64,000 bases of DNA, from the NCBI GenBank assembly GCA_031254105.1, contig JAIRVB010000012.1, positions 62,001 to 126,000 of the forward strand, read 5' to 3'. The notes under the pieces are model-generated. The model had not been told where the DNA came from, made no database searches, and worked only from the letters and a program-made list of their open reading frames with translations. How positions within the stretch are numbered: position 1 is the stretch's first letter; every line of letters starts with the position of its first letter. The position numbers and the translations under genes were made by a program. This DNA comes from Chitinispirillales bacterium (GTDB lineage: Bacteria; Fibrobacterota; Chitinivibrionia; Chitinivibrionales; Chitinispirillaceae). Positions 1 through 64,000 of this stretch are shown here, piece after piece.

Positions 1-1
1 T

Positions 2-814
2 GGAGAAAGTTTTAAACACCACGTAAAAAAATTACTTTTTCTCGGCAGTACGTGCATATACCCCAAAAACGCGCCCCAACCAATGAAAGAGAGCGCCCTG
101 CTTACAAGTTCGCTTGAATATACTAACGAACCTTACGCTATAGCAAAAATAGCCGGACTTAAAATGTGCGAAAGTTTTAATTTGCAATATGGGACGAATT
201 ACATAGCCGTTATGCCCACCAATCTGTACGGCCCACAAGACAACTTTCATTTGGAAAACAGTCACGTAATCCCGGGTGTTATGCGTAAAATACATTTGGC
301 TAAGCGTTTGATGGAGAAAGATTTTGATGGTATTCGTAAAGACCTCACCGCACGTCCGGTAAACGGTGTAAACGGAAACGCTTCCGACAGTGAATTAATC
401 TCCGTTTTGGCAAATTATGGTATAAGAGACAGTGCGGTCTCACTGTGGGGAACCGGCAGCGCGATGCGAGAATTTTTGTGGAGTGAAGATATGGCTGATG
501 CCTGTGTGTACATATTAGAGCGTGTTGATTTTACAAACATAACTCGGGCGACATCATTTGACAATGGTGAAATTCGCAATTGCCACATAAACATCGGCAC
601 CGGAAAAGAACTGTCTATCAAAAACCTCACGCAAATAATCTCACAAGCCATTGGCTATACAGGTGAGATCTGTTTTGATTCATCAAAACCGGACGGCGCT
701 ATGCGAAAGTTGACTGATGTTGGCAAATTACATAGTTTGGGCTGGCATCATAAAATTGAAATTGAAGAGGGAATAGGGCGGCTGTACGAGTGGTACAGAG
801 AGTCAAATTGTTAA
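2..814 (+). CDS. fcl: GDP-L-fucose synthase, 5'-truncated by window edge
   Basis: C-terminal two thirds of GDP-L-fucose synthase, the SDR enzyme that epimerises and reduces GDP-4-keto-6-deoxy-mannose to GDP-L-fucose for surface polysaccharide. The frame is open from base 2, before the first ATG at 83, and encodes the family signature LFLGSTCIYPKNAPQPMKE, so the real start lies left of the window. The catalytic YxxxK is present as YAIAK, followed by the conserved PTNLYGPQDNFH segment and the mid-domain insertion typical of longer bacterial Fcl. The N-terminal GxxGxxG nucleotide-binding part is outside the window. It is the only intact plus-strand gene of the polysaccharide island. Its 3' end abuts a decayed fragment of another sugar-nucleotide enzyme. 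Confidence 0.93.
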   Translation, partial: GESFKHHVKKLLFLGSTCIYPKNAPQPMKESALLTSSLEYTNEPYAIAKIAGLKMCESFNLQYGTNYIAVMPTNLYGPQDNFHLENSHVIPGVMRKIHLAKRLMEKDFDGIRKDLTARPVNGVNGNASDSELISVLANYGIRDSAVSLWGTGSAMREFLWSEDMADACVYILERVDFTNITRATSFDNGEIRNCHINIGTGKELSIKNLTQIISQAIGYTGEICFDSSKPDGAMRKLTDVGKLHSLGWHHKIEIEEGIGRLYEWYRESNC

Positions 815-913
815 AGTACTCGCGGAAATTTTCAACGTCAAAGAGTTCGTTTCATAGACAACAAAACCATTAAAGGCGGTTTTGATAAAACACTGCCAGG
901 AAACGACATATAG
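810..913 (+). pseudogene. Remnant of Rmd-like reductase C-terminus
   Basis: Directly after the fcl stop, two overlapping frames resemble the C-terminal part of the intact reductase encoded at 4727-5686. VLAEIFNVK matches LLAEIFKVK, and after a frame change VRFIDNKTIKGGFDKT resembles VRPIDNKIIIGCFEKI in the same order. No start exists and a stop falls in each frame. I read it as a decayed copy of a GDP-sugar dehydratase/reductase gene. The similarity is short, and the right end overlaps the transposase remnant on the other strand, so the boundary is uncertain. Confidence 0.4.
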
Positions 914-1050
914 CTGAGGGTTTCAACGATTTCATTTGACACTTTGACACCTGCTTCAGAAAGCTTCATCTGCTCAAGCTGCTCTTATACTGATTTGGCT
1001 TTTTCCCCTGGTAGCTTTCTTGTTTTTCTGAGCATGGATAGCTTTTAACA
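895..1050 (-). pseudogene. IS256-family transposase remnant
   Basis: The minus strand encodes, in two frames, pieces of the C-terminal part of an IS256-type (mutator) transposase: KAIHAQKNKKA, then EQLEQMKLSEAGVKVSNE, then ETLSYMSFP. These match the family order 'KAIHAQ...EKLRAMKL...ETLTYYxFP'. An in-frame stop and a frameshift show that it is dead. It joins the broken radical SAM gene at about 1050, so the insertion or later deletion probably truncated that gene. No terminal inverted repeats were identified. Confidence 0.6.
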
Positions 1051-1507
1051 TGATAACTGCCGTATATCACGTTCAAAAACATCAAATTCTAAAAAAGCAG
1101 GTTCTTTAACTAATGGAGAATATACGCTACACCCCGCACAATTTAAATTGCAATGATGTGTTAAATGGAATTGAAGTGAGTGAATTATAGTTTGTGGAGA
1201 TAGTTTTTTTTCTTCGGAAAAGTTTTTTTGATGATGTTCTTTTCTTCAATGTTTATAATATCTAAATCTTTTAGCATAGAAGACCGGTGAATATCCGAGT
1301 CAATAATCCAAAGTGCATTAGGGTATTTTGATACTGCTTCCGATGGAGACAAAATATTTCCCCTCACAAAGGGAGTTGTCTGCAAAATAACACGTCTTTT
1401 CTGCAAAGAATGATTTAATCTCGAATTGTATCTGTTTTCCCACGTTTCCTGCCCCAAATATGACAACAGTATCGCAATTTTCTACTTTATGGTAAAATAT
1501 TGTACAT
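1050..1507 (-). pseudogene. Broken Rossmann module + radical SAM fusion gene
   Basis: Reading the minus strand with frame changes reconstructs a fusion like the intact gene at 9099-10268. A Rossmann-like module (TVVIFGAGNVGKQ, then RGNILSPSEAVSKYPNALW) is followed by a radical SAM start, HHCNLNCAGCSVYSPLV, with the CxxxCxxC iron-sulfur motif. At least three frame breaks are needed: near the ATG at 1507, near 1365-1377, and at a run of eight T (1204-1211). The gene ends at about 1050 in the transposase remnant. The ATG lies after GGAGGAGG, which overlaps the end of the upstream FkbM gene. A short open frame here (1185-1466) is only part of this gene and begins in the wrong frame. Confidence 0.6.
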
Positions 1508-1508
1508 A

Positions 1509-2609
1509 TTATCGTTCCTCCTCCTTGACCACTTGTGCAAATAGTTTATCCCTCAAATGCACTATTTTATAATCAGGATTTGCTTCCAAGATAATACTTT
1601 CCAACACTTGCGGATCGTCAGGCAAATGATATGTGCAAATAGCAAGCTTTGGAGCGTAATTTTTCAGAACCCAAGCGGCACCCTTTAGCATATCCCGTTC
1701 TGCTCCTTCAATATCTGCTTTGATAAAGTCAACCTTTGAGATATTGTTCTCTTTAACAAATTCGTCTAAGGTTGTAATTGAGATGGTTTCGGCATTGTCG
1801 GAACGATTTATAACTATTGAGTTAGCTACACCCCATCCATTATGTATACTAAGAGAAGCTTCTCCGCTTACATTACTCAAACCCTGTTTTAGAGAATAAA
1901 TATTTGAATTTAATTCTGCTGTTTTTTGAAGCAATTCATAAATAGAACTAGTCGGTTCAAAGGCATAAGATATTGCGCCTTTTGTGCTTGCATACGCGCT
2001 AAAATCTCCTATCCAAGCGCCTGCATCTATAACAATATCCCCTTTTTTTACACTAACATCAAAATTGCCATCTTTGTATCCATATGAACCTCCTGAAATA
2101 TAAATATCAAATATTTCTGCGAGATGCTTATCATAACGGTCATTCATAAAGTACGAAAACAAAAACGTCTCTGGTGCTAATAAAAACAACCCTGTCATTT
2201 TTTCTTGAGAATATCTGACATCAGGCAATTTTGCTCCCGCTATTTCAAAATAACATTCGCCATTTTCCTTTGTTTTTAGGAAATGTTTGCAGAATATATC
2301 TACTTTCTTTTTTGTTTCTTTATCCCATAGTCTTTGCGAAAGCTCAAAGTCTATACCACATATATAATTACGTTCTATTAATTTTTCAGCTATTTCCTCC
2401 GATTTTAATATAGCAATAATTATTTTACTATCCCTCGAGTTTTTGTCAATTACCTGTTCTGGAGAGAGTACTTCATATCCTAACCTTTTCTTCCCATACA
2501 GATCTTTATTGCTGTCTATAAACCCAGCAATAGGTTCACCTTTTATTTCCATATCCAAAGCGGTCAAAGCACCATAGTATCCTGCACCCCAAATATAGGT
2601 TGTTTTCAT
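1509..2609 (-). CDS. Rossmann module + FkbM-family methyltransferase
   Basis: 366 residues. Residues 1-90 are the island's shared Rossmann-like module, with the glycine-rich YIWGAGYYG at 5-13, GFIDSN, and a 'SPEQ' turn. Residues about 180-345 are an FkbM-type SAM-dependent methyltransferase (PF05050 type): motif I VIDAGAWIGDF (193-203) and the hallmark DFIKADIEGAE (294-304). FkbM enzymes O-methylate sugars or related natural-product groups, so this is likely a polysaccharide-tailoring enzyme. GGAG lies 14 bases upstream of the ATG. The acceptor cannot be deduced. A second module-FkbM fusion is at 12386-13483, with a different linker. Confidence 0.85.
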   Translation of the reverse strand: MKTTYIWGAGYYGALTALDMEIKGEPIAGFIDSNKDLYGKKRLGYEVLSPEQVIDKNSRDSKIIIAILKSEEIAEKLIERNYICGIDFELSQRLWDKETKKKVDIFCKHFLKTKENGECYFEIAGAKLPDVRYSQEKMTGLFLLAPETFLFSYFMNDRYDKHLAEIFDIYISGGSYGYKDGNFDVSVKKGDIVIDAGAWIGDFSAYASTKGAISYAFEPTSSIYELLQKTAELNSNIYSLKQGLSNVSGEASLSIHNGWGVANSIVINRSDNAETISITTLDEFVKENNISKVDFIKADIEGAERDMLKGAAWVLKNYAPKLAICTYHLPDDPQVLESIILEANPDYKIVHLRDKLFAQVVKEEER

Positions 2610-2753
2610 TTTGAAATCTTCTCCAAAAAATAAATTTGCTTTTTTAACGAATTTGAAAAACCTTCAAAAACAGCATTATAAACAGACTTAGTTTTGACTG
2701 AGAATATAATTGCTATGTCATTTTGATCTCTCCTATTAAAATTTTTATCCTTT

Positions 2754-3887
2754 TTACACTGGACTCCAAAAATCTACCCCTTTTTTCAAACCATAACTTT
2801 TACAAATTTTTGCCATTTCGCCCGCATATTTTGTTGATACAATAAATATGAAAATATTCTTATTTTTTCCATTCAGAATTTGCTCAGGACGCTTAACTTT
2901 GTAGCCTAAATGCTCCGACATTTCCTGTCTATCTAAGAAAGCTGTAATTTTATACTTTCTCTTGATTAAAAATAAAGCGTTCTCAGCAAATACACCTGTT
3001 CCCCATAAATAAATTTTTCGTTCACTCTGTATTTTAGGAGGATATAGAAAACATTTTTCCATATAAACGATATTTAATTCATCTAATAACGTTTGATTTG
3101 TTTTTTTATTCTTAGGGTGCTTTAATATACTCAATTTATAGGTTTTTGTATTTACCAACGCATTATTTGCTATAGTATGTGCCCCTATAGATCCAATGTT
3201 TTTAGTCATGTTTTTTTGCGGCAAAACATGCAAAGCATTACATCTTAATCCAATTGTAAAGAATGGTATATCCCAAGTAGTCAATTTGTTTTGCTGGCTC
3301 CGAATTGCTTGTACCCAATTATTTCTAATATGCTTGTTTTTTGTGTAAGAGTCATAAACTTTTTCATCCATATTTTTGACATCAAGATGAAAATGTTTCC
3401 ATCTATCTCTCCAAGTTGCCCAACCCCAACACAAAAACCATTTAGTAAAAGTGTAACTTTTATCAATCGCAGAAATACCTTGCAGGTTATGACCGCCAAT
3501 TGTCCATATATTTTTATTATCTTTGTATTTTGAGAGTAACTCGCTGCAATATTTGAAAAAACTTTGGTTTGCAACTACATCATCTTCTATAATTATGCCT
3601 TGCTCTTCATGCTTAAAAAACCATGAAATACCTGTGGACACACCTACGGCACAGCCTAAATTTTTCTTTTGGAACAATATTTTAACTTCACACTCCCAAT
3701 CAATGGAATTCAAAATAAGTTCTCTAGTTTGCTCGCAAAGTTCCTTTTCGCCTACTTTGTCTGCTCTTGGGCCATCTGCTGCAATGTACAGTTTTGATGG
3801 CTTTGCCTTGCGTATAGCGGCAAATGATTTTACTGTGTATTGCGGCCTGTTAAAGACTATAAAAAGAATTGGCGTTTCACATTTCAT
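2754..3887 (-). CDS. GNT-I-like glycosyltransferase + C-terminal Rossmann module
   Basis: The N-terminal ~270 residues resemble bacterial GNT-I-like/'HlpA-like' glycosyltransferases. The entry strand is ILFIVFNRP, then YIAADGPR, and the acidic metal-binding motif is IIIEDDVV, followed by aromatic GWATWRDRW. The C-terminal ~85 residues are the shared module (IYLWGTGVFAEN, ITAFLDRQ, ending at KKGVDFW), here appended behind the enzyme. I chose the ATG at 3887 because GGAG precedes it at good spacing. The upstream ATG at 3902 has no ribosome-binding site. Sugar donor and linkage are unknown. About 140 bases without recognisable content separate it from the FkbM gene. Confidence 0.8.
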   Translation of the reverse strand: MKCETPILFIVFNRPQYTVKSFAAIRKAKPSKLYIAADGPRADKVGEKELCEQTRELILNSIDWECEVKILFQKKNLGCAVGVSTGISWFFKHEEQGIIIEDDVVANQSFFKYCSELLSKYKDNKNIWTIGGHNLQGISAIDKSYTFTKWFLCWGWATWRDRWKHFHLDVKNMDEKVYDSYTKNKHIRNNWVQAIRSQQNKLTTWDIPFFTIGLRCNALHVLPQKNMTKNIGSIGAHTIANNALVNTKTYKLSILKHPKNKKTNQTLLDELNIVYMEKCFLYPPKIQSERKIYLWGTGVFAENALFLIKRKYKITAFLDRQEMSEHLGYKVKRPEQILNGKNKNIFIFIVSTKYAGEMAKICKSYGLKKGVDFWSPV

Positions 3888-3933
3888 CAATTTTGTCTCC
3901 ATAAATACTTTTTTAGAATATACAAATCATAAT

Positions 3934-4737
3934 TTATTGGAGCAATCTCCTGATAATCATATTCATGTCTTCTATCGTTTTAGGCTGCATCTTTTTTCTA
4001 ATTTTGTCATAAAGCATAGATACCCCCTGCATTAAAGAAGGTTTTATGTATATATCAATTCTTTTTAATATTAAAGATTGCCTTAATTCTGTAAAAATAT
4101 GAAATCCAAAAATATTAAGATATTCTAAACCAAAACTTTTCGCTATAAAACGCAATGTCTTTTCGCTGTAAAAAGATATATGCTGCCCGGATTGCGGTGC
4201 ATAATACCACCAATCTTGCTGGACAGGAATAGGTTCCGGCAAAAGAATTGTGGAAAAAATTAAAGTATCGGATAATTTTAAAATGGTTTCAATTTCTTGT
4301 AATGGTAAAACCAAATGTTCAAAGCATTCAAAACAAGTACACACTTCGTATTTTTTATTTAAATCACCTTCAAAACCATTAGCCATAAGATTTTTAGTAT
4401 ATTTGTCCTGCCAGTAGAAATTAAAACCAACATCTCTTAATAATCTGGTAAAAATTCCATATCCTCCGGCATAATCAAGGCATTCTGAATTTTCTTTATC
4501 TTTCAGGAAAAAATATAATAGTATAGACAGCTTTCTGCTATTGATATTGTTTCTTAACATAATGCCAGTGTCCATTGAAGCTATTGATTCCTTATATGCA
4601 TGCTCCAACCATCTTTCCGGATCTTCTGCAAAAAGAAAACCACATTTTTCGCAGTGAAAGTACTTAGTTTCATACTTTCCTAATATTTTGCCATTAAAAA
4701 TATTTTTGCTTTCACAATTGCAGATTTTACAAAGCAT
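3934..4737 (-). CDS. Class I SAM-dependent methyltransferase with Zn-ribbon
   Basis: About 268 residues. The N-terminus has two Cys pairs, CKIC and CEKC, forming a zinc-ribbon as in C-methyltransferases of sugar-nucleotide pathways. A class I methyltransferase core follows, with CLDYAGGYGIFTRLL as SAM-binding motif I and FECFEHL as the post-II region (Methyltransf_23 type). It may methylate a sugar or a nucleotide sugar. The start is ambiguous: TTG at 4746 or ATG at 4737. I prefer the ATG. Its first codons overlap the end of the Rmd-like gene, so the two are translationally coupled. It lacks the shared C-terminal module. Confidence 0.75.
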   Translation of the reverse strand: MLCKICNCESKNIFNGKILGKYETKYFHCEKCGFLFAEDPERWLEHAYKESIASMDTGIMLRNNINSRKLSILLYFFLKDKENSECLDYAGGYGIFTRLLRDVGFNFYWQDKYTKNLMANGFEGDLNKKYEVCTCFECFEHLVLPLQEIETILKLSDTLIFSTILLPEPIPVQQDWWYYAPQSGQHISFYSEKTLRFIAKSFGLEYLNIFGFHIFTELRQSLILKRIDIYIKPSLMQGVSMLYDKIRKKMQPKTIEDMNMIIRRLLQ

Positions 4738-5686
4738 AACTTTCAACCACCGCCTTTAAACTATTCTCTAAATCAAATTTTGGCTGCCACCCAGTATGCT
4801 TTTTTATTTTTTCAAAACAGCCAATAATAATTTTATTGTCAATAGGCCGAACTTTTTTAGAATCAGTTTCCGTTATTACTTTGACTTTGAAAATTTCAGC
4901 TAATAAGTCAATAATTTCTTTCAAAGAATGTCCTTTGCCGCTGCATACATTATAAAGCTCCCCTGTTTTGCCATTTTTGAGTAATGCAAAATAAGCTGCT
5001 GCAACATCCCTAACATCTATAAAATCTCTAATAACAGAAAGATCACCAGTGGAAAGTTTAATTTCCTTTTGACCTTGCTTAATTCCATCTGATATTTGCT
5101 TTGTAAAACTTGGAATTGCAAAATCGGTGCGCTGCATAGCTCCAACATGGTTGAAAGACCTTGTTAGAATAATATTAAGTCCGTAAGCATCCACATAGCA
5201 TTTAGAAAGCATCTCCTGACTGACACGCGCAACCGCATAAGGGTTTCTGGGATGCAAGGGCATATTTTCTTTTAACGGAATATGGTTTTCTTTTACATTG
5301 CCGTACTCTTCGCTGGAACCAACTGATAAAATGCGGCAAGCAATTTTGTTATGCCTAACTATTTCTGCAATATTCAGAAATATATTTGTGTTGTTTAAGA
5401 AACTTTCAAGCGGCATTTCCCAGCTTTTGCCAACGCTTGAGAAACTTGCCAAATGCACAATATAATTAGGATTAAAAGAAACAACGGCTATCCCCAAAGC
5501 TCTATATTCCAAAAGATTCAATTCAATAAAACTTAATTTTACATTCTTAAATGAATAATCGCTGATATGCTGCGGAATTTTTAAATCTAACCCCAAAACC
5601 TCAGCTTCTTCGCCAAGCCCATTTAAGTACTCCAAAAAATGATATGCCACAAATCCGCTGATACCTGTTATTAAATATTTTTTCAT
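4727..5686 (-). CDS. rmd: GDP-4-keto-6-deoxy-mannose reductase-like SDR
   Basis: 319 residues, typical length for Rmd/GDP-mannose-4,6-dehydratase-like extended SDR enzymes. It has an N-terminal nucleotide motif TGISGFV, serine-rich SVGSSEEYG, NPYAVARVSQE at the catalytic position, and SFNHVGAMQ and RDFIDVRDV, both hallmarks of this family. The catalytic YxxxK appears as YxxxR. The likely product is GDP-D-rhamnose or a related deoxyhexose, which would share the GDP-4-keto-6-deoxymannose precursor with the Fcl enzyme at the window start. It overlaps both neighbours by a few bases. The exact substrate is inferred from family resemblance. Confidence 0.75.
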   Translation of the reverse strand: MKKYLITGISGFVAYHFLEYLNGLGEEAEVLGLDLKIPQHISDYSFKNVKLSFIELNLLEYRALGIAVVSFNPNYIVHLASFSSVGKSWEMPLESFLNNTNIFLNIAEIVRHNKIACRILSVGSSEEYGNVKENHIPLKENMPLHPRNPYAVARVSQEMLSKCYVDAYGLNIILTRSFNHVGAMQRTDFAIPSFTKQISDGIKQGQKEIKLSTGDLSVIRDFIDVRDVAAAYFALLKNGKTGELYNVCSGKGHSLKEIIDLLAEIFKVKVITETDSKKVRPIDNKIIIGCFEKIKKHTGWQPKFDLENSLKAVVESYAL

Positions 5687-6780
5687 ATTTTATTATACCT
5701 CGCACTTTCATAAACTTTTGCTGTTTGCTCAGTGCATTTTTGCCAGGAAAATTTCTTTAATCTTTCAAATCCTTTACTTACAAGGTCTTTTCGCAAAGTT
5801 TCAGAACAAATAACCTTATCTATTTTTACCCGCATATCTTCTATACTGTTAGGGTCAAAATAAACACCGGCGTCAGCGGCTATCTCCGGAAAGCAACTTG
5901 TATTTGAAAGCACAAGCGGGCAGCCGCAAGCAAAAGCTTCCAAAATTGGAATGCCAAAACCTTCGTATAAACTGGGAAACACAAAACAAAGAGCGTTTGT
6001 GTAAAGTTCTTTTAATTCACAATCATTTACAAGTTGAATGCTTGTTCTGTCAAAAATTTTTTGTTGTTTCAACAAATCATTTTCTGCATTAGTAAATGAC
6101 CTGCCAGTACATTTTAAGTACAAATTATATTTCAATAACAGCGGAGCCACCCCTAAAATAAAATTGGTAAAGTTTTTATATTTTTCGCGATTTCCGGTAA
6201 ACAAAATATAAGGAGAACTATGTGAGGCAGGGAGCATGTTAAAATGCGATACTGATTGTAAATCTATTGAAGTGTTCCATGAGGTTCCAAGATAAATCAC
6301 TGAAACTTTATCAGGATTTATATGCGGATAAAATCTCAATAAGTCATTTTTTGTACATTCGCTAATTGCAATTATTCTGGTAGACTTTTCTATAAAAGTT
6401 TTTTTATTTAGAATCCCCAAATCTTGCGGGAAAAATTCATGTATCATATCATAAACAGTAAGCACAATTGGCTTGTCAACTTTATCAATAAACATAGGAT
6501 TATAATATGTTGGGTGGTAAACATCGTAACAATCTTTTAGCTTCGTTGTAATATCTTCTACGTTTATTTGTTTCTGTAAATCCCATTTACCTTCAAAATC
6601 TTCTTTTACAGGATAAGATTTATGAAAACCAATCTCATGCGCATAAATATTTTCACTAAAAATCCCACCTATCGAGTAATTAAATAAACCAGTGCTGTGT
6701 TTTATAAGCTCACAAAAATAACGGCTTACACCACCAATTTTTTGAATAATAAATACTTGATTATCGTAGAAAATTTTCAT
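5683..6780 (-). CDS. GT4-family (GT-B) glycosyltransferase
   Basis: About 365 residues with a GT-B fold. The N-terminal domain starts KIFYDNQVF and contains the acceptor-side loop IGGVSRYF. The C-terminal nucleotide-sugar domain has LFTGNREKYKNF and the GT4 signature SLYEGFGIPILEAFACG, with the two catalytic glutamates, followed by PEIAADAGVYFDP. This is typical of mannosyl/rhamnosyl transferases of O-antigen assembly, acting on the cytoplasmic face on a lipid-linked chain. The preferred start is ATG 6780, because the upstream in-frame GTG has no better site. It overlaps the rmd-like gene by 4 bases. Donor sugar is unknown. Confidence 0.87.
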   Translation of the reverse strand: MKIFYDNQVFIIQKIGGVSRYFCELIKHSTGLFNYSIGGIFSENIYAHEIGFHKSYPVKEDFEGKWDLQKQINVEDITTKLKDCYDVYHPTYYNPMFIDKVDKPIVLTVYDMIHEFFPQDLGILNKKTFIEKSTRIIAISECTKNDLLRFYPHINPDKVSVIYLGTSWNTSIDLQSVSHFNMLPASHSSPYILFTGNREKYKNFTNFILGVAPLLLKYNLYLKCTGRSFTNAENDLLKQQKIFDRTSIQLVNDCELKELYTNALCFVFPSLYEGFGIPILEAFACGCPLVLSNTSCFPEIAADAGVYFDPNSIEDMRVKIDKVICSETLRKDLVSKGFERLKKFSWQKCTEQTAKVYESARYNKI

Positions 6781-6790
6781 CACAGAAAAA

Positions 6791-7822
6791 TTAAAGTCCT
6801 CTTTTTAAGATCATAAGCGGTTGAATATTCCATGCCCCAAGAGGTTGCTTATTCGGAGACTCCTGCTCAAAAACAGCCTCTATATTCCATCCTTCCAATA
6901 AAAGCGGCAATCTCTTTCCTCCATAAATTCTATGAGCATTCCAAACAAGGCAATCCTCTCCCTGCGGAACTCCCAGCCACAGATAACCGTCATCTTTCAA
7001 AAGATTCCCAGCAACTTGCATTGCCCTTAAATCCCCATTAGGGTTCAACGGATCACCGTATCGTCCTAATCCATCATGTTCAAAAGAAGAAAATGAAATT
7101 GCAATGTCTGTTTTTATTCCGCTTTTTACTAATTCCTCATGGTTCATAACGGTTATTCTCTCATGTTCACAAACAGGCTTGTTATAATCCACAACATAAA
7201 CGTGTTCCGCACCCTGCCAAAGAGCCATAGCTTCGCAGTTTAATCCTGCCAAACCCCATATAAGAACAGACTTACCATTAAAATTGTACTTTTCAAAAGC
7301 GGCATAAAAAGAATTTATATCTTTACCGTAATATTCAAAACTCCTATTTTCAAAACGTTCGAAAGCTTTTTTATAGTCTTCCGCGGAATTATGGAATTTA
7401 GAATCGTTTCTTTCGTCTAAATACCAATATAAAACCGGAATTTGGCCATTCATTGTAAAATCGTTATATAAATGCTCCGGAATTGTGCTTGACGGCGGCG
7501 GCTCTTTTGAGTTTCGCTTTGGATTTGTGTAGTAATTATAATTATTTTGTACAGGAAACTTAAAAATTTCAAAATCCAAATTTTTAGTTTTTAATATTTC
7601 AGATATTTGTTTAATAGCTTTCTCATTTTGGATAGCAATAATTATTTCCGGTTTTATTGTCAATGAAATCTGCTCAAAAGTTAATACCGGCAATCCAAGC
7701 CTGTGTTTTATTTGACTTGCATTGGAATCTATAAATCCGGCGGCTTTAATGCCCTTTTGTTCGCAATCAAAAGCTGCTAACGTACCGTAATACCCGGCGC
7801 CCCAAATATAGGTTTGTTTCAT
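6791..7822 (-). CDS. Rossmann module + DUF268 protein
   Basis: The start at 7822 is supported by CAGGAG seven bases upstream and by an ATGA overlap with the preceding gene. Residues 1-85 are the shared module (TYIWGAGYYG, GFIDSNA). Residues about 150-343 match DUF268, with a methyltransferase-like core (SVLIWGLAGLNCEAMALW) and the diagnostic SSFEHDGLGRYGDPLNP and GVPQGED stretches. DUF268 proteins are poorly characterised; this one looks like a SAM-dependent methyltransferase variant. Its position among glycosyltransferases suggests polysaccharide tailoring. The domain assignment is firm; the function is inference. Confidence 0.75.
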   Translation of the reverse strand: MKQTYIWGAGYYGTLAAFDCEQKGIKAAGFIDSNASQIKHRLGLPVLTFEQISLTIKPEIIIAIQNEKAIKQISEILKTKNLDFEIFKFPVQNNYNYYTNPKRNSKEPPPSSTIPEHLYNDFTMNGQIPVLYWYLDERNDSKFHNSAEDYKKAFERFENRSFEYYGKDINSFYAAFEKYNFNGKSVLIWGLAGLNCEAMALWQGAEHVYVVDYNKPVCEHERITVMNHEELVKSGIKTDIAISFSSFEHDGLGRYGDPLNPNGDLRAMQVAGNLLKDDGYLWLGVPQGEDCLVWNAHRIYGGKRLPLLLEGWNIEAVFEQESPNKQPLGAWNIQPLMILKRGL

Positions 7823-9018
7823 TCTGGTCTCCTGTGACAATCTTTAAACGGTACAACAAAATCCTTACCTTCAACCAGTCCAGCAGCCTTACAGGTTTTG
7901 GAAATTTCTTCACAATAATTCCGGCTTGCAATAACTATGAAAAAACCTTGTGTCTTATTTTCAAAAGTGTATTTCGGCGCAAAAACAGGTCTGCCTAAAA
8001 AGGAGTATTGTTGTTTTATCTCATTGGAGTCTATAAAACCATATATGAAAATTTTATTTTCGTTACAATAATTGTAAATTAAAATACTATCCGCACCTGT
8101 ACCCCAAACTAAGCATTTTTTATTTTTTGGGATACGGATTTTTCGTGGAATGAATTTTTTGTTAAGTTGTTTAAGACTAAGAGCTTTGGAATTATTATAA
8201 TAGAAATCTTTGCCAAAAAATCTTTTGACTTTAAATTTTAATTTGTCTGCAGCATTGTAAAAGTTATACCATGATTTAACAAATGGTGTGTTCCAAACTT
8301 TATCGTAAAAGGCGATAGATTTTATGGAATTACGAAGTGCAGTATACTTAAATAATTCCAATGAAACATTATAAAACTCCCGTTGATATTTTTCTTTGTT
8401 TTGACTTGACATTCCGTTAATATCATAAATACTAATTATAACCGGAATATAGCGATAAGTCGCTCCATATTCAAATATAGCTTTCATAAAAAAAACCTGA
8501 TCCGATGTAATGGATAAATCGGTTCTATATAAACCCAATCGGGAAAATAAACTTAGCTTTATAAAAGAACTTTGATGATGTGTAACAAGAACGTCTCCTA
8601 ATCCGCAAAAATGGAAAATAGATAGTGAACGATTACATAATCGTAGGCTTTTTTGATTTAAATCATTTTCTAAAACAATATCTCCATAAACAATATCCTC
8701 GAAAAAGCCATGAGAAAAAGCTTTTTCCAATACAGAACTTGAACTTAAATAATCTCCTGAATTTAAAAATAAACAATACTCTCCATTCGCAACCTTTATA
8801 CCTTTATTCATTGCGTAATAAATTCCATCATCCCGCTCACTGACAAAATATGTTATATGTTGAGAATATTCGTTTATTATATTCGTACTTTCATCTGTAC
8901 TTGCGCCATCTATAATTATGTATTCAAATTCCTTAAATGTTTGACAAACGACACTTTCTATGGTTTTCTTTAAACCGTTATCGTTATTTCTATTTATTGT
9001 GATTATAGATAGTTTCAT
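7819..9018 (-). CDS. GT2 glycosyltransferase + C-terminal Rossmann module
   Basis: 399 residues. The N-terminus is a GT-A/GT2 domain: LSIITINRNND entry strand, IIIDGASTDES, YAMNKGI and the LFLNSGDYL metal-binding segment, similar to WcaA-type transferases. The C-terminal ~90 residues are the shared module (CLVWGTGADS, YGFIDSNE, ending GLVEGKDFVVPF), as in the GNT-I-like enzyme at 2754. The middle ~100 residues are basic and without recognisable domain. The stop overlaps the start of the DUF268 gene (ATGA). It probably adds a sugar during repeat-unit synthesis at the inner membrane. Linkage is unknown. Confidence 0.85.
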   Translation of the reverse strand: MKLSIITINRNNDNGLKKTIESVVCQTFKEFEYIIIDGASTDESTNIINEYSQHITYFVSERDDGIYYAMNKGIKVANGEYCLFLNSGDYLSSSSVLEKAFSHGFFEDIVYGDIVLENDLNQKSLRLCNRSLSIFHFCGLGDVLVTHHQSSFIKLSLFSRLGLYRTDLSITSDQVFFMKAIFEYGATYRYIPVIISIYDINGMSSQNKEKYQREFYNVSLELFKYTALRNSIKSIAFYDKVWNTPFVKSWYNFYNAADKLKFKVKRFFGKDFYYNNSKALSLKQLNKKFIPRKIRIPKNKKCLVWGTGADSILIYNYCNENKIFIYGFIDSNEIKQQYSFLGRPVFAPKYTFENKTQGFFIVIASRNYCEEISKTCKAAGLVEGKDFVVPFKDCHRRPE

Positions 9019-9098
9019 AAATATTTCTCAGATAACCCGTTCCGTATGCTTTACCCTTATGGTAATATCGAAGCTGTATGCCTTACCCTTTAATATGC

Positions 9099-10268
9099 TT
9101 ATTCAATTTTTACTTGCTTGCCGGGGACTACAATTTTGTTATTTATAGGCCCGCTGCCGCCGCAATATTGACACATCTCCGTATATCCGCTTTCTGTGTA
9201 CCCTAATAGGCTTTCCAATATTACATGCTTGTTACTTTCACCATCAAGAACAATAAAGTCATTAAATTTTTCTTCATCAATTTTCATAACATCTTTATGT
9301 ATTACATAGCTTGATAAACATGGCAGCAATATTTTCCCAGTCGCATGAGAACATCTACTATAACAGTTATTATATACCGTACATAAATCTTCCTTTAGTT
9401 CATTTCTTTTTTGACCGTGTTGATAATCAGACCATGATAAACAGCGCCGCGAAACATTTATCCCATGTTCATTGAAACCTTTAATGTTTTTATTAATTAT
9501 TGAAACTGTCTGCTCGTCTTTAATTCCTTCCCTATAATCTGACCACTCAATAATAATTTTTCTCTCAAACAATGTTTGCATAGTTTCTTTACTTAAGGCT
9601 GAATATACACCATTAGTAAAAATACGGCAAAAATTAATTTTTTTGGAATAGTTCTTGAAGACGTATTCAATTACATCACAAAGATACGGATACAAAAACG
9701 GTTCGCCGCCAACCAAATCAAAAGAATTCAAAAAATCAAAGTTATTAAAAATAGTATCAATGTCTTTTATTAAGTCGCTATAATCAACATGTCCTTTATG
9801 TTGCAAAAAAGGGATATAGGCGACACAATGCTTACATTTAAGAGAACACACGTTTGTGACTTCGAGATTCATTCTGTCAAAATATAGTTTTTTAAAGCGG
9901 TACAAATAATAAATGTATAAATACACATTGGCAAACGTTTTGTCGTCAAATAGATCTGTACCTTCGTTAAATCCGGCATATATTAATATCTTTTTTACCT
10001 GCACAAAATCAGCCATTGCAATAATAACAATAGCATTTTCATGATTCATGCTTAAAAACTCTTGTTGGCTATATACAGGTTTTCCCATAAGTCCTTGGGG
10101 AAAATTTGCAGCTTTATAATCAACAAAAGCAGTTACACAATCACAATAAGAAAGTTTATAAGCCAACTCTTTACCACGCATACCACAACCATAAATATAA
10201 ATTTTATCAACATTAACGAATTTCTCACCAATAACGTCAAATTCATGTCCTTTATTTGCCCACTTCAT
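9099..10268 (-). CDS. Rossmann module + radical SAM/SPASM-like enzyme
   Basis: 389 residues. Residues about 20-115 are the shared module (KIYIYGCGMRGKE). A radical SAM core follows, with TNVCSLKCKHC giving the CxxxCxxC cluster motif, FDLVGGEPFLYP (GGE SAM-binding motif) and FTNG. C-terminal cysteines (CYSRCSH, LPCLSS, CQYCGGSG) suggest an auxiliary Fe-S cluster as in SPASM/twitch enzymes. GGAGG precedes the ATG. It could modify a sugar or sugar nucleotide by radical chemistry; the substrate is not deducible. A broken gene of the same architecture lies at 1050-1507. Confidence 0.8.
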   Translation of the reverse strand: MKWANKGHEFDVIGEKFVNVDKIYIYGCGMRGKELAYKLSYCDCVTAFVDYKAANFPQGLMGKPVYSQQEFLSMNHENAIVIIAMADFVQVKKILIYAGFNEGTDLFDDKTFANVYLYIYYLYRFKKLYFDRMNLEVTNVCSLKCKHCVAYIPFLQHKGHVDYSDLIKDIDTIFNNFDFLNSFDLVGGEPFLYPYLCDVIEYVFKNYSKKINFCRIFTNGVYSALSKETMQTLFERKIIIEWSDYREGIKDEQTVSIINKNIKGFNEHGINVSRRCLSWSDYQHGQKRNELKEDLCTVYNNCYSRCSHATGKILLPCLSSYVIHKDVMKIDEEKFNDFIVLDGESNKHVILESLLGYTESGYTEMCQYCGGSGPINNKIVVPGKQVKIE

Positions 10269-10323
10269 TTTTATAAATCCTCCATCTGCTCAAATACGTC
10301 TTATTAACGCCACAAACGTCACA

Positions 10324-11306
10324 TTAAGCTAAGAATACACCCCAAATATTCTCTTCTGCTATACCCATGGCTTTCAATTGATTGAAAATCCTATCTGCGG
10401 TATCTTGGTTTTTTAAAGCAATAATATATTTACCTGGCATAGTAAATGATAGTTCAGGGCTTATTATTTTAATATTGTTTTTACAACTCACATGTTTTGA
10501 TCTGTCGTTGTCAATATAATAATCTATAGTTATGTTAAGGTTTTTCAATGCATTACAAACATCAGCGCCATATTTACCTGCGCCAAAAATAAAAATCTTA
10601 CTATGAGTAAGTTCCGATTCTAAAATTTTCTTATAGTTAGATATTTGATAAATCAGCAATTCCATTCTATTAGGAATTGTCAATGCATTACTGATACCAT
10701 CTATCCACTCCATTTTTTCAAAAACAGCAACTGATTCATAAAAGGACATGGAGTAAGTTGAATCTGCGAATGAACGGGAAAGAAATCTCTCATGAATGTT
10801 GCGAGCATTTAATAAGTCTATCATATTTTTACATCGTTCAATAAAAGTACCCTCACGAGTTAACCCCCCAACTCGTCCCAATATGCACAGCATAGATCTT
10901 CTACCATGTAAACTCCGTTTTTAGTTACTTTGTCATATAGAAAATCGAAAGTTGCACATACATGTTTCATAACATGGCTGCCATCATCCAATACTACATC
11001 TGGCGGGCCATATTTATCTATTATGCTTTGCAAAAACGCAGTATCCGTTTGATCTCCAATACAGATATTAATCTGATTTTCTTCATAAAGTTTACAGTGG
11101 CGACTTATATCAATACCAATAATTTTAGCGAAAGGGCCAAGGTATCTTTTCCACATTTGAAGAGAACCTCCTCTATGAACACCTATTTCCCAAAAATTAA
11201 CGGATGAATTTACAATTTTTTTTAAATGTTTTTCGTAGATAGGAAAATAATGAGAGCCTTTAGACAACACATTCTGTTCATTAGTTAAAAAATCGTGAAA
11301 TAGCAT
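10324..11306 (-). pseudogene. CmcI/MycE-like methyltransferase + module, frameshifted at G6
   Basis: Two overlapping frames (10860-11306 and 10324-10893) make one protein if one G is added to a run of six G (C6 at 10864-10869 on the plus strand). The first frame carries a SAM-methyltransferase core (FWEIGVHRGGSLQMW, VVLDDGSH, VYMVEDL) like CmcI/MycE O-methyltransferases. The second continues with EGTFIERCKNMIDLLN from the same family and then the shared C-terminal module (KIFIFGAGKYGADV, YYIDNDR). AGGGGA precedes the ATG. Possible explanations are inactivation, a sequencing error, or slipped-strand on/off switching. As written, the protein ends after about 148 residues. Confidence 0.75.
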
Positions 11307-11330
11307 TATGATTCCCCTTTGAATTATAAA

Positions 11331-12389
11331 TTAACGATATTTTTCCAACACTCTCTTTGTCGCTTCCAAATACTTCAAACCCCATTTTAAATCAGGTTCC
11401 AAATGATTCCCCTCTGCCCATTCATTCATAGCGTTTATAAACACGAAATTTTCTTCTTTAGAATAAGGTTCAAATTTTTCGCATACATGCTTAAGCCATT
11501 GTTCGTAAAGATCAGGTGTAGAATCGTGAACAATAAACGCTTCTTTTGCTCTCCTTGGAGTATTGTCCCAACCCGGACAAACACCTGGATATTTTTTGAA
11601 AGGCCTATGTACAGGATAAGTATCTAATGCTCTTTTAACTATATCGCTGTATAAACTTACCCGGTCTTTTGATAAATTCAAAGTTTTGCTTACAGTTTGC
11701 GGTGAAAATATATATGGTAAAAAATCCCAAACGCCATCAAAGCCGTATTCTTCCGGATTGTCATAAAAACGTTGTCCGGTAGTAGCTAAAAAATAAATTC
11801 CATTTTCAAAACCAGCTTTTTTTGCTTCCGTATTCCAAATATTTACCATATATTTGGCATCGGGAATATCAAAGAGCCTGTATACAATAAAAAGCGGTTT
11901 CCCATCCACTTTAATATATCTTTTGTCTTTAAAAATATTTAACAGGTAATTTATATGTTCAAAATGATCTGGTTTGCTGTATTTTTGTTCAAGAAGGACT
12001 TTGTTTTTTTGAAGATTCCAATTTTTATTCCAAGTTTCGTTCGCCCAGCATAAACAAAATGGAAAATCCGGTTTGCCGCTCGCGGCAATTTCACTAACAG
12101 GTCTTTCTAATAGTTGCTTGCCATGAAGCCAGTAATGATAATAGCAAAATCCGTAGATGCCATATTTTTTAGCCAGTTCGGCTTGCGCAATCCTTGATTC
12201 TTCTAACCGCAAATCATAAAATCCTAAATCGGCAGGAACATGCGGCTGATAATGTCCTTTAAAACGCGGTTTTGCTTTTGCTACATTTGTCCATTCTGTA
12301 AATCCCTTGCCCCACCATTCATCATTCTCGGGAATTGGATGAAACTGGGGTAATACTACAGCTAGAGCGCGAAGATATTTAGAGCTCAT
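11331..12389 (-). CDS. wbsX: WbsX-like glycosyl enzyme (GH99-like)
   Basis: 352 residues, full length for the WbsX family (PF14307), GH99-like TIM-barrel proteins common in O-antigen and rhamnan clusters. Diagnostic segments are VVLPQFHPIPENDEWWGKG at the N-terminus, GFTEWTNVAKAKP, YGFCYYHYWLHGKQLLE, FPFCLCWANETWNKNW and the C-terminal FINAMNEWAEGNHLEPD. The biochemical role in polysaccharide synthesis is not well established; transferase and hydrolase roles have both been suggested for the family. Its ATG overlaps the stop of the FkbM gene by 4 bases, so the two are co-translated. Confidence 0.88.
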   Translation of the reverse strand: MSSKYLRALAVVLPQFHPIPENDEWWGKGFTEWTNVAKAKPRFKGHYQPHVPADLGFYDLRLEESRIAQAELAKKYGIYGFCYYHYWLHGKQLLERPVSEIAASGKPDFPFCLCWANETWNKNWNLQKNKVLLEQKYSKPDHFEHINYLLNIFKDKRYIKVDGKPLFIVYRLFDIPDAKYMVNIWNTEAKKAGFENGIYFLATTGQRFYDNPEEYGFDGVWDFLPYIFSPQTVSKTLNLSKDRVSLYSDIVKRALDTYPVHRPFKKYPGVCPGWDNTPRRAKEAFIVHDSTPDLYEQWLKHVCEKFEPYSKEENFVFINAMNEWAEGNHLEPDLKWGLKYLEATKRVLEKYR

Positions 12390-13483
12390 TTGCTTCCTCT
12401 TACTAATCCTTTTCTAAGATAAGGCTTCTTCAATTTTTTGTCACTCCAAAACAGCATATATCCTTTTGAATATTCGGTTGTAAATCCATATTCTTCTAGA
12501 ATTTCTTTGAATACTACTTCATCGTTTTCTTTATGATATGTACACAAAAGGATTTTCATATCATTTTGACACTGTAGAGTGTTTCTTGCGCCTAATAAAA
12601 GCTCTCTCTCCGCCCCTTCAATATCAGCTTTTATGAAGTTTATTTTGCTTGTTTTAAAAAAATCATCGATTGTAATTTTGCTTTTTGCAGTTACATTTGA
12701 AACGAACTTATTTACTATTTCTACTTTTTCCTTATATGGCTCAAATGTTTTTTGTAAAGCTTGTATCCATATCTTTTCACACTCAAACAAATATACTTTT
12801 GAAGCTTTTTCTACATTTTCCAATGCCCATAAACCTTCCGCCGTTCCTATGTCTGCTATAACATCGCCTTTTTTAACTTTGTAATTCTCGGTTTCGTATT
12901 TGTGCGGTGAATCTATATCCTGCTCTATACAAAGCCATCTGTAATAATCCGCAGTCTGTTCTTTATCCCACTCTGCGGGCATATATAATTTTTTATTATA
13001 ATGCATAACGTAATACATTTTGCAATCATCATCACGAAAAACATACGGGCAGTCATATTTGTAAATAAAATTATATGGGTATACAGAAAAAGGATTTTTT
13101 TCAAAAAATTCTACAATGTTTTTTATTTCTTCAAATTCTTCTTGTTTATTTAGTTGTAAAAAATAATTTCTTATTTTGGTTCCCGGCATCAGTTCAGAAT
13201 ACTCATAATCTTCATTTTCTTTCAGATTAGACTTTTTTAAAAAATCCGCTATTACATTGACAGCGAATTTTTTCTGAACAGCAACGATTATGTACGGTTT
13301 TATTGATGATAACGCTTGTTCCGGCGTAAAGACCGGCAGTTCAAGCTTTGTCTTAATTTGGTTTGCATTTGAGTCTATAAATCCGGTAACTTTTATACCT
13401 TTTTGCTTGAAGTCAAGAGTGGTTAAAACACCGTAATGCCCAGCTCCCCATATAAATGTATTTGAAGATTTATTGTAGGACAT
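12386..13483 (-). CDS. Rossmann module + FkbM-family methyltransferase (second)
   Basis: 365 residues. Residues 8-95 are the shared module (FIWGAGHYGVL, GFIDSNA, an 'FTPEQA' turn), closest in wording to those of the DUF268 and first FkbM genes. The C-terminal domain is an FkbM-type methyltransferase: VIADIGTAEGLWAL (SAM motif I), YLFECE, and the hallmark NFIKADIEGAERELLLGA. Unlike the FkbM at 1509, it carries a ~100-residue linker rich in aromatic and acidic residues. It probably O-methylates a polysaccharide residue. It is the first gene of a run that overlaps wbsX; the ~185 bases upstream hold only a short orphan reading frame. Confidence 0.84.
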   Translation of the reverse strand: MSYNKSSNTFIWGAGHYGVLTTLDFKQKGIKVTGFIDSNANQIKTKLELPVFTPEQALSSIKPYIIVAVQKKFAVNVIADFLKKSNLKENEDYEYSELMPGTKIRNYFLQLNKQEEFEEIKNIVEFFEKNPFSVYPYNFIYKYDCPYVFRDDDCKMYYVMHYNKKLYMPAEWDKEQTADYYRWLCIEQDIDSPHKYETENYKVKKGDVIADIGTAEGLWALENVEKASKVYLFECEKIWIQALQKTFEPYKEKVEIVNKFVSNVTAKSKITIDDFFKTSKINFIKADIEGAERELLLGARNTLQCQNDMKILLCTYHKENDEVVFKEILEEYGFTTEYSKGYMLFWSDKKLKKPYLRKGLVRGSK

Positions 13484-13667
13484 AGATTACCTTACCCGTT
13501 CAATAAATGGAAATTTTAGTGAATGTCTTGTATAGATTTCATTTTTATTCATATATTAAAGTTATTCTCTCTGGTCGGCAACACCGAAAATTACTCTTCT
13601 GTCAATCTTTGTTCCGATTGATTTTACATACAAATCTTCCGGTAATTGTATATTAATAATTATGTAA
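13484..13667 (-). other. Gap with orphan 3' coding fragment
   Basis: No complete gene. On the minus strand, a frame that runs out of the LicD 3' end in a different phase stays open for about 40 codons (it contains PEDLYVKSIGTKIDRRVIFG) and stops near 13570. It has no start of its own. It could be a decayed gene tail or chance. The promoter of the FkbM-wbsX unit presumably also lies here, but I see no clear -35/-10 pair. Confidence 0.25.
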
Positions 13668-14840
13668 TTACCTATATTTCCAAAAGGCTTTAATCGGATG
13701 TTTCACTTCAAGTTCTTTCTGTGATTTGTTTCCCCAATTTTTATACCGCCGCGCAAGATATTCGCGCCAATCCTTTATTACCGAAAATTGTTCGCCTTCA
13801 AATTCAAGTGTTTCACCATATCCAAATGAGCTTTGCGGAAGAATCCATGGCTCATCACCCCTTCCAAACTCAGACATTTCCCCTGCCATGGGGCTTTCAT
13901 CAAACGGCAGTTCACATTTTTGTTTCCACACTTCCGCGCGTAAGTCACACGCTTCAAGGCCTTGCACGCCGCGAGCGTTGTAATACCAGCGCCATTTTCC
14001 TTCAAGATAAGGTATAAGCTCAAATCTGTACCGCAATTCATCCTCCTGCTCAGGAAAACCGACGAGCGGAACAATATCTATAAATACGCCTGTCAAAAAG
14101 CTTATAGGAAAGCTTCCATAAATGTTTACAGTACTGTTGTCTATCATACGTATATAAGGATACAAAAAATCGTTATGTTCTTCCCAATACACAATTTTGT
14201 ACCTTCCATTTTTTGGGTATGTTTTTACGAGAGCCATAAAATCTGCATAGGGCATAAAAATGTCAATATCATCATCCCAAGGTACAAATCCCTTGTATTG
14301 TACGGCTCCAAAGCAAGTTCCTCCGCTTAGGTAATATCTTAATCCCTGCGCATCGCAAAATTTTTTGAGAGCTTTCAATATATCAAACTCGCAAAGTTGA
14401 AGCTCCCTCAAATCCATACGCTTGAGTCCTGAAATCTCATTTTTAAAAGCATCTTCAGCTTTATCGGAATACTTATATGGCGCAGGAAATATTTCTATCT
14501 GATTATCGTTAAGACCAAACCCTTTAAGCTGCTTAACCATACTTTCTGTGTGATTAGACAGGACAAATACAACAACTTTATCAATATTTGTTTTTATGGT
14601 GTATTCCGGCGGGGAAATGATTATACCGTTAAAAGACACGCGTCCCCATTTGTGGCGCGCGTTATCCACTACATAGTCAATGCGTTGATTGCGCAAGGTT
14701 AAAGCGGCATGAAGAGAGTCAACCCAGTGAGTAATATCGTAGCCGAACCAAACAATCAGTTTTCCAGGATGCTTTGAAATCCTTTCTGACACATTTTCAA
14801 TTACTTTTGGCATAAAGTTTACTGATCTTATCTGAGCCAT
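13668..14840 (-). CDS. Divergent Rossmann module + LicD phosphotransferase
   Basis: About 390 residues. Residues about 20-125 are a diverged form of the shared module (LIVWFGYDITHWVDSL, IDYVVDNAR, a 'SPPEY' turn). The rest is a LicD-family domain (PF04991): YYLSGGTCFGAVQYKGF then VPWDDDIDIFMP, the DDDID metal motif of this nucleotidyltransferase-fold family. LicD proteins transfer phosphocholine or other phospho-groups onto cell-surface sugars. The start at ATG 14840 is chosen because AAGGAA lies just upstream; a TTG precedes it in frame. It follows the second LicD gene by about 8 bases, pointing to one transcript. Confidence 0.85.
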   Translation of the reverse strand: MAQIRSVNFMPKVIENVSERISKHPGKLIVWFGYDITHWVDSLHAALTLRNQRIDYVVDNARHKWGRVSFNGIIISPPEYTIKTNIDKVVVFVLSNHTESMVKQLKGFGLNDNQIEIFPAPYKYSDKAEDAFKNEISGLKRMDLRELQLCEFDILKALKKFCDAQGLRYYLSGGTCFGAVQYKGFVPWDDDIDIFMPYADFMALVKTYPKNGRYKIVYWEEHNDFLYPYIRMIDNSTVNIYGSFPISFLTGVFIDIVPLVGFPEQEDELRYRFELIPYLEGKWRWYYNARGVQGLEACDLRAEVWKQKCELPFDESPMAGEMSEFGRGDEPWILPQSSFGYGETLEFEGEQFSVIKDWREYLARRYKNWGNKSQKELEVKHPIKAFWKYR

Positions 14841-14848
14841 CAATTTCC

Positions 14849-15676
14849 TTATCTGCTTTCTAAAAATTTCAGTCTGGAAACAGGATGTGTTTTCCTTTTC
14901 TCAATGGAGGGCAATTCACGCCAGTTCCCAAATTTGAATGTCAAATACTCATCATGATCCGCAATTCCCTTGAACCATTCACTTTCAAATTCATAGTCAG
15001 CCCGGTTTTCGTACCACCGTCGCAAATAGCCATGCGCTTTGTTGGGTGTGGGAAAAGTTAAAATTCTGACCCATTGCGATTGTACGGCATTGTGTTTTCG
15101 CATAAAACTCTCATAATGCCTCAAAACCGCTTTAAGCTGAATTATTGCCAATAATCCATAAATAAAACGCAAAAACCTGTTTCTATCGGTAACTTTACCT
15201 GCTTCAGACCACAAAACCTTGCGTATTAAAAAGCAATGGAAGTTGTGCAGCCGTCTTGATATTTTCCCATCAGGTACATTGTCAAGAGGGAATATGTCTA
15301 TGAATATACCTTGCTCGTAAGGCATATGTTCCTGCCCGTTTCGCAAGAATTCAGTTCCAGCCATGCGCAGTTTTCCGTAACCCCACCTGTACCCGAAAGT
15401 AACCGTGTGATCCTGAAAGTAGTATTTTTCCAAATTGAGTTCTGTTTTGCAAACTTGACGGAAACGTTCGTATTCAGGCCGTAACATGGCTATATCGGCA
15501 TCATCATCCCAAGGTATATAACCTTTGTGCCGTACAGCGCCTAAAAGTGTTCCGGCGATGATGTTATATTTGATGTTATTTTTCTCACATATTCGCCGTA
15601 CCTCACATAGGAGTTCAAGTTGCGTTAGTTGTACGCAACGCAATTGTTGTGGAGTAAGCGTAATGGAGTTATTCAT
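14849..15676 (-). CDS. LicD-family phosphotransferase
   Basis: About 275 residues, the usual size of stand-alone LicD. The N-terminus is NSITLTPQQLRCVQLTQLEL, followed by YNIIAGTLLGAVRHKGYIPW and the metal-binding DDDADIAML; a GIFIDIFPLDNVPD segment is also typical. The start is ATG 15676, one base past the upstream stop; a longer version would begin inside the upstream gene. Family knowledge predicts transfer of phosphocholine, phosphoethanolamine or a similar group to a glycan. With the TagD-like and CDP-glycerol-transferase-like neighbours, phosphoglycerol is also possible. It is one of two LicD genes here with different N-termini. Confidence 0.87.
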   Translation of the reverse strand: MNNSITLTPQQLRCVQLTQLELLCEVRRICEKNNIKYNIIAGTLLGAVRHKGYIPWDDDADIAMLRPEYERFRQVCKTELNLEKYYFQDHTVTFGYRWGYGKLRMAGTEFLRNGQEHMPYEQGIFIDIFPLDNVPDGKISRRLHNFHCFLIRKVLWSEAGKVTDRNRFLRFIYGLLAIIQLKAVLRHYESFMRKHNAVQSQWVRILTFPTPNKAHGYLRRWYENRADYEFESEWFKGIADHDEYLTFKFGNWRELPSIEKRKTHPVSRLKFLESR

Positions 15677-15677
15677 C

Positions 15678-17015
15678 TTACAACTTTCTATTCTCCAAAA
15701 ATTTCTCCATAATTTCCGCAATAGCGGTAGATTCCCCGGCTGTAAGTTTAAATCCCTTCTTTTCTGATGAGTTTATCATTGTCGCAAACTCATTTACTTC
15801 GTATCTTAATCCTTCGCCTTGAAACTTAAAAAAGTATTTTTCGTTTTGGGCAGTATCTTCATAACGCGTTTCAAAACTCTGAGTTTTCCACCAGGGCGCG
15901 TCTGCGATTATGTATCCTTTTGAACCTGAAATAATTAACTGTCCTTCTGACTTTACGCCAAGACCGACTTTAACAGTAGCAAGGCAGTTTTTGTATTTAA
16001 TGTACGCTTTTGCGTATATGTCAAGATCTTTTTTATTGTTAAAACTTTCAAATTTTACCTCTTCATAATCACTCCCTAAAATCTTTACAACAGCAAGCAG
16101 GGGATAACTCGCAAGTTCTGTAAAGCTGCCGCCATACTTAACATCCTTAAGTTCGCGTGTATTTTCCGGGGCGAGCTTCGTAAAGCACGCTTCCACATCA
16201 TATATCTGTCCTATGCTTCCTATTTTCGCGATACTTAAAAGCTTTATGAAGCCGGGTGAGTATGCGGTCTTTATAGCTTCCATAAGAACTAATTCTTTTT
16301 GCTTTGCGAGGCTGAACAACTCCTGTGCCTGAACTTTTTGCAGTACCATAGGTTTTTCACACAACACATGCTTACCAGCATCTAATGATGATTTTATATA
16401 TCCGTAATGAGTGCCATGAGGGGAGGCTATATAAACCGCGTCGATTTTATCTAAAAACACATTCCAATCATCAGTATATGTGTCAAGTTCATAAGTCTCA
16501 CCGAAGGTTCTTGCGCTCTCTATGTTGGGATTATAAACAGCTTCTATATTAACACTGCTCACCCGTTTTGCTTCCGGAACAAACCGGTTGGCAATCCTCC
16601 CTGAACCGATTATTCCTATTCTGATAATTTTTTGGTTTCTGGCGCGTAGCATTGTGCTTGAAATGTCACGTGTGCGTTTAAGGTATACTACATCACAGAG
16701 GCCTTTCAAATAATCGAACGCGCCCTGCCAGTCGGAACCCACTGTAAATATATCAATTCCGTATTTCTGTATATCCTCTATCTTTTGTCCGATATGGTCT
16801 TCAACTATTATCTCATCCGCAAATCCTGTATGCCTGACGTGCTCAATTCTTTCCATGAGTGAATCTATGACATTAACCTTGCCCCTGTATTCATCATACT
16901 GCTCGGTGGTAACTCCAACTATCAGATAATCCCCAAGAGCTTTGGCGCGTTTAAGCAGGTTATAATGTCCTTTGTGGAACAGGTCGAATGTGCCGTATGT
17001 AATCACTCTTTTCAT
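15678..17015 (-). CDS. TagD-like cytidylyltransferase fused to Gfo/Idh/MocA oxidoreductase
   Basis: 445 residues in two domains. Residues 1-130 are a glycerol-3-phosphate cytidylyltransferase type nucleotidyltransferase: ITYGTFDLFHKGHYNLL (HxGH motif), VGSDW, and an ISSTMLR C-terminal motif. Residues 132-445 are a Gfo/Idh/MocA-family NAD(P)-dependent oxidoreductase (IGIIGSGRIANRF, SPHGTHYGYI, HVLCEKPM). A plausible role is making a CDP-activated polyol or reduced derivative used by the adjacent phosphotransferases. It overlaps the upstream gene by 4 bases. The fusion suggests consecutive reactions, but neither substrate can be read from sequence. Confidence 0.88.
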   Translation of the reverse strand: MKRVITYGTFDLFHKGHYNLLKRAKALGDYLIVGVTTEQYDEYRGKVNVIDSLMERIEHVRHTGFADEIIVEDHIGQKIEDIQKYGIDIFTVGSDWQGAFDYLKGLCDVVYLKRTRDISSTMLRARNQKIIRIGIIGSGRIANRFVPEAKRVSSVNIEAVYNPNIESARTFGETYELDTYTDDWNVFLDKIDAVYIASPHGTHYGYIKSSLDAGKHVLCEKPMVLQKVQAQELFSLAKQKELVLMEAIKTAYSPGFIKLLSIAKIGSIGQIYDVEACFTKLAPENTRELKDVKYGGSFTELASYPLLAVVKILGSDYEEVKFESFNNKKDLDIYAKAYIKYKNCLATVKVGLGVKSEGQLIISGSKGYIIADAPWWKTQSFETRYEDTAQNEKYFFKFQGEGLRYEVNEFATMINSSEKKGFKLTAGESTAIAEIMEKFLENRKL

Positions 17016-19600
17016 TTGAGATTTCTCTCAAACACATTGTTTTTACAATGCTCATAAATCTCTTTTCCGGCCGTGCCGTCTGTATTGCCGCTGATTTGCC
17101 TGAGCGCCTGTTGACTATTGTGAATAGCGCGCGCTTTTACAATGCGGTTGATTAGAGCAGGTAAAGTGATGAAAGTATCTTCGTTATAAACAATTGCCTC
17201 TGCCGATGAACTTTCAAGTTTCTCTCTTAATTCAGTAATTACTTCCGGCGAATATATGATGGGGCTTTCTTTACGCTCTTTGGATAAGCAGTCATATTCT
17301 ATCAAATTACCTGTCACACCAGAAGCGGCGTATATGGTTTCATTTGCAACGAAAACATGGTAATATGTACACCAGGAATAAAAAACATCTTCAGGGTTTT
17401 TGACTTCCTGAGCAAATTCATCGGCATCATAAACGGTATCTGTTTTTACATCTATTTTTACAGCTTTTATGTTGATTGAAGAAACTTGATACGGAAGCAG
17501 CCAAACAAAGCCGCCGCAGTATGCCGAATAGAAAGGATAGCATTTTTTAGCAGCATCGGCACAGGGATTCGGCAGCTCGCGCAGCACGCCTTTTTGAGGG
17601 TGCCATTTTACAACAGGCGTATCATAGCGCGGCGTTAGCCAAAAATTTTCACCATCAAAACAGATACCGCCATACTGATAGCTCTTGCGCCCTGCCGTAT
17701 GAACGACAGACACAAGCGTTTCGGTATCAAAAGCGACTACCGCGTTGCCACAGTAAGCCGGCAGCCAAATCGTTTTACCATCGAAATAAGGGGCATGAAA
17801 GAAAATATCTTTTTCATTATCTACGGTGTTCGTTATTAGTTTTTGTAAAGGCGCAAGCCAATCATCGAAAAAAGCAAGTTCATTCGTTTGCGTGTCCAAT
17901 CGAATGATAGCGGGATATTTATATGGCGTAAAGAATATGTATTTCCCCTTTGAAAATGCGGTTAAAAAACTCCTGTCTAAATTCACTTCTTCCGATTCTT
18001 TACGGAAAGAAATTTTTTCAAAGGTTTTTGTTTTTATATCAAATACGGCGATCTCCTTTGCCATCCAGGGGCTAAAATAAAGTTTGTCTCCGTTTTGCGC
18101 CGCTCTCACATACGGACGATCATCAAATCTTTCATCAGGAAAGGAACCGATATATTCCGGAATTAAACTTACTTTCGGCATTTTGAAGAGCGCGTTAAAT
18201 TGACCATGCACAAACCAGAAATTCTCTCCGTCATCATACCACCATGAACATGCCGCGCGGTTTACAAAATGTTCACTTGTCTTATAATTCTGATACATCA
18301 TCGGCTTTCCGGTACACTGATACAGCGCAACCAAAGACCCCCCATCCCCATAATAAGCGTCACTGCAAGCTATAGCCCTGTTCAAATCCGCCGTATCATC
18401 ATAAATTCCCCAGCCCCCGCTCTTATAATCCGAAACAGTCTTTTCATACTGCCCTAAAAGATGCGGACACATAGTCCTGAAGTTAAGCTCAGTATTAGGG
18501 TGCGGGCGCCACCAGAGAACAACATCGTCGCGCTTACTGAACGTATCAAAAACATCTCTCAATTTCTTAAAATACTGCGCTCCGCCGTTTATCCATGTGA
18601 ACATGTGGGTATTATACAGTACTACCTTTTTGGCGCTTCCATCAGGCTTACGAATCAAACGTTCCCACTCCTGAGGAATCACAAAATCTTCACGCTTCGC
18701 GTTTATAACTTTATCAAACTTAGGCGAACCGAGAGCAATAAACTTTTCTTCAGGCTTTCCGAACTGCCCTTTCCAGCCGTAATCGTAGTTGTACTTTTTA
18801 AATTGATCTATGTACGACTGTCTGATTTTTTCCGACTGCACGATAACATGGTTTGAGAATAATACTCCCGGCAGGGCGATGTTGTACTCCGGCACGGTAT
18901 CGCCTGCAGAAACGAAATATGGAACATAAATAAGCAAATCACAATACTCCCGCAGCCGTTTGGCATAAAAATCGGGCTGAACAGTCGCGTTTTGCGCGGC
19001 ATCATCATAAGGATAGTGAATAAAGATAACATCGGGACGGCGCTCTTCAATATTATATTCCTGCCAGTCGGTAACAGGGACATAATCTGGGTACTGCTTA
19101 CCTTCGTAGTGCATTCTGCCAAGTTGTTTGTCGGGAAGCAGATCGTAATAGGGGATAGGCACAACATACGCGTCGCAGGCAGGATCATCCTTAGCCGCGA
19201 ACCAGATAGACTCAAGGGAATCCCACATGCTTGCTTTATACGGAAAAAACGCGATCTCAATCTTATCTGGTTTCAACTCACTGTTAACGCTGTTCTCTAT
19301 CTTAAAAATCTGCTTCTGAAGTTTTTTGATAACACCGGCTCCGCTATCCGGTTTTGCCAGCTCATCATTTGCGTAATAGAGAAGGTCGCAGTATTCCTGA
19401 ATATATTTAACGGTTACTTTCTCACTGTTTTCACTGCGCTGTATAAACTCGCCGATTTGTATAGCGGTATCCTGACAATCGGCAAGCAGGTTCGTAAGAG
19501 TCTGCGTCTCTTTTTTCTGGAGTAATTTTTTCGCGTTGTCGTTGGCTTCGCCTAAACTTCTTAGGAGGTCAAGGATCATTTTCTGGTGAATTTTTCGCAT
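17012..19600 (-). CDS. CDP-glycerol glycerophosphotransferase-like protein with propeller C-terminus
   Basis: 862 residues. Residues 1-140 are helical without clear homology. Residues about 140-460 resemble the GT-B glycerophosphotransferase family (PF04464, TagB/TagF-like): FIHYPYDDAAQ, PGVLFSNHVIVQSE, YNTHMFTW, WWRPHPN and YYGDGGSLVALYQCTGKP match the expected order. Residues about 470-800 contain repeated 'FWF/VAFDTET/GKTIWLP' units typical of a beta-propeller. It likely transfers a CDP-activated polyol phosphate, with the propeller perhaps binding the acceptor glycan. AGGTAG precedes the ATG. It is the first gene of the phosphotransferase block and overlaps the TagD fusion by 4 bases. Confidence 0.8.
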   Translation of the reverse strand: MRKIHQKMILDLLRSLGEANDNAKKLLQKKETQTLTNLLADCQDTAIQIGEFIQRSENSEKVTVKYIQEYCDLLYYANDELAKPDSGAGVIKKLQKQIFKIENSVNSELKPDKIEIAFFPYKASMWDSLESIWFAAKDDPACDAYVVPIPYYDLLPDKQLGRMHYEGKQYPDYVPVTDWQEYNIEERRPDVIFIHYPYDDAAQNATVQPDFYAKRLREYCDLLIYVPYFVSAGDTVPEYNIALPGVLFSNHVIVQSEKIRQSYIDQFKKYNYDYGWKGQFGKPEEKFIALGSPKFDKVINAKREDFVIPQEWERLIRKPDGSAKKVVLYNTHMFTWINGGAQYFKKLRDVFDTFSKRDDVVLWWRPHPNTELNFRTMCPHLLGQYEKTVSDYKSGGWGIYDDTADLNRAIACSDAYYGDGGSLVALYQCTGKPMMYQNYKTSEHFVNRAACSWWYDDGENFWFVHGQFNALFKMPKVSLIPEYIGSFPDERFDDRPYVRAAQNGDKLYFSPWMAKEIAVFDIKTKTFEKISFRKESEEVNLDRSFLTAFSKGKYIFFTPYKYPAIIRLDTQTNELAFFDDWLAPLQKLITNTVDNEKDIFFHAPYFDGKTIWLPAYCGNAVVAFDTETLVSVVHTAGRKSYQYGGICFDGENFWLTPRYDTPVVKWHPQKGVLRELPNPCADAAKKCYPFYSAYCGGFVWLLPYQVSSINIKAVKIDVKTDTVYDADEFAQEVKNPEDVFYSWCTYYHVFVANETIYAASGVTGNLIEYDCLSKERKESPIIYSPEVITELREKLESSSAEAIVYNEDTFITLPALINRIVKARAIHNSQQALRQISGNTDGTAGKEIYEHCKNNVFERNLK

Positions 19601-19819
19601 AACTACCTGACAATGAGTTAGTAATTAGTGATTAGTAAAGATTTTGGCAGGCCGTTTCATTGGTTTAGTTTATAACTAAAGTTCCTTTTCAACTAACCGC
19701 CGGCCGCTAACCGCTACTCTATATTATATAAGTATACCTTATTGTCATATAGAAATTCAATTGAAAACCACCTTTGAACTTCCTGATTTAGTATATTTAT
19801 AGTTTACCTGTTATGGTTG

Positions 19820-19932
19820 ATCCATTTGAAAAGATCCGCTTGATGTCAAGCCCGCGAAGGTGGAGGCCTGCTTCTCTTAATTTGTGGATTTAAAACTGGA
19901 AGAGTAGATCCCCGCCTTCGCGGAATTTTTGG
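19820..19932. repeat. Imperfect inverted repeat in divergent gap
   Basis: In the 406-base gap between the phosphotransferase gene and queF, a left arm beginning CCCGCGAAGGTGGAGG and a right arm ending CCCCGCCTTCGCGG form an imperfect inverted repeat with ~25-base arms around a ~45-base AT-rich loop. A related core (CCCGCGAAAGCAGGGG) is seen near 55258. It looks like a dispersed intergenic palindrome rather than a gene. The rest of the gap (19601-19819) is AT-rich with small word repeats and no ORF. The queF ribosome site (GAGGAG) is at about 19992. Confidence 0.5.
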
Positions 19933-20006
19933 CGCGGGAAGATATGCTCTTACGCAATCAGAGTTTTTCAAATAGAGCAATTGTATTATCAGAGGAGAAT
20001 CGATAA

Positions 20007-20465
20007 ATGTTTTTTAAAAATGTTACCCCTCTTGAGCAGGCTCTGAAAGAGAACGTTCTGCCGCAGCTTGAAACATTTCCATGTCCATATACGGACGCCT
20101 CTGTTCAAGCCGGCTGCATCAGGATTGTGTTTCCTGAATTTACCTGCGTATGTCCAAAAACCGGATATCCGGACTTTGCGTCCATATTCTTGTGCTATCT
20201 TCCCGACAAACTCTGTCTCGAACTCAAATCATGGAAGCTCTACTTAAACTCTTTCCGCATGGTAGGAACGTTTCATGAATCAGTTACTTATCACCTGTTT
20301 GAAACTCTTAAGAAGACGCTTTCGCCAAGATGGATGGTCGTAGCCGGCGACTTTCTCCCGCGCGGGAACGTTGACACAACAGTGGTTTTTGAAACCCCTG
20401 TTCCGCGCCCGTCAGGAGCGGATCTCTTGATAGGGCCGTTTATGGCGAGATGCCGGGAGTTATAA
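20007..20465 (+). CDS. queF: 7-cyano-7-deazaguanine reductase (type I QueF)
   Basis: 152 residues, the length of short (type I) QueF. It reduces preQ0 to preQ1 with NADPH in queuosine biosynthesis. The catalytic thioimide cysteine and proton-relay aspartate are visible in VCPKTGYPDFA (C49, D56; same spacing as C55/D62 of Bacillus subtilis QueF). The family motif ELKSWKLYLNSFR and the FHE active-site glutamate follow. GAGGAG upstream supports the ATG. No preQ1 riboswitch was recognisable in the leader. It stands alone between divergent and convergent neighbours. Confidence 0.95.
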   Translation: MFFKNVTPLEQALKENVLPQLETFPCPYTDASVQAGCIRIVFPEFTCVCPKTGYPDFASIFLCYLPDKLCLELKSWKLYLNSFRMVGTFHESVTYHLFETLKKTLSPRWMVVAGDFLPRGNVDTTVVFETPVPRPSGADLLIGPFMARCREL

Positions 20466-20570
20466 AACAAATTGCAATGCACAAATTACAAATAAAAACC
20501 TGCCTGACCCCAAAGCAGTTTCTTGGCTCCCTGTTTTATTTATACATTGTAATTTGTACATTGTACATTA
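20466..20570. repeat. AT-rich imperfect inverted repeat between convergent genes
   Basis: Words such as CAAATTACAAATAAAA (about 20480-20497) recur inverted as TTTTATTTATACATTGTAATTTG (about 20534-20556), forming a long imperfect stem between queF and the convergent small membrane protein gene. It may act as a bidirectional transcription stop. There is no clean hairpin plus T-tract. Confidence 0.4.
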
Positions 20571-20768
20571 TTAAAACATTTTCACCCGCAGATGCTTCTT
20601 CCCCAACAAAAGCCCCGCCACCGCGCCAAAAACAGCCCCGAATCCGCGGTTTAGTATAAATCCGAGTATCATTATAAAAAGCGTTACTCCTGTTTTTACT
20701 AAGCTGAAAAAGATGGAAAAAAGGGAGACCGCGATCGCAAACGGAATCATGATAACTCTGATAATCAT
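20571..20768 (-). CDS. Small two-helix membrane protein
   Basis: 65 residues, almost wholly hydrophobic. There are two predicted membrane segments (about 2-23 and 27-52), the second rich in glycine (GFGAVFGAVAGLLLG), ending in a basic tail KKHLRVK. GGAG lies ten bases upstream of the ATG, and the gene starts just 13 bases after the stop of the cyclase gene on the same strand, so it is probably co-transcribed with it. No family is recognised. The glycine-zipper-like helix could oligomerise. Function unknown. Confidence 0.6.
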   Translation of the reverse strand: MIIRVIMIPFAIAVSLFSIFFSLVKTGVTLFIMILGFILNRGFGAVFGAVAGLLLGKKHLRVKMF

Positions 20769-20781
20769 CTCTGAAAAGCTC

Positions 20782-23685
20782 CTATTTTGAAGTTAGTCTG
20801 TGAACTCCGTCCCACTCCGGCCCGGGCGGATGTTCTATAAATTTTCTGCACATCTCCTCAAATCTTGAGGATGGAGTTTTTTTACTGAGTGAACCGGCAG
20901 GTTCCATATCCATAGCCTGAGCAAAACAACTTTGCGCGCCTGTAAAGTCATGAGCGTAGTATTTTTCGATGCCGCGGTTATAAACCGCGAGCATTGCCGC
21001 CATCTCTCGCGAAAGTTCCCCTTTTTTGCATAATAGCTCATATATTATTACAGGTTCGGATTTACCAACAACAGTGATTTTATCAAGCATTCGCGCCTCA
21101 AAGGTATCTTTTACCATATCATAAGTGTAGTGGCTTATTATAGTGTAAACGCCGTAGTTCTTTGCCGCGCTCTCAAGCCGCGCCGCCAGGTTCACAGAGT
21201 CGCCCATCATGGTGTAGTTCATCCGTACCGCGCTGCCCATATTGCCGGTGGTGATAGTTCCTGTGTTAATACCGATTCTCATGCGCATGTTGTGTACGAT
21301 TTTTGGCCACTTATCCCCCTCGCTGTGCCACTTGCCGCGAAGCTCATTAAGTTTGTGCTGCATGTCAAGGGCGGTATGGCACGCCTGAAGCGCGTGATCC
21401 GGTATATGTACAGGAGCTCCCCAGAAAGCGATTATCGCGTCTCCTATGTATTTATCAAGCGTACCGTAACGGGAGAGGAGAATACCGGTCATTGCTGTAA
21501 GATACTCATTAAGAAGCTCGACAAGCTTGGTAGGGGATTCGAGTTTTTCGGAAAAAGTGGAAAACCCTTCGATGTCGGTGAAAAAAGCGGTGCGCGTTCC
21601 CTCTTCGCCTCCAAGCTGGGGTTTTTGCTTTTGAGTATACATAATGTCAATAAGCTCGGGAGAGAGATACTGCTTAAAGGTGCTTTGCAGGAATTTGCGA
21701 TCCTTCTCCTCTGTCATATACCTGTATGCCATAATCGCGGTAAAGGAGAGGATAATGGCGAGAACCGGACGCACCATTTCTATCCACAGAAGTGATTTGT
21801 CAAAAATATAAAAAGCTGTAAAACAATAAAGAAGCAGTGATGAGGCCGCGCACAAACTTCCCCAAACCGGCTTAAAGAAAAACGCCATCAGTGAGACCGC
21901 GATTCCAACTAATATAAGAAGTAAGAAATCCTGCCTTGGCGTCAGGCGCTGTATAAAAGTGTTGGTGAAAATGGAGTTCATCACCGAAGCGTGTATCTCA
22001 ACAGCCGGAAAATTCTTTTGATGCGGAACAGGCTGTATATCAAACAGAGCGGGGGAGGTTGAACCTACAAGAAAGATTTTTCCTTCCAAAGGATAATTTA
22101 TCTTATTATCCATAACGTCGCAGAAGCTGAAATATGGAAACGGTTTTGAACCGGGGCCGAAATAAGTTACGATATGGCGGTTACCCGGCCGAAGAGGAAT
22201 TCTTACGGAGTTTCCAAAATCACGGCGTTCTCCCTTTTCAATCGCCTCAATATTTTCCATCCCCCCTTCAATTATTTCAGATAATGACGCCGCGCGTAAA
22301 ACAGGCAGCGGCGATACAAGAATGCCCTTCTCTTTCTTTACCCAAAAATCGAAAAACAGAAGCTTTCTGTTGACGGACGGCTCCAGGTACAGATCATCTG
22401 CCGTGAGCCCCCGCAGAGTTTTAATATCAAGACCGCTAAACCAGAAAGATTCTTCATCACTGCTTAATTCCCATTCCGAATCGCAGTCGCGGACTATAGA
22501 AAACTGACCGTTCAGATCAATTTCACCGCCGATATCCATATCCGCGATTCGTTCTATCGCATTGAGCAGTAAGGCAGCGGCGGTTTGTCCGATTCGTCCC
22601 GCGCGCGTCTCTAAACCGATTTCTCCATCGTGATCTCTGAAGAGCGCGATATATGATGAAATCTCTATTTTTTGATTCTCTTTGAGTGAAAGCAAATCTT
22701 CGCGTTTGTTAAAAATTAATGAAAGCTGCTTCATGGTAAAATCAGGATAAGAGAAGTTAACCTCTCCCGCGTCATTTTTGAATATCTTAAATGGTTTTCC
22801 AATTTCAATATATTCATGTGGTTTTAAAACGATCTCTTCATTCGGAGTGCCGAATAGAGTCGCGGCGGTTCTTACGCTTAAGGGCAAATAAAGGGGTGTA
22901 AATTTCCCAAAACGGTAAAAGAGCGGTATCTCTCTTATCACCTCATCTACCGCGACAGCGTTTACGTGTCCTATATCTCTTGCTCCGGTCGCGTTTTCCG
23001 GATAGATACCGTCAATAATTGTTTTTATGCTTGAAATTTCGGCTAGTATGGAGTCGGGAAGCAGCAGCGCGGAAGCAGGTTTTAATGAATTATGCCAATC
23101 CATATCCATACGGTGAACCACCTGTGAAACAAGCCCGCGGTAATCACTCTCATCGGCAAGAGAGAGCCCCATAAAAACCCGTCCGCTAGCCTGAATAGAG
23201 TTTTGAAACTGTACATCATAATCTATTGAGGAGAGAATCCGCTCTCTTAGCCGCGGCTGCTTAAGAAGCAAAGACTCCGGGCCGCCGCTTGCCGCCCTGT
23301 CAAAGATATGACTGAAACGCGCCTTGTGGTTATGATCTTCGCGGTTAAAAAAGAGCACGTCAAATACGATCGCGGCCGCAAACCGAAAGGAGAGCGAATC
23401 CACCATTGTGCCGTGAAATCCGCGGTTCCAGTTCCAGTACATACCCATTTTTTCCATGCTCCGCTCATCAATATCCACTATGTGAATTCCATAATCAGGA
23501 TACAATACATTATCACTCTCCGCACCCATTTCGTTTTGATACTTGAGGCGGTAACGCAGATCGTAGGACGCGTTTTCAAGCTTCTCAAAAAGACGTACAA
23601 CATCTACCCAAAGAAAAAAAGCAACTCCCACGCCTATAAATGCGCTTATAGCAAGCTTAGAGGTAATTTTTTTGATCGCTCTCAT
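20782..23685 (-). CDS. CHASE2-domain class III adenylate/guanylate cyclase
   Basis: 967 residues. An N-terminal membrane anchor (about 10-28) is followed by a long periplasmic CHASE2 sensor region (about 35-600, including YGIHIVDIDERSM near its start and FLVGSTSPALFDI near its end). Three clustered transmembrane helices follow (about 620-690), then a class III nucleotidyl cyclase domain: TAFFTDIEGFSTFSE and YIGDAIIAFWGAP carry the two metal aspartates, and MRIGINTGTITTGNMGS follows. It ends with a TPR-like tail (AQSCFAQAMDM). It probably converts an envelope signal into cAMP or cGMP. Ligand unknown. Confidence 0.92.
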   Translation of the reverse strand: MRAIKKITSKLAISAFIGVGVAFFLWVDVVRLFEKLENASYDLRYRLKYQNEMGAESDNVLYPDYGIHIVDIDERSMEKMGMYWNWNRGFHGTMVDSLSFRFAAAIVFDVLFFNREDHNHKARFSHIFDRAASGGPESLLLKQPRLRERILSSIDYDVQFQNSIQASGRVFMGLSLADESDYRGLVSQVVHRMDMDWHNSLKPASALLLPDSILAEISSIKTIIDGIYPENATGARDIGHVNAVAVDEVIREIPLFYRFGKFTPLYLPLSVRTAATLFGTPNEEIVLKPHEYIEIGKPFKIFKNDAGEVNFSYPDFTMKQLSLIFNKREDLLSLKENQKIEISSYIALFRDHDGEIGLETRAGRIGQTAAALLLNAIERIADMDIGGEIDLNGQFSIVRDCDSEWELSSDEESFWFSGLDIKTLRGLTADDLYLEPSVNRKLLFFDFWVKKEKGILVSPLPVLRAASLSEIIEGGMENIEAIEKGERRDFGNSVRIPLRPGNRHIVTYFGPGSKPFPYFSFCDVMDNKINYPLEGKIFLVGSTSPALFDIQPVPHQKNFPAVEIHASVMNSIFTNTFIQRLTPRQDFLLLILVGIAVSLMAFFFKPVWGSLCAASSLLLYCFTAFYIFDKSLLWIEMVRPVLAIILSFTAIMAYRYMTEEKDRKFLQSTFKQYLSPELIDIMYTQKQKPQLGGEEGTRTAFFTDIEGFSTFSEKLESPTKLVELLNEYLTAMTGILLSRYGTLDKYIGDAIIAFWGAPVHIPDHALQACHTALDMQHKLNELRGKWHSEGDKWPKIVHNMRMRIGINTGTITTGNMGSAVRMNYTMMGDSVNLAARLESAAKNYGVYTIISHYTYDMVKDTFEARMLDKITVVGKSEPVIIYELLCKKGELSREMAAMLAVYNRGIEKYYAHDFTGAQSCFAQAMDMEPAGSLSKKTPSSRFEEMCRKFIEHPPGPEWDGVHRLTSK

Positions 23686-23833
23686 ATTTTATAATATAAA
23701 CTGTACCTTACTGCTGCCCCAAACTATTTTAGTAAGGTTGAGGCGCTGTGCGTGGGTTGTTGCATATAGGAAACTTTCATACGGCAGTGACTATATGATT
23801 ATAGCGGCGGGTAGGATTTTTGCGTAATTATAA

Positions 23834-23949
23834 AATAAATTTTGAATTATGAGTTTTGAATTTTGAATTAAAACACGGAATTCATAATTCAGGAATGAAG
23901 AAATTCCGGATCAAGACTCAGGATTCTGTAATTCAAAATTCAAAATTAT
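23834..23949. repeat. AT-rich inverted repeat in divergent gap
   Basis: The word TTTGAATT/AATTCAAA occurs several times on the left arm (from about 23838) and inverted on the right arm (about 23930-23947), with GGAATTCATAATTC between. It lies in the ~290-base divergent gap between the cyclase and the phosphatidyltransferase gene, where I see no coding frame. Confidence 0.45.
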
Positions 23950-23978
23950 TAATAAAAATTAGAAATTAGAAAAACAAA

Positions 23979-24572
23979 ATGAATCTTGCAACGTTTTTTA
24001 CAATTTCGCGCGTAGCGATAGCCCCTGTATTTGCTTTTGTGTTTGTCGCGGGGTATGGCAGCGCTGACAGCACATGGATTTGGGTTTGCTTTACGGCGGC
24101 TGTACTCATAGAACTGTCTGATTTGATGGACGGAACGCTCGCCAGAGCGCGCAAAGAGGTAACTGATTTTGGCAAAGTGGTTGATCCTGTAGCGGACAGC
24201 GTCTCAAGGCAGACGATTTTTATCTCGTTTATGCTAACCGGGATAATTCCGCTCTGGATGTATCTTATATTTTTCTACCGTGACGCGTTTATGCAGCTGT
24301 TAAGAATTGTCTGCGCGTCAAACGGCATTGTCCTGGCCGCGCGCAAATCCGGTAAATTAAAAGCGGTGCTTCAGGGGGCCGCGACTTTTGGTGTACTCAT
24401 CGCCATAATTGTTATGCACAAAAGTACAACCGGCGTACAGGCAAACATCTGGTGGGGCCAGCACCCCGGTTTCTGGATAATGCTTATACCCGCAATCTAC
24501 ACACTGCTCTCAGTTATCGATTATGTTGTTCCCAACCGTAAGCTTATTATTAAAGCGGTGAAAAGGAAGTAA
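23979..24572 (+). CDS. CDP-alcohol phosphatidyltransferase
   Basis: 197 residues with about four to five membrane helices. The family signature D-x2-DG-x2-AR-x8-G-x3-D-x3-D is complete: LMDGTLARARKEV then TDFGKVVDPVADS at about residues 47-73. The enzyme swaps CMP from a CDP-diacylglycerol for an alcohol in the inner membrane. Size and layout fit phosphatidylglycerophosphate synthase (PgsA), but the alcohol cannot be fixed from sequence and other family members look alike. No ribosome site is obvious. It is monocistronic. Confidence 0.85.
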   Translation: MNLATFFTISRVAIAPVFAFVFVAGYGSADSTWIWVCFTAAVLIELSDLMDGTLARARKEVTDFGKVVDPVADSVSRQTIFISFMLTGIIPLWMYLIFFYRDAFMQLLRIVCASNGIVLAARKSGKLKAVLQGAATFGVLIAIIVMHKSTTGVQANIWWGQHPGFWIMLIPAIYTLLSVIDYVVPNRKLIIKAVKRK

Positions 24573-24669
24573 CAATATACGAGATTTTTAATTACTATTA
24601 CCCCATATAGGTTGAATTGACTGCCTCCACTTTTGAGATATAAAAAAACATCACAAAATCCATTGGCCT

Positions 24670-25065
24670 TTAAAGATTCTCATCGAGAAGTTCTTTATTA
24701 CGCGGATTAGCTATACTTTCCATAATCCACTTGTATTCAGTATAGCCCCCGGAGAGTCCGGCAAGCTTACAGATTTTATCCTTTGCCTTAATAAAATCTT
24801 CCTGAAGCCTCAGCTTGCTTACAGGATCCGCGACCGCGAAAGAATCCTTATAAAAATAGGTAAGAGAATCTAGTACAGGATTGCAGTCTCTCCATAGTCT
24901 GAATTGTCTTACTGTTATGGTGGAATCATTTGCAGGAACGAATCTTGGCGCGGCAGCCGCGCGAGGCCTTGGCTGAGGCTGTTCAATGGGAGCGTCCGTT
25001 TCAGACCGGCATCCTCCAAATGTCAAAACTATCAATATGGCGCTTAGAAAAATTGCTTTGTGCAT
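24670..25065 (-). CDS. Small lipoprotein of unknown function
   Basis: 131 residues. The N-terminus has a basic start, a hydrophobic segment and a lipobox-like LTFGGC with Cys at about 19, then a Pro/Ala/Arg-rich linker (QPQPRPRAAAAP). The rest is a charged helical domain with no recognised family. GAGAGGAA precedes the ATG. It is predicted to be anchored in the envelope through Cys19. It sits alone, convergent with the phosphatidyltransferase gene. Confidence 0.65.
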   Translation of the reverse strand: MHKAIFLSAILIVLTFGGCRSETDAPIEQPQPRPRAAAAPRFVPANDSTITVRQFRLWRDCNPVLDSLTYFYKDSFAVADPVSKLRLQEDFIKAKDKICKLAGLSGGYTEYKWIMESIANPRNKELLDENL

Positions 25066-25390
25066 GGCAGATTTCCTCTCATGGTCTTGTTGCCGTCAAT
25101 TGAAGAGATACAGTTATTCTACTTGAAAATCTCTGATTGCGCGAGAGCGTATCTTACCGCATCGTCATCTCGTGTAGAGGAGGATTTAATGTTCCTGTTC
25201 TTTGCTTTAAATTCAAAGAGTAAGAACAATAAACCCAGCCTTTGCGAGGGTGATGCAAGGCAGACCTTTCAAGCAGATCAACAAGTATTATTCTATGGGC
25301 TGCCCCTATGGCAATAATTTAATTTATTATAAGCAGCCATATCTTTAAAATAACAATTGCATTCAACAGCGCGCAAAACTAATATAAAAA
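25066..25390. other. Gap upstream of rsmA, no gene seen
   Basis: About 325 bases between divergent genes. One open frame of ~85 codons on the plus strand has no ribosome site and no recognisable content, so I do not call it. The promoters of the lipoprotein gene and the rsmA operon must lie here, but I see no convincing box pair. Confidence 0.3.
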
Positions 25391-26185
25391 ATGGGCCCCA
25401 AAAAACATCTCGGTCAGCATTTTCTAACAGCTCCCGCTTTCGCCAAAAGGATCGCCGAAGCTGTACCCGCTTCCGGCTCTCAGGAAAAGGTGCTTGAGAT
25501 CGGGCCGGGCCGGGGCGCTCTGAGCGTTTATCTTTTGGAGCGTTTTCCGAAACTTCATCTTGTTGAAATCGACAAAGACGCCATAAGCGCGCTTAGGGGA
25601 AAGTTGGGAGATTCAGGCGGGTACAGTATCCATAATGAGGATGTGATGAAGTTTGATTTCTCTTTAGCGGGTTTTCCTCTTCATGTGGTTGGGAACCTGC
25701 CGTATAATATCGGCGCGTTGATAATAAAGAAAACCCTTTTGTACACTCCAGGAATTCTTTCTTGCACCTTTATGGTACAGAGGGAGGTCGCGGAGAGGAT
25801 TGTCAGCGGGCCTAACAGTAAGCGAAATGGCTTTCTGTCGATATTTTGTCAATTCTTTGGTAAGGCGAAACTTCTCTTTCACGTGCCTCCGGGCGCGTTT
25901 TTTCCCCGTCCCAATGTTGATTCCTCGGTATTTCAAATAATTATTGATACGAATGTGGAGAGTAAGCTTGAATCCGCTTTACTGAATGATTTCTTCTCAT
26001 TTGTAGACAACGGCTTTTCAATGAGGCGAAAGCAGCTTGCTAAAACTCTTGCGGTTAAACGGGGACGCGATAAAGAATTTTATTGCGGTGAACTAAGACA
26101 AATGGGTATGGATCCCGCCTTACGTCCCGAAGATCTTGATGTGTCGGGCTGGCTTGATCTTTATAAGCGGACGCATCCGCAATGA
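25391..26185 (+). CDS. rsmA: 16S rRNA dimethyladenosine transferase (KsgA)
   Basis: 264 residues, full length. It dimethylates two adjacent adenines in the 3' hairpin of 16S rRNA during small-subunit maturation. The N-terminus KKHLGQHFLT is the family hallmark. SAM motif I is LEIGPGRGALSVYLL, and the catalytic motif IV is NLPYNIG. VQREVAERI, GAFFPRPNVDS and a C-terminal FSMRRKQLAKTL helix complete the match. The stop overlaps the ATG of the outer-membrane gene downstream (ATGA), so a housekeeping gene leads an envelope operon. Confidence 0.97.
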   Translation: MGPKKHLGQHFLTAPAFAKRIAEAVPASGSQEKVLEIGPGRGALSVYLLERFPKLHLVEIDKDAISALRGKLGDSGGYSIHNEDVMKFDFSLAGFPLHVVGNLPYNIGALIIKKTLLYTPGILSCTFMVQREVAERIVSGPNSKRNGFLSIFCQFFGKAKLLFHVPPGAFFPRPNVDSSVFQIIIDTNVESKLESALLNDFFSFVDNGFSMRRKQLAKTLAVKRGRDKEFYCGELRQMGMDPALRPEDLDVSGWLDLYKRTHPQ

Positions 26186-28167
26186 AGCAGGTTAAGTTGA
26201 TTGTATGTTTGATGTTTGCGTGTGCGGTTTTGGGTTATTCGGAACCGCTGCCTGATGAACTTTTATGGCCCCGTCCTGTACATGGGAGCGATTCGGGCGC
26301 ACTTTCGTTTTCTACAGATCAATCTCTTTTGGATAATTCATTCGCCGGTATAAATAACATATTTTACAGAACGGAACGGGGATCTGTATTTATTGAGCAG
26401 GGTTTGTGGTATGAGATGCGGCGCGATCGGCTTTCAAATACAAGACATTACCTGAACACATCCGGGGCGTTAAGCCGTACCTTAGCGGGGTACCCATGGA
26501 TAACGCCGGGGCTTGACTGGACGCCTGTAGCTCAGCACTCTACTGACAAAAGCGGCAGCAGCGCGCTTACAACTATTGATATTGGCCCTACGCTCAAACT
26601 GGATTTAGCTGGAGTGCCTGTTAATTTACGCGGAGGAATGCTGGGGCGCAGAGTGGATGAACTGAGCAGTTGGATAAAGGTTGGTGAATACCGCAGCAGC
26701 GTAGGCGCTTACGGCGGTTTTAAAGTTGGCAGTGAGGAGCATCTTTTACCGTTTGGCCCGGTTTATTTTTACGCGGACGGCATAGGGCGGCAGATTGAAA
26801 AATCGGGAATGGCCTCTCTCACGAGTTCAGTTTTGGGCGCGCTTAAAATGGGAGAGTCAGACAGTATATATATATATGGCGGGGCGTCGCTATTTAATGG
26901 GCGGGCGGGGTATCTTGAGGAGAGCGCTGACGCCCGGGCGATGCTTTTTGCAAACACTCCGTGGCGTATAGAGCAAAACACTAAATTTACGGCAGGCTAT
27001 AAAGGCGGACGGAAACATATATTTAATCCATCAGCATATTACACTGTTTCCGAAAACAAATTGGAATTCCCTGACGGCTCTCTCAGGCGCGATGAGAAAA
27101 CTACCGGCCACACGCTATCGGGAACAATATTTACCGACACAACTATGAACATGTACTATTCCGGTAAAATTAGTTTTGAGTGGAAGGATCATGACAAGCT
27201 GTTTAAAAACGAGCTGCCGCTTACCATTACAGCCGGCAACGCTGACAGCCTTGAACTTAACCTTTGGGACTATAAGGCTTTCATACCGCATACAGCGCAT
27301 CAGATTACTGTAAGGCTGCCACGCTCTCTTGCGCTAAAGTACGGTATCAGTCTAAATAGATTTCTTACAGAATATCCCAATTTTTATCTTAAAGACAAAG
27401 ATACTGTCGCGAATAAGGATGACAGCGACCGAAAGACGGAAACGCACCGCCTTGCCTTCGAGTATAATAACGACAGCACTTTAAAGGCTGAAGTTTACGG
27501 TGAACTTGTTGATTATACATTAGTTTTTCTAAAGCAGGCCAGAAGCGGCGCTAACCGTACAGATAAGACTCAAAGAGTTGGACTGCTTCTTGAATGGAGC
27601 CCTGCAGCCTCGCTTCTGCTCTCTGAGGCGGCAGGCGCGGAGGCTAAGAAAGGCGACTTCCATTTTCCGCTCTTTCATCAGGAGGCGCTCCAGAGGCCGC
27701 GTTTCTCCCGCGCTCTCACCTCTGTTACCGCCGCTCTCTGGCAGTTTACTTCTCAGATCGGCTTAAAGGGGGAGTGGAGTATTAAATATTCCGATTATGG
27801 TTTTTGGTACGGCAAGGAGTACATGGAGGAAATTTTGGCGGATGACAGCCGCGCAAAAACAGATTTTTATGCCATAGCAAGCAAATCAATTTATTATACA
27901 ATAGATATTTCGGTTCAATTGCGCTTAAAGCGGACAATGTGGGAGATCGGTAACGCGTTTACCGACGCGCGCGACCGCAATTACAGCGGCGGCAGTTACA
28001 TCGTAACAAATTATAACGGATATACCGCAAAACCGTATTTTACCTGCCTTGCGCAAATAGGTGAAAAAGTGAATATGGCGGCTCAGCTCAGCCACACTTT
28101 CGTAAAAACTCCGAACACATCGGGGTATTGGGATTTCAGATTGCAGATGGAAGGCGGGTTTTGGTAA
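26182..28167 (+). CDS. Predicted outer-membrane beta-barrel protein
   Basis: 661 residues. It has a signal peptide (about 1-20, ending LGYSEP). The body alternates polar and aromatic residues in short strands throughout (for example VFIEQGLWYEM, IYIYGGASLFNG), and the last strand ends in aromatic GGFW at the C-terminus, as in barrel proteins recognised by BamA. No TonB box or plug domain is visible. It overlaps rsmA upstream and the lipoprotein gene downstream by 1-4 bases, so three envelope genes are co-translated. Function unknown. Confidence 0.65.
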   Translation: MKQVKLIVCLMFACAVLGYSEPLPDELLWPRPVHGSDSGALSFSTDQSLLDNSFAGINNIFYRTERGSVFIEQGLWYEMRRDRLSNTRHYLNTSGALSRTLAGYPWITPGLDWTPVAQHSTDKSGSSALTTIDIGPTLKLDLAGVPVNLRGGMLGRRVDELSSWIKVGEYRSSVGAYGGFKVGSEEHLLPFGPVYFYADGIGRQIEKSGMASLTSSVLGALKMGESDSIYIYGGASLFNGRAGYLEESADARAMLFANTPWRIEQNTKFTAGYKGGRKHIFNPSAYYTVSENKLEFPDGSLRRDEKTTGHTLSGTIFTDTTMNMYYSGKISFEWKDHDKLFKNELPLTITAGNADSLELNLWDYKAFIPHTAHQITVRLPRSLALKYGISLNRFLTEYPNFYLKDKDTVANKDDSDRKTETHRLAFEYNNDSTLKAEVYGELVDYTLVFLKQARSGANRTDKTQRVGLLLEWSPAASLLLSEAAGAEAKKGDFHFPLFHQEALQRPRFSRALTSVTAALWQFTSQIGLKGEWSIKYSDYGFWYGKEYMEEILADDSRAKTDFYAIASKSIYYTIDISVQLRLKRTMWEIGNAFTDARDRNYSGGSYIVTNYNGYTAKPYFTCLAQIGEKVNMAAQLSHTFVKTPNTSGYWDFRLQMEGGFW

Positions 28168-28658
28168 TGACACAACGGTTTATAACATGCGTTTGTATGA
28201 GTTTTTTAATTGGGTGTTCGGTTTTTGATTTAAAGAATCCGCAGGCTCCCTCTTTAGACAGTTCGGCTAACGATCCTCTCAATATAAGAGATATTCTTAT
28301 GTCGGTAGCTCATGATGTCGCTGATGATATGGATTACGGAAGTTATTTTACTGATGATGTGACATTTACCAGTTTTAATTTCCCGCCGCAGGGTAAAGAT
28401 AATATATTGCGCATGCTTGAGCGGTTGCGTTTGCAAGGATCAACTGTTGACTGGGAAGTTGAAAAAGCGCAAAAAATACCTGAGGGCAACGATCAATGGA
28501 TTGTTAAGGAGATGCCCTACATCGTATATTCCAAAGATGGGGAACCAATTAGCGCCGGGAAAGCGGATTTTCGTATTGTAAAGAATAACGGATGGATGAT
28601 AAGCCAGTGGAAGGATATGCCGGAGAACAATGCAAACGCGTTTTTTGAGCCATATTAA
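28167..28658 (+). CDS. Lipoprotein with SnoaL/NTF2-like body
   Basis: 163 residues from the ATG at 28167, whose A is shared with the previous stop. A longer version would start inside the barrel gene. The signal segment ends in a clear lipobox, FLIGC. The mature part (DILMSVAHDVADDMDYGSY, FKGKDNILRML-like region, then WIVKEMPYIVYSKDG and WMISQWKDMP) has the layout of an NTF2-like fold; this is a resemblance, not a firm assignment. Probably an envelope partner of the barrel protein. No enzyme motif is seen. Confidence 0.65.
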   Translation: MTQRFITCVCMSFLIGCSVFDLKNPQAPSLDSSANDPLNIRDILMSVAHDVADDMDYGSYFTDDVTFTSFNFPPQGKDNILRMLERLRLQGSTVDWEVEKAQKIPEGNDQWIVKEMPYIVYSKDGEPISAGKADFRIVKNNGWMISQWKDMPENNANAFFEPY

Positions 28659-29295
28659 ACACCGTATTATTCTAATGTTTACCGCGGCGGCGTTGCTTGC
28701 GGCAGCGTTCTCCTGCGGGTCATTGCTTCTGCCCTCTGTCGGTTTTCCTGAGGATGTCCCCAACTTGCGCACCACTCCAAAGGGAACGATCGAATATCTC
28801 TTCCGTGCCTATGAAGACAAAAGAATTGACCTGTTTATAGAATTGCTGCCTAAAAACAAAAATTTCCGCTTTTTTATCTCACCCGACTATTCTAATGAAT
28901 ACGTTGCGACCCGCGGCCCCGAAGCCGCAATACAAACAATATCCGATTCACAGTATCACTATGTAAGAGACGGAAACTACTATTACTGGGGACATGAAAG
29001 CGAGCTTGCCAAACACCGCAATCTGTTTAATCTGGCGGATGCGATTGAGTTCAGGGAATACCCGATTATTGATGATGAAAGGGATTTCCGCTACCGTGTG
29101 AATAAAGATAATGATACAACTCATGTAGAGGTCAGGATGACATCAGGGGAGCTGTGCATAGGGTTTCGGGATACATTGTACTGCACTCAAAAAAACGGAC
29201 AAATGCAAGTTTTCCTTCTTGAGAGAGAGGTGGATAGAACAAGCGGAGAGAAACTCTGGGTTATCCGTGATTGGTTTGATTTAAATAGTATTTAG
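28630..29295 (+). CDS. Lipoprotein of unknown function
   Basis: 221 residues. GGAG lies just upstream of the ATG, within the end of the previous gene (29-base overlap). A hydrophobic signal ends in AAAFSCGS, a relaxed lipobox. The mature protein begins with a short linker, then a region like the preceding gene's (GTIEYLFRAYEDKRIDLFIE, resembling an NTF2-like helix), and ends LWVIRDWFDL, echoing 'WMISQWKDMP' in its neighbour. The two lipoproteins may be distant relatives. It is the last gene of the rsmA envelope operon. Confidence 0.65.
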   Translation: MQTRFLSHIKHRIILMFTAAALLAAAFSCGSLLLPSVGFPEDVPNLRTTPKGTIEYLFRAYEDKRIDLFIELLPKNKNFRFFISPDYSNEYVATRGPEAAIQTISDSQYHYVRDGNYYYWGHESELAKHRNLFNLADAIEFREYPIIDDERDFRYRVNKDNDTTHVEVRMTSGELCIGFRDTLYCTQKNGQMQVFLLEREVDRTSGEKLWVIRDWFDLNSI

Positions 29296-29298
29296 GTT

Positions 29299-29385
29299 AA
29301 TGCGGAAATAACAATGCAGAATGCGGAAATGTAAGACAAGGAACTTGAAAAAATTTGTTATTTATGGTTTCTGTATTCTGCATTA
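29299..29385. repeat. Inverted repeat between convergent genes
   Basis: AATGCGGAAAT occurs twice (about 29302 and 29321) and faces an inverted, diverged copy (TTTCTGTATTCTGCATTA, about 29368-29385). It forms an imperfect stem at the convergent junction and could be a two-way terminator. The same word recurs inverted near 35265-35321 and in the hairpin at 37537-37605. Confidence 0.4.
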
Positions 29386-29386
29386 C

Positions 29387-32300
29387 TCAAAACCCCGCAT
29401 ATAAATAAAGTCTCGCCCACGCTTTTGTTTCCTTATTTTGTCCATAGTATGCTACACTCAAATCTCCTGTAAGAGCTATATCCGGCGGCATTTTTAACCG
29501 CAGATGAAATGAGTAGTTAACGTTTGAGTGACGTTCGTCATTATACGCGGTAATCCCAAGTAAATGGCTGGTCTCCCTGCTTCTTATGAAACCGCTTAAA
29601 ACTTTGGTTTCGGAGATAATAAAGCGGGGGCCGCCGCATAAAAAGGTTGTCGAATCGTTTGGTGAGTAGCGTTCCCCATACATCTCAATACCGGTCAATA
29701 AACCGTTTTTCCAGCGGTGTTCGTATATGGAACTTGCGGACAGATCAAGCGGATCGTAACCATTGCGTTTTTGAGCTCTGAAGTTGGCTTCTACGCTGCT
29801 GCCGCTCTCAAACCAATATTTTGCGCGCTCACTTGTAGAGTAGTCAGCCTGGTCAAAGCCGCTGCTGTATACTTGCCATCTGGTTCTTGAATTGACAGCG
29901 CTTAACAGTAAATTTCCTGCGGGAAAAAAGAGCAGGCCCGCTGATTCGGTGCTGCGCGCCAGGGAGTTTTTATCAGAGACAAAAGCGTACTTTGTAAAGG
30001 AACCGCTAAGCGTATCACGCGTTTCTATTCTTTGGTCACATCCCAGATAAAGAGCAAATTTGTCAAGAGCGCCGCTGTATGTTCCGGGATAAAAGAACCC
30101 GGAGATTCCTCTTTCCACTATAAATTCATTACCCCCGTTGTTACTAATTTCGGAGTGATGAGCGGAGTATATGCCTTCAATATCAAATCCTGCCGGAAGA
30201 TCACGTGTATTGATAGTAATTGATGGAGCTGTCTCTCTGGAGATATGGTAATTTGAAGGATTGATACGGTACATCCCGCTTCCTGCAAGAGTAAGCTTGT
30301 TTGTCGGAGAAACGCTGCCCCAGCCATACATAGTGCTGCCGTTTTGTTCATCATTTGTCCAGTATTCGGTAAACGAAAAATCGTAGCCGATGTTATGCAT
30401 GCCGCTTACTCTGTTTAAGTATGTTGATGACATATCGGAAATGCGCAGGTTAAACGTCTCTTTACGCTCCCTGGTTGGCATATCGTAATTTTTGTCAAAA
30501 AAACGTTTGGATACCGACATCTCAACATCAGGCAAAAAATTTCCCGTATACAGGCTTCGCAGTTCATACATTGAGATACTGCTGGTGTCCTGCGCGTTAT
30601 CCCTGTGCATCTGACGCCAGGCTACTCTGAAATCATCGCGCAGGTCATAACCGAAATCGATATCGTGCTCTTCTCTTATCATTGCCCGTGAATCGTTTAT
30701 CGAGTAGGGAGGGGTAAAATGAGGTTGATCGATACCCCAGTAATCACGGCCCGCCCAAAAGCCCCTATAGGATCCAAACGCCCGGTTTTCTCTGACCCCT
30801 ACAGAAACGCCTCCCGAATGCGCGCCCCAGATGTTATCATAGGCGATCTCTGGGTAAACAAGAAGAGATCGGTTTGCGTTTGCGTCGCGCCACTCTACGG
30901 GCGCTCCCGCGAGAATAACGGTATTTACTTCAGGCGCGTTCCAGGTGTTGCCCCATGGTATGCTGTTAGCTCTGTCAATACTCATAACGCCTGCGCGCGC
31001 GCTAAGCCACGAACGCGGAGAAACGCTGCTTTCCATATAACTGTACCTGCCAAAGTGGTCTTCCTGAAACAGTTCAAAATTATCCAGATCAGAAAGCATT
31101 TTTACAGAGTAACATATTTGTATAATAGAAGCGGGATCCGCTTTGTCACGCCGCAATAAACGGACGCTGCTTAAAGCCGGGTCGTACCTGTAATCGGTTC
31201 CGGAAAGCTCAACTCCGTCAATGTACATCTTAACGCTTGCCGGAATAATTTCAAGGGATTCGCGTTCCCGCAGAGGATAGATAGCCGATGGACGGTATCC
31301 GGAGGATTCCCACAGTATTTTCGATATAACGCGGCCGCCTCCTGCGCCGGCGGTCACGAAGCTGCGGTCACGGTTTTCTGTTTTTGTTTTACTTGCAAAA
31401 GTTGCGTTAACGCCCTGCGAGAGAAAGTCAGGAGTAAGTTGACTTGAGGCTAATCCGGAATTCTGTACGCCAAACGACGCGCTTTTGATCCGGTCGCCCT
31501 CAGCTCCCTTGTAATAAAGTCCTGCTTCCGAACGCCACTCGGTTGCGGCTCCGTTATCAATTGTAATGTCAAGAAAACGTCCGTCACTGTCTTTGGTATG
31601 CAGATTTAATGTGGTATTGCCGCGTTCGATATCAATAAGAGTAAATTCCGTGGAGCTGCCTTTGGAGCGGTATGCTTCCGTGTTGTTCCCAATCCCTATC
31701 CGGCCGTGCAGGGTAGATCTGTAATTTTCTGTCGAATGGACGGTTGTTTCGCTGTTTTCGTTCCAGCCGTTTATTCCGCTGTTATCTTTTTTTGAGCGGT
31801 AGACGCGCATCTCTTCCTCATCCCGCAAACCGCGTGTGTCACTCTGCGCGTTATTTCTATTTATAATTTTTACAATGCTCCAGAGTCTGCGTTCCGGATG
31901 GTGAATTAAGAAGTTGTTATTTGTATAGATAATAAAATTATTATCATGGGTAAAAATGAAAGCGTTTTCACCTAACCTTATGTGTTCCGGATATTGGACG
32001 AAGTCGAAATCAAAAGAGGATCTTGAAAGAGCCATATCTTTAGTGTAAAAAAGGGCTAATCCCTTATCAAGAGCGCATACTGTGCGGTTATAGTAAGACA
32101 TTATTGAACGGATACCACGCAGCATGGGAATTGACGCATGCGGCTCTAATGTAAAGGCGTTCGGGCTGAAATTGTATGTGCGGTTTTGAGCGGCTATGGT
32201 TATCGCATTACGGCTGAAATCCACGGAACGTATAGAATCGCGGAGAGCGGAGCGGTTCCAGAGCCTTTTGGCGGGATCATATCTGTAAAAAGTATTTCCC

Positions 32301-32935
32301 TGAATAAAGAAACCGGTATTTTCAAATACACGAAAATCACCGCTGTTCAAAGTGAACTTGCCGTGGGGTACAGTTGTCCAGTCTTCGCTTGCGGTTCTGA
32401 AGATATGAACGGCTTCTGAGGAGATAATGTGTATCTGATCGTTAAAACTCATAACTCCATGGATATTATGAGCGTTTTTGTTTATAGGGATAGAGATCCA
32501 TTCCCCGCTTGACAGCTCCATCCGGTGGAGCGTATCATTTGAGGCGCGCCACAAAAACCTTCTGTCAACATCTATATGGCCGCCTGTGATCCCCGCAAAT
32601 CCCCGCCCCCATTCCTCTACGGTAGAAGTTTTCATGCTGATACTCATCACAGCGCCGATATTGTTGGTTGCCCAGATAATATCGCCGCTCTGTACTGCGC
32701 TTGTGATAGTAAACTGTTCCTCCACAGCGGAGTAAAGATTGCAGGAGGTTCTTGTATCCATAGAAAGAAAAACGATACGCTGCGGTTCGACAAGAAACAG
32801 GGTGTTATCTCTGGAAAATACACGCGGCTCAAAAAGACCGCCGGCCCTGATCTGGATACAGACGAGTAACAAAATAAGGATAACAGTCTTGAAATTAAGC
32901 GCTTTAGACAAAGTGTTAAAAGAACTGCTTGACAT
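29387..32935 (-). CDS. Large exported protein: propeller-like N-terminus, barrel-like C-terminus
   Basis: 1182 residues. A signal peptide follows a short N-extension (about 15-31, ending QIRAGG). Residues about 35-350 contain repeated 'W...D...' propeller-like units. Around 560-600 a segment (VKMYIDGVELSGTDYRYDP) resembles the 'DGV.L..GtDY' repeats of large Bacteroidetes-type surface proteins. Residues about 620-1182 are long aromatic-alternating strands ending YLYAGF, as expected of an outer-membrane barrel. I recognise no named family. It lies just downstream of the flavoprotein pair on the same strand, with 17 bases between. Confidence 0.65.
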   Translation of the reverse strand: MSSSSFNTLSKALNFKTVILILLLVCIQIRAGGLFEPRVFSRDNTLFLVEPQRIVFLSMDTRTSCNLYSAVEEQFTITSAVQSGDIIWATNNIGAVMSISMKTSTVEEWGRGFAGITGGHIDVDRRFLWRASNDTLHRMELSSGEWISIPINKNAHNIHGVMSFNDQIHIISSEAVHIFRTASEDWTTVPHGKFTLNSGDFRVFENTGFFIQGNTFYRYDPAKRLWNRSALRDSIRSVDFSRNAITIAAQNRTYNFSPNAFTLEPHASIPMLRGIRSIMSYYNRTVCALDKGLALFYTKDMALSRSSFDFDFVQYPEHIRLGENAFIFTHDNNFIIYTNNNFLIHHPERRLWSIVKIINRNNAQSDTRGLRDEEEMRVYRSKKDNSGINGWNENSETTVHSTENYRSTLHGRIGIGNNTEAYRSKGSSTEFTLIDIERGNTTLNLHTKDSDGRFLDITIDNGAATEWRSEAGLYYKGAEGDRIKSASFGVQNSGLASSQLTPDFLSQGVNATFASKTKTENRDRSFVTAGAGGGRVISKILWESSGYRPSAIYPLRERESLEIIPASVKMYIDGVELSGTDYRYDPALSSVRLLRRDKADPASIIQICYSVKMLSDLDNFELFQEDHFGRYSYMESSVSPRSWLSARAGVMSIDRANSIPWGNTWNAPEVNTVILAGAPVEWRDANANRSLLVYPEIAYDNIWGAHSGGVSVGVRENRAFGSYRGFWAGRDYWGIDQPHFTPPYSINDSRAMIREEHDIDFGYDLRDDFRVAWRQMHRDNAQDTSSISMYELRSLYTGNFLPDVEMSVSKRFFDKNYDMPTRERKETFNLRISDMSSTYLNRVSGMHNIGYDFSFTEYWTNDEQNGSTMYGWGSVSPTNKLTLAGSGMYRINPSNYHISRETAPSITINTRDLPAGFDIEGIYSAHHSEISNNGGNEFIVERGISGFFYPGTYSGALDKFALYLGCDQRIETRDTLSGSFTKYAFVSDKNSLARSTESAGLLFFPAGNLLLSAVNSRTRWQVYSSGFDQADYSTSERAKYWFESGSSVEANFRAQKRNGYDPLDLSASSIYEHRWKNGLLTGIEMYGERYSPNDSTTFLCGGPRFIISETKVLSGFIRSRETSHLLGITAYNDERHSNVNYSFHLRLKMPPDIALTGDLSVAYYGQNKETKAWARLYLYAGF

Positions 32936-32952
32936 ATTTACCTCACTGCCGG

Positions 32953-34356
32953 TTAAGAAAGCAGATCGCTCGCAATGCTTTTGGCCGCGGCTTTTCCCGC
33001 GCCCATTGCGAGAATTACCGTAGCCGCTCCGGTTACGATATCTCCGCCGGCGTACACAAATTTTTTGGACGTACGGCCGTCGCTCTCATCGGCCGCTATG
33101 GTTCCCCGTTTTGAGATCTGCAGGTCAGGCGTGCTTTCAGGTATAAGTGGATTTGGACTGTTGCCGATTGCGATAACTACCACATCGCATTCAAGATCAA
33201 ATTCACTGCCCTCAACCGCGGTCGGCTTTCGTCTGCCGGAGGAGTCCGCCTCTCCAAGTTCCATACGGATACATTTGATTGCTGATACGGATCCGTTTTG
33301 TTCCGCAAGAATCTCAACAGGGTTGCACAGGAGATGAAACTCAACACCCTCCTCTTTAGCGTGATGGATCTCGGCGCCTCGCGCAGGCATCTCCGCTTCA
33401 CCTCTGCGGTAAACAATCATAGATTTTTCCGCACCTAAACGAAGCGCGGTTCTGGCGCTGTCCATCGCCACATTTCCTCCGCCTACCGTTACTACGCGTT
33501 TACCCTTCATAATAGGGGTTGAGGGGTTATCTATAAAAGCTTTCATGAGATTGCTTCTTGTCAGGTATTCATTTGCGGAATACACGCCGATGCTGTTCTC
33601 ACCTTTAATATTCATAAACAATGGGAGTCCCGCTCCCGAACCTACAAATACAGCGTCGAATTTCTCTTCTGTAAGCAGTTCTTCAATCGTAGCGGTTTTG
33701 CCCGCAACGAAATTTTTACAAATTTTTACACCAAGCTCTTCAAGGTATTTTATTTCGCTTTTTACAATCTCTTTTGGCAAGCGAAATTCCGGTATGCCGT
33801 AAACAAGCACACCGCCCGCCTCGTGGAGCGCCTCAAAAACAGTGACCTCAAAACCCTGTTTGATAAGCTCTCCTGCGCATGTAAGACCTGCGGGGCCGCT
33901 TCCGATAACAGCGACTTTCTTACCGTTTTTAGTAAGGTTTACAGATGGATTGCAGCCGCCTTTCTCGCGCTGCCAGTCAGCCGCGAACCGTTCTAAGTTA
34001 CCGATTGCGACAGATTCCCCTTTTTTGCCGAGAATACAGCGTTTTTCGCACTGCTCCTCCTGAGGGCAAACCCTTCCGCAGACAGCGGGCAGCGCGTTTG
34101 TCTCTTTTATTTTGAGGGCGGCTTCCTCAAATTTTCCTTCAGCAAGAAGACCGATAAACTCGGGGATCTTGACATTTACAGGACATCCTTCCACACAAAG
34201 AGGATTTTTACATTTCAGGCAGCGCGAGCTCTCTTTTTTAGCTTCCTCTTCGGTATAGCCATAAGGCACTTCCTCAAAATTACGGCTGCGTACCGCGGGA
34301 TCCTGCTCTTTCATCTCTACGCGGGAGAATCTGTTATTTATACTCTCTACACTCAC
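32953..34356 (-). CDS. NADPH-dependent glutamate synthase small-subunit-like / NfnB flavoprotein
   Basis: About 467 residues. N-terminal Fe-S region: CLKCKNPLCVEGC and CGRVCPQEEQCEKRC. An FAD-binding GSGPAGLTCAGEL and NAD(P)-binding VTVGGGNVAMDSART follow, and the C-terminal YAGGDIVTGAATVILAMG is typical of the GltD/NfnB/SudA group. The partner gene upstream encodes the FNR-like subunit, which fits NfnAB (NADH-dependent ferredoxin:NADP+ oxidoreductase) or the homotetrameric GltA type. The start is uncertain: GTG 34356 overlaps the upstream stop by 4 bases and gives a normal N-terminus; ATG 34314 is the alternative. Confidence 0.88.
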   Translation of the reverse strand: MSVESINNRFSRVEMKEQDPAVRSRNFEEVPYGYTEEEAKKESSRCLKCKNPLCVEGCPVNVKIPEFIGLLAEGKFEEAALKIKETNALPAVCGRVCPQEEQCEKRCILGKKGESVAIGNLERFAADWQREKGGCNPSVNLTKNGKKVAVIGSGPAGLTCAGELIKQGFEVTVFEALHEAGGVLVYGIPEFRLPKEIVKSEIKYLEELGVKICKNFVAGKTATIEELLTEEKFDAVFVGSGAGLPLFMNIKGENSIGVYSANEYLTRSNLMKAFIDNPSTPIMKGKRVVTVGGGNVAMDSARTALRLGAEKSMIVYRRGEAEMPARGAEIHHAKEEGVEFHLLCNPVEILAEQNGSVSAIKCIRMELGEADSSGRRKPTAVEGSEFDLECDVVVIAIGNSPNPLIPESTPDLQISKRGTIAADESDGRTSKKFVYAGGDIVTGAATVILAMGAGKAAAKSIASDLLS

Positions 34357-35192
34357 TGCACACTCTCTAATCTGCAAGCGTGTTCCTCTCTTGCCTTATT
34401 CTCAAACTCTTTATACCCGCCAAGTCTCAAAATCATCTCATCCCACTCAATTTGTGAGGCGTCAAACTCCGGACCCTCAACACAGGCAAATCTCGTTTGT
34501 CCGCCAACAGTAACCCTGCAGCAGCCGCACATACCGGTGCCATCAATCATTATTGGGTTGAGCGAGGCATAAGTTTTAATGCCTGCCGCCACTGTCAGGC
34601 TGCATGCCGCTTTCATCATCACCGGAGGGCCGATTACAAACGCGGCGTCAAAATGCTCCCCTGACTGGATAAGACTTTTAAACACATCTGAAACAAACCC
34701 TTTTGTCCCCTGCGACCCATCATCCGTAGCGATAAAAAGACGGCTGCTTGAAGCCGCTATGTCATCCTTTAAAATAATAAGATCACTGCTGCGCGCACCA
34801 ATAATAGAGGTTACATCGTTTCCCGCCTTAAACAATCCGCTTATTATAGGGTAAAGCGGAGCTGCGCCCACGCCCCCCCCGATGCAAAGCGCCTTGCCAA
34901 AATTTTCGACATGTGTCGGATTGCCAAGAGGGCCAGCCAGATCAAGTACAGAATCCATAACCTTAAGATCGCGCAGCTGCATCGTTGTCTTACCTACAGC
35001 CTGAAAAATAATCTCTATCCATCCTGCCGCCGCATCCGCGTTAGCTATAGTGAGAGGTATCCGCTCCGAATCAGCAAGCGGTCTTAATATTATAAACTGT
35101 CCGGCTTTTCTCTTTTTAGCAATCGCCGGAGCGTTAAGCCTGAAACGCCACGCCGCACCCGACAACTGTTCTTTTTTCAGGATTTGAGCCAT
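34353..35192 (-). CDS. NfnA/SudB-like ferredoxin-NADP reductase subunit
   Basis: 279 residues from the ATG at 35192, which has GGAG seven bases upstream; an earlier start would add a meaningless dozen residues. It has an FAD domain (GQFIILRPL, ERIPLTIA), an NAD-binding CIGGGVGAAPLYPI, and C-terminal [2Fe-2S] cysteines in DGTGMCGCCRVTVGG...FACVEGPEFD, the signature of dihydroorotate dehydrogenase electron-transfer/NfnA-type subunits. It pairs with the next gene to move electrons between NADH, ferredoxin and NADPH. Coupled by a 4-base overlap if the partner starts at 34356. Confidence 0.88.
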   Translation of the reverse strand: MAQILKKEQLSGAAWRFRLNAPAIAKKRKAGQFIILRPLADSERIPLTIANADAAAGWIEIIFQAVGKTTMQLRDLKVMDSVLDLAGPLGNPTHVENFGKALCIGGGVGAAPLYPIISGLFKAGNDVTSIIGARSSDLIILKDDIAASSSRLFIATDDGSQGTKGFVSDVFKSLIQSGEHFDAAFVIGPPVMMKAACSLTVAAGIKTYASLNPIMIDGTGMCGCCRVTVGGQTRFACVEGPEFDASQIEWDEMILRLGGYKEFENKAREEHACRLESVQ

Positions 35193-35264
35193 AAGGCAAC
35201 TCCATATGTAATAATTCAACATCAAAATAATAGTGCGGCCGTGTTTACCGAGCCGCAGGGAAAC

Positions 35265-35366
35265 GCGGAAATAAAAATATCAAAGTTCAATCATTTTTTC
35301 GTTCCGCCATTTTATTTCCGCATTAAAAACGCCCGGCGACCGCCTTACAACTGGTGATGACCGGGC
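35265..35366. repeat. Two inverted repeats in the nfnA-metK gap
   Basis: GCGGAAATAAAA (35265-35276) is perfectly inverted at 35310-35321. GCCCGG (35331-35336) pairs with CCGGGC (35361-35366), followed by a T-rich stretch on the plus strand. They may help end metK transcription or act as dispersed repeats; the GCGGAAAT word recurs elsewhere in the window. Confidence 0.45.
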
Positions 35367-35400
35367 GAATTTTTCAAATTCTTATTCTTATATCTGTTCT

Positions 35401-35439
35401 GAAGCTAAGCTCTGAGTTTTATAATCAGAGCTTAGCTTC
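35401..35439 (-). terminator. 15-bp perfect hairpin spanning the metK stop codon
   Basis: GAAGCTAAGCTCTGA (35401-35415) is the exact reverse complement of TCAGAGCTTAGCTTC (35425-35439), with a 9-base loop. One arm encodes the last residues and stop of metK (KEAKL*). No strong T-tract follows, so it may serve as an mRNA 3' stabiliser or a factor-assisted terminator. Confidence 0.55.
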
Positions 35440-36585
35440 TTTCTTAATTTTATCAACCATGTCAAGCTTCTCCCAGGTAAAATTTGGAAGCTCTCTGCCG
35501 AAGTGACCGTTACGCGCTGTTTCCCGGTAGATTGGGCGCTTGAGGTCAAACTTCTTGATGATGCCTGAAGGCGTCAGGTCAAAAAGCTTACAGATAATTT
35601 CACAAATCGCGTGGTCGCTGATTTTTCCTGTTCCATAAGTATCCACATGAATTGAGATCGGTTTTGCGACACCTATCGCGTAAGATAGCTGAATCTCGCA
35701 GTGAGAGGCCAGCCCCGCGGCGACAATATTTTTTGTTACCCAGCGCGCCGCGTATGCCGCGCTTCTATCAACCTTGGAGGGATCCTTACCGGAAAAAGCT
35801 CCGCCGCCGTGAGCGCCGTAACCGCCGTATGTGTCAACAATGATTTTGCGTCCGGTTAACCCGCTGTCCCCATGTGGTCCTCCGATTACGAATCTACCGG
35901 TCGGATTGATGTGAAAAATTGTTTTTGAATCAAGAAGTTTCGCGGGGATAACTTTTTTGATAAGAAGCTCAATCATATCTTTCTGAATAGTTGAGTGTTT
36001 TATATCGGGGTCATGCTGGGTTGAAAGAACAACAGTGTCTATCCGCTTGGGCTTGAGACCGTCATATTCTACGGTTATCTGCGATTTTGAATCGGGACGC
36101 AGGTATGATACTCTGCCCTTTTCCCGCATTTTTGTCAGCTCTTCGAGCAGCCGGTGAGAGTAGTAAATGGCAAGGGGCATATAGGTTTTGGTTTCGTTGC
36201 ACGCATAGCCGAACATTATCCCCTGGTCGCCCGCGCCCTGCTCCTTGTAAAGCCCCTGGCCGACGGTAACTCCCTGAGAGATATCCGGAGATTGTTGATG
36301 GACAGTGATCATCACCCCGCAGCTGTCGGCGTCAAATCCAAGTTCCGGCCTTGTGTAACCGATTTCACGTATCGTTCTTCTGACAATGTCCTGATAATCA
36401 ACGACAGCTTTACTTGTGATTTCACCCGCGACAACCACAAGTCCGGTTGTTACAAGTGTCTCGCAGGCCACTCTGGACTCGGGATCCTGAGCGAGCATGG
36501 CATCGAGAATCGCGTCTGAAATCTGGTCGCAAACTTTATCGGGGTGTCCCTGGGAAACACTCTCTGAAGTAAAAAAGCGGCGCAT
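35425..36585 (-). CDS. metK: S-adenosylmethionine synthetase
   Basis: 386 residues, full length. It joins methionine and ATP to form S-adenosylmethionine, which would feed the many methyltransferases and radical SAM enzymes upstream. Conserved: [16 protein letters not shown] (N-terminal ATP/metal site), [12 protein letters not shown], and GGHGDSGL-type and [20 protein letters not shown]-loop-like motifs. AGGAGG-like GGAGGA precedes the ATG. No SAM riboswitch was recognised in the ~65-base leader. Its 3' end lies within a perfect hairpin. Confidence 0.97.
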
Positions 36586-36649
36586 CTGTCCTCCTGAAAA
36601 ATGTGATTTCGTAAAAGAGCTTTAAAATAAATTATAGGCAGGGGTTTCT

Positions 36650-37207
36650 TCAATATTTTATGGTATCGGGCGGAGTGTAATTTTTTCGTATCCAATCAAG
36701 TAGTTTTTTAGCTTGTGAATGATTAGGGTCCAGTCGTAGTACCGATTCAGAATCCGTCATTGCGTTTTTGAAGTCTTTTTTATAGTAATACGAGGTAGCT
36801 CTGTTATTATAGTGGGTAGCATTTGAATGCAATTGGATAGTAGCACTTAGATGCAATCGGATAGCTTCGGTAAAATCGGCGATAGCTTCGTCGTAATCTT
36901 TCTTTTTAAAGTAAGCGCGGCCCCTGCCATCGTAACTATTACAATCTTTGGGATCAAGCCGTATCGCTTCGGCATAATCGGCGATAGCTTTGTCGTAGTC
37001 GTTTTTCTGGTGATACGCATCACCTCTATATTTGCGGTATGACGACTCATTTGGTCTCAGCTGTATCGCTTTGGTAAATTCAGAGATAGCTTTGTCGTAA
37101 TCTTTTTGATCGGAATAATTTTTTCCGCGGTTCCAATGACCTCTCGCGCTTGCTATATCTTCTTCAAGAAGAGGGTTGTCCTGTCTTTCTTTTATCAACT
37201 GAAGCAT
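36650..37207 (-). CDS. TPR-repeat protein, apparently 5'-truncated
   Basis: 185 residues from the first ATG, containing three to four tetratricopeptide repeats with the usual 34-residue pattern (DYDKAISEFTKAIQLRPN, DYDKAIADYAEAIRLDP, DYDEAIADFTEAIRLH). TPRs form protein-binding helical scaffolds. The repeat pattern continues in the same frame upstream of this ATG for about 75 codons without a start codon, so the gene seems to have lost its 5' end, or starts at an unusual codon. The stop lies close to the metK leader. Partner unknown. Confidence 0.6.
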   Translation of the reverse strand: MLQLIKERQDNPLLEEDIASARGHWNRGKNYSDQKDYDKAISEFTKAIQLRPNESSYRKYRGDAYHQKNDYDKAIADYAEAIRLDPKDCNSYDGRGRAYFKKKDYDEAIADFTEAIRLHLSATIQLHSNATHYNNRATSYYYKKDFKNAMTDSESVLRLDPNHSQAKKLLDWIRKNYTPPDTIKY

Positions 37208-37432
37208 TGATTTAGCCCCACTATTATTTGGCCGCAGCCGTAATACCGCTTTATAATCCGCAATGGCTTTGTCACAACTGCTTTTGGTATTATCTCGCTT
37301 CCATTTCCAATAGTATGCTACTGCTCTTGCGTAATAATAGTCAGCCGCATTAGGCTTTAGTCTTATCGCGTTATTAAAGCAAGTAATGGCGTTATTGTAT
37401 TCGGTAAAACAATATGAATTTAATTCACATTC
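37208..37432 (-). pseudogene. Upstream TPR extension without a start codon
   Basis: In frame with the TPR gene, codons back to a stop near 37433 encode further repeats (YNNAITCFNNAIRLKPNAA, then CDKAIADYKAVLRLRPNN). There is no ATG, GTG or TTG in this stretch. Just upstream, another minus-strand frame reads HPETLISMINKGAKNVN then stop, reminiscent of an ankyrin repeat end. The region looks like the decayed joint of a larger repeat protein. Confidence 0.5.
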
Positions 37433-37536
37433 TTAGCGCCTTTATTAATCATAGAAATTAACGTTTCAGGATGAGGGTACGTATTTTTACCTGCATGTTA
37501 TAGCCATTCAACTTTAAAAACAACTTTACTAATGCA

Positions 37537-37605
37537 AAAAACAGGCGGCGGAATGCGGAAATTATTGAATTTTGATGTTTTATTTTCGCTTCCGCCGTCT
37601 GTTTT
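37537..37605. repeat. Long hairpin, 24-bp arms
   Basis: AAAACAGGCGGCGGAATGCG (from 37537) faces its near-exact complement ending CTTCCGCCGTCTGTTTT (to 37605), with a ~20-base AT-rich loop. The mismatches are few. No T-tract follows directly. Between 37433 and 37646 I see no intact gene. The arm carries the same GCGGAAAT word as the repeats near 29300 and 35265. Confidence 0.5.
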
Positions 37606-37646
37606 GAAATTGAAGCAGTATAATATCATGAATAGATGAAGCAGGT

Positions 37647-37743
37647 GAGGGGAGTTTATAGTATACTAAATTCAATCGTGTAACTTATTGATTTTAAATG
37701 ATTTAAAAAGTTAGTTTGAAATATGGGGGCAAATATGGGGCAA
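37647..37743. repeat. Direct repeat R1 (97 bp)
   Basis: Nearly identical to 39159-39255 (three mismatches by eye), 1512 bases apart. It ends in GGGGGCAAATATGGGGCAA and lies just beyond the stop of the first ORF6N gene. No gene is visible inside. Confidence 0.8.
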
Positions 37744-37770
37744 AGCAAGATTTTTTAGAATGTTTTTATA

Positions 37771-38739
37771 TCAGTTCTGAAATTGCGTTGAAATTGCGTT
37801 AATAATACTCTCCACGGAACCTTTATCTATTTTGTTAAAAGCAAACCAGCTTTTACCTAAATCTTTTAAACTTGCCCCAAAGTGATATACTTCTTTCCCG
37901 CCGTCTATTATTAAAAAGCGGTCGTGGCTTTGTGTGAATACCTTAGCCTCAAAACCGCCGTATTGCTCGTTTGCTTTTTTAATGTCTAATTTCAACTGCT
38001 CGGTTATTTTTTTAGTGAGGAGCAGAACAGTAACACCCTTTTTCTTTTTGGATAGATGTATAAGCGTAGTATCATCTATATAGTTATCAATCAAAACAAT
38101 ACTTTGTTTAGCGGAACGGATAATTTTAGAAGTAAGCTCATAGGCGTTAAATACTTGTCCGTTAAAGAAAACGCATTGGGCGGGGATAGTGTCGCCCTCT
38201 AATGCCTTAAAAACCCGTTCAAATTTTTGGTCGGTTTCAAGCTGCTTTTGCTCCAACCCGTCCATTCGCTGAATCAGACCGCTGTGACTTGCTATTATTT
38301 TTCTCATAGCGGCAAAGGCTCGCATAATAGCCACATGCGCTTTTGCCGCCGCTTCGCTTTTTAAAACACCCGATAATCCGGCTACTCCTTGCTCTGTAAA
38401 TACGAAAGGCAGGTATTTACGATGTTTTCCATGCGTACTTTTCAAGGTCACATTTTGTGACCTTAAAGGAATTGTTATCTCATTTTCCGATTCCAAATAT
38501 GCGTCTTCTAATCTTAAGGTCACATTTTGTGACCTTAAGATTTCCCATTCAGATTCAGTTAGTTGAAACATAAAGTCATCTGGAAACCGATCAAGGTTCC
38601 TTTTAACTTGCTGGTTAAGCTGCTTTATTAATACGCCGTACATCTCCGCTAAATCACGGTCAAGCATTACCTGAACGCCGCGGATCGTGAAAATTCGGTT
38701 CTCTATTGGGGTTTGAGATATGATTAGCTCGTTATTCAT
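37771..38739 (-). CDS. ORF6N-domain protein with PLD-like C-terminus (copy 1)
   Basis: 322 residues. Residues 12-110 form the ORF6N domain (PF10543), a KilA-N-associated DNA-binding type domain of phage-like proteins: ENRIFTIRGVQVMLDRDLAE and RFPDDFMFQLTE. A conserved YLPFVFTEQGV segment and a helical linker follow. Residues about 205-322 resemble a single phospholipase-D-like half: VFNAYELTSKIIRSAKQSIV, LIDNYID, and HDRFLIIDG, an HxK-D variant with Arg. The C-terminus is nearly identical to the second copy, while residues about 55-115 differ. Function unknown; DNA binding is inferred. Confidence 0.75.
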   Translation of the reverse strand: MNNELIISQTPIENRIFTIRGVQVMLDRDLAEMYGVLIKQLNQQVKRNLDRFPDDFMFQLTESEWEILRSQNVTLRLEDAYLESENEITIPLRSQNVTLKSTHGKHRKYLPFVFTEQGVAGLSGVLKSEAAAKAHVAIMRAFAAMRKIIASHSGLIQRMDGLEQKQLETDQKFERVFKALEGDTIPAQCVFFNGQVFNAYELTSKIIRSAKQSIVLIDNYIDDTTLIHLSKKKKGVTVLLLTKKITEQLKLDIKKANEQYGGFEAKVFTQSHDRFLIIDGGKEVYHFGASLKDLGKSWFAFNKIDKGSVESIINAISTQFQN

Positions 38740-38982
38740 ACAAGTGAATATAATATTTGTTTGGGATTGTGGTAATAGTATAGGCGTGTGGTATAGTACT
38801 GCTGCCGTTCTGAAAATGTGAGTGTGGTGTATTTAGCGTTACTTGTGTTTATTCAGATAAATAAAGGTCAATACTGATTTAAGTTTTATAAAGTTCTAAT
38901 TCCTGTTCTAAGATTGTAACAATAGAGCCTCAGAACGGATCTATTATTACAAAGTAAGTCAGGTTTCTATTAAATGCACAAT

Positions 38983-39156
38983 CTATGAAGCCTCAGTAAG
39001 CTCGGTAATACCTTGATTTGTCTGTTGTCCGTCAGCGCTAATCATTATCCCCGGTATTTCCGACGTTTTCTCCCCGTCACCCACAATTTCTATATCTGTC
39101 TCAAAAGTATCGGTGACTTTGTATTTTGTGTTGCCATCGTAGTATTCAATGTAGTT
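38983..39156 (-). pseudogene. 3' fragment of unknown gene
   Basis: A minus-strand frame of 57 codons (YYDGNTKYKVTDTFETDIEI and so on, ending TELTEAS and stop) is open up to the edge of repeat R2 at 39159 and has no start codon. It appears cut off by the repeat/duplication. No family is recognised. The remaining sequence back to 38740 is AT-rich and presumably holds the promoter of ORF6N copy 1; I see no clear boxes. Confidence 0.4.
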
Positions 39157-39158
39157 AA

Positions 39159-39255
39159 GAGGGGAGTTTATAGTATATTAAATCCAATCGTGTAACTTAT
39201 TGATTTTAAATGATTTAAAAAGTTAGTTTGAAATGTGGGGGCAAATATGGGGCAA
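39159..39255. repeat. Direct repeat R2 (97 bp)
   Basis: Second copy of the 97-bp repeat, again just beyond an ORF6N stop codon (about 43 bases). It abuts the truncated fragment at 38983-39156. Confidence 0.8.
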
Positions 39256-39297
39256 GAAAAAAACGTGATACGCTCATTCACCGTTTTATTTTACCCT

Positions 39298-40248
39298 TCA
39301 TAATAGTCCTGAAATCGCGTTAACAATATTCTCCACGGAACCTTTATCTATTTTATTAAAGGCAAACCAGCTTTTACCTAAATCTTTCAAACTTGCCCCG
39401 AAATGATATATTTCTTTGCCGCCATCTATGATTAAAAAGCGGTCATGGCTTTGGGTAAAGAGCTTCACGGTAAAACCGCCGTATTGTTCGTTTGCTTTTT
39501 TAACGTCTAATTTCAGCTGCTCGGTTATTTTTTTAGTGAGGAGCAGAACAGCAACACCTTTTTTCTTTTTGGATAGATGTGTAAGCGTAGTATCATCTAT
39601 ATAGTTATCAATCAAAACAATACTTTGCTTAGCGGAGCGGATAATTTTAGAAGTAAGCTCATAGGCGTTAAATACTTGTCCGTTAAAGAAAACGCATTGA
39701 ACTGGAATAGTGTCACCCTCTAAGGCTTTAAAAACCCGCTCAAATTTTTGGTCGGTTTCGAGTTGCCTTAATTCTAAACCCTCAATTCGTTGAACAAGCC
39801 CTGCATTGGCAGAGATCGTTTTACGCATTGTTACAAATGCCCGCATTATATGAACGCTTATTTCTACGGCAATATCGCTCCTCAACACCGCAGAAAGCAT
39901 AGAAACCCCCTGCTCTGTAAAAGCATAAGGCATCTTTCTTACGCCGCCGTGGGATCTTGAAGTCGCAATTTGCGACTTCAAGATTAGTGATTCAGTTTCA
40001 TTTGGAGCATTTTCAGCATTTAAGGTCGTAATTTGTGACCTAAAGTTCGAGTCGTCAAATTCGTTTTTAGTAAGTTGAAAACAGAAATCCGGTGGAAACC
40101 TGCCAATGTTTCTTTTAACCTGTTCATTTAATCTTTTAACTTCCACACCGTACAACTCCGCTAAATCACGGTCAAGCATTACCTGAACGCCGCGGATCGT
40201 GAAAATTCGGTTCTCTATTGGGGGAGGGGATATTAAGTTGTTACTCAT
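39298..40248 (-). CDS. ORF6N-domain protein with PLD-like C-terminus (copy 2)
   Basis: About 316 residues from ATG 40248 (a TTG at 40260 is also in frame). Same architecture as copy 1: ORF6N core ENRIFTIRGVQVMLDRDLAE, MPYAFTEQGVSMLSAVLRS, then the PLD-like segment LIDNYIDDTTLTHLSKKKKG and HDRFLIIDG. The last ~130 residues are almost identical between copies, but the middle (FRSQITTL, LKSQIATS) is diverged. The gene and its trailing 97-bp repeat look like a tandem duplication in which the recognition part has changed. Function unknown. Confidence 0.75.
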   Translation of the reverse strand: MSNNLISPPPIENRIFTIRGVQVMLDRDLAELYGVEVKRLNEQVKRNIGRFPPDFCFQLTKNEFDDSNFRSQITTLNAENAPNETESLILKSQIATSRSHGGVRKMPYAFTEQGVSMLSAVLRSDIAVEISVHIMRAFVTMRKTISANAGLVQRIEGLELRQLETDQKFERVFKALEGDTIPVQCVFFNGQVFNAYELTSKIIRSAKQSIVLIDNYIDDTTLTHLSKKKKGVAVLLLTKKITEQLKLDVKKANEQYGGFTVKLFTQSHDRFLIIDGGKEIYHFGASLKDLGKSWFAFNKIDKGSVENIVNAISGLL

Positions 40249-40293
40249 TTTTTGTGCCAATATTGTAGTTTTATTTATTCTTTGACTTTTTCT

Positions 40294-41130
40294 TCAGACT
40301 TCCACTTTACTTTGGCCACACGCTAAACTTTTACCGCAGTGAGGGCATTTCTTTTCATCATCAAACCTGTTTTTCTCCGCTTCCATAAATCCGGCACTGA
40401 TAATACCCGTGGGAACCGCTACAAGCCCAATTCCGAGCAGGGCAACTAATGAGCTTAGCATCTTACCCAACATTGTTGCAGGGTAATTGTCACCGAATTG
40501 AACCTGCGTAGTCACTGAAATCGACCACCACAAGCCTTCAAAAAAATCTGTGAAGATATCCGGTTGCTCAACGTGTTCCATGTTGTATAATAGTACAGAT
40601 GCGGTAATGAGTAGCAAAAATAAAACAAGGAGAGAAGAAACTAATTGTGCAGACTTATTACGTATCACACTCCATACTGAGGCTAATGCGTTTGTATACC
40701 TGTTGATCTTTAACAGGCGCAGTAATCTTAGCAAGCGTATAATCCTTAATACCCGTAAATCTATTGATATTAAAAACGGAAGATAAAATGGTATAATAGC
40801 AAGTAAGTCAACAATCGCCATAAAGGAAAATACATACTTCAATCTTGCTTTTATAGGATTGAGATTCGGGTACATCAAATTAGATGTCCAGAGCCGAAAA
40901 ACATATTCTATAGAAAAAACCGTAATAGATATAATTTCTATTTTATAGAAGACTTTTTTTATGCCATCAGAAAACGGGAAGGTGTCAAGAATTACAAGCA
41001 GTACATTTGTTGCAATGAGTAATATAATAAACCAATCAAATATAGTGTTTGAAATTGTTGGTTTTGTCGTCCGCTCAATAACATTAAAAACGCGTTGCTT
41101 TAAATCCTGTATCATTGTAACCATCATCAC
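40294..41130 (-). CDS. Voltage-gated-type ion channel with non-canonical filter
   Basis: 278 residues, six predicted transmembrane helices plus a pore loop. S4 is regular: arginines at 126, 129, 132, 135 and 138 in RVLRIIRLLRLLRLLK. The pore reads SVTTQVQFGDNYP (205-217). Aligned with TTVGYGD of K+ channels, the second Thr and the first Gly of the filter are both Gln (Q209, Q211). The C-terminus has a short Zn-ribbon-like CPHCGKSLACG. The start lies one base past the stop of the HsdR-N-like gene, so the two are co-transcribed. Ion selectivity cannot be predicted from this filter. Confidence 0.82.
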   Translation of the reverse strand: MMMVTMIQDLKQRVFNVIERTTKPTISNTIFDWFIILLIATNVLLVILDTFPFSDGIKKVFYKIEIISITVFSIEYVFRLWTSNLMYPNLNPIKARLKYVFSFMAIVDLLAIIPFYLPFLISIDLRVLRIIRLLRLLRLLKINRYTNALASVWSVIRNKSAQLVSSLLVLFLLLITASVLLYNMEHVEQPDIFTDFFEGLWWSISVTTQVQFGDNYPATMLGKMLSSLVALLGIGLVAVPTGIISAGFMEAEKNRFDDEKKCPHCGKSLACGQSKVEV

Positions 41131-41131
41131 T

Positions 41132-42010
41132 TTATTGAGGGTTACTGTTAAACATAGCCGAATCTTCTACAGCCTCAAAACTACTATCATCCGGGGTTTC
41201 TTCTGTCGGCTTGTTGACTTCTGCGGAGGTATTAACCTCAAGTTGCTTATTAACAGGAGCTTTTTTTGCAGGGATATTTACCTTTTTGTAAAACTTACTT
41301 ATCCGCTTCTTTGCCACCTCTGCCTCTTCCCCCTCTATAATCTCCCGCTTAAACACAGAATGCAGTATTATATTTTCTATTTCCGGTATTTCTACCTTAA
41401 TACCAACAGCTATTTTTTTAAGTTCTTTTCGGACAACACTTAGAATTTCCTCGCGAAGCATAATGTTACCAACCATAAAACGATTTACACTTTGTATTTT
41501 TTCATAATATACCTCTCGCGAATTACTACTCAATCCCTCCTTAGATAACGTAAAGAGCAAATCAATATCGTTCTCGCTCTTCAAATTAATATCAGGAAGT
41601 TTAAATTGGTAAACCATATCAAAACCTATCGGTTGCTCAAATCGTATTCTGTATACTTTCCAGTCAATACCATTTGTTAAAACAACCCATTGTACCCCTT
41701 GATTGGCTCCATAGTCACAGGCTTGTTTTATGTGCTGATCTTTTAGCTCTATTCCTACCGCCTTCACTTCGATTATGAACTGTATTTTGTCATTTATCTT
41801 AACAGCTAAATCACAAAAAGTGCCTTTGATTGCGAACTCGCGTGTAACTTCTAAGTATTTGTCATATCCTAATATATCCGCGAAAATATCGGATATAATA
41901 ACAACAGTATCGGATTCGTTTACATCACGGTCTCTTGCGTTTTTTACAATTTGCTGAAATCGCGGTAGTAACTTTGTAAATCGCTCTATTACTTTTTTTG
42001 ATGCTGGCAT
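41132..42010 (-). CDS. HsdR N-terminal-like PD-(D/E)XK protein
   Basis: 292 residues. Residues about 20-155 match the type I restriction HsdR_N_2 domain (PF13588): GTFCDLAVKI then IQFIIEVKAVG gives the nuclease motif D67...E81xK83, and QACDYGANQGVQWVVLTNG is the typical next segment. There is no helicase part, so it is a stand-alone nuclease-like domain. The C-terminal ~50 residues are low-complexity (VNKQLEVNTSAEVNKPTEE). It is tightly linked to the channel gene downstream. A role in phage defence or immunity is inference from context. Confidence 0.75.
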   Translation of the reverse strand: MPASKKVIERFTKLLPRFQQIVKNARDRDVNESDTVVIISDIFADILGYDKYLEVTREFAIKGTFCDLAVKINDKIQFIIEVKAVGIELKDQHIKQACDYGANQGVQWVVLTNGIDWKVYRIRFEQPIGFDMVYQFKLPDINLKSENDIDLLFTLSKEGLSSNSREVYYEKIQSVNRFMVGNIMLREEILSVVRKELKKIAVGIKVEIPEIENIILHSVFKREIIEGEEAEVAKKRISKFYKKVNIPAKKAPVNKQLEVNTSAEVNKPTEETPDDSSFEAVEDSAMFNSNPQ

Positions 42011-42124
42011 AGTGTATATTCCTTAAAATACGAATGTGATTATTAAAAAGTTTTACTCTCCCCAACTCCCTAAGCCACCATGCCTTGCGTCTGATCAGAT
42101 ACCATCTGCTGATATGGTGGTTAA

Positions 42125-42529
42125 TTAAGCCTTATGAATATTGTAAGTATCCAAACTTCTCTTTGTTTTTTTATCATTTATCAGAAACTCGCGTATCGTT
42201 TCCTGTTGCGATTTAATAGTTTCCTGTTGCGATTTCAACATGTCCATCTGCGATTTAATAAGTTCCATGAATTCAGATGTATCGCTTTGTGGTTTATTGG
42301 GCTCCATCGGTACATCATAGCCCATCAACCAGTGCTCACTTACGTTTAGGGCGTTGGCCATTTTAAACACCTTGTCGTTACGTGGGTTTGTGTTGCCGTG
42401 TGTTCCCTTTAGATAACCACTAATAAGGCCCTTATTAAAACCAGTGAGCCGGGCTAAGTCAATCGGCCTTATACCCCCTAACTTAATTGCCTCAGTCAAA
42501 CGTTCCGCGAAACTGGATACTTTTTTCAT
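42125..42529 (-). CDS. CI-like XRE-family repressor with coiled-coil tail
   Basis: 134 residues. The N-terminal helix-turn-helix (about 18-75) is of phage-repressor type: RPIDLARLTGFNKGLISGYL then ALNVSEHWLMGYDVP, typical of CI/XRE proteins. The C-terminal third contains a repeated heptad-like unit (KSQQETI twice in a row, encoded by a 21-base direct repeat around 42198-42240) that should form a coiled coil. No peptidase domain is present. It is divergent from a Cro-like gene across a ~300-base regulatory gap. Confidence 0.82.
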   Translation of the reverse strand: MKKVSSFAERLTEAIKLGGIRPIDLARLTGFNKGLISGYLKGTHGNTNPRNDKVFKMANALNVSEHWLMGYDVPMEPNKPQSDTSEFMELIKSQMDMLKSQQETIKSQQETIREFLINDKKTKRSLDTYNIHKA

Positions 42530-42636
42530 GTTCTTTAATAGCTCCTTGTATAATATAGATATTGCGTTACCTGTTTACAATATCGTTAAAATTTTTTACT
42601 CACTTTAATAAAAATGTGAAATAGTTAAAAAAAATG

Positions 42637-42665
42637 TTGACATTAATGTTTTTTTATTGTATGTT
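42637..42665 (+). promoter_or_regulatory. Sigma70-like promoter in repressor-cro gap
   Basis: TTGACA (42637-42642) and TATGTT (42660-42665) are separated by 17 bases, reading toward the Cro-like gene. It lies between the divergent CI-like and Cro-like genes in very AT-rich DNA, so it is likely controlled by the repressor. No operator repeats could be fixed by eye. Confidence 0.55.
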
Positions 42666-42719
42666 TAGAATGGTTCAGTAGTTATTACTAATATAACCAT
42701 GCAAAAAAGGAGTTGATAA

Positions 42720-42836
42720 GCGGAGATATTAGAAATACTCAAACCCGACACAACCTTTAACAGTGCGCATGCTAAAAGAGTAATAGATAAGGCTTTAGAT
42801 ACACTACAAGCCTATAGGGGAAGAAATGAACAATAA
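42720..42836 (+). other. Small open frame without canonical start
   Basis: A frame of 38 codons (EILEILKPDTTFNSAHAKRV and so on, ending GRNEQ stop) overlaps the ATG of the Cro-like gene. AAAAGGAG lies upstream, but the frame has a stop just before it and no ATG/GTG/TTG. It may be a frameshifted small early gene. Confidence 0.35.
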
Positions 42837-43044
42837 ACAATTGACTTATCCACGATTGCGCGGTAAGATCCGCGAAGTGTGCGGTACTGAAGGCATTTTC
42901 GCGCGGGAACTGGGCTTAACACATAAAACCTTGATTCAGCGGCTTGCCGGACGTACACCTTTTTCTATCAACGAAGTAGAAAAGGCTACGACCATTTTAG
43001 GTATCGAAAAGCAAGATGTAGCAAAATATTTTTTTGTCAAATAG
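42826..43044 (+). CDS. Cro-like phage regulatory protein (DUF739 type)
   Basis: 72 residues, all helix-turn-helix. LRGKIREVCGTEGIFARELG, LTHKTLIQRLAG and EKATTILGI resemble DUF739-type small regulators found next to phage CI repressors, usually about 70-80 residues long. GGGGAAG precedes the ATG. Divergent placement opposite the CI-like gene supports a lytic/lysogenic-type switch or the regulation of an integrated element. Confidence 0.75.
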   Translation: MNNKQLTYPRLRGKIREVCGTEGIFARELGLTHKTLIQRLAGRTPFSINEVEKATTILGIEKQDVAKYFFVK

Positions 43045-43088
43045 TTCAATAATTAATACCTATAAAACCAGCAAAAAGGAGGAGTGTG

Positions 43089-43257
43089 ATGGATAAAACA
43101 TCACTCATTACAGACGAACTGAAAACCGGCGCGAAAAAAACTGTTGCACGCACATATATCCGTACAGGTGTGAACGGCTCAAATTGAGCCTGAATTTTTC
43201 AAGCAAATTGGCCTTGAAGACGTTTATTGGAAAATAGAAACAAAAAATAACCAATGA
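43089..43257 (+). pseudogene. Small early gene broken by a frameshift
   Basis: A strong ribosome site (AAAGGAGGAGTGTG) precedes ATG 43089. The frame codes for 32 residues (MDKTSLITDELKTGAKKTVA, then RTYIRTGVNGSN) and stops. The +1 frame continues with IEPEFFKQIGLEDVYWKIE and ends at a TGA overlapping the next ATG. One indel near 43180 would restore a ~56-residue protein. No family is recognised. Confidence 0.5.
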
Positions 43258-43481
43258 AACCAAACAAAACCTTAACTATCTGGTGTTACTTAGACTGCAA
43301 ACCCCATTGTAACGCAACACAATGGAGTTTGAGAGCCAACATCTCGCTTGACGAAGCAAAGAGGCGGCTAACTGTCAACCATCCGGATCGTTTTGTATCG
43401 TTTAAAATTTCGTTGGAAAACCCATACACCGACCTTATAGGGAAAGGAACTAACCATGGATCAACAAGCGTCAAGATTTGA
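43254..43481 (+). CDS. Hypothetical small protein
   Basis: 75 residues. The ATG overlaps the previous stop (ATGA). It contains CYLDCKPHC, a cluster of three cysteines and a histidine, and a helix SLDEAKRRLTVNHPDRF. No family is recognised. Its position among cro- and excisionase-like genes suggests it belongs to the same mobile element. It overlaps the next small gene by 26 bases in another frame. Confidence 0.5.
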   Translation: MKPNKTLTIWCYLDCKPHCNATQWSLRANISLDEAKRRLTVNHPDRFVSFKISLENPYTDLIGKGTNHGSTSVKI

Positions 43482-43620
43482 CACCGGATTTTCACTCAAT
43501 GCGATAAACAGGATCCTTGCGCGACCGTCAATAGAAAGGGCGACCGACAAGCGCAGTGAACTCGCAGAACGCCGCGAAGAAACAAGATTTAATGAAAACA
43601 CAGAAAGTAATGAGTCTTAG
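43456..43620 (+). CDS. Hypothetical small protein
   Basis: 54 residues, ATG at 43456 preceded by AAAGGAAC. The sequence is charged and helical (SIERATDKRSELAERREETR), ending NTESNES. No family is recognised. It is placed in a tight run of early-type small genes with overlapping or short gaps. Confidence 0.5.
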   Translation: MDQQASRFDTGFSLNAINRILARPSIERATDKRSELAERREETRFNENTESNES

Positions 43621-43638
43621 AGAAAGGAGGTATTAAAA

Positions 43639-43890
43639 ATGGAAACCGAACCAAACCAGTACATGAGGCTCCACCCTGACGATATTAACTTATTAGCCAA
43701 CCAAATAGCTGATAATATGCGTGAGGTTAAAAATGAATCGGAAAAATTGTTGAATAAAAAAGAGCTTGCTAAACGGTTGGGTATTCCATACAGTACTTTA
43801 CTGCCTAAATCCCTTCCGTTTCACAGGGTTGGCCGTGGCGGTAGAAAGATGTACCGAGAGAGCGAAGTTGTCAAATTCTTTAAGCGGTGA
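43639..43890 (+). CDS. Excisionase/AlpA-like HTH protein
   Basis: 83 residues with a very strong ribosome site (AAAGGAGG). The C-terminal half is a MerR/excisionase-type helix-turn-helix: LLNKKELAKRLGIPYSTL, then a wing (HRVGRGGRKMYRES) and FF at the end, as in 'DNA-binding, excisionase family' proteins of integrated elements. It may direct excision or act as a transcription switch. No integrase gene is present in this window. Confidence 0.7.
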   Translation: METEPNQYMRLHPDDINLLANQIADNMREVKNESEKLLNKKELAKRLGIPYSTLLPKSLPFHRVGRGGRKMYRESEVVKFFKR

Positions 43891-43892
43891 CT

Positions 43893-44050
43893 ATGAGCAA
43901 GCGCGAATCTTGTTCATCTTGCGGAGCCGATATGTTTTTTTTGACGATTTAAAGCGTTGTTATCGCGGCAAATCTGTCATATACGCGCAGCGGTGTTCTG
44001 TTTGCGGCCATGAGATTCCGTGTTATTATGAAACAGCTCTTGTCTTTTAG
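43893..44050 (+). pseudogene. Zinc-ribbon protein broken at a T8 run
   Basis: From ATG 43893, MSKRESCSSCGADMFF carries one Cys pair. After a run of eight T (43935-43942) the other frame continues DDLKRCYRGKSVIYAQR then CSVCGHEIPC, which gives the second pair. With one T more or two fewer, a ~50-residue double-CxxC ribbon protein results. As written it stops after 19 residues. It may be real inactivation or a read error at the homopolymer. Confidence 0.5.
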
Positions 44051-44065
44051 GGAGGCATACAATAT

Positions 44066-45280
44066 TCATTTCAACCTTGCCAGCCACCGTACCGCGTTTA
44101 TTTTTTGTATCCCCTCAATCTGCGTATCCGGATCATCATCCAAAGTCAGCAGTAATTTTGGGTGATTGTCTTTTATTTTATTCAGAGGGCGGATTTCACG
44201 GCTCAACGTTTCGCTGTTCCTTACTGTAGCCGCAACTTGAACATATGTCAGTCCTTCGTGGTTTTTTGCCACAAAATCTACCTCACATCCGTCTATTACT
44301 CCAACCGATACCTGATAGTTTCTGCGCAGAAGCTCAAGATAAACTATATTTTCAAGGATATGCCCGATGTCAAATTTGTGTCCTAATAAGATATTTCTCA
44401 GCCCGATGTCAACCACAAAGTATTTCCCCAGAGTCGCGAGGTGCTGCTTCCCTTTAATATCGAATCTTTTTGCGTGATATAAAATCAAGCTGTCCGTGAG
44501 TCCATGCAAATATTTTTCGACAGTTTTATTGTCTATTTTTCTTCCATGCGATCCCATAGTATTTGCTATTTTCGTGCTTGAGATCGGACTTCCGATAGAG
44601 TCAAAAACAAATTTCACTACACTCTCAAGCATCATAACATCCGCGATTTTATGTCTGGCCACAACATCTTTAAGCAAGACGGAACTGTATATGCCGTTAA
44701 GATAATCGGATATCTCTTTTTGGCTGCCATTCAATTGAAGCGCGTATGGAAATGAGCTTTCCTGTATATAGCCGTTAAACATTTTTTGCAAAGACGCGTT
44801 TTTATCTCTATATAGAGAATACCCTTCGCAGTATTCGGAAAAAGAGAATGGGAACATCTTCAGCTCAATATAACGCCCTGAGAGAAGTGTAGCCAGTTCC
44901 CCGGACATAAAATAGGCATTTGAGCCTGTTATATAAAGGTCTGTATTTTTATGGATAAATAAGCTGTCTACCGCTTTTTCAAAATCCTTAACATGTTGGA
45001 TTTCATCGAGGAAAATATAATTTTTTTCGTTTTTTTTAACAAGCTTTTTTACGTGGTCGTAGAGTTTACGGTAGGAGCGTATATGCTCGTATTCCAGATC
45101 TTCAAAATTCATAACAATTATTTGATTTTTTTTAACGCCATTTTTCAGCAAATACTCACGGTACAGATCAAACAGAGTAGATTTTCCGCATCTTCTGACT
45201 CCTGAAACGACTTTAATTATATGCCTGTCTCTGGAACGGATAAGAAAATCCAGGTCTTCTTTTCTGGCTATATTTTCCAC
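44066..45280 (-). CDS. AAA_14/DUF4143 ATPase
   Basis: 404 residues from a GTG start with GGAAAG upstream. N-terminal AAA_14 ATPase: Walker A SGVRRCGKSTL (about 26-36), Walker B NYIFLDEIQHV, sensor LYITGSNAY. C-terminal DUF4143 domain, with the restriction-endonuclease-like EVDFVAK and YVQVAATV. These common single-gene ATPases have no settled function; several are linked to mobile DNA. Here it faces the early-type genes tail to tail, and its upstream region carries five 40-bp-spaced palindromes. Confidence 0.88.
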   Translation of the reverse strand: MENIARKEDLDFLIRSRDRHIIKVVSGVRRCGKSTLFDLYREYLLKNGVKKNQIIVMNFEDLEYEHIRSYRKLYDHVKKLVKKNEKNYIFLDEIQHVKDFEKAVDSLFIHKNTDLYITGSNAYFMSGELATLLSGRYIELKMFPFSFSEYCEGYSLYRDKNASLQKMFNGYIQESSFPYALQLNGSQKEISDYLNGIYSSVLLKDVVARHKIADVMMLESVVKFVFDSIGSPISSTKIANTMGSHGRKIDNKTVEKYLHGLTDSLILYHAKRFDIKGKQHLATLGKYFVVDIGLRNILLGHKFDIGHILENIVYLELLRRNYQVSVGVIDGCEVDFVAKNHEGLTYVQVAATVRNSETLSREIRPLNKIKDNHPKLLLTLDDDPDTQIEGIQKINAVRWLARLK

Positions 45281-45349
45281 GGCGTTCTTTCCTTGTGTTT
45301 TCCTTTTGTTATAGATGAATATAATATTTTAACGAACAGGTAAGTAAAA

Positions 45350-45531
45350 TTTAAGGAACAAATTCCTAAAACAACGCAATCATTTAGCTTTTAAGTATCA
45401 TATTCCTTAAAAATTAATAAAATGTTAAATTTATGGAAATCATTCCTGAAACAATACTTTTTTTCAATGTTTAAGGAATATAATCCATAAATTTTGTTTA
45501 AATGTAGTGTTTCAGGAATATGTTCCCTGAA
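45350..45531. repeat. Five palindromes at exact 40-bp spacing
   Basis: Five ~22-base imperfect palindromes of the form TTTAAGGAA-N4-TTCCTTAAA are centred at 45360.5, 45400.5, 45440.5, 45480.5 and 45520.5. A degenerate sixth may follow at 45560.5. The ~18-base spacers differ from one another. 40 is not a multiple of three, so it is not a coding repeat. The array lies about 70 bases upstream of the ATPase start codon. It could be an operator array, an iteron-like set or a recombination array. Confidence 0.75.
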
Positions 45532-45827
45532 TTGAGCGGAACTGTTAAGTTTCTGAAATGGATTTTTAATTAAGTTAAGATATTGGGGGGATTTGTGGAA
45601 CTTATTCTCAAAATATATTGAAAACTTTCTACACATAATACTATAAATATTAAGTTAAAGACAGGTATGGTCAGAAATTTAAATTCAAGGAAATTTGCTA
45701 CTTGCGTCAGTGTAACGGATTAATTATATTAAACCTTTATCATTAAAATAGGGAAAAAGTTATTCTAACCGGTTAAATGGCAAACTAAGCACTGTCCACC
45801 ATATATTGTTCAGGGGAATAAGGTCTT
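45532..45827. other. AT-rich gap upstream of V-ATPase operon
   Basis: No gene seen. The stretch is rich in TTAAG words and contains a TTGGGGGGA run near 45583. The V-ATPase promoter must lie here; I found no box pair convincing enough to mark. GGGGAATAAGG at about 45814-45824 serves as the first gene's ribosome site. Confidence 0.4.
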
Positions 45828-46442
45828 ATGGAGCAGAAAATCCAGGAACTGACGGAAAAGATTTATCAGGAAGGCGTTGAGAAGGGTAACGAAAAAGCAA
45901 AAGAGATCGTATCTGATGCTGAGAAAAAGGCTGTCGAAGTTGTGAGCGAGGCCAAGTCTCAGGCTGAAAAGATCATTGCCGACGCTCAGAAGCAGGCTGC
46001 CGAACTCAAGCGCAACACAGAGTCTGAACTCAAAAGCAGCGGCTCTCAGGCTGTAGCCGCCATAAAGAGTCAGATTGTAAATCTTATCACAAGCAAAGTG
46101 ATAGATGACGCTTCAAGCAAGGCGCTCTCTGATCCAGCGGTGCTTAAGGACTTTGTCTCACAGGTCATTTCCAACTGGAAAATGGGTGAAGATGAGGCTC
46201 CCGCTCTTGAGGTTATGCTTCCAGCCGCAAAGCAGGAAGAGCTTAACAAAAGTTTTCAGAGCGGCGTAAACGCTGAACTTAAAAACGAACTCAAAGTTTC
46301 GTTTTCAAAGAATATTAAATCCGGCTTCAGTATCGGCCCGGCCGGCGGCGGATACAAGATCAATCTTACAGATGAGGATTTCAGGGAGTTCTTTAAGGAA
46401 TATTTGCGTCCAAGAACACGTACCTATCTTTTTGGCGAGTAA
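45828..46442 (+). CDS. atpE: V-type ATPase subunit E
   Basis: 204 residues. A long N-terminal coiled coil (KIYQEGVEKGNEKAKEIVSD, then QAEKIIADAQKQAAELKR) and a C-terminal globular part give the usual E-subunit layout: the peripheral stalk linking the catalytic head to the membrane motor. It is the first gene of the operon and is followed after six bases by the DUF2764 gene. The symbol follows archaeal/bacterial V-ATPase naming. Confidence 0.85.
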   Translation: MEQKIQELTEKIYQEGVEKGNEKAKEIVSDAEKKAVEVVSEAKSQAEKIIADAQKQAAELKRNTESELKSSGSQAVAAIKSQIVNLITSKVIDDASSKALSDPAVLKDFVSQVISNWKMGEDEAPALEVMLPAAKQEELNKSFQSGVNAELKNELKVSFSKNIKSGFSIGPAGGGYKINLTDEDFREFFKEYLRPRTRTYLFGE

Positions 46443-46448
46443 TCTGCT

Positions 46449-47294
46449 ATGGCTAACTATTACTATATAGTCGCGGGTTTGCCCAGTCTTGTAATGGAGG
46501 AAAACAAAAGCGTTCCTAAATTTCAGGATATTATGGGTAATTTGCGGATGGAACTTTCTGAGGCTGATCTTAAGATTATCAACACGCTGAGGCTTCCCAT
46601 TGACAATAAGAACCTTGTCAACATACTGGAATCCAAAAATGTTGAGTTCGATAGCCGCGGTAACTACTCAGCCGTTGAGCTGGGCAATGCTCTAAAATCG
46701 CCTGAAAATTTCCCCGCTTACATGCAGGAGTTTCTTGAGGCTCATCGGGCGAACCGTCAGCTTTTTCCGAGCCTTACCGCTCTCGACCAGCTCACGCGGC
46801 TTTTCTACGATGAGGTGACGCAATCCAAAAACGCGTTCTTAAAAGAATGGTTTCAATTTGATCTTGACTTGCGCAATGTGGCTGCGGGTATAAATATCAG
46901 AAAAAACCTTGGGCATTTAGAAGCTCTCGCTACAGAGCGCGATCGTCCCGGTATGTTTACAATTATTGGGCGCAATGATGTAGCGGAGGCTGTTCTGCGT
47001 TCCGCCGCGCCGGATTTCGGTCTTGCGGGGGCGTACCCATGGGTTGAAAAAGCTGTTGCCCTGGGAAGAGGCGGCCTCACCGAAATGGAAAAAGGTCTTG
47101 ATGATATTCGCTGGGATAAGCTCAATGAGTTGATGGGTTTTTTGGTTTTTGAGATTGAGGTTATAGCGATTTTTGTTCAAAAGCTTTTAATAGTTGAGCG
47201 GTGGATGAGGCTTGAACCGGTTACTGGCAGGGCGAAATTGGATAGGTTGGTGGAGGAGTTGAGGGGCAGTTTTGTTATGCCTGCGGGATTCTGA
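46449..47294 (+). CDS. V-ATPase-associated DUF2764 protein
   Basis: 281 residues beginning NYYYIVAGLPSLVM, the diagnostic start of DUF2764 proteins, which occur between subunits E and A in V-ATPase operons of Bacteroidetes-like bacteria. Mostly helical (LEAHRANRQLFPSLTALDQL, FLKEWFQFDLDLRN). No subunit C gene is present in the operon and this gene occupies its place, so it may be the functional counterpart; that is inference. It has no catalytic motif. Confidence 0.82.
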   Translation: MANYYYIVAGLPSLVMEENKSVPKFQDIMGNLRMELSEADLKIINTLRLPIDNKNLVNILESKNVEFDSRGNYSAVELGNALKSPENFPAYMQEFLEAHRANRQLFPSLTALDQLTRLFYDEVTQSKNAFLKEWFQFDLDLRNVAAGINIRKNLGHLEALATERDRPGMFTIIGRNDVAEAVLRSAAPDFGLAGAYPWVEKAVALGRGGLTEMEKGLDDIRWDKLNELMGFLVFEIEVIAIFVQKLLIVERWMRLEPVTGRAKLDRLVEELRGSFVMPAGF

Positions 47295-47550
47295 GCGACG
47301 GGCTTCACCCATCGATAATGTATTACGCCCCTTTGGGGCTGGCGGGATGGGGCGAATGAGTTCGCCCGTACAAATGGCAGGGTGATTTGTGTGCGGGATA
47401 GGGAACTCCTCGCGGGTGCCCTGGAATAGTAAAGATGATTTTGATATGAGTGGGGGCTTTGCCCCCTGTCAAAGGTCGGCGAAGCCCGGCCCCCATATTA
47501 TAGATTTTGAATTTGATTTTACATACGGCTAAACGGAGGAAAACAGAAAC
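47295..47550. repeat. GC-rich palindromes within the V-ATPase operon
   Basis: The 256-base gap holds several small palindromes: GCCCCTTTGGGGC (about 47336), GGGCGAATGAGTTCGCCC (about 47352), and GGGGGCTTTGCCCCC (about 47453). The piece TATTACGCCCCTTTGGGGCTG recurs with one change near 62908. They look like dispersed intergenic repeats. GGAGGAAAAC before 47551 is the ribosome site for subunit A. The plus-strand operon probably reads through. Confidence 0.6.
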
Positions 47551-49335
47551 ATGAGCACCAAGGGAAAAGTAACGGGTATCGTAGCGAACCTTGTTACTAT
47601 TGAGGTTGACGGCCCGGTTGCCCAGAACGAGATCTGTTATATTGATCTCAAGGGTACTAAGCTTATGGCCGAGGTCATCAAGATCACCGGCAAGAACGCT
47701 TATGTGCAGGTGTTCGAGAGCACCCGCGGTCTTTACGTAGGGTGTACAGCGGAGTTTACCGGACATATGCTTGAGGTGACGCTTGGTCCCGGTATGCTGT
47801 CAAAAAACTACGATGGTTTGCAGAGCGATTTGGACGCAATGGATGGCGTTTTTCTGAAGCGCGGCGATTATCCGCCGGCTATTGACGTAGATAAAAAGTG
47901 GAAGTTTACTCCGCTTGCGAAAGTTGGCGCGGCTGTAAGCGGCTCCGATTGGCTTGGTAATGTTAAAGAGGGTTGGATAGACCATAAAATTATGGTTCCG
48001 TTCGGCTTTACCGGTAACTATACGGTTAAGAGTATCGTAAGTGAAGGCGAATATGCAGTTAAAGATACAGTCGCCGTGCTTACAGACGCGGATGGCAGCG
48101 ACCGTGAAGTCAGCATGATGATGAAGTGGCCTGTAAAGGTAGAGGTAAAGGGTTACAGGAGCAAGCCCCGTCCGTTCAAGATCATGCAGACAGGCGTGCG
48201 TACTATTGACACATTAAACCCAATCACAGAGGGTGGAACAGGATTTATCCCCGGCCCGTTCGGATGCGGAAAAACAGTTCTTCAGCACGCGCTTTCAAAG
48301 TACGCTGAGGCCGACCTCATTATCGTTGTAGCCTGCGGTGAGCGCGCCAACGAGGTTGTGGAAATCTTTACAGAGTTCCCTGAGCTTGACGACCCGCGTA
48401 CGGGACGTAAACTTATTGAGCGTATGATTATTATCTGTAATACTTCAAACATGCCTGTCGCCGCCCGTGAGGCCAGCGTTTATACGGGTATGACGATCGC
48501 CGAATACTACCGCATGATGGGTCTTAGGGTTATGCTTCTGGCTGACTCGACTTCCCGCTGGGCTCAGGCTCTGCGCGAAATGTCAAACCGTATGGAAGAA
48601 CTTCCCGGCCCCGATGCTTTCCCGATGGACTTACCCGCTGTTATCGCGAACTTTTACTCTCGCGCGGGGTTTGTTTACCTCAATAATGAGCAGAGCGGTT
48701 CGATCACATTTATTGGTACGGTCAGCCCCGCGGGCGGTAACCTTAAAGAGCCTGTTACCGAGTCAACGAAAAAGGCGGCTCGCTGTTTCTTCGCGCTCTC
48801 GCAGAACCGCGCGGACTCAAAGCGCTATCCAGCTGTTGATCCGATTGACAGTTACTCAAAATATCTTGAGTATGCGGAAGTTGTGGAATACCTTGACAAA
48901 ACGATTGAGCCCGGCTGGGTGAACAAGGTAACGGAGCTTAAAGATATGCTTCTGCGCGGTAAAGAGGCGCGTGATCAGATTAACATTCTCGGTGACGACA
49001 GCGTTCCGCTTGAGTATCATATCATTTTTAACAAAGCGGAAATTATTGACTTTGTTATCCTGCAGCAGGATGCGTTTGACAAGGTAGACGCTAACTCACC
49101 GCTTAACCGTCAGCAGTATACAGCTAACAAAGTGCTTAGCATCTGTGAAGCTAAGTTTAACTTTGACAATTTTGAGCAGATTGGTATCTATTTTAAGAAA
49201 ATAATTAACCTTATGCGCCAGATGAACTATCTGGAATTTAAGAGCGGTGAATTTAATGAGCTTGAGCAGCAGCTTGACAGCTTGCTGGCAGAGAGAATCG
49301 TTTCGGAAACCTTAGCCCAGACTGCAAACGCGTAA
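47551..49335 (+). CDS. atpA: V-type ATPase catalytic subunit A
   Basis: 594 residues, normal for subunit A. Walker A is PGPFGCGKTVLQ; conserved VVACGERANEVVEIFTEFPE, the LLADSTSRWAQALREMSNRM segment and EELPGPDAFPMDLP follow. It hydrolyses or makes ATP, alternating with subunit B in the A3B3 head. A strong ribosome site (GGAGG) compensates for the long gap from the upstream gene. Nothing looks abnormal. Confidence 0.97.
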   Translation: MSTKGKVTGIVANLVTIEVDGPVAQNEICYIDLKGTKLMAEVIKITGKNAYVQVFESTRGLYVGCTAEFTGHMLEVTLGPGMLSKNYDGLQSDLDAMDGVFLKRGDYPPAIDVDKKWKFTPLAKVGAAVSGSDWLGNVKEGWIDHKIMVPFGFTGNYTVKSIVSEGEYAVKDTVAVLTDADGSDREVSMMMKWPVKVEVKGYRSKPRPFKIMQTGVRTIDTLNPITEGGTGFIPGPFGCGKTVLQHALSKYAEADLIIVVACGERANEVVEIFTEFPELDDPRTGRKLIERMIIICNTSNMPVAAREASVYTGMTIAEYYRMMGLRVMLLADSTSRWAQALREMSNRMEELPGPDAFPMDLPAVIANFYSRAGFVYLNNEQSGSITFIGTVSPAGGNLKEPVTESTKKAARCFFALSQNRADSKRYPAVDPIDSYSKYLEYAEVVEYLDKTIEPGWVNKVTELKDMLLRGKEARDQINILGDDSVPLEYHIIFNKAEIIDFVILQQDAFDKVDANSPLNRQQYTANKVLSICEAKFNFDNFEQIGIYFKKIINLMRQMNYLEFKSGEFNELEQQLDSLLAERIVSETLAQTANA

Positions 49336-49360
49336 GCGGCCGCGCGAGGAGAGTACATAG

Positions 49361-50689
49361 ATGAAAACCAAAGCTTTTCAGAAAGTTTATACTCAGATCG
49401 AAAACGTAACCAAGGCCACCTGTACGGTTCAGGCTGAAGGTGTAGCCAACGATGAGATGGCGCAGGTTGACGGACGTCCGGCTCAGGTTGTTAAAATCAT
49501 GGGCGACAAAGTGACATTGCAGATTTTCCCAGGAACGCAAGGGATCGCAACAAACGCCGAGGTTGTCTTTTTAGGCAAACCCCCGACAATCAAGGTTTCC
49601 GATGAGTTAAAGGGACGCTTCTTTAACGCTTACGGCCAGCCTATCGACGGCGGCCCAGAGGTTGAGGGAGAAGAGATTGAGATCGGCGGCCCCTCAGTGA
49701 ACCCTGTTCGCCGCAAGCAGCCTTCGGAAATTATCGCTACCGGTATCGCCGGTATCGACCTTAACAACACTCTGGTTACAGGTCAGAAGATTCCGTTCTT
49801 TGCGGATGCGGATCAGCCGTTTAACGCTGTTATGGCGGATGTGGCTCTGCGCGCTAAAGCGGACCTTATTATCCTTGGCGGCATGGGTATGTCGAATGAT
49901 GACTACCTTTACTATAAGACCTTGTTTGACAACGCGGGAGCGCTTGACCGCATCACCGCTTTTGTAAACACAACGGATAACCCTCCTGTTGAGCGTCTGC
50001 TTGTGCCTGATATGTGTCTTACCACCGCGGAGCACTTTGCCGTTAAGCAAAATATGAAGGTGCTCGTTCTTCTCACAGACATGACGCTGTTTGCTGACGC
50101 TCTTTCCATTGTGTCAAACCGTATGGATCAGATTCCGTCTAAGGACAGCATGCCCGGATCGCTTTACAGCGACTTGGCGCGTATCTACGAAAAAGCGTCT
50201 CAGTTCCCCGAAGGCGGCTCTATTACGATTATCGCGGTAACAACGCTTTCGGGCGGTGACATTACGCACGCAATACCTGACAACACCGGTTACATAACCG
50301 AAGGGCAGCTTTACTTGCGTCGTGATACGGATGTTTCCAAGGTTATTATCGACCCTTTTAGAAGTTTATCGCGTTTGAAGCAGCTTGTTATCGGTAAAAA
50401 GACAAGAAAAGACCACCCGCAGGTGATGAACGCCGCTATCCGTCTCTTTTCTGACGCGGCGGGCGCGAAAACAAAGCTTGAAAACGGTTTTGACCTTACC
50501 GATTATGACAGACGTTCGCTCCAGTTTGCCAAGGAGTATTCAAGAGAGCTTTTGGCGATTGACGTTAACGTTGAGATTGAATCGATGCTTGACACCGCGT
50601 GGAGACTTTTCGGTAAGTACTTTACGCAGGATGAGGTTGGTATCAAGAAAGAGCTCATGGATCAGTTCTGGAAAGCGTCAGCCAGTTAA
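49361..50689 (+). CDS. atpB: V-type ATPase subunit B
   Basis: 442 residues, the non-catalytic partner of subunit A. It lacks a complete Walker A (the equivalent site reads LVTGQKIPFFADADQPFN), as expected. Conserved DDYLYYKTLFDN, VPDMCLTTAEHFA, VLLTDMTLFADAL and IPSKDSMPGSLYSDLARIYE follow. It forms the A3B3 hexamer. 25 bases after subunit A, with GAGGAG as ribosome site. Confidence 0.96.
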   Translation: MKTKAFQKVYTQIENVTKATCTVQAEGVANDEMAQVDGRPAQVVKIMGDKVTLQIFPGTQGIATNAEVVFLGKPPTIKVSDELKGRFFNAYGQPIDGGPEVEGEEIEIGGPSVNPVRRKQPSEIIATGIAGIDLNNTLVTGQKIPFFADADQPFNAVMADVALRAKADLIILGGMGMSNDDYLYYKTLFDNAGALDRITAFVNTTDNPPVERLLVPDMCLTTAEHFAVKQNMKVLVLLTDMTLFADALSIVSNRMDQIPSKDSMPGSLYSDLARIYEKASQFPEGGSITIIAVTTLSGGDITHAIPDNTGYITEGQLYLRRDTDVSKVIIDPFRSLSRLKQLVIGKKTRKDHPQVMNAAIRLFSDAAGAKTKLENGFDLTDYDRRSLQFAKEYSRELLAIDVNVEIESMLDTAWRLFGKYFTQDEVGIKKELMDQFWKASAS

Positions 50690-50720
50690 AGAAAAATAAC
50701 TAAATAAGGTAACTAAAAAA

Positions 50721-51164
50721 ATGTCTATGACCGCATCTGAAATTTTTGAGATACTGAACAAAAATCCCGCGTTTACTCTTGCAACGGTTGAGGGAACGAA
50801 TCCGCGTGTCAGGGGTATGCTTTTGTATAAGGCTGATGAGAGAGGAGTCGTTTTTCACACCGCTTCCGATAAGGATGTTTGTAAGCAGATTATAAAAAAT
50901 CCCAATGTGGAGATGTGTTTCTTTGATCAGGCGCAGGGTATTCAGGTTCGTGTTCGCGGTACTCTTGAAAAAGTTGATGACCGGAAGTTCAAAGAGGAGA
51001 TAATGAATCATCCCAGCCGCGCGTTTATGCAGGGTATGAAAGCGCAGTTTCCAGCTGAGGAAGATTTTTATAATTATCTTACTGTTTTTTGTTTGAAAAG
51101 CGGTATGGCTAATGTCTGGACTTTTCAAACGAATTTAACCCCTAAAGAGGATATTGCGCTTTAA
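50721..51164 (+). CDS. Pyridoxamine 5'-phosphate oxidase-like FMN-binding protein
   Basis: 147 residues of split-barrel FMN-binding type: FTLATVEGTNPRVRGMLLYK, GVVFHTASDKDVCKQI, VEMCFFDQAQGIQVRVRG and a C-terminal helix. Family members bind FMN or F420 and reduce small molecules. It sits inside the V-ATPase operon between subunits B and D, where it has no obvious role. The spacing (31 bases) and same strand imply co-transcription. Substrate unknown. Confidence 0.85.
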   Translation: MSMTASEIFEILNKNPAFTLATVEGTNPRVRGMLLYKADERGVVFHTASDKDVCKQIIKNPNVEMCFFDQAQGIQVRVRGTLEKVDDRKFKEEIMNHPSRAFMQGMKAQFPAEEDFYNYLTVFCLKSGMANVWTFQTNLTPKEDIAL

Positions 51165-51197
51165 TAATGTCTGTAAACCTTATTTAAGGAGGTCATC

Positions 51198-51593
51198 GTG
51201 AGAGCCAAAGTTACGTTTGCCGCGGTGAGTTTGTTTTTGGTATTGTGTCTTTCGTTTGCGTATGGTCAGGGCGGTTTTACAGGACCGTCGGCTAAACCAA
51301 ATTCATGTGAGAGAGGCGGATTTACAGGGCCTTCCGCCGGAGCAGTGACGGTTGCTGAGGCTAAAGAACTCGTTGACGATACGCCTGTAATATTGGCGGG
51401 AGCTATCACGCGCTCTCTTGGCAACGAAAGATATACATTTGCGGATAATACCGGAACAATAACTGTTGAAATAGAAAGTAAAGTATGGGGCGGAATTTCG
51501 ATAAGTGAAAAAGATAAGGTAGAAATATCAGGTGAGATTGACCGTGAGCGCGGCAAACTTGAGATAGAAGTAAAGAGCATAAGGAAACTATAA
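51198..51593 (+). CDS. Exported BOF/YgiW-like OB-fold protein
   Basis: 131 residues. The signal peptide (about 1-23, ending SFAYGQ) precedes a duplicated GGFTGPSA motif, then a bacterial OB-fold (BOF, PF04076): TVAEAKELVDDTPVILAGAI, YTFADNTGTITVEIES and KDKVEISGEIDRERGKLEIE, like YgiW/YdeI stress-related periplasmic proteins. GGAGG precedes the GTG/ATG region. It sits between subunits B and D of the ATPase; its stop is followed directly by the ATG of subunit D. Role in the ATPase unknown. Confidence 0.85.
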   Translation: MRAKVTFAAVSLFLVLCLSFAYGQGGFTGPSAKPNSCERGGFTGPSAGAVTVAEAKELVDDTPVILAGAITRSLGNERYTFADNTGTITVEIESKVWGGISISEKDKVEISGEIDRERGKLEIEVKSIRKL

Positions 51594-52190
51594 ATGGCTT
51601 TAAAATTCCAGTACAATAAGACCTACATGCAGCAGCTTAACCGCGAGCTGAAAGTGCGGCAAAACGCTCTTCCTACTCTTGTCGCGAAGGAATCGGCTCT
51701 TAGAGTTGAGGTTGCGAAAGCAAAAGAGACGGCGCTTGAGCTTGAGGGGCGTATTGCAAAAGAGCATGAAACTCTTGCCGCGACAAACAGACTCTGGCTT
51801 GAGATGCCCGAAGACCTTGTAAAGGTGGGCAAAGTAGACGTAAACGTAAAGAAGATCGCCGGAGTTAAAACTCCTGTGCTTGACAAGATCGACTTTGTTA
51901 TTTCCCGTTACAGTCTTTTGGCCGAGAGCTCATGGATTCCCGAGGGTGTAGAGATTTTAAAACGGTTCGCCGAACTCAAGATCACTCTTGAGCTTGCGAA
52001 GAAAAAAGTCGCGATTCTTGAGTACGCGCGTAAAAAGACGACTCAAAAAGTAAACCTGTATGAAAAAGTGCAGATTCCTGAGTATAAGGAAGCTGTCCGC
52101 AAAATAAAGCGTTACATGGAGGATGAGGACAATTTGGCTAAGTCTTCACAAAAGATTTTGAAGGTAAAGATCGCCGCGGAGGCCGCCTGA
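51594..52190 (+). CDS. atpD: V-type ATPase subunit D
   Basis: 198 residues, nearly all coiled coil: the central rotor shaft. The N-terminus (FQYNKTYMQQLNRELKVRQN, ALPTLVAKESALR) and C-terminal KRYMEDEDNLAKSSQKILK match the family. It starts directly after the BOF gene's stop and overlaps subunit I by one base. Coupled translation is likely. Confidence 0.92.
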   Translation: MALKFQYNKTYMQQLNRELKVRQNALPTLVAKESALRVEVAKAKETALELEGRIAKEHETLAATNRLWLEMPEDLVKVGKVDVNVKKIAGVKTPVLDKIDFVISRYSLLAESSWIPEGVEILKRFAELKITLELAKKKVAILEYARKKTTQKVNLYEKVQIPEYKEAVRKIKRYMEDEDNLAKSSQKILKVKIAAEAA

Positions 52191-54121
52191 TGATTATTAA
52201 AATGAGAAAAATGGATCTCCTGCTTTACCACAGAGAACAGGAGAAATTTCTTGAAGAGCTGCGCAATCTGGGAGTAGTGCATATTGCTTCCGATGAACCG
52301 CCGGAATCGACAGTTGCGCAGGAGTTGAGCGCTTCGGTGCATCTGTCAAACCGTGTAATTGCCGCTCTTCAGAAGGTGCAAAAAGAGAAAAATATTACCG
52401 CGGCAGCCGGACATCATGGCAACGCGTTTGAGGTTATTCGTGAATTTGAGGAATACGAATCAAAGAAAGACAGAGCCGGTCAGGAGATTTTATCCCTCAA
52501 AAAGGACAGAGAATCGCTTCTGCCCTGGGGTAATTTTGAACCGCAGGCTGTAAAGCGCCTTGCTGATGCCGGTCTTGAGATGAAGTTTTATACTATGACG
52601 CTCAAGAAGTTCGAATCACTTGACAAGTCAAAATATGGAATTGAGCTTATATCGCAAGCCGCTCCTTTCGCTTATTTTGTCGTAGTTTATAGAGGCGAAG
52701 CGCCTGAAATCGCCGGGGCCGAAGAGGTGCGTTTGCCTGAAGCAAGCTTGAAGACTCTTGACGAAAAAATCGCCTCTCTTCAATCCCAGTGCGGTGAGAT
52801 CAACACTGGCATTGAGAGGCTCATCGGAGGCTTGCCCGTACTCGAAAAATTTCGTGACGAGCATCTAGGTAAGCTTAGATATGAGGAAGCGCGTTTATCA
52901 ATGAAAACTGAGGCGCAAGGCAAGCTTCTCAAGCTTTCCGGATGGGTTCCCAAGGCTAACGAAGCTAAAGTTACAGAGTTTGTTAATAAAAACCATTCGG
53001 CATATATAGCTTTCAGGGATCCCGCTCCCAATGAGAATGTTCCTGTAAAGCTTAAAAATGACAAATACAGCAAACTGTTTGAGCCTGTTTTGGGTATTTA
53101 TTCGCTTCCAAATTACAGTGAATTGGATTATACAGTTTTCGCCGCTCCGTTCTTTACAATTTTCTTTGGACTTTGTTTGGGTGACGCCGGTTATGGGTTG
53201 ATGGTTACGCTGATAGCTATTATTGGAATGCTTGCGTTGAGCGCTAAAATGAGACCGATACTGATGCTTGGTCTTGTTTTAGGAGTCTCCACGACAGCTT
53301 GCGGTATTCTGCTGAATTCATTTTTTGGGATGCCCATTTTTGGCGGGATGGGTGTTGAGCCGGGTACATCAATTTTTGCGACCGGTGCGGAGATATTCGC
53401 TCCTCTTGCCGCATACAATAATGAGGGTGGACAGCAGGTATTTCCCGCATTAAGTCTTGCGCTTGTAGCCGGATTCGCGCAGTTGTTTTTGGGTATGCTG
53501 ATTCAGTCATATATGCAGATGAGAGACAGAGGTTTTGCGGCAGGTTTGCAGCCGATTGCCTGTATAATAATGGCGGTTGGAGGGATAATACTTGGCGGCC
53601 ATACTAACTTTATGAATCTTGGCATTGCGGATTTTAGCGTAGGAGCTCTTCAAATCGGGCCGGCGTTAATGGCTGCTGTTTCGCCGGGTGTCGCGAAAGG
53701 TATGGCGATAGGCGGCCTTATAATGCTGCTTCTATTTAACAATGTAGATAAAATTATTTTTATGCGGCCGCTCACAGGACTTTGGGCGCTTTACAATTTC
53801 GCGACCGGTTTTATCTCGAATGTTCTCTCGTATCTGCGTCTTTTCGCGCTTGGGCTTGCCGGAGGTCTTTTAGCCGCCGCTGTAAACCAGATCGCTTTTA
53901 TGTTCATAACCGCTCCGGACGGTACTGTCAACTTTAAGTCTATATGGGTTGTGGGAACGATTGGGGTGCTTATAGGCGGTCATATTGTTAATCTTGGATT
54001 CTCCGCTCTTGGGGCTTTCATACATCCTCTGCGTCTTACTTTTGTTGAGTTTTATGGAGTCGTTGGGTTTAAGGGAGGGAGTAAGCCATATAGTCCTTTT
54101 GCAAATGTAAAACAACAATAA
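52190..54121 (+). CDS. atpI: V-type ATPase membrane subunit I (a)
   Basis: 643 residues. The N-terminal cytoplasmic half (about 1-300) starts IIKMRKMDLLLYHREQEK, with coiled-coil stretches. The C-terminal half has about seven to eight membrane helices, starting at FFTIFFGLCLGDAGYGLMVT. The conserved LFALGLAGGLLAAAVNQIA carries the helix expected to hold the essential basic residue (SYLRLFALG). It forms the ion half-channels against the K ring. Confidence 0.95.
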   Translation: MIIKMRKMDLLLYHREQEKFLEELRNLGVVHIASDEPPESTVAQELSASVHLSNRVIAALQKVQKEKNITAAAGHHGNAFEVIREFEEYESKKDRAGQEILSLKKDRESLLPWGNFEPQAVKRLADAGLEMKFYTMTLKKFESLDKSKYGIELISQAAPFAYFVVVYRGEAPEIAGAEEVRLPEASLKTLDEKIASLQSQCGEINTGIERLIGGLPVLEKFRDEHLGKLRYEEARLSMKTEAQGKLLKLSGWVPKANEAKVTEFVNKNHSAYIAFRDPAPNENVPVKLKNDKYSKLFEPVLGIYSLPNYSELDYTVFAAPFFTIFFGLCLGDAGYGLMVTLIAIIGMLALSAKMRPILMLGLVLGVSTTACGILLNSFFGMPIFGGMGVEPGTSIFATGAEIFAPLAAYNNEGGQQVFPALSLALVAGFAQLFLGMLIQSYMQMRDRGFAAGLQPIACIIMAVGGIILGGHTNFMNLGIADFSVGALQIGPALMAAVSPGVAKGMAIGGLIMLLLFNNVDKIIFMRPLTGLWALYNFATGFISNVLSYLRLFALGLAGGLLAAAVNQIAFMFITAPDGTVNFKSIWVVGTIGVLIGGHIVNLGFSALGAFIHPLRLTFVEFYGVVGFKGGSKPYSPFANVKQQ

Positions 54122-54152
54122 CTTTTTCAAATACTCACTCAGGAGGGGTTTA

Positions 54153-54623
54153 ATGGAGTACACACTCGCTTTAGTCGGAATGGGGCTGATGATTGGTTTG
54201 TCAGCTACTGGTGCAGGTATCGGTTTTGGTCTTCTCGCTCAGACTGCTATTGGGGGTCTTAAAAAGAGGCCGGAAGCGTGGGGAAACCTTCTTGTTCTTT
54301 CGGCGGTTCCGTCATCACAGGGTCTTTATGGGTTTGTGGCTTTTATCATGTATAATACTTCGCTCACGGCGATTGTAGCGGCTGGCCCAATGACCATGAC
54401 ACAGGGAGCTATTTTCTTTGGCGCCGGTATCGCGGTTGGCCTTGCCTGTATGATAACATGTATCTATCAGGCTAAAATTTGCGCCAGCGGAGCTTTATCA
54501 ATTGCTGAGGGTAACAATGTGCTTGGTAACACACTGATCCTTGCCGCGTTCCCTGAATTTTTCGCAATCCTTTCGCTTGTTGCCGCGATTCTTATGCAGG
54601 GTGCCTTGGGTATTGGTGCGTAA
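54153..54623 (+). CDS. atpK: V-type ATPase proteolipid subunit K, Na+-type residues
   Basis: 156 residues with four membrane helices, the duplicated hairpin form of the rotor-ring subunit. The ion-binding glutamate is E135 in LAAFPEFFAIL. VPSSQGLYG (52-60) gives S55, Q56 and Y59, and CIYQAK gives Q106. These sit where Enterococcus hirae NtpK has T64, Q65, Y68, Q110 and E139, the Na+ ligands. That points to Na+ coupling, as inference. The ribosome site AGGAGG precedes the ATG. It is the last operon gene, before a strong terminator. Confidence 0.94.
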   Translation: MEYTLALVGMGLMIGLSATGAGIGFGLLAQTAIGGLKKRPEAWGNLLVLSAVPSSQGLYGFVAFIMYNTSLTAIVAAGPMTMTQGAIFFGAGIAVGLACMITCIYQAKICASGALSIAEGNNVLGNTLILAAFPEFFAILSLVAAILMQGALGIGA

Positions 54624-54680
54624 GGTATGTGAAAAATAGAGAAAGTAGGAAATAGGGAGGGAGTACTCTCCTTGCTCTAA

Positions 54681-54717
54681 AAGTAAGGGCACCCACAAGT
54701 GGTGTCCTTACTTTTTT
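54681..54717 (+). terminator. Rho-independent terminator of the V-ATPase operon
   Basis: AGTAAGGGCACC and GGTGTCCTTACT form a 12-base stem (one G-T pair) with a 7-base loop, followed by six T. It lies about 60 bases after the subunit K stop. Confidence 0.9.
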
Positions 54718-55303
54718 CATTACCCCGGTGGGTTGGCCGCCTCGCAACGCCCCGCTGTATTATTTACCTGCGATTCCCTCATGGAGGCTAAAGGATGATA
54801 CATGTAAAGCAAAGAAAACTCAAAATAAACACTCCGGAAATATGCATTTTCCCAAAATAACCTCCCAATTGTTCATTAAATACTGTCTATGCAATATGTC
54901 TTAACCACTGCAAAATGCAAGAAGTCTTTGCATAGCGTGTCGCAACAGCGCGCCATCTTTTTAATCTCTAGGGTCAAATTCCCGGAAGTTCTGCTTTTAC
55001 TTTATTATTTTGTTATACATGAGCGAGTCTATCATAAAAGTCATAATGTCTCTGTTGGTAGTGCCATTTTGTCTGTCCTGCAAAATATCGTAAAGTCGTT
55101 TTTAGCAAAGAAATTGATATTGATCTGAAAAATATTTGTCTTGAAACCGTTAAAAGATATGATATGGCATTTGACTTTGATACCCCCAAGCTATGCTTCT
55201 GGGGAGTTCATTCGCAGTATAAGTTGATCTATTAGAAAAAGATCTGTTCACATTCCTCCCGCGAAAGCAGGGGTTGCAGAACGTGTTTGTTATTTTTGAA
55301 TTA
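54718..55303. other. Gap between V-ATPase and rodA, no gene called
   Basis: About 590 bases between the terminator and the rodA stop. A plus-strand frame of 79 codons at 54889-55128 lacks a ribosome site and similarity, so I leave it out. Some stretches look coding-like in pieces (DFDTPKLCFWGVHSQYK near 55175) but are broken, so the region may hold a decayed gene. A CCCGCGAAAGCAGGGG palindrome lies near 55258. Confidence 0.35.
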
Positions 55304-56581
55304 TCAAAAATCCTGATTCGTAATCCGCGCGTTAAGGAGCATACCTACTAAAACTGCCACTGTGATTGTAAATGATCCGCCGTAAGAAAGAAACGGCAGC
55401 GGCAGACCGGTGACCGGCATTAGTCCGACAGTCATGGCTATGTTGACAAATACGTGAAATCCGAGTATCGCCGCACACCCTGTCGCCAGCAAATTGATAA
55501 AGCGGTTTTTCACATAATGAGTCAGCATGAGGCCTCTTACAATAACTACGAGAAAAAGCAAAATTACGATAGAGCACCCAACAAGCCCAAACTGTTCACC
55601 CAGAACTGAAAAGATAAAATCCGTATGCTGTTCGGGAAGAAAAGAGAGTCTTGATTGGGTACCCTGTAAATAACCTTTACCCCAAATATGACCGGAACCG
55701 ATAGCCACTTTAGATTGTATTACCTGGTACCCGGCTCCAAACGGATCCTCCTGCGGATTAATAAAGCTTATTATCCGCATCTTCTGGTAATCTTTGAGTA
55801 CCGACCCCCACAGTATCGTAACTACTGTGGTTGTAGCGATATTAGCGAGGATTGATCCTATCCATATAAATATCGGAGGCCGTGTAATGTACAATACGGC
55901 AATAAGCGCTAAAAAGAAAATCCCCCACGGAACCGACTCAAAAATACCCCAGCTGCTTTCGCTGTTATATGACAGCAGAAGAGGAATGCCCGCGAGCGCT
56001 ATAGAGATTGCCGGTGATATAATAAAAAAGATTTCAAGAAGCGTTAATCCCGCCCAATAAAACATCGGTAAAGCCATCAATATAAACACAAGTGCGGTTC
56101 CAAGATCAGGCTGCTTCAGTACAAGTAAAAATGGAACTAATATTAGAATACCGGGGATAACAAAAGTTGATATATGGTACAATGAAACTTTATTTTCGCT
56201 GAGGTATTTGGAAAGCGCCAGAAGCAGCCCTATCTTGGCGAATTCTGAGGGCTGGATTTTGAATCCGGCCACGTTAATCCAGCGCCCCGCTCCTTTAGTT
56301 TCTATACCCGAAACGAGTACCATGGCAAGCAATACAAGAGAAAATCCGTAAAACAGATAAGACGCATTGAAGATAATGCGCCCCGGAATAGATATAATCA
56401 TAATGATAATAAGCAGCGCCATAGCAACCCAAATTATCTGTTGTTTGTAAATTCCGGCAAGCGGGCCGCTTTCATGAATGTGAGTCGCGCTGTAAACTAA
56501 AAATATCCCAAATACCCACAGCGCAAATGCCGAAGCAAAAAGCAGAAAATCAAAATGGCCTTTTTTACGCAATTCATACAT
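55304..56581 (-). CDS. rodA: Rod-shape peptidoglycan polymerase RodA
   Basis: About 425 residues, about ten membrane helices, SEDS family. It polymerises lipid II glycan strands for cell elongation with PBP2. Conserved: GRWINVAGFKIQPSEFAKIG, LLVLKQPDLGTALVF, GKGYLQGTQSRLSFLPEQHT(DF) and C-terminal GLMPVTGLPLPFLSYGGS. The ATG at 56581 is preferred, with AAGGA upstream; a TTG 24 bases earlier is in frame. It is the last gene of the mreBCD-mrdA-rodA unit. About 240 bases with small palindromes separate it from mrdA. Confidence 0.95.
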   Translation of the reverse strand: MYELRKKGHFDFLLFASAFALWVFGIFLVYSATHIHESGPLAGIYKQQIIWVAMALLIIIMIISIPGRIIFNASYLFYGFSLVLLAMVLVSGIETKGAGRWINVAGFKIQPSEFAKIGLLLALSKYLSENKVSLYHISTFVIPGILILVPFLLVLKQPDLGTALVFILMALPMFYWAGLTLLEIFFIISPAISIALAGIPLLLSYNSESSWGIFESVPWGIFFLALIAVLYITRPPIFIWIGSILANIATTTVVTILWGSVLKDYQKMRIISFINPQEDPFGAGYQVIQSKVAIGSGHIWGKGYLQGTQSRLSFLPEQHTDFIFSVLGEQFGLVGCSIVILLFLVVIVRGLMLTHYVKNRFINLLATGCAAILGFHVFVNIAMTVGLMPVTGLPLPFLSYGGSFTITVAVLVGMLLNARITNQDF

Positions 56582-56605
56582 AATATTATAAATCCTTAAT
56601 AACAA

Positions 56606-56820
56606 ATATGAGGGAAAAAGTCTCCCGCCCTGATTTTATCTGTTGTTGGGCGGCAATCCGCCGTCCATTTTTTCCGTATACACCGCACACCATACATCTT
56701 TGTGACGCATGATACATGGGCGGCATGCCGCCGCCTTTATAAGGATAAGTAGTGCGCAACACCCTTCTTCCTGATACTCACGCATATCTGATTCGTGCAG
56801 GTCTGCCCTGTTTCTTTACC
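56606..56820. repeat. Small palindromes between mrdA and rodA
   Basis: GGGCGGCAATCCGCCGTCC (about 56648) and GGGCGGCATGCCGCCGCC (about 56717) are two related palindromes around an otherwise gene-free gap of ~215 bases. They resemble the dispersed GC-rich elements at 47295 and 62882. Confidence 0.5.
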
Positions 56821-58761
56821 TTACCAATCACTAAAAACCGGCGTCTCAACAACAGGAACCGGCGGCGGCGGCCTGCGTACAGGCGGCGGTTTTGGAGGGC
56901 CCGCTGGATTATACTTTTGATACACTGCGGTTCCTTCGGCTGTTTGTGAAAAAAAGTACCGCAAAATCTCTCCGGCTATAGGCGCAGCGACTGCTCCGCC
57001 TCCACCCGCGTTTTCCACTACTACCGCTATGGCAATAACCGGATCATCATATGGCGCGCAAGCCACAAACAGCGCGTGAGACTCATCGCCGTGAGGGTTC
57101 TGTGCGCTGCCTGTTTTCCCGCCGACCACTATTCCCGGCACGCTTGCCCGCGCCCCGGTGCCTCCCGGTCTGGCAACTGCGGCAATCGCTTCCCGATTGA
57201 TATCAAGAGAAACCTGGTCAATATCAAGCACATTTCTTACAACAGGTTTTTTCTGAGATACTAATATTCCATCACTGTTACGTTCTTCCTTAAGTAAACT
57301 TGGCCTGAATATCTCTTTACCGTTGCCCATGCCGCCTATCATCAAAGCAAGCTGAAGCGGCGTCAAAACCTGCTGCTGGCCGATCGCCAGATCCATCACA
57401 AGTCCCTGTGTCCATTTCCAATTTCTAGACGCGAAGCGTTCATTATAAGCCCTCTCTCCTGAAAGATATCCTGTCTTTTCACCCGGCAAATCAATTCCGG
57501 TGATCTGTCCCAGAGAGAACATTCTTGCGTAGTGATTTATCTTTTCGTCGCCTATACGTAAACCGAGCTGGTAGAAAAACACATTACATGAATGCTGGTT
57601 GGCGACAATGTAATTTGTACTGCCATGTCCCGAGGGCTTCCAGCATCTGGCTACTCTGCTGCCGAAACGGTAGCTTCCCGCACATGAAACAGCCATCCTT
57701 GTATCTTTTGTAATCTTTCCTGTCGCGAGTCCGGCGATTCCGCTGAGCGGTTTGAATGTGGAGCCTGGGGGATAAGTTCCGGCGATTGCCCGGTTGTTAA
57801 GCGGCAGATTGCGGTCTGAGGCCACTGCCGCCCATGTCCTTCCCCTCACAGATGTGGCGGCGGAAAAAATATTGGGGTCTACCGAGGGATTGCTGAACAT
57901 GACAAGCACTTCGCCATTGCGCGGATCAAGAGCTATAACTGCGCCCTTAAGTGTATCGGGGAATGCTTTTTCTGCCGCAAGCTGCAGTTTTATATCAAGC
58001 GATACATACAGGTCGTGACCAATGTTAGGTTCGATTTTTGAAATATGAGAGATAGCCCCCATACTTTTACCGTAAGCGTTTACCTCTAAATATTCTCTGC
58101 CGCACCGTCCCCTCATTATCTTTTCATATTGACGTTCAAGACCAGTTCTTCCGATCATGTCACCCCAATAGTAATCCTGATGCCGCAGAGTGTCAAATTC
58201 TTTTTCCGGAATTTCACCCATATATCCTACAACATGAAACGCGGAGGAGCCGAATGGATATTCTCTGCGGGATTCCGTTTGGACGATGATTCCGGGAAGC
58301 TCCATAAAATGTTCTTCCACAATACTTACTATCTCAATTGACACATCTTCTTTAATGCGTGTAGCGTCAAAACGTCTTGAGTTCGCTCTGCGAAACTGAC
58401 GGGTAAGTTCGAGGCTGTCAAAGACAGCTTCTCCATTTGCGTCGCGGATTTTACACAAAGACTCTATTACAGCTTCCCGATTACGAAGTTTATAGGGAAG
58501 TACGCAGATAGAATAAGAGGGACGGTTACGGGCCAGCACTTCGCCGTTTCTGTCAAAAATACGTCCTCGCGGCGGAAGAACTATCGTCTCGCGCATGCTG
58601 TTTTCATTTGAAAGGCGTATGTTGACAGTAGCGTCCATGACTTGCGTATTAATTAAGCTTAACAGAAGGAGGATAAAGAAAAATGATATAGCGGCGGAAA
58701 TTATCAGGCTTTTAAACCTGCGCTCATGCTGTTCATCCTGTAACCTTTTTCCAAATGCCAT
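56821..58761 (-). CDS. mrdA: Penicillin-binding protein 2 (elongation transpeptidase)
   Basis: 646 residues. A membrane anchor (about 18-38) is followed by the PBP dimer domain (LPPRGRIFDRNGEVLARNRP) and a transpeptidase domain with all three motifs: STFK (catalytic Ser), SCN in NQHSCNVFFYQLG, and KTGSAQ. It cross-links peptidoglycan together with RodA. The last ~30 residues are proline-rich (PKPPPVRRPPPPVPV), an extension beyond the enzyme core. It starts 12 bases after the mreD stop. Confidence 0.95.
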   Translation of the reverse strand: MAFGKRLQDEQHERRFKSLIISAAISFFFILLLLSLINTQVMDATVNIRLSNENSMRETIVLPPRGRIFDRNGEVLARNRPSYSICVLPYKLRNREAVIESLCKIRDANGEAVFDSLELTRQFRRANSRRFDATRIKEDVSIEIVSIVEEHFMELPGIIVQTESRREYPFGSSAFHVVGYMGEIPEKEFDTLRHQDYYWGDMIGRTGLERQYEKIMRGRCGREYLEVNAYGKSMGAISHISKIEPNIGHDLYVSLDIKLQLAAEKAFPDTLKGAVIALDPRNGEVLVMFSNPSVDPNIFSAATSVRGRTWAAVASDRNLPLNNRAIAGTYPPGSTFKPLSGIAGLATGKITKDTRMAVSCAGSYRFGSRVARCWKPSGHGSTNYIVANQHSCNVFFYQLGLRIGDEKINHYARMFSLGQITGIDLPGEKTGYLSGERAYNERFASRNWKWTQGLVMDLAIGQQQVLTPLQLALMIGGMGNGKEIFRPSLLKEERNSDGILVSQKKPVVRNVLDIDQVSLDINREAIAAVARPGGTGARASVPGIVVGGKTGSAQNPHGDESHALFVACAPYDDPVIAIAVVVENAGGGGAVAAPIAGEILRYFFSQTAEGTAVYQKYNPAGPPKPPPVRRPPPPVPVVETPVFSDW

Positions 58762-58773
58762 TGTTTATTCAAT

Positions 58774-59268
58774 CTACCGTCTTACCGGTTGAATAACATT
58801 TTCCCAGACAAACGGGAGCATAGCCAAAAGAAGCGAATAAATTGCCCGCGGCAGAGTTACCATAAGCAGCTCTCCTAAGACGATATGAGCTTCGCCGCCC
58901 GTTTTAACTATCTGTACAGCCATAATGAGAGCGTCATTCATAAGGAATACAACTATAAGCAGCGCCGCCTGCGTAACGGGATCCATACGCATAACCCGTT
59001 CGTTAAACAACCCTGCAAAAAAACCTACAACTGTTTTGGCTAAAGCGTTTTGACCCAAAATTTCAGGAGAAAAAAGATCCTGCCCCAATCCCAGAAAAAA
59101 CCCCACATACACTCCGGCCATCACACCCGCTTTTGTGGACATAAGAAAAAGAGCTAACAGAAGAAGATCGGGCTTTATTGAAAATATGCTGATATGGGGA
59201 ATAACCGTACTCTGCAAAACTATGCACAGTAAAAACCATCCAATCCATTTAAATGTTTTATTTGTCAT
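58774..59268 (-). CDS. mreD: Rod-shape protein MreD
   Basis: 164 residues, five to six membrane helices. Weakly conserved as usual for MreD, but IKPDLLLLALFL, GFFLGLGQDLFSPEILGQNA and the position between mreC and mrdA identify it. It connects cytoplasmic MreB with periplasmic synthesis enzymes. It overlaps the end of mreC by 11 bases. Confidence 0.88.
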   Translation of the reverse strand: MTNKTFKWIGWFLLCIVLQSTVIPHISIFSIKPDLLLLALFLMSTKAGVMAGVYVGFFLGLGQDLFSPEILGQNALAKTVVGFFAGLFNERVMRMDPVTQAALLIVVFLMNDALIMAVQIVKTGGEAHIVLGELLMVTLPRAIYSLLLAMLPFVWENVIQPVRR

Positions 59269-60097
59269 GTTTAATCTTCAATGAATCAAGTTCATCGCGA
59301 AACGCCGACCACTGAGGAGCAAGGCGAATTACAAAAAGTTCCTCAAGCTTTCCGAAATCAACCGTAAAATTGATATATACACGCTTGAAAAGAGAATTTT
59401 TGTCATCACTTATCTTAGAAACAGTTCCCACAAGTAATCCCTTAGGGTAAATCCCGCCTAAACCGGCAGTTACTATTGTATCCGCTGTATGCACATCTTC
59501 ATGGCTTCGCATCCGTATAAAAAAATCTCTGCTGTTTTCAGTTTCCATAATTCCCACTGCTCTGGTTCTGCGGCACATTACGCTTGTACGGCTGAAAGGA
59601 TCGCGCAGAAGCTGTACCAGGCTTATGTTACTCATAACCTGAATTACTTTTCCCACAGCCCCATGCTCAGCGACAAGCGGCATAAACGGTACGATATCAT
59701 GGTTTTTTCCGCCGCTTACTACAATACTTTTAGACAAATGCGACGGATCGTAGGCAACTACTCTGACTGGAACAAGCTCGTATGGTGAGTCCTCGATAAC
59801 ACCCAAAAGTCCGCGCAGCCTCCGGTTTTCGATTGACTGATCCTCAATCTGGTGCAAACGCGCGTTTGTTTGAGCCAGTTCATGTTTTAACCGGGTGTTT
59901 TCGGAATAAACATTGCCAAATCTTGTAATTTGTGAAACGGTAGCGAAGGCAGGATAGTATAAGCTGAAATTAAGATAACGAATTACTTTAGACTGCGCCT
60001 CAGGCCCCGCGCTGATCATTGCCAGACTAAGCGATACCGTAAGCAGCAGCGAACTGATGTTGCGATGAGCAATGATAATTTCTATAATCCAACGCAT
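59258..60097 (-). CDS. mreC: Rod-shape protein MreC
   Basis: 279 residues. An N-terminal membrane segment (about 12-32) is followed by a coiled coil (YSENTRLKHELAQTNARLHQ) and a C-terminal beta domain (VVAYDPSHLSKSIVVSGGK, AGLGGIYPKGLLVGTVSKI). It forms periplasmic filaments that activate PBP2/RodA. The short form is normal. About 125 bases separate it from mreB, including a perfect palindrome at 60201-60220. Confidence 0.93.
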   Translation of the reverse strand: MRWIIEIIIAHRNISSLLLTVSLSLAMISAGPEAQSKVIRYLNFSLYYPAFATVSQITRFGNVYSENTRLKHELAQTNARLHQIEDQSIENRRLRGLLGVIEDSPYELVPVRVVAYDPSHLSKSIVVSGGKNHDIVPFMPLVAEHGAVGKVIQVMSNISLVQLLRDPFSRTSVMCRRTRAVGIMETENSRDFFIRMRSHEDVHTADTIVTAGLGGIYPKGLLVGTVSKISDDKNSLFKRVYINFTVDFGKLEELFVIRLAPQWSAFRDELDSLKIKHDK

Positions 60098-60200
60098 GCA
60101 GGAATCCTCACCCGCCTCTTTATTTATTGGGCGCGATTAACCGCGCCCTTACCTGATAATTAATTTGCACGTAGTATATACACCAGCGAATACGCTGTAC

Positions 60201-60220
60201 GGGCGTTGCGTGCAACGCCC
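60201..60220. repeat. Perfect palindrome between mreB and mreC
   Basis: GGGCGTTGCG followed by TGCAACGCCC: nine paired bases around GT. It may be part of the dispersed GC-rich palindrome family, or a weak processing/terminator signal within the operon. Confidence 0.5.
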
Positions 60221-60224
60221 CCCA

Positions 60225-61262
<1,038 letters not shown>

Positions 61263-61531
61263 TTAGCCCTCTGACCTTTTTATAGTCCAGAAATTTAGTG
61301 AAATACAGTAAATGGCTATTGCGATAACGCGATCTTTTCACTGTTGATAATTACACAATACTTATAGAATAGTAAAAATACAATAGTTTACAATGATTTT
61401 GGTAGTTTTTGTTGAAAAAAAATTTAAAACATAAAAAGGGGAGCAAAATCAAAATCCATACAGGGAGGTATTGGCTTCAGTTTGGCTGCGGGCACCCTCC
61501 TTTGCGCGGCATGCTGTATGCGTATGCATGA

Positions 61532-61545
61532 TAGGGGCGCCCCTA
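61532..61545. repeat. Perfect palindrome overlapping a stop codon
   Basis: TAGGGGCGCCCCTA, a 14-base perfect palindrome covering the stop codon of the PorV-like gene downstream on the minus strand. It belongs to the GC-rich dispersed type. Confidence 0.5.
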
Positions 61546-62754
61546 CAATTCCGGCGATGGCGCTTTCTCTTCTGACAACTCATTTACTTCCTCAATATAA
61601 ATATTTCCATCATCAACAGGATTTTCCTCTTCACCCAGATCTTTATCCTGATTCTCTTCTTGAGATAAAGGTTCTGCCTCTTCCTCAACTGCTTTCTCTT
61701 CACCATCTTCCTGATTAGAATCCAACGGCGCTGTATCCTCAGATACGGGAGATTCTGAAGGTTTCTCACCCGCAGGGGTTTCCCCCTGCACCTTCAAATC
61801 TTCGAAGATATATTTTGCGGTAGGGGCCCTCTCTTTACGTTTACCGCCTAAATTATAAGTCAGGCCCATATTCCATTTCAGTTCGTAATCATCTACAAGT
61901 ACAGATGGAACAAAAGCCGCGTCAAAAGCGACTTTGTCAATATTAAATCCAATTCCCAATGACATAATTTCGGTTTCCCAGCCGAAGCGCTTTCCAATAC
62001 GTAAAGCAACAGACGGCAAAACCCGCACTTCCGCCCCTACAGGAACACTTATAGTTCCGTTCTCATCTCTGTAAACCATATCCGCCGCGATAGTAAACGG
62101 AAAACTTTTTACCGTATCCATCCAGGCGCCGCCCGCTCTCGCAAACCTTGGCACCTTTCCGTTATGCCATGTAGAATCATTGCCTCCAAATCCGGTGCTC
62201 TTTGCCACACCATGAAACCCCGCGGCTCCAAGATTAAGTTTGCCGTCAAAAAGCTTATACCCTAAGCCTGCGCTCATTGATATTGCGCTGTAAGTGCTTG
62301 ACACCCAGATACGATCCTGCACCGAGTTTACACTCACTCCCACAGCAAGCCTGCCGCGTATAAGTCCGCCGCTCAATGAACCCATTGTGGTATTGCTTGA
62401 CGCGCTTGATCCGAAACCTCTCTCATCGCGTGTTTCGAAATCAAGACTGCTTGAATGAAACCCCAGCGCGGAATACCAACTTGGAAAAATAAGCGCGGAT
62501 TCGACACCGCCCTTGTTAACCCCGCCGGGCATCCGCCCAAATTCAACAGAAACGTATGAAGCGGAGGAAAAAAACGGTTGAACTGGATTATAATATCTGA
62601 ATCCCGCACCTGCCAAAGCAGTTCCCGCACCGCCCATGGCAATGCTTTTAGCGCTGAGTGGCTCCTCAAGCATAAGGAAACCATACCCGCGCTCGCTGCC
62701 TGAAAACGCAAGCGCAAAAATCAACGTTATCAATAGAGTTGTTTTTTGATTCAT
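61543..62754 (-). CDS. PorV/PorQ-like outer-membrane protein with acidic tail
   Basis: 403 residues. The signal peptide ends about residue 25 (SERGYGF). LSAKSIAMGGAGTALAGAGF then YYNPVQPF is the PorV/UPF0164-type opening, where 'GMGGA..A' precedes 'NPA'. A barrel of alternating strands runs to about 310. The last ~95 residues are acidic low-complexity (many Glu, PSESPVSEDTAPLDSNQEDG), unusual for an outer-membrane barrel and possibly surface- or periplasm-exposed. It neighbours a related gene upstream. No specific role can be given. Confidence 0.7.
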   Translation of the reverse strand: MNQKTTLLITLIFALAFSGSERGYGFLMLEEPLSAKSIAMGGAGTALAGAGFRYYNPVQPFFSSASYVSVEFGRMPGGVNKGGVESALIFPSWYSALGFHSSSLDFETRDERGFGSSASSNTTMGSLSGGLIRGRLAVGVSVNSVQDRIWVSSTYSAISMSAGLGYKLFDGKLNLGAAGFHGVAKSTGFGGNDSTWHNGKVPRFARAGGAWMDTVKSFPFTIAADMVYRDENGTISVPVGAEVRVLPSVALRIGKRFGWETEIMSLGIGFNIDKVAFDAAFVPSVLVDDYELKWNMGLTYNLGGKRKERAPTAKYIFEDLKVQGETPAGEKPSESPVSEDTAPLDSNQEDGEEKAVEEEAEPLSQEENQDKDLGEEENPVDDGNIYIEEVNELSEEKAPSPEL

Positions 62755-62881
62755 AATCTAAATATCCATTTATTATCTAATGTTACTCAAAATCTCCCAA
62801 GCTCTGACAGGGCGTTATACGCCAACCATGGCATCCTATCTATACGGCAGAGCCCATCTCATGCTTCTTATTTCAATATAT

Positions 62882-62933
62882 GCGATGGGCCGCGCCCATC
62901 GCATGGGTATTACGCCCCTTCGGGGCTGCCCCG
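62882..62933. repeat. Twin GC-rich palindromes, copy of the 47.3-kb element
   Basis: GCGATGGGCCGCGCCCATCG(C) at 62882-62902, then TTACGCCCCTTCGGGGCTG, which matches the piece near 47322 with one difference. It lies in the 215-base gap between the two PorV-like genes, where no gene is visible. Confidence 0.6.
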
Positions 62934-62969
62934 TAACATCAGATAATATTTCAGCGTTCCGCATTATCC

Positions 62970-63998
62970 TCAAAAAGACACCGTAAAATCAAATTGCTGA
63001 TCAACTCCGGCCCATATCCGGTCAGTTGTCAGGGCGTAATTAAAATTCATCCCCTGACGCAGTCTTTGCAGATGATAGGAAAATCCTAAACAGATACGCG
63101 GAGAAAATGTCTCCCAGTACTCACTGCTGTTGCGGTAAATTTCCCCTGAAAGATCCAGATCGGAAAACCCTGCGCGCAAAGAGAAATCTTCTGTAAATTT
63201 CCAGCGGCCCCCGGCGGCGATTACCAGTTCCGGATGTCCGATGTATTTACCCTCTCCATCAAAAAAATAACTCTGGGCATCAACGTTCCACACTAATTCA
63301 CGCTCAAAAAGCGAAGTTTTATGTGAAGAACCAAATACAAAAACAGGAGGAACAGTTTCATTATGGTATGGAGAAAAATTGTCAAATGAAGTTATCTGCC
63401 ATGAATTGCGTGAAAGAAGATTTTTTATCCCCGCGGACAACATCAGATTTGAGGATGCTCTGTAAGAGGCCATGATATCGAGCGCGCCGATGGAGGTTAT
63501 GGTGGTATTCTTTACAGATCCATGCGAACCGGGAGTTGTAGGCAGGCTCTGATAATTTACTGATACTGAACCTCCCGCGGATACGCGCCTTGACACAATA
63601 TATCCTGCCGCTATTTTAAAAGATACCGCGGACCAGGCAGCGCCATTGAGCTCATTCTCTTCGATAACATTGCCTTTATCATCATAATATCCATCATACA
63701 AATTATTAACAAAAGGATCGCCTCTGTAAACAAAAGAGAGACCCATCCCTACCCGCGGCGGCACCCTGAAATCATAGGAAGCCCACCCTTCCGTGCGGCC
63801 AAGAGAGCGCAAACCCGCGCCAAGCGACGCCCGGCGCTCTCTGAGAAGCGGCAAGCTTGATGGGTTATACCATGAAACCATATATTCCGGATTAGCAAGA
63901 CTCGCGCCTCCCATCCCCGATGACCACGCGCCTGCAGGGAGCCTGAAGATAACATCAGGAAGCCCCGCGTTCCATGACGCAACGGCCGCTTTACATAG
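62970..63998 (-). CDS. PorV-like outer-membrane protein, 5' end outside window
   Basis: The frame is open to the right edge, beyond the ATG at 63914. The upstream codons (NAGLPDVIFRLPAGAWSSGM) continue the family's opening before GGASLANPEYMVSWYNPSSL, so the true start and signal peptide lie outside. The rest is strand-rich with the UPF0164/PorV layout, ending in DQQFDFTVSF with a C-terminal Phe typical of outer-membrane barrels. Together with the next gene it forms a pair of related barrels. Function unknown. Confidence 0.75.
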   Translation of the reverse strand, partial: LCKAAVASWNAGLPDVIFRLPAGAWSSGMGGASLANPEYMVSWYNPSSLPLLRERRASLGAGLRSLGRTEGWASYDFRVPPRVGMGLSFVYRGDPFVNNLYDGYYDDKGNVIEENELNGAAWSAVSFKIAAGYIVSRRVSAGGSVSVNYQSLPTTPGSHGSVKNTTITSIGALDIMASYRASSNLMLSAGIKNLLSRNSWQITSFDNFSPYHNETVPPVFVFGSSHKTSLFERELVWNVDAQSYFFDGEGKYIGHPELVIAAGGRWKFTEDFSLRAGFSDLDLSGEIYRNSSEYWETFSPRICLGFSYHLQRLRQGMNFNYALTTDRIWAGVDQQFDFTVSF

Positions 63999-64000
63999 GG

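What the first reader, a model, noticed from the sequence alone, without database searches (positions are those of the whole stretch)
45350..45531. Five 22-bp palindromes at exact 40-bp pitch with unlike spacers
Centres at 45360.5, 45400.5, 45440.5, 45480.5 and 45520.5 keep a 40-base period without drift, while the ~18-base spacers differ. The half-sites (TTTAAGGAA, TTTATGGAA, TTTCAGGAA) vary. Such phasing suggests selection for spacing: an operator array on one DNA face, an iteron set, or a recombination/retron-like array. It sits upstream of a DUF4143 ATPase and at the edge of the accessory region.
Basis: seen in the sequence. Interest (0 to 1): 0.7.

Follow-up and report, generated by a model that had tools for sequence, protein, structure and literature searches.

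The report
Self-targeted operator array of defence-candidate ATPase
The five evenly spaced DNA palindromes are almost certainly landing sites for the protein of the neighbouring gene, an ATPase of a very common but uncharacterised family of candidate anti-phage genes, and the same 40-base spacing recurs in front of its relatives across many bacterial phyla although the palindrome sequence differs from gene to gene.

Summary
The array belongs to the AAA_14-DUF4143 ATPase gene (44066-45280, minus strand), which scores as PADLOC family PDC-S01, an abundant single-gene phage-defence candidate of unknown mechanism. Scanning upstream of 180 homologues, 76 carry a significant palindrome pair at 39-42 bp pitch (51 at exactly 40), against 1 of 283 other gene starts from the same loci. 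In a held-out set 34 of 52 did. The palindrome sequence is gene-specific, even among paralogues of one genome, and tracks one residue at the start of the ATPase's predicted winged-helix recognition helix (K252) better than any other column, also ranking 2nd of 365 in held-out pairs. Best explanation: the ATPase binds its own upstream array as cooperating dimers and controls its own expression. DNA binding is strongly inferred; repression and any ATP or phage trigger are inferred only. The simple K-to-GGA rule holds within one large clade but fails in distant clades. No description of this array was found in the open-access literature searched.

The parts
45350..45371 (.). palindrome 1, gene-proximal: TTTAAGGAACAAATTCCTAAAA
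45390..45411 (.). palindrome 2: TTTAAGTATCATATTCCTTAAA
45430..45451 (.). palindrome 3: TTTATGGAAATCATTCCTGAAA
45470..45491 (.). palindrome 4: TTTAAGGAATATAATCCATAAA; its reverse complement is identical, 22 of 22, to a palindrome upstream of the 67%-identical orthologue in G043, a genome of another family
45510..45531 (.). palindrome 5: TTTCAGGAATATGTTCCCTGAA
45592..45613 (.). possible weak or degraded outlying site, TTTGTGGAACTTATTCTCAAAA, 82 bp from palindrome 5
44066..45280 (-). AAA_14-DUF4143 ATPase, 404 aa, PADLOC PDC-S01 family; inferred binder and regulated gene
44828..45217 (-). AAA_14 ATPase domain (residues 22-151)
44492..44530 (-). predicted recognition helix of the winged-helix domain (residues 251-263), containing K252
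44414..44482 (-). predicted wing strands (residues 267-289), overlapping the protein segment whose similarity best predicts operator similarity
44228..44671 (-). DUF4143 Pfam match (residues 204-351), which covers the winged helix and the start of the C-terminal domain
45321..45348 (-). candidate promoter of the ATPase gene (TTTACT, 16 bp, TATTAT), next to palindrome 1; consensus match only, not above chance

Best explanation
The array is an autogenous operator. The AAA_14-DUF4143 ATPase encoded next to it recognises each 22-bp palindrome with its winged-helix domain, probably as a dimer with one recognition helix per half-site (outer T-run, gene-specific bases 6-8, TA-rich centre). Neighbouring dimers cooperate at a fixed 40-bp pitch, close to four helical turns, and occupancy of the array controls, most likely represses, transcription of the ATPase gene. 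Shown here: the array, its recurrence upstream of homologues with conserved pitch but gene-specific sequence, its absence from control gene starts, and covariation of operator bases with recognition-helix residue 252. Inferred: direct binding, dimerisation, cooperation between sites, repression, and any ATP- or phage-dependent release. A defence role is a database assignment, not tested here.
For: (1) Lag profile of 101 upstream regions peaks sharply at 40; best-repeat lag is 39-42 in 54 of 101 upstream but 4 of 96 downstream regions. (2) Named loci from Firmicutes, Spirochaetes, Bacteroidales, Negativicutes, Gastranaerophilales and others: 34 of 79 upstream at 39-42, 3 of 77 downstream. (3) Palindrome-pair model: 76 of 180 significant at 39-42 against 1 of 283 cleaned control gene starts. 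(4) Held-out paralogues and viral contigs: 34 of 52 with p <= 0.05 at 39-42. (5) An orthologue in another family has two palindromes at exactly 40, one identical 22 of 22. (6) Paralogues of this genome have different palindromes at 39-41 pitch. (7) Residue 252 is the best predictor of operator bases (partial r 0.46, next 0.23; z 5.6 among columns at matched relatedness) and ranks 2 of 365 in held-out pairs. (8) The AlphaFold2 model (pLDDT 94) puts residue 252 at the start of helix 251-263, followed by a two-stranded wing. (9) No regulon: no other site with 0-1 mismatch in the genome.
Against: Only 42% of homologues pass the per-locus threshold, so many either lack an array or have one too degenerate to see. 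The K252-GGA link has few independent changes on the tree (5) and the tree test cannot reach significance. The simple rule fails in distant K clades (2 of 6 held-out) and column 252 drops to rank 28 for pairs of 25-45% identity. 40 bp is 3.8 turns at 10.5 bp per turn, so the sites are not exactly on one face of relaxed B-DNA. No binding or expression data exist here.
Confidence: 0.8

Rival explanations
1. The ATPase binds the array, but mainly to assemble an active nucleoprotein complex (sensing, activation or defence signalling); regulation of its own gene is secondary, or is activation rather than repression.
For: Closest folds are the archaeal ATPase SSO1545, Cdc6/Orc1 on origin DNA and STAND immune receptors such as resistosomes and Avs5, families that assemble on DNA or oligomerise to signal. 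In the window the array lies just outside the candidate -35 element, where an activator could also sit. Multi-copy arrays (5 here, about 7 at L125) exceed what simple repression needs.
Against: Most arrays have two or three copies and end a median of 21 bp before the start codon, some overlapping it, which fits repression. There are no copies elsewhere to sense.
Confidence: 0.3
2. A separate transcription factor, local HTH protein or global regulator, binds the palindromes.
For: An HTH_3 gene lies about 2.8 kb from the array (42125-42529); operators for such regulators are often palindromic.
Against: Paralogues in one genome have unlike palindromes at the same pitch, so one global regulator cannot serve them; the array follows the ATPase gene across unrelated neighbourhoods; operator bases covary with the ATPase's own helix.
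Confidence: 0.07
3. The palindromes work as RNA hairpins in the 5' leader (attenuation or protein-RNA control).
For: Each palindrome could form a short hairpin with a four-base loop; arrays lie close upstream of the gene.
Against: Exact 40-bp pitch with unlike spacers, and weaker lag peaks near 21, 30 and 51, fit DNA helical phasing, not RNA; arms are imperfect and AT-rich; covariation is with a predicted DNA-binding helix. Not tested by RNA folding.
Confidence: 0.05
4. The array is the promoter control region of the divergent V-type ATPase operon (45828 onward), not of the DUF4143 gene.
For: It lies in the shared 547-bp intergenic region.
Against: The same-genus genome G001 keeps the 45 bp before the V-ATPase E gene but has a deaminase-like gene upstream and no array, whereas arrays recur before DUF4143 genes in unrelated contexts.
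Confidence: 0.03

Closest known systems
PDC-S01 (PADLOC phage-defence candidate, AAA_14-DUF4143 ATPases)
   Same: The protein matches PDLC04787 over its whole length (E 4e-154). PMC12988326 reports PDC-S01 as the fourth most common defence across prokaryotes, with validation pending for most candidates of this type.
   Different: No upstream operator array or DNA-binding specificity was found described for this family in the open-access papers searched.
Type Ia plasmid ParA
   Same: An ATPase that itself binds DNA and autoregulates its operon, with several dimers cooperating on the promoter (PMC8465637, title and abstract).
   Different: Unrelated ATPase fold (own knowledge); part of a partition operon with ParB and a centromere; here a stand-alone gene with gene-specific palindromes at fixed 40-bp pitch.
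RptR, repressor of a phage-defence island (PMC12255303)
   Same: Autorepresses by binding a short series of repeated palindromic motifs in its own promoter.
   Different: A small dedicated dimeric regulator with 6-bp palindromes in 9-bp direct repeats, not the ATPase itself and not a 40-bp pitch.
Archaeal Cdc6/Orc1 and SSO1545-type ATPases
   Same: Best structural matches: ATPase core with a winged-helix domain; Cdc6/Orc1 is solved on origin DNA (2fna, 2qby).
   Different: Sequence identity about 10-14%; no C-terminal DUF4143 domain is known to me for Cdc6/Orc1; sites here lie before a gene start, not at a known origin.

Membership tests
PDC-S01 (AAA_14-DUF4143) | full-length match to the PADLOC model | tested here: met
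   PDLC04787, residues 3-401, E 3.7e-154
PDC-S01 (AAA_14-DUF4143) | AAA_14 plus DUF4143 Pfam domains above cut-off | tested here: met
   118 and 58 bits
PDC-S01 (AAA_14-DUF4143) | anti-phage activity | not testable with these tools
   needs phage challenge of a strain with and without the gene
Autogenous operator of the ATPase | array recurs upstream of homologues and not of other genes | tested here: met
Autogenous operator of the ATPase | operator sequence covaries with the protein's recognition helix | tested here: met
   held-out rank 2 of 365; limited by few independent changes and by context dependence
Autogenous operator of the ATPase | direct binding and effect on own transcription | not testable with these tools
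   needs gel shift, footprint and reporter assays
Plasmid iteron or centromere | associated Rep or Par gene, or replicon context | tested here: not met
   neighbours are the DUF4143 ATPase and the V-type ATPase operon
Mobile-element ends or recombination array | matching sites on both sides of the gene | tested here: not met
   downstream regions show no 40-bp arrays above background, 4 of 96 and 3 of 77; no other copies in the genome
DUF4143 proteins in general | upstream 40-bp array also in other DUF4143 subfamilies | tested here: inconclusive
   5 genes of other subfamilies in the same genome show none, but the script stopped after 5 of 9

The most novel reading that the evidence does not exclude
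PDC-S01 proteins are ATP-switched, Orc/STAND-like transcription factors that sit as a cooperating multi-dimer assembly on their own array; phage infection (a competitor DNA, a nucleotide change or a phage protein) alters that assembly and switches on both expression and defence. The array would then be the resting platform of an immune sensor, and the recognition-helix code would let thousands of these genes be assigned their own target DNA from sequence.
Probability: 0.2. Interest if true: 0.9.

Novelty: new variant of a known kind. Interest (0 to 1): 0.74.

Why it matters
PDC-S01 is reported as one of the most abundant candidate defence genes in prokaryotes, and validation is pending for most candidates of this type (PMC12988326). 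A family-wide, sequence-readable operator array gives a concrete biochemical handle: which DNA each protein should bind, through which residues, and at what spacing. It makes DNA binding, self-regulation and their link to ATP and infection directly testable, and it offers a marker for annotating functional members.

Tried and rejected
DNA search of the array against own genome and 40 relatives: no similar array by sequence, because the palindromes are gene-specific; only protein-anchored comparison showed the pattern. A second copy elsewhere in the genome was excluded. A first control set gave 12 of 320 arrays at 39-42; after removing regions sharing 25-mers with DUF4143 upstream DNA, 1 of 283 remained, so most of the 12 were probably the arrays themselves seen from divergent neighbours. 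The rule 'K252 gives GGA' was tested on held-out loci and failed outside the main clade (2 of 6). The tree test of K and GGA had too few independent changes to decide. No PDB relative by sequence. A 35-member alignment was too diverse to search genome contigs. The scan of other DUF4143 subfamilies stopped after 5 of 9 genes.

Full report
OBSERVATION. Lag-40 self-identity is 0.56 against a maximum of 0.524 in 500 shuffles, and each copy, left out of its own model, ranks in the top five of 63,979 positions. The in-phase position 45550 is not a real copy; 45592-45613 is a weak site about two pitches further on.

WHICH GENE. The array lies between a minus-strand AAA_14-DUF4143 ATPase (44066-45280) and the V-type ATPase operon starting at 45828. 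In the only same-genus genome held, the V-ATPase E gene keeps its immediate upstream DNA but has a deaminase-like gene before it and no array. The 67%-identical DUF4143 orthologue in G043, a genome of another family, has two palindromes at exactly 40 bp before its start, one identical in 22 of 22 bases to copy 4. So the array goes with the DUF4143 gene.

FAMILY-WIDE PATTERN. Own-genome paralogues showed pairs of palindromes at the same pitch but of different sequence. This was tested systematically. In 101 non-redundant upstream regions the best direct-repeat match peaks sharply at lag 40, with weak secondary excess near 21, 30 and 51. Best lag 39-42 occurs in 54 of 101 upstream and 4 of 96 downstream regions, and the units are palindromic well above column-shuffled controls. 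In 80 named genomes from several phyla it is 34 of 79 upstream and 3 of 77 downstream. A palindrome-pair model with lags 30-60 free finds 86 of 180 significant, 76 of them at 39-42; cleaned control gene starts from the same loci give 1 of 283 (first, contaminated control). In 52 held-out genes from paralogues and viral contigs, 34 pass at 39-42 with p <= 0.05. Most arrays have two or three copies; this window and L125 are the long ones; the gene-proximal palindrome ends a median of 21 bp before the start codon. Five genes of other DUF4143 subfamilies in this genome have none (incomplete). A few homologues show about 51-bp pitch instead.

WHO BINDS. The half-site has a shared outer T-run and TA-rich centre, with locus-specific bases at positions 6-8. 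Across 76 loci, operator similarity rises with protein identity; with overall identity controlled, the best protein segment is residues 265-301 and the best single column is 252 (partial r 0.46 for positions 6-7, next 0.23; z 5.6 among 336 columns at matched relatedness). In 54 representatives 19 of 20 with K252 have GGA, and 1 of 34 others has GG. The predicted structure (mean pLDDT 94) has a winged helix in which 252 is the second residue of the third helix (251-263), followed by a wing (267-289). Apparent convergences on the tree include R with TTTTTG(T/C)A and NH with GGAA in separate clades, and N with TTC in held-out loci. Limits: K/not-K changes only five times on the tree; the K rule failed in distant held-out clades (2 of 6); column 252 ranks 2 of 365 in held-out pairs but 28 for pairs of 25-45% identity. 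The code looks real but context-dependent.

MECHANISM. The most likely account is autogenous control: ATPase dimers on each palindrome, cooperating at 40 bp, acting on their own promoter. No other site of this kind exists in the genome, so no regulon is indicated. Binding is strongly inferred, repression moderately; an ATP- or phage-driven switch is speculation suggested by structural resemblance to SSO1545, Cdc6/Orc1 and STAND immune ATPases.

CONTEXT IN WHAT IS KNOWN. The protein is PADLOC PDC-S01. PMC12988326 ranks PDC-S01 fourth most common across prokaryotes and says validation is pending for most such candidates; PMC13356809 finds it the most frequent single locus in rumen genomes. Only one open-access paper mentions DUF4143. 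Comparable in working, not in descent, are autoregulating type Ia ParA (PMC8465637, abstract) and the defence repressor RptR (PMC12255303). Most subscription papers and all preprints could not be searched, so prior description cannot be ruled out.

Noticed in passing
window 37771-38739 and 39298-40260: Two ORF6N-domain genes, both full-length matches to PADLOC PDC-S05, lie in the same accessory stretch, suggesting a small island of defence candidates; no 40-bp array was seen by eye upstream of either.
   Followed up: partly
G186 (genome of L162, Dialister sp.): One genome of about 2.1 Mb holds 14 homologues of the ATPase at E <= 1e-60, a good natural set for the operator code.
   Followed up: partly
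L030, L032, L066, L101: Some homologues have repeats at about 51-52 bp instead of 40, near five helical turns.
   Followed up: no
window 45331-45342; L017 about 1520-1534: A short AACGAACAGGTA motif next to an AT-rich TATAAT-like stretch recurs near the ATPase gene and before a porin-like gene in the same-genus genome; meaning unknown.
   Followed up: no
viral contigs L223-L259: The ATPase also occurs on IMG/VR viral or prophage contigs, several with 39-41 bp arrays.
   Followed up: partly
window 44066-45280, residues 310, 335, 348 of the ATPase: Invariant E310, near-invariant D335 and invariant Q348 in the C-terminal domain resemble a PD-(D/E)XK nuclease layout without the usual lysine; activity not assessed.
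   Followed up: no
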